NCBI GenBank assembly: GCA_021107335.1
Contig: JAIOSZ010000167.1
Coordinates: forward strand, 1-10,544
DNA length: 10,544 bases
Direction of reading: 5' to 3'
From: Desulfuromonadaceae bacterium
GTDB taxonomy: Bacteria > Desulfobacterota > Desulfuromonadia > Desulfuromonadales > Syntrophotaleaceae
The position numbers and the translations under genes are program-made. Below, one piece after another: positions 1-10,544 of the stretch. The number at the start of each line of letters is the position of its first letter. The first letter of the stretch is position 1. Under the pieces are notes generated by a model. The model was not told where the DNA came from, ran no database searches, and worked only from the letters and a program-made list of their open reading frames with translations.

Positions 1-197
1 GTTTGCAAATTGACGAGGCTCCGGTCATCGCCAAGGGATTCGATGAGCCGTTGCAGGAAGGAATGGTGCTGGCTCTGGAACCTAAAAAGGGCATCGAAGG
101 GATAGGTATGGTTGGTATCGAAAATACTTTCATTGTGACCGCTGAAGGGGGGCGCTCTATCACCGGTACACATCCAGGATTGATGAAAATATATTGA
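1..197 (+). CDS. M24-family metallopeptidase (Xaa-Pro aminopeptidase-like), C-terminal fragment
   Basis: The reading frame is open from the left edge and stops at TGA 195-197, so only about the last 64 residues are present. They match the end of the pita-bread catalytic fold of M24 peptidases: the segment [10 protein letters not shown] carries one metal-ligand glutamate (codon at 78) and GIENTFIVT carries the second (codon at 120), the spacing expected for the last two of the five dinuclear metal ligands. The segment ends with a typical [13 protein letters not shown] tail. Xaa-Pro aminopeptidases and methionine aminopeptidases share this fold; the GIENTF form fits Xaa-Pro peptidase-like members better, but the substrate cannot be fixed from the fragment. 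A MITE begins 10 bp after the stop. Confidence 0.85.
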
Positions 198-206
198 TCC
201 TCTAGC

Positions 207-283
207 TAGTGTCCATCCGGAAACTTTGGATGGACACAGTGCAGTTTTCATATGGGAAAAGAGCCGTTTCCGGATGAAAACTA
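207..283 (+). mobile_element. 73-bp MITE, copy 1 (TA target duplication)
   Basis: The core runs 209-281 and is flanked by TA at 207-208 and 282-283. Its ends are imperfect inverted repeats: GTGTCCATCCGGAAAC on the left, and GTTTTCATCCGGAAAC read from the right end on the other strand (14 of 16 identical). The left half folds as a perfect 10-bp stem (209-218 with 228-237); the right half folds as 9 bp of outer stem (AGTTTTCAT with ATGAAAACT) plus an inner GGAAA/TTTCC. An inverted copy at 5650-5726 differs at only two positions. TA duplication and a CTAG context here (C-TA-element-TA-G) resemble IS630/Tc1-mariner insertion. There is no coding capacity, so any transposase would act in trans. Confidence 0.75.
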
Positions 284-326
284 GCTAAGCTTTGCGTGAC
301 GCTTGTTCGAATTGAAGGTGTTGGCC

Positions 327-410
327 ATGAAGCGTAGTGCGCAACTGAAAATCGAGGCGATATAATTGGCCAAGCCGGAACGGCGGCAAAAAGTACCGCC
401 CGGGCAATGA
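327..410 (+). pseudogene. possible decayed 5' gene end with in-frame stop
   Basis: An ATG at 327 opens a charged, protein-like reading (MKRSAQLKIEAI). It meets TAA at 363-365, then continues in the same frame as LAKPERRQKVPPGQ to TGA at 408-410. A single base change would turn the TAA into Lys (AAA). The KVPPGQ ending resembles my recollection of the N-terminus of sulfite-oxidase-like molybdopterin proteins (COG2041), which suggests the start of a gene lost by stop mutation and deletion. Only weak AAGG-type ribosome-binding sequence precedes it. This is a tentative reading; it could equally be non-coding intergenic DNA between the MITE and the tRNA terminator. Confidence 0.2.
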
Positions 411-425
411 CACAGGAATTACACA

Positions 426-465
426 CAAAAAGAAAAAGGGGTTACGTCTAATGACGTAACCCCTT
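426..465 (-). terminator. Rho-independent terminator of tRNA-Phe
   Basis: A perfect 13-bp stem (AAGGGGTTACGTC at 436-448 with GACGTAACCCCTT at 453-465) closes a TAAT loop. Read on the minus strand it is followed by a T-rich run (TTTCTTTTTG). It starts 9 bp downstream of the tRNA 3' end. Confidence 0.92.
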
Positions 466-473
466 GATTTCTT

Positions 474-549
<76 letters not shown>

Positions 550-562
550 AAGTTGAGCTCCG

Positions 563-592
563 TTTATAGATGAAATTCCCCGTATCTGTCAA
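563..592 (-). promoter_or_regulatory. sigma70-type promoter of tRNA-Phe
   Basis: On the minus strand, TTGACA (587-592, perfect -35) is followed after 18 bp by TATAAA (563-568, -10). The -10 ends 13 bp before the first tRNA base at 549, a spacing normal for a stable-RNA promoter. Confidence 0.85.
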
Positions 593-721
593 GCAAAAAT
601 CAACAGCCTGTCTAAGTTGGGTCGGCCATCGCTTTTGTCTATTTGAAGCCATGTGTTATTCTTACAGGTATTGAAATCTACATTGGTTTTCCGGATGACT
701 CACCACATCAGGAGGATAACC

Positions 722-1408
722 ATGAGCGAAAGCACTGTCGATCCCGTTGAGGCTACCCCCTTTGCTGTGCGTGATTGCGCCCTGATCTCTCTGGCTACGG
801 GTCTCAAGGCACAGAATCTGCGAGAATTTAGCGATATCCTCCAACGTGTCCCGCTGGAGAGTATTGAGCATCATTTATGGGGGCGCCTGTTGCAACCCCG
901 CTTCGATGAGCCGGAATATAACAACGATTTTGCTTCCTGGGCCTACCACGGTTTGCACGATAAGACCTTGGCCGAACGGCTGAGTATGGTGGTTCCCACC
1001 GATTTTGCCGATCAGGAGGCCCTGCGCCAGGAGCTGGTCGAGGTTCTTGAGGAGCGCCTTGACCAGTGTGAAATGGTGCCCTGGGCGAAAAAGGATCAGC
1101 AGTTCCATTTCTTACGTTCGCAAATCGTTGTCTTTGACAGTGGTCTGCGTTTCTCCCGCCCTGTTGACCTGATCCCTTATCTGGCACACCTATCCACGGG
1201 TAGTGTCTATTACCATTTTATCGATGCTCGCAACCGCACGACCGATCGCTGCGACGATTTCAGTGCCTGGCTGGCCGGTTGTGGCCCTGCTTATCAGCCT
1301 CTGCGCGAGAGGCTGTGTGGTGTCGACCCCTATTTTTCCTCGCTGCAGAACCTTCGCCAGATTGTCTCCGCCCTTTTTCAAAGTTTTTTCGAGGAGGCGG
1401 CCCAATGA
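722..1408 (+). CDS. DUF5752 family protein of the trehalose operon
   Basis: The protein is 228 aa, starting at ATG 722 behind a strong AGGAGG (710-715). A longer in-frame ATG at 653 lacks such a site and is not preferred. It is soluble, with no signal peptide or membrane span. The sequence fits DUF5752, a family of unknown function that I recognise from Geobacter-type genomes beside glycosyltransferases and OtsA. Conserved-looking blocks are FAVRDCALISLATG (14-27), IEHHLWGRLLQPRF (48-61) with paired histidines, EYNNDFASWA (65-74) and SVYYHFIDARNRT (161-173). Its stop overlaps the next start (ATGA), so translation is probably coupled. A role in trehalose or glycan metabolism is inferred only from position; no catalytic motif of a known phosphatase or transferase is visible. 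Confidence 0.85.
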   Translation: MSESTVDPVEATPFAVRDCALISLATGLKAQNLREFSDILQRVPLESIEHHLWGRLLQPRFDEPEYNNDFASWAYHGLHDKTLAERLSMVVPTDFADQEALRQELVEVLEERLDQCEMVPWAKKDQQFHFLRSQIVVFDSGLRFSRPVDLIPYLAHLSTGSVYYHFIDARNRTTDRCDDFSAWLAGCGPAYQPLRERLCGVDPYFSSLQNLRQIVSALFQSFFEEAAQ

Positions 1409-2667
1409 GTTGTACTGAGACCAATGGTAGCCTGTTGCTCGATCGCTACGCCGAAGTGACCGGCCGAGAGGTTATTCATCACCTGCAGCAGTTGGCGGCG
1501 CCCCTTAAGGGGGCCAAGGTGGTACATGTCAACTCGACCCGCGAAGGGGGCGGGGTGGCGGAAATCCTGCAAAAGCTGATTCCTCTTAAAAGGGCTCTTG
1601 GTATCGATGCCAGCTGGGAGGTCATCCAGGGCAGCCCGACGTTTTATGAATGCACCAAGGGCTTTCATAACGGTCTGCAGGGCATGCGCAGTCCGATTCT
1701 GAAACAGTTGTTGGCCGAGTATGAAAAGGTCAACGCTGAAAACGCCGAGGAGTTACGCAGCACTCTGGAAGAGGCCGACTTCGTGGTGATTCATGACCCG
1801 CAGCCGGCGCCGTTGCTGAGTCACTGCCCCGAGCGCCGTGGGCGCTGGCTATGGCGTTGCCACATCGACGCCAGCCATCCCTATCGTCCCGTGTGGAAAT
1901 ATCTGAGGCAGTGGGTCATTCCCTACGATGCCAGCATTTTTTCCATTCCCCAGTTTGCACAGGCCCTGCCCCATCCTCAGTACATTGTTGCGCCAAGCAT
2001 CGATCCATTGAGCGAAAAGAACCGCGATTTGCCTTTAGAGGAGCTGCACACCGTCCGCGAGCGTTTCAAGCTCGACCCGGATCTGCCGATGATGTTGCAG
2101 GTCTCCCGTTACGATCGTTTCAAGGATCCACTGGGGGTGGTGCAGGCCTGTCAATTGGCGGGAAAGCTGACCCCTTTGCAGCTGGTGCTTGCCGGTGGCG
2201 GTGCCACTGATGACCCCGAAGGCGAGGCGGTGTTGGAGGAGGTACGTCAGGCCGCGGCGGGGGATTCGCGCATTCAGGTTCTGTTGTTGCCGGCAGATGC
2301 CCACCATACGATCAACGCCTTGCAGCGGACCGCCGATATTGTGCTGCAGAAGTCGATTCGCGAGGGCTTCGGTCTGACGGTGGCCGAAGCCATGTGGAAG
2401 GGAAAACCGGTGATCGGCGGTGACACCGGCGGCATTCGCCTGCAGGTCTTCGACCACTACACCGGTTTTCTGGTGCGGACCCCGGAGGGAGCGGCATTGC
2501 GTATCCGTTATCTGCTCCATCGCCGTGAACTGCTCAAGGAAATGGGGCGGCGAGCGCAGCGCTTCGTCGGCGAGAATTTTCTTATTACCCGCCATCTGCG
2601 GGAGTATTTGACCATGTTGCTGGGACTGCAAAGCGGAACCCAAGGCCGCATGGAACTCGGTCTGTAG
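1405..2667 (+). CDS. treT: TreT-like trehalose synthase (GT4 glycosyltransferase)
   Basis: The 420-aa protein starts at ATG 1405 with GAGGAGG at 1391-1397 and overlaps the DUF5752 stop by 4 bp. Its length and motifs match trehalose glycosyltransferring synthase, which joins an NDP-glucose to glucose to give trehalose directly. The N-terminal Rossmann half has VVHVNSTREGGGVAEIL (39-55) and VIHDPQPAPL (128-137), followed by WLWRCHIDASHP (148-159) and APSIDPLSEKN (196-206). The donor-binding half has QVSRYDRFKD (232-241) and SIREGFGLTVAEAMWKGKPV (317-336), containing the EX7E pair E320/E328 of retaining GT4 enzymes. SIDPLSEKN and the WLWRCHID block are characteristic of TreT rather than general GT4 members. 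Archaeal TreT works mainly reversibly on ADP- or UDP-glucose; donor choice and direction here are not readable. A related trehalose phosphorylase activity is the main alternative. Confidence 0.88.
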   Translation: MSCTETNGSLLLDRYAEVTGREVIHHLQQLAAPLKGAKVVHVNSTREGGGVAEILQKLIPLKRALGIDASWEVIQGSPTFYECTKGFHNGLQGMRSPILKQLLAEYEKVNAENAEELRSTLEEADFVVIHDPQPAPLLSHCPERRGRWLWRCHIDASHPYRPVWKYLRQWVIPYDASIFSIPQFAQALPHPQYIVAPSIDPLSEKNRDLPLEELHTVRERFKLDPDLPMMLQVSRYDRFKDPLGVVQACQLAGKLTPLQLVLAGGGATDDPEGEAVLEEVRQAAAGDSRIQVLLLPADAHHTINALQRTADIVLQKSIREGFGLTVAEAMWKGKPVIGGDTGGIRLQVFDHYTGFLVRTPEGAALRIRYLLHRRELLKEMGRRAQRFVGENFLITRHLREYLTMLLGLQSGTQGRMELGL

Positions 2668-2708
2668 TTCATGCCCATACAATTTTTGGCGAGACAGGAG
2701 ACAATAGT

Positions 2709-4136
2709 ATGTCCCAAGAGCAAAAAAGGCGTTTGCTGGTAGTGTCCAATCGTCTGCCGGCGGTTGTTGAGTCTCGGGGGGAAGAATGGCACATCACCCC
2801 CGGAAGCGGCGGCCTGGTGACGGCCCTGGCTCCGGTTATGCGGCAGCAGCAGGGGTTGTGGATCGGTTGGCCGGGTTGCGGCGATGAGGCTCCACTGGGC
2901 CAGCTGTTGACCGGTTTTGCCCAGGACCAAGGTTATTCTCTGGCGGCGGTGCCTCTTTCGGCCGAGGAGGTGGAAAAGTATTATCGAGGATTTTCCAACG
3001 AGGCCTTATGGCCGCTGTTTCACGATCTTCTCGGCTTCTGTCGTTTTTCTTACGACAATTGGCAGGTTTATCTCGATGTTAACCGCCGCTTCGCCCGGGT
3101 CGTGACCGAGCATGCCAAGGCTGATGATCTGATCTGGGTTCACGACTACCAGTTGATCGGAGTGGGAGATCAGTTGCGGGCTCTGCAGATGCCCCAACCT
3201 CTCGGCTATTTTCTACATATCCCCTTTCCGGCTCCGGACCTCTTTCGCCGCCTGCCGTGGAAGGACCAGTTAATCCGTTCGCTTCTGGCTTACGACCTGC
3301 TCGGTTTTCAGACCCTGCGGGATCGGCGTAATTTTGTTAATACCGCGATCTCCCTGCTCAGCGAGGTTGAAGTGGTCAGTCGCAAACGGCAGTACGATTT
3401 ATTACGCTTCGAAGGGCGTACGGTGCGAGTGGGGCATTTTCCGATCAGTATCGATTTTGACGAATTTGATAGCGGCGCCCGGTCCAAAGAGGTGGCGGAC
3501 GCTGCCTGGTATCTGCATGAGAACCTGCATGGCCGGCAACTGATGCTGGGGGTCGACCGGCTTGACTATACCAAGGGGATACCCGAGCGATTTTTGGCCT
3601 TTGAGCGGGCGCTCGAGAAATACCCCGAGCTTATTACCAAGATCAGCCTGATGCAATTGGTGGTGCCGAGCCGTACCCATGTGCCCGATTATCAGAATCT
3701 CAAAGAGACCCTCGATCAACTGGCCGGCCGCATCAATGCCCGTTTCGGTGAGTCGATGTGGAACCCCATTTATTATGTCTTTCGTAGCCTCGATCGCACC
3801 CAGCTGCTGGCTCGTTATCGGACTTCGGAGATTGCCCTCGTCACCCCACTGCGAGACGGCATGAATCTGGTGGCCAAAGAATATTGCGCCAGTTCGGTGG
3901 AGAACAACGGCGTGCTGATTCTCAGCGAGTTTGCCGGAGCGGCGGATCAGCTCGGCAAGGGGGCACTGCTGGTCAATCCTTATGATATCGAAAGTACCGC
4001 CGACGCTATTTATCAGGCCTATGTCATGGCTCCAGACGAACGCCGCAGACGGATGAAGCTGTTGCGTAACGAAATTCGGAGAAATGATGTGCATCGCTGG
4101 CTGGATAGCTTTACTCAAGCCCTATATTCCAGTTAG
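2709..4136 (+). CDS. otsA: OtsA, alpha,alpha-trehalose-6-phosphate synthase (GT20)
   Basis: The 475-aa protein transfers glucose from UDP- or GDP-glucose to glucose-6-phosphate, forming trehalose-6-phosphate in the cytosol. Start ATG 2709 has AGGAG at 2696-2700. All GT20 landmarks are present: SNRLP (13-17), the GSGGL donor loop (32-36), NEALWPLFH (97-105) with the substrate-contacting Trp, WVHDYQL (143-149), HIPFP (170-174), [11 protein letters not shown] (281-291) with the phosphate-binding Arg/Lys, and [12 protein letters not shown] (381-392). The length matches single-domain OtsA, and there is no fused phosphatase domain. It follows treT after 41 bp with no terminator, so it is probably the third gene of the same operon. 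An OtsB phosphatase is needed to reach trehalose by this route and is not in the window. Confidence 0.97.
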
Positions 4137-4138
4137 TG

Positions 4139-4180
4139 CTCATCCAGAGACCCCGGGGGTCTGCGGTGTCTCTGGATGAG
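4139..4180. repeat. 13-bp perfect inverted repeat after otsA (MITE-like or transcription end)
   Basis: CTCATCCAGAGAC (4139-4151) pairs perfectly with GTCTCTGGATGAG (4168-4180) around a 16-nt GC-rich loop, 3 bp after the otsA stop. No T-run follows on either strand, so it is not a classical intrinsic terminator, although it could stop or stabilise the otsA transcript end. Its left edge, TA-GTGCTCATCCAGAGAC, resembles the MITE end TA-GTGTCCATCCGGAAAC at 12 of 16 core positions, and all four differences are transitions. Confidence 0.7.
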
Positions 4181-4198
4181 GCAGAGACCGTGCGGCCC

Positions 4199-4227
4199 TT
4201 GCTATTCGACAGTAATTCTGCTAGAAG
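4199..4227 (+). promoter_or_regulatory. candidate promoter of the aro leader
   Basis: TTGCTA (4199-4204) and TAGAAG (4222-4227) are 17 bp apart, each matching the sigma70 consensus at 4 of 6 positions. This would start the RNA near 4234, about 26 nt before the leader-peptide ATG. A TATATAAA stretch at 4235-4242 is an alternative -10 without a good -35. The assignment is weak. Confidence 0.35.
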
Positions 4228-4259
4228 AAAAGAGTATATAAATTCACGGAGTGTTGACG

Positions 4260-4352
4260 ATGCAGTTTTGTTACGAGTTTTTTAACGGTTTTTCCTTTTG
4301 GCGCGGCTTCTTTTTTAGGCCGTCTGCCCAGGGTGAAGGTCCGTTGACGTAA
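4260..4352 (+). CDS. Phe-rich attenuation leader peptide (PheL-like)
   Basis: ATG 4260 has GGAG at 4248-4251 (8 nt spacing) and is followed by 30 codons ending at TAA 4350-4352. Eight of the thirty residues are Phe (positions 3, 7, 8, 11, 13, 17, 18, 19), including a run of three at 4308-4316, plus Tyr5 and Trp14. Such a codon bias in a tiny ORF directly before a terminator and an aromatic-pathway gene is the signature of a transcription-attenuation leader: when Phe-tRNA is uncharged the ribosome should stall on these codons. E. coli pheL, before pheA, is the classical parallel. The peptide itself probably has no function. Confidence 0.88.
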   Translation: MQFCYEFFNGFSFWRGFFFRPSAQGEGPLT

Positions 4353-4396
4353 CTGACAGTCGTCAATCAACCGATTAACACAAACCACGGGCAGAC
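4322..4396 (+). promoter_or_regulatory. antiterminator hairpin of the Phe attenuator
   Basis: GTCTGCCC (4322-4329, inside the leader ORF) is the exact complement of GGGCAGAC (4389-4396). The second arm takes GGG 4389-4391 out of the terminator stem and sequence from its loop, so the two structures exclude each other. A ribosome stalled upstream at Phe codons leaves 4322-4329 free to pair; one that reaches the TAA at 4350 covers or displaces it. A weaker upstream pairing (4303-4307 with 4319-4323, one G-U) could act as the 1:2 protector, and TTGACG/CGTCAA (4344-4349 with 4361-4366) adds a small hairpin between the arms. Confidence 0.78.
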
Positions 4397-4431
4397 CAAA
4401 CTTCGGCCCCGTGGTTTTCTTTTTGTTTTTT
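4382..4431 (+). terminator. Rho-independent attenuator terminator before the DAHP synthase gene
   Basis: AAACCACGGG (4382-4391) pairs perfectly with CCCGTGGTTT (4408-4417) around a 16-nt loop and is followed by a long T-rich tract up to 4431. It lies about 98 bp before the aroF start and 30 bp after the leader stop. It is not needed to end otsA, which lies 250 bp upstream, so its natural role is conditional termination of the aroF transcript. Confidence 0.92.
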
Positions 4432-4529
4432 ATCGGCGAAAAGGGTGCGGCTGGGGCGAATGGAAAGCCACAACTCGCGTCGCGAAGTCAGACCGCTTGG
4501 CTTGAAGGCGCCGTCAGAAGGGGACAAAG

Positions 4530-5549
4530 ATGATCATCGTCATGAAGCAGGGAGCCAGCCAGGAGCAGTTGCTGGAGATCAAACAGCGCATATGCGATCT
4601 TGGCTATAAACCCCACGTGATTCACGGAGCGACCCGCAATGTCATTGGTGCCATAGGGGATGAACGGGGCAAAGCGGTCCTGCAGTCTATCGAGTCGATG
4701 GATGGTGTCGAAAATGTGATGCCGATTCTGCAGCCCTACAAATTGGCCAGCCGCGAAGTCTGCCCTGAGCCGAGTATCATCGAGCTGGCGCCCGGTCTAA
4801 CCATCGGCGGCGAGCAGCTGATAGTGATGGCGGGTCCCTGTTCAGTGGAAGGGGAAGAGCAGCTGATCGAGACCGCCCGCGCAGTCAAGGCGGCCGGGGC
4901 TACGGTACTGCGGGGCGGCGCCTTCAAGCCCCGTACCAGCCCCTATGCTTTTCAGGGCCTAGAAGAAGAAGGGCTGCGACTGCTCGATCTGGCCCGACAG
5001 GAAACCGGCCTGCCCATTATTACCGAGGTGGTCAACCCACGGGATGTAGAACTGGTAGCCCGCTATGCCGATATTCTGCAGGTCGGGGCGCGCAACGTGC
5101 AGAATTTTCCGCTGCTCAAGCTGCTGGGGCAGCAAGACAAACCGGTGCTTCTCAAGCGCGGTATGGCGACCACCATCAAGGAATTTCTGATGAGCGCTGA
5201 GTATATCCTGTCCGAAGGCAATCGGCGGGTCATTCTCTGCGAACGAGGTATCCGTACCTTCGAGACGGCTACCCGCAACACCCTCGACATCTCCGCCGTG
5301 CCGGTACTTAAAGAGCAGACCCATCTGCCGGTGGTGATCGATCCATCCCATTCTACCGGCCACGCCAGCTTGGTGCCTTCCATGTGTTATGCCGCGGTGG
5401 CGGCCGGTTGTGATGGGTTGCTGGTCGAAGTCCACAACAGCCCCGAAACCGCCTCCTGCGATGGACCCCAGTCTCTGCGTCCGTCGGAATTTGACGCCAC
5501 CATGGACAAACTGCGCAAATTCGCCGCGGCCGCCGATCGAAAGATTTAG
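4530..5549 (+). CDS. aroF: DAHP synthase, type I-beta (3-deoxy-7-phosphoheptulonate synthase)
   Basis: The 339-aa enzyme condenses phosphoenolpyruvate and erythrose-4-phosphate, the first step of the shikimate pathway. ATG 4530 has AAGGGGA at 4518-4524. Residues 1-70 form the ferredoxin-like/ACT-like domain seen in the Thermotoga-type enzyme, where it mediates Phe/Tyr feedback inhibition; residues about 85-335 are the TIM-barrel. Catalytic motifs: AGPCSVE (101-107), KPRTSPY (133-139), LLKRG (207-211), ERGIRTFE (238-245), DPSHSTG (271-277) and [18 protein letters not shown] (299-316). The expected metal ligands are C104, H274, E300 and D311, a constant two-residue offset from my recollection of the Thermotoga numbering. 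The gene stands alone behind the Phe attenuator, so both expression and activity may respond to aromatic amino acids. Confidence 0.97.
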
Positions 5550-5649
5550 GACCTGCAGGAAGCGGCAGACCGGGCGTGAAATGTTGCATTGCCCTTCGCA
5601 GGAAAGTACAGGGGGGAGACTGCTATGTTGTCAGCTGCTTCCTGTTGAT

Positions 5650-5726
5650 TAGTTTTCATCCGGAAGCGACTCTTTTCCCATATGAAAACTGCACTGTGTC
5701 CATCCAAAGTTTCCGGATGGACACTA
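5650..5726 (-). mobile_element. 73-bp MITE, copy 2 (inverted relative to copy 1)
   Basis: The core runs 5652-5724, with TA on both sides (5650-5651 and 5725-5726). Its reverse complement is identical to copy 1 at 75 of 77 positions including the flanking TAs; both differences are transitions in the right-hand hairpin. Here the flanks are T-TA and TA-A, so only the TA is shared between insertion sites, as expected for TA-targeting elements. It lies between aroF and the small Cys-rich gene, where its 10-bp hairpin may affect read-through. Confidence 0.75.
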
Positions 5727-5776
5727 ATTATCATCCGTCATATACGTCAGAAGCATATTGCTACAGGAGTCAGTAG

Positions 5777-6061
5777 ATGTTTTTTCTTCCCCTAAATCAG
5801 CCGGAAAGCGTTGCCCTGGTCATCCATTCGTTGCGGGTGGCCGGCGGCGAAGCCGATTGCTCCACTTGCCCGGTGCGGCGGGTCTGTATGAAACAGTGCC
5901 TGACCATTGCAAATTCTCTGCAGCAAATGATCGATGAAGGTAACTTGCCCTCTTTGGAAGAAGATTCCCTGCCTGAAGAGGCCCCTGTGGAAGCGGCCGC
6001 CGAATTATCTGAAGCTCCGCAACCGCCTCAAAAGGGCAGCCATCTAAAAATCATTAAATAA
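5777..6061 (+). CDS. small four-cysteine protein, function unknown
   Basis: The 94-aa protein starts at ATG 5777 with AGGAG at 5765-5769. I do not recognise a named family. Residues 28-41 hold a compact cluster, CSTCPVRRVCMKQC (C-x2-C-x5-C-x3-C), which could bind zinc or an iron-sulfur cluster. It is followed by a helical stretch and an acidic, Glu/Pro/Ala-rich low-complexity tail (about 57-87) ending in basic residues. There is no signal peptide or membrane segment. The CPVRRVCMKQC part recalls short Cys clusters in redox proteins, but no fold can be claimed. It is probably monocistronic: MITE copy 2 lies upstream and a strong terminator 80 bp downstream. Confidence 0.75.
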   Translation: MFFLPLNQPESVALVIHSLRVAGGEADCSTCPVRRVCMKQCLTIANSLQQMIDEGNLPSLEEDSLPEEAPVEAAAELSEAPQPPQKGSHLKIIK

Positions 6062-6140
6062 TTCGGTTGCGCAGTTCGGTTCAACACATTGAACGCAAAC
6101 ACAAAAAGTAGTCCCGCAAGGACCGCCTCAGAATGTTGAC

Positions 6141-6168
6141 AAAGTCCTCGCCTTCGGGCGGGGATTTT
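6141..6168 (+). terminator. UUCG-tetraloop intrinsic terminator
   Basis: A 12-bp stem (6141-6152 with 6157-6168, including two G-U pairs) closes a C(TTCG)G tetraloop, with the T-run TTTT forming the end of the stem and TGTGC after it. It would end the transcript of the four-cysteine gene; the A-rich left arm means it may also work on the minus strand. Confidence 0.8.
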
Positions 6169-6224
6169 GTGCTATTTGTAGGGGAGGGTTCAGGTTCTGC
6201 ACTTTGTGTTGAGGATAAATTCCT

Positions 6225-6656
6225 ATGACGATTGATATCACCACTCCGGCCCTGTTATTTCCGGCTATTTCGCTGCTGTTGCTTGCCTATACCAATCGTT
6301 TTTTGGCGGTTGCGCAGGTCATTCGTGCCTTGGCCGGGCGATTAGCCGAGAGCGAAGACCTTGATGTGCGCCGGCAGGTCAATAACCTGAGGCTGCGCGT
6401 TCGGCTTATCAAATGGATGCAGGGGGCTGGAATTATCAGTATTCTGCTCTGCATGGTGTCGATGGTCTGTCTGTTTGTTGATCAGGAATACTGGGCACGT
6501 TTCGCCTTCGTCATCAGTCTGGCGCTGATGATATGTTCCCTGTTGATCTCCTTCTGGGAAACCCTGCTTTCCGGTGAAGCGCTGAAATACGAGCTGCATC
6601 GCTGCGAACGTCTGCAGCGTTTGCACCGACTGCAGCGTCAGTCAGATAAGTCTTAG
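6225..6656 (+). CDS. DUF2721 family membrane protein
   Basis: The 143-aa protein starts at ATG 6225 with GAGGA at 6211-6215. It matches DUF2721 by its opening TTPALLFPAISLLLLAYTNR, a first hydrophobic helix (about 8-29), a charged linker with AESEDLDVRRQVNNLRLR (41-58), two further helices (about 66-85 and 92-112) and a basic amphipathic C-terminus rich in RLQRLHRLQRQ. The likely location is the inner membrane with three spans. Function is unknown for the whole family and nothing in the neighbourhood assigns one. It is flanked by a terminator upstream and a short hairpin downstream, so it is probably transcribed alone. Confidence 0.88.
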   Translation: MTIDITTPALLFPAISLLLLAYTNRFLAVAQVIRALAGRLAESEDLDVRRQVNNLRLRVRLIKWMQGAGIISILLCMVSMVCLFVDQEYWARFAFVISLALMICSLLISFWETLLSGEALKYELHRCERLQRLHRLQRQSDKS

Positions 6657-6668
6657 TTTTTACGCTGG

Positions 6669-6689
6669 GTCTTTGGTAAACCCAAAGAC
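6669..6689. repeat. hairpin downstream of the DUF2721 gene
   Basis: GTCTTTGG (6669-6676) pairs with CCAAAGAC (6682-6689) around TAAAC. It lies 12 bp after the stop codon. It lacks a following T-run, so termination is uncertain. A second small inverted repeat, AAGGGA/TCCCTT, lies near 6730-6748. Otherwise 6657-6833 shows nothing recognisable. Confidence 0.45.
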
Positions 6690-6833
6690 ACTGGAGCAGA
6701 TTCTTTGCCGTACAGAAAAGAAAACGATTAAGGGATGGTTTTCCCTTCTTATGCGGTGAAGATTTTTGGCTGTTTAGATAGGGGCTTTTGCTGCTACTTG
6801 CACCAGGAGTTTCTCTGCGGAGTCAAAAAACCC

Positions 6834-6862
6834 TTGACAGACTAGACGACCGGTCTAATAAT
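6834..6862 (+). promoter_or_regulatory. autoregulated promoter of tetR with operator in the spacer
   Basis: TTGACA (6834-6839) and AATAAT (6857-6862) are 17 bp apart. The spacer is filled by TAGACGACCGGTCTA (6843-6857), inverted-repeat arms TAGAC/GTCTA with an internal GACCGGTC palindrome, similar to operators of NemR-type TetR repressors. A bound dimer would block RNA polymerase. The 18-bp block 6842-6859 recurs exactly at 7537-7554. The -10 lies so close to the gene that the RNA should begin near 6869-6870, at the ATG itself. Confidence 0.82.
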
Positions 6863-6869
6863 GAAGGCT

Positions 6870-7469
6870 ATGGAAAAACGCGATACGCGAAATGACATTA
6901 TCAAGGTCGGCATGGAACTGATCTCCGCTCAGGGGTACAGTGCCACCGGCATCGGTGCCGTTCTGCAGCTGGCCAAGGTTCCTAAGGGTTCCTTTTATCA
7001 TTACTTTCCCAGCAAGGAAGCATTCGGTCTGGCGGTTATTGACCGTTTTGCCGAAGGCTATGAGCGGTTTGTCTGTGCCTTTTTGCAGGAACCGGGGGTG
7101 GCGCCCCTTCAACGCTTACGCAATTACCTCGACGCTGTGGCACAGGCAGTCGGTCTGGAGGAGGACGGTTGCGTGCGCGGCTGCCTGATCGGTAACCTTG
7201 GCCAGGAGCTGGCAGCGCAGAATGAGACCTTTCGCTTGCGCCTGGAGGAGATTTTTAATGACTGGCTGAAACATCTGGCGACCATCCTCGATCAGGCCCA
7301 GTCCGCTAAAGAAGTAGACGCCGGCCTAGATTCACGGTGCATGGCGGGAGTCGTGCTCAGTGGTCTGCAAGGCGCCCTTTTGCGCTCCAAGGTGCAACGT
7401 TCCGCCCAGCCGATTCGAGAGTTTACAGCCGTTCTGTTCGATCGCTTGCTGGTTGCTGACGGGCGATAG
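6870..7469 (+). CDS. NemR-like TetR/AcrR family repressor
   Basis: The 199-aa protein has an N-terminal three-helix DNA-binding domain (about 5-50) with TGIGAVLQLAKVPKGSFYHY at 26-45, typical of the HTH, then an all-helical ligand domain. DGCVRGCLIGNLGQE (99-113) and GALLRSKVQRSAQPI (168-182) align by eye with SGCLTVK and GANLQAKISRSFEPL of E. coli NemR, placing C105 and K174 at the positions of NemR C106 and K175, the oxidant/electrophile-sensing pair. C101 is an extra nearby cysteine. I chose ATG 6870 over in-frame ATG 6861 because the promoter predicts an RNA 5' end at about 6870 and neither start has a good Shine-Dalgarno, suggesting a leaderless mRNA. It probably represses itself and the downstream MoxR-VWA genes. 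Confidence 0.92.
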   Translation: MEKRDTRNDIIKVGMELISAQGYSATGIGAVLQLAKVPKGSFYHYFPSKEAFGLAVIDRFAEGYERFVCAFLQEPGVAPLQRLRNYLDAVAQAVGLEEDGCVRGCLIGNLGQELAAQNETFRLRLEEIFNDWLKHLATILDQAQSAKEVDAGLDSRCMAGVVLSGLQGALLRSKVQRSAQPIREFTAVLFDRLLVADGR

Positions 7470-7537
7470 GTTCTTAAAACGACAGTCCCGCAAGGCTGTG
7501 CAGGCGAGCCATGCAGGGAATTGTTTCAACAGTCTGC

Positions 7538-7552
7538 TAGACGACCGGTCTA
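7538..7552 (+). promoter_or_regulatory. second TetR operator, upstream of the MoxR gene
   Basis: TAGACGACCGGTCTA is repeated exactly here, within an 18-bp identity (7537-7554) to the tetR promoter. It lies 22 bp before the ATPase ATG and 10 bp before its ribosome-binding site. The -35 region is poor (TTCAAC at 7525-7530 is the best candidate) and the presumed -10 is AATTCT or TAATTC, so this promoter looks weaker than that of tetR, or the operator also acts as a roadblock to read-through from tetR. Confidence 0.8.
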
Positions 7553-7574
7553 ATTCTGGTCAGGAGAATAAATT

Positions 7575-8420
7575 ATGACGGATAATACGAATTCATTCGA
7601 CCAGTTCAGCGGCAGCGGCCGTTATGTTCTCGATGAGGAGCTGGGCAAGATCATCAATGTATCCATGGCTCTGGAGATGCCTCTGTTGCTCAAGGGTGAA
7701 CCGGGTACCGGCAAAACCATGCTCGCCCACTCTATCGCCGAGCGTCTCGACATGCCGCTCATTGTGCTCAATGTTAAGTCGAGTATGAAACTGGTGGAGG
7801 CCCTCTATCAGTACGATACTCTGACCCGGCTCAATGACAGTCGTTTCGGTGATTCGCAGCGGGACGTGAGCAATATCAGCGACTACATCCGTATGGGTAA
7901 GATCGGTCAGGCCTTTGCTGCCGAGCGGCGGGTGGTATTGCTTATCGATGAGATCGACAAGGCCGATACCGATTTCCAAGACGATATGCTCGATGTCCTG
8001 GACCAGATGCAGTTCGACATTCTAGAAGTCGATGAGACGATCAGTGCCCGCCACCGTCCGGTGATTATTATCACCTCCAACGCTAAAAAGGATCTGTCCG
8101 ATCCCTTCCTTGGCCGCTGCAACTTCCATCACATCGCCTTTCCCAACGAAGAGATGATGCGGGCCATTGTGGCAGTGCATTTCCCCCAGGTGGGTCGTGA
8201 TCTCAGCGAGGCCTGTATTGCCGCCTTCTATCGTCTGCGCGAGCTCGAAGGGGTAGAAAAGAAGCCGGCCACTCGCGAATTACTCAACTGGTTGCGGGCT
8301 CTGCAGACCGATCCAGATTTTCGCGCAGAGAGTTTGCAACAAGGGGTGCCTCCTTACCTTGGCATACTGTTTAAGAAAAGCCCCGATCTCGAACGTGTGA
8401 TGGCCCAGTTGCAGGATTAA
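7575..8420 (+). CDS. MoxR-type AAA+ ATPase
   Basis: The 281-aa protein starts at ATG 7575 with AGGAG at 7562-7566. Motifs in order: Walker A GEPGTGKT (41-48), Walker B VLLIDEID (121-128), sensor 1 in ITSNAKKDL (166-174), arginine-finger region DPFLGRCNFHHI (176-187) and sensor 2 PATRELLNWL (231-240). The segment DVSNISDYIRMGKIGQAFA (97-115) is typical of the MoxR branch. MoxR ATPases work with VWA proteins as chaperone or metal-insertion machines that mature large enzyme complexes (CoxD/CoxE, NorQ/NorD, RavA/ViaA are known pairs). The next gene is such a VWA partner 10 bp downstream. No client enzyme gene is adjacent, so the target is unknown. Regulation by the upstream NemR-like repressor is inferred from the shared operator. 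Confidence 0.93.
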   Translation: MTDNTNSFDQFSGSGRYVLDEELGKIINVSMALEMPLLLKGEPGTGKTMLAHSIAERLDMPLIVLNVKSSMKLVEALYQYDTLTRLNDSRFGDSQRDVSNISDYIRMGKIGQAFAAERRVVLLIDEIDKADTDFQDDMLDVLDQMQFDILEVDETISARHRPVIIITSNAKKDLSDPFLGRCNFHHIAFPNEEMMRAIVAVHFPQVGRDLSEACIAAFYRLRELEGVEKKPATRELLNWLRALQTDPDFRAESLQQGVPPYLGILFKKSPDLERVMAQLQD

Positions 8421-8430
8421 GGGGGAGCCC

Positions 8431-9624
8431 ATGTTTATCACCTTTTTTTACGCCTTGCGCGCCCGCGGCGTGGCGGTAACGCCGACGGCTTTTCTACGCC
8501 TGCAGCGAGCTTTGAGCCTAGGTCTAGTCACCTCACTGAGCGACTTTTATACCGTCGCCCGGGCGATTCTGATCAAAAGTGAGCGGGACTTTGATCTTTA
8601 CGATCAGGTGTTTGCGGTTTGTTTTGATGGTGAAGAGTGGTCGGAAGGAATAGATCTGGAGCTGCAGAATGAAGCCCGGGCATTGTTGGAGGAGTGGCTG
8701 AAAGATCCTGAATCGCTGGCCGATGCTCTGGGCCTGGATCCGAAAAAGATGGCCAAGATGTCTGCGGAAGAGTTGGAACAATATTTTTTCGACCGCCTGC
8801 AGGATCAGGATGGTGCCCATCACAAAGGCCGTAAATGGATCGGCACCGGCGGCATATCGCCAGTCGGACATTCCGGCCAGCATCCCAGTGGCATGCGCGT
8901 CGGCGGCACTTCCCGGCGTCGGTCGGCGGTGAAAGTGGCCACGGAGCGGCGCTATCGGGAATATGGCCGCGAAGCGCCTCTGCGGCGGGCCGATTTTGGC
9001 GAAGCGTTAAAACGCCTGCGTCATCTCAAGCCGGTCGGGACTTGTGACCAGATCAGCATTCCTAAGACGCTGCATGCCACCATGCGCAATGGCGGCGAGA
9101 TCGATATTATCTTCGAACGGCGCCTGGCCGATCGGCTTAAGGTTGTCCTGCTCATCGACAACGGCGGCTATTCGATGGACACCTATATTGAAATGGTGGA
9201 GCATCTGTTTGAACAGGCCCGCAGCCATTTTTACCAGTTGGAGATCCTATATTTTCACAACACCATCTATAAACGGGTTTGGCGTGATCCCCAGCGCAGC
9301 AGCCAACCGGTGTTTCTCGAGCAGTTGCTGGCCGCCGATCCGGAGACGCGCTTGATCGTGGTCGGTGATGCCAGCATGGCTCCGGAAGAGCTGCTCACCA
9401 CCAGCGGCAAACTGCAACTCCGTCAATTGCTGGATCGGCCCAGTATTGAAAACTTCAAGGATCTGGCCAAGGCTTTTCGCCACGCGGTGTGGATCAACCC
9501 TCAATCGCGATCCCTGTGGAAATACGGTCAGACTATCGGTCTTCTTGGGGCTATCTTCCCTATGTTTGAATTGACCCTGTGTGGCCTGGAAAAAGCCGTG
9601 CGTCACCTGGCGGCCCGCTACTAG
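8431..9624 (+). CDS. CoxE/COG3825-like VWA-domain protein, MoxR partner
   Basis: The 397-aa protein starts at ATG 8431 with GGGGGAG at 8421-8427, directly behind the ATPase. The N-terminal region (about 1-125) is helical, FFYALRARGVAVTPTAFLRL onward, as in CoxE-like proteins. A Gly/Arg/His-rich linker (about 129-185) leads to a VWA-like fold (about 205-397). The strand VVLLIDNGGYSM (238-249) sits where the MIDAS DxSxS motif belongs but reads D-N-G-G-Y-S, so the usual first serine is Gly; IVVGDASMAP (309-318) supplies a later MIDAS aspartate. LWKYGQTIGLLGAIFPMFEL (362-381) resembles the family's conserved C-terminal block. It has no signal peptide or membrane segment. It is probably the substrate-binding partner of the ATPase. 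Its stop codon lies within a GC-rich palindrome. Confidence 0.9.
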   Translation: MFITFFYALRARGVAVTPTAFLRLQRALSLGLVTSLSDFYTVARAILIKSERDFDLYDQVFAVCFDGEEWSEGIDLELQNEARALLEEWLKDPESLADALGLDPKKMAKMSAEELEQYFFDRLQDQDGAHHKGRKWIGTGGISPVGHSGQHPSGMRVGGTSRRRSAVKVATERRYREYGREAPLRRADFGEALKRLRHLKPVGTCDQISIPKTLHATMRNGGEIDIIFERRLADRLKVVLLIDNGGYSMDTYIEMVEHLFEQARSHFYQLEILYFHNTIYKRVWRDPQRSSQPVFLEQLLAADPETRLIVVGDASMAPEELLTTSGKLQLRQLLDRPSIENFKDLAKAFRHAVWINPQSRSLWKYGQTIGLLGAIFPMFELTLCGLEKAVRHLAARY

Positions 9625-9630
9625 CGGGCC
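9612..9630. terminator. GC-rich palindrome at the end of the VWA gene
   Basis: GGCCCGC (9612-9618) and GCGGGCC (9624-9630) pair around TACTA, spanning the last codons and stop of the VWA gene. There is no T-run afterwards, so it may slow polymerase or protect the 3' end rather than terminate alone. No better terminator is visible between this gene and the convergent gene ending at 9683. Confidence 0.4.
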
Positions 9631-9682
9631 TCTAAACCTGATGTAATCGCAAAACGTACCGATGTTGAAGGGATACTCCGGT

Positions 9683-9979
9683 TTACAGTTTGATCAGTGA
9701 GTCTTCGCTGCCGAAACCGTTGGGGGTATAGCCGTCGGCCTGGCATTCATTTTCCCAGCGTTCGCCGTCCAACAGATAGCGGAATCGATACGATTGGCTG
9801 ACAGGCAGGGACAGGGTAAGACTGAACTCCCCACTTTTTAGAAGTTTCATCGGCTTGGCCTGGGCTTCCCAGTCGGTAAATTCGCCGCATAGTAAAGCTG
9901 TTTCCGCGGCGGTTTCGGCTGGCAGTTTGAAGGTAACCCGGCATTTCTGTCCCGTTTTGGAATAGGTTTTTTTCAACAT
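9683..9979 (-). CDS. stand-alone glycogen-binding (CBM48 / isoamylase early set) protein
   Basis: The 98-aa protein starts at 9979 behind AGGAGGA. It consists almost entirely of one E-set domain of the AMPK-beta/CBM48 type: VTFKLPAE (15-22), LLCGEFTDWE (29-38), PMKLLKSGEFSLTLSLP (43-59), YRFRYLLDGERWENE (64-78) and the tail PNGFGSEDSLIKL (86-98). W37, R67 and W75 sit where glycan-contacting residues lie in AMPK-beta domains. No catalytic domain is attached, so it probably binds or targets glycogen or other alpha-glucan. It is convergent with the VWA gene. About 215 bp separate it from the next minus-strand gene, with that gene's terminator in between, so it is transcribed on its own; no clear promoter was found, though a GCGGGG/CCCCGC inverted repeat lies in its 5' region (about 10016-10037). 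Confidence 0.88.
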   Translation of the reverse strand: MLKKTYSKTGQKCRVTFKLPAETAAETALLCGEFTDWEAQAKPMKLLKSGEFSLTLSLPVSQSYRFRYLLDGERWENECQADGYTPNGFGSEDSLIKL

Positions 9980-10138
9980 GACTTCCTCCTTTTCACTGTC
10001 GTGGTAAACCTGTATGCGGGGGGGCTCGGATCCCCGCGCAATGTTTATTGTCCTCGACAGCCAATTCTAGCAGGAAATCGCAAAGTTTCTGCTGGTCCCA
10101 AATAAAATCTTCTCGGCGTAGCCTGCCAATTGGGGCAC

Positions 10139-10169
10139 AGAAAAAGGGCCACCCGGTTAGGGAAGCCCT
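10139..10169 (-). terminator. Rho-independent terminator of the CMD-family gene
   Basis: On the minus strand AGGGC-tt-CCC-taacc-GGG-tg-GCCCT (10145-10169) forms a two-part stem followed by TTTTTC. It lies 25 bp after the stop of the CMD-family gene and separates it from the CBM48 gene. Confidence 0.85.
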
Positions 10170-10194
10170 CGTGTGCTCATGCTGAGCTGAACGC

Positions 10195-10518
10195 CTATTC
10201 CGGGCAATCGCAGTCCACATTGCCCGCCACTACTTCTTTCCAGTCGCCAAGCACGTCGTGGGTCCAGCAGTCGTCGGCACCTGCGGCTTCCCGCATGACC
10301 AAAACAAAGATATAGGAAAGTTCCTTTACCGTGGCTCCGGCGTCTAAAGCCCCTTTGAAATGTTTGAGTACGCAGGGTTTGGAACGGGCCTTGATGGAAA
10401 CGGCGAAGCAGATGAACTGGTAGGTTTTCTCGTCGATGGTGCGCTTATCCTGATAGAGGTCGTCCATCTGGTCAAGCAGTTCAGTGAATTCGGGAAAAAA
10501 CTCCGCAAGCATTCGCAT
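10195..10518 (-). CDS. carboxymuconolactone decarboxylase (AhpD-like) family protein
   Basis: The 107-aa protein starts at 10518 with AGGAGGA just upstream near the window edge. Its length and all-helical sequence fit single-domain CMD proteins. The motif region KARSKPCVLKHFKGALDAGA (43-62) aligns with the AhpD-type CxxCxxxH, but the first position is S46, so only C49 and H53 remain: a mono-cysteine form. AhpD-like members with both cysteines are disulfide reductases partnering peroxiredoxins; mono-cysteine members may have peroxide-related or other roles, so the activity is open. The C-terminus ends in VDCDCPE, an unusual C-x-C tail, and ADDCW adds C84. A longer N-terminus is unlikely, given the good ribosome-binding site. 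Confidence 0.88.
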   Translation of the reverse strand: MRMLAEFFPEFTELLDQMDDLYQDKRTIDEKTYQFICFAVSIKARSKPCVLKHFKGALDAGATVKELSYIFVLVMREAAGADDCWTHDVLGDWKEVVAGNVDCDCPE

Positions 10519-10544
10519 GGAACTATCCTCCTCGTATGATAATA

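Follow-up and report, generated by a model that had tools for sequence, protein, structure and literature searches.

The window, the 10,544-nucleotide stretch of DNA analysed here, comes from an assembly of 2.18 Mb that is 67% complete. It carries aroF, whose 339-aa product matches PF00793 with 273.4 bits and the ferredoxin-like domain PF18152 with 76.9 bits (cut-offs 25.5 and 27). As PF00793 with an N-terminal PF18152 is what we take to be a 'type I-beta' DAHP synthase, the gene is the one named in the preliminary description of this DNA. Upstream, positions 653–4136 hold a row of genes for a DUF5752 protein, a TreT-type trehalose synthase and a GT20 (trehalose-6-phosphate synthase-like) protein. 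The features around the leader of aroF, all on the forward strand, are as follows.

4248–4251, forward strand: Shine-Dalgarno-like GGAG of the leader ORF, read from the sequence; the ATG starts 8 nt further on.
4260–4352, forward strand: leader ORF, MQFCYEFFNGFSFWRGFFFRPSAQGEGPLT, 30 codons plus TAA, seen in the sequence, in ortholog leaders and as an in-frame aromatic excess.
4290–4316, forward strand: codons 11–19, F-S-F-W-R-G-F-F-F, adjoining region 2 and presumed to be the effective control codons.
4300–4308, forward strand: region 1, 5′ arm of the predicted protector (1:2) hairpin, partner 4318–4329.
4322–4329, forward strand: region 2, GTCTGCCC, 5′ arm of the antiterminator, exact complement of 4389–4396, covarying, encoding part of P-S-A.
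4382–4431, forward strand: intrinsic terminator, stem AAACCACGGG (4382–4391) with CCCGTGGTTT (4408–4417), U-tract 4418–4431.
4389–4396, forward strand: region 3, GGGCAGAC, covarying, its first three bases shared with the 5′ arm of the terminator.
4530–5549, forward strand: aroF, type I-beta DAHP synthase of 339 aa, PF18152 ferredoxin-like domain (residues 1–68) followed by PF00793.

Two further elements lie around this block. A tRNA-Phe gene (anticodon GAA; 474–549, reverse strand) is found ∼3.7 kb upstream of the Phe-rich leader, probably by coincidence. Inverted 77-nt copies at 207–283 and 5650–5726, 97% complementary to each other, flank the block with aroF; they belong to a dispersed repeat that matches the genome at 57 places, in many cases only in part (positions 1–58 and 48–77 are matched separately).

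When the sequence was re-read, the short ORF proved exact to the base as first described: 30 codons behind a Shine-Dalgarno site, running from the ATG at 4260 to the TAA at 4350–4352, with eight Phe, one Tyr and one Trp codon and three consecutive Phe codons (TTC-TTT-TTT) at 4308–4316. An equally aromatic ORF arose in 1 of 1,000 dinucleotide shuffles of the 600 nt upstream of aroF in this window, and in 22 of 3,360 shuffles summed over 56 genomes. Taken individually, 55 of these 56 genomes passed the chance test at ≤3 of 60 shuffles.

We followed the leader through 58 genomes of the order, the window's own included. A DAHP synthase match was obtained in all 58 and a usable ortholog upstream region in 56; the two exceptions, G004 and G057, were both later matched by a covariance model. 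Conserved Phe-rich ORFs had been predicted for these regions, and an aromatic-rich leader ORF was indeed present in 56/56 readable ones, its core across the order usually being F-x-F-W-x-G-F-[FY]-F-[RG]-P-S-A. The weakest ortholog leader, that of G047, has six aromatic residues and an aromatic-pair score of 2. Translation of the leader was inferred from conservation of its frame: over a 69-nt stretch in 55 genomes, aromatic residues numbered 543 in frame versus 207 and 226 in the other two frames, stops numbered 1 versus 31 and 61, and the aromatic count was strictly highest in the leader frame in 55/55 genomes. The shuffles and the frame conservation together rule out a chance ORF. As a control we used a DAHP synthase paralogue (∼50% identical), for which none of 20 upstream regions carried a comparable leader; aromatic-pair scores were ≤2 in these regions versus ≥3 in 55 of 56 orthologs. 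Two of the 20, from G014 (9 aromatic residues in 57) and G006, hold Phe-rich ORFs that lack the core.

A T-tailed hairpin was detected automatically in 54 of the 56 ortholog upstream regions, the best-scoring one in 7 of those 54 being a second hairpin closer to the gene. Such second hairpins, often of a GGCCGCC type, lie ∼40–80 nt before aroF and downstream of the attenuator terminator in G014, G017, G022, G025, G027, G029, G040 and G053; tandem hairpins also occur at the Rokubacteria loci L090, L099 and L110. In the window, the T-tailed terminator at 4382–4431 and the perfect 8-bp alternative pairing of 4322–4329 with 4389–4396, which uses part of the terminator stem, both agreed to the base with what had been described. 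The terminator sits between the leader ORF and aroF, as a classical attenuator requires. A simple scan of the forward strand for terminators did not list it (the scan allows loops of up to 8 nt; the loop here has 16). RNA folding, proposed earlier as a check, gave an unusually stable structure for 4240–4432 (z = −4.45; 0 of 200 shuffles as good) and for 4318–4400 (z = −3.18; 0 of 200), with the terminator-only stretch folding less extremely (z = −1.89; 8 of 200).

Covariation was examined in an alignment of leaders from 55 of the 56 genomes (G027, in which the automatic search found no CCAYGG-type stem, was left out). The 8-bp antiterminator core was paired in 93.3% of cells versus 27.5–50.5% when slid, a control that retains relatedness but favours a structure derived from the same sequences. 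It showed 28 double-change cells versus 5.9 ± 2.1 in shuffles, a test that relatedness inflates, and its covariation score of 0.312 was reached by 0 of 500 shuffles; the alternative stem is thus borne out in the orthologs. With outer pairs added, the antiterminator was paired in 85.5% of cells, and six genomes of one genus (G006, G008, G010–G013) have a different core, AUCGACCC pairing GGGUUGAU. In the terminator stem, 97.0% of cells were paired and 28 carried double changes, versus 6.5 ± 4.0 in shuffles (0 of 500 shuffles). For the protector 1:2 hairpin, 84.8% of cells were paired and 4 showed double changes versus 3.2 in shuffles, that is, no covariation. Conserved by sequence comparison are therefore an aromatic-rich leader, a terminator and an antiterminator using part of the terminator 5′ arm, and two of the helices covary. 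The evidence of conservation speaks strongly for ribosome-mediated attenuation, and the element is very probably a ribosome-mediated transcription attenuator of aroF.

In such an attenuator, scarcity of aminoacyl-tRNA for Phe (or Trp; Tyr in relatives) would stall the ribosome at ∼4296–4313, where it would cover region 1. Region 2 (4322–4329) would then be free to pair with region 3 (4389–4396) once this is transcribed, and the 2:3 pairing would block the terminator and let RNA polymerase continue into aroF. With plentiful charged tRNA, the ribosome would pass over region 2 and finish at 4350–4352; either the ribosome or the 1:2 hairpin would withhold region 2 from region 3, so that the terminator would form and transcription would end at ∼4431. 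The amount of enzyme would thereby come under charging control, besides the allosteric regulation that the N-terminal domain of the aroF product presumably exerts.

We modelled this switch with a truncated transcript, cut before the 3′ arm of the terminator, and a ribosome stalled beside region 2, given that a ribosome covers about 15 nt each way of its P site. Predicted 2:3 pairing was ≥0.5 in 46 of 55 genomes with the stalled ribosome versus 24 of 55 as free RNA, which leaves it <0.5 in 9 genomes in the stall model. The modelled stall changed the pairing by ≥0.3 upwards in 27 of the 55 genomes and downwards in none, and in the window it raised it from 0.25 to 1.0. With a ribosome at the stop codon, pairing was ≥0.5 in 24 of 55 genomes (0.18 in the window), and the modelled off state is not clean. 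In 17 of the 55 free RNAs, the predicted pairing of the 1:2 hairpin was 0. For full-length RNA at equilibrium, the terminator prevails even in the stall state in 49 of 55 genomes; the window is among the six exceptions (0.54 versus 0.42). Because the terminator wins at full-length equilibrium, the predicted switch must be kinetic, by order of synthesis, which is how attenuators usually work.

To follow the element beyond the order, we built a covariance model from the order leaders. It matched 256 of 277 class genomes at E ≤ 0.1, a total in which the 55 training genomes are counted, and 181 of 187 good class assemblies; five of the class matches are weaker than E = 0.001 (E 0.003–0.09), and 21 of the 277 genomes had no match at E ≤ 0.1. 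All 20 class loci read outside the order sit 62–88 nt before an aroF ortholog (68–73% identity), one example of a leader there being ..FYFWCGFYFRPSA.. Where a class genome had a second model match (20 genomes), this was mostly weak or fell on the opposite strand of the hairpin already matched, and three weak ones that were read (L283–L285) had no comparable leader; within the class, the element therefore seems tied to aroF.

Across the phylum, an even draw of 394 genomes contained 95 that matched at E ≤ 0.001, 76 of them outside the class. We fetched 40 of the 89 out-of-class matches listed, mostly top-ranked ones or those from genomes with two matches, and 19 of these 40 loci precede a DAHP synthase gene (tblastn). 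Nine precede a PaaK-like (phenylacetate-CoA-ligase-like) gene, as judged by the start of the protein; two of these proteins were scanned and matched TIGR02155 best, at 643.6 and 639.8 bits, just below the cut-off of 646.3. At L279 and L280, genes for the substrate-binding, permease and ATPase components of an ABC transporter of the branched-chain type come after the PaaK-like gene. Eight loci precede a gene for a LivJ-like substrate-binding protein (six scanned), and two precede an ADH synthase gene (TIGR01949, over cut-off), in one case followed by a 3-dehydroquinate synthase II gene. Of the last two, L235 has leuA downstream of a Leu-rich leader, LLTLLLGLALLRLLLKA, with a terminator, in the same phylum, and L248 has another downstream gene and a leader that is not clearly aromatic. 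Tyr-rich leaders with a perfect core and a terminator lie before LivJ-like binding-protein genes at L211 (YYYYGYLRRSA), L238 and L240 (GYSYYGYLRRSA, YDYYGYGYLRRSA), and Tyr-specific attenuators of transporters are possible there. An automatic search for complementary stems gave p ≤ 0.05 in 33 of 40 phylum loci and in 15 of the 19 class loci with a terminator found (of 20), figures that are supportive only, as the search sometimes took the stem of a second hairpin and used mononucleotide shuffles.

Outside the phylum, the class with L090 (titled Rokuibacteriota) and L067 (titled Methylomirabilota) gave a DAHP synthase match in 79 of 80 genomes, and 14 of 30 Methylomirabilota/Rokubacteria loci read have the core, its partner and at least three aromatic codons. 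A few individual loci, titled Nitrospinota (L083) or Nitrospirae (L082, L085, L094), look similar by eye or give a model match; many other aroF loci of the same set carry no such leader. In the class of G652, tandem DAHP synthase matches lie 5–17 bases apart in G660, G664, G666, G677, G681, G685, G700 and G732; several share one joint open frame of 590–750 aa and are perhaps fused.

The antiterminator core, GUCUGCCC/GGGCAGAC, is also met outside the class, in many cases in a different reading frame. We sought it by a strict pattern and assigned it the frame richest in aromatic residues. Together with its partner and three or more aromatic codons, it was found at 34 of 56 order, 18 of 20 class and 28 of 40 phylum loci, besides the 14 of 30 Methylomirabilota/Rokubacteria loci given above; the remaining loci of these four sets have a diverged core, none or (two loci) fewer aromatic codons. 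Among the loci with the core, the P-S-A frame is used by all 18 of the class and by 33 of the 34 of the order, and the V-C-P frame by all 14 Methylomirabilota/Rokubacteria loci; the 28 loci of the phylum outside the class divide into 14 P-S-A, 12 V-C-P and 2 in the third frame. The V-C-P reading of the Methylomirabilota/Rokubacteria cores, as against P-S-A in the class, is expected if the RNA, not the peptide, is selected in the former. The core may be shared by descent, by transfer or through convergence on an effective switch.

Only the last codons before region 2 should count for stalling, we infer, because a ribosome held up at an earlier Phe codon would not cover region 1, which should favour termination. 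Among the 55 genomes, Phe is more frequent than any other residue at 10 of the 12 codons from −2 to −13 before region 2, and 8 of the 10 aromatic codons in the window are Phe. A strict phenylalanine attenuator, with Trp and Tyr codons incidental or kept for RNA pairing, would fit these counts, and the Trp codon of the window (UGG, 4299–4301) overlaps a GG paired in the 1:2 hairpin and may be kept for the RNA. However, Trp occupies codon −7 in 33 of the 55 genomes and Tyr occupies codon −3 in 22, and the leaders of L211, L238 and L240 outside the class are rich in Tyr, so that we regard strict Phe sensing as a tentative option, somewhat doubtful on balance. As the codons beside the switch are Phe and Trp in the window and Phe, Tyr and Trp in relatives, 'aromatic attenuator with Phe dominant' appears the safer name. 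The preliminary description of a Phe attenuator before a DAHP synthase gene holds for the attenuator, given the leader in 56/56 and the covarying stems, but probably not for Phe alone.

Explanations that dispense with a charging-dependent leader fare worse. A hairpin that is merely an intergenic terminator would be ordinary after the trehalose-type genes upstream, the terminator-only stretch folds at just the z of −1.89 given above, and the Phe-rich ORF would then be a T-rich accident; yet the leader frame is kept almost clear of stops, and the covariation of the antiterminator and the paralogue regions, 0/20 with a comparable leader, rule this reading out, leaving it a negligible probability. 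A ligand-binding riboswitch, a T-box or a protein-dependent antiterminator might be considered since four clostridial aroF loci do carry T-boxes. The sole Rfam match of the window at a gathering score is, however, one tRNA, and seven matches at E up to 10 in 4190–4545 all fall far under their gathering scores; the T-box model RF00230 had no match in the window in a search that works, as the T-boxes at the four clostridial loci show. On these scans of the window and of 4190–4545 we reject a riboswitch or T-box, and we give hardly any weight to this whole group of regulators, protein-dependent antiterminators included. None of the Rfam amino acid leader families had a covariance model match in the window either, and the element therefore counts as a separate family. 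The good conservation of the FxFWxGFxFRPSA core within the class could also point to an arrest peptide, in which the nascent peptide itself, on binding of an aromatic amino acid, stalls the ribosome independently of starvation. But the RPSA part is what encodes region 2, and loci of other groups carry other peptides over the same RNA core in another frame, which makes arrest by the peptide very unlikely.

Beyond the attenuator of aroF itself, a wider reading has in our view an even chance of being right: the window would hold a single representative of an ancient family of aromatic-amino-acid attenuators, in which the core, GUCUGCCC : GGGCAGAC, has been maintained at the RNA level in two or more phyla as the frame over it shifted (P-S-A, V-C-P, G-L-P). 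In Desulfobacterota outside the class, this family would govern a scattered regulon of DAHP synthases, ADH synthase with 3-dehydroquinate synthase II (an alternative entry), a PaaK-like gene together with an ABC transporter of the branched-chain type, and LivJ-like binding proteins that stand alone, some of the leaders being rich in Tyr.

The aroR-aroF attenuator of Corynebacterium glutamicum was reportedly described by Neshat et al. in 2014. As reviewed in PMC11802643, it is a precedent for Phe-leader attenuation of a DAHP synthase gene: as in the window, a leader peptide, there with Phe-Tyr-Phe, precedes the gene, and stalling under Phe limitation raises its transcription. PMC7356990 also treats this attenuator. 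Unlike the window, aroR-aroF belongs to another phylum, and the two are likened by description, not by sequence. Because this precedent exists, the claim of novelty must be narrower: attenuation before a DAHP synthase gene is not the first of its kind (PMC11802643). The uORFC-13-1 motif before aroF in Acholeplasma, proposed computationally with 24 unique examples, likewise combines a candidate uORF with Phe codon(s) and a terminator; unlike the window, it belongs to another lineage, and the likeness is again one of description, not sequence (PMC8632094).

Clostridial aroF loci with T-box leaders (L096, L102, L103, L109) represent another tRNA-sensing solution before the same gene. T-boxes bind tRNA directly; control of the gene is presumably by tRNA charging, as proposed for the window, but, unlike there, without translation of a leader. 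In E. coli, pheL-pheA and pheST have Phe codons in their leaders and are controlled by Phe-tRNA charging; unlike the window, they govern a terminal-branch gene or a synthetase and not the pathway entry. Both are named in PMC11802643.

A 2005 study of Actinobacteria cites surveys of proteobacterial attenuators from 2001 and 2004 (PMC1262725), in which some of these elements may already be mentioned. Among open-licence full texts, the papers listed on attenuation and leader peptides in Geobacter, deltaproteobacteria and Desulfovibrio, on DAHP synthase and on the subject more broadly gave no description of this element. From the comparisons made here, a large class-wide attenuator family, its unusual RNA core and its wider set of target genes appear to be new. 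Also new is that, outside the class, the same architecture lies before phenylacetate-CoA-ligase-like, ABC-transporter and ADH-synthase genes.

Together, these data suggest that, throughout the class Desulfuromonadia, entry into the aromatic pathway is as a rule controlled by tRNA charging, and they supply a regulatory family for annotation. If the wider family reading is true, the PaaK-like and transporter genes would serve the supply of aromatic amino acids, by uptake or by salvage from aryl acids, and not their breakdown, and the leader would show which of a cell's PaaK-like, ABC-transporter and DAHP synthase genes it uses for the supply of aromatic amino acids. It would also provide a case in which the core of an RNA switch is retained while the peptide frame above it changes.
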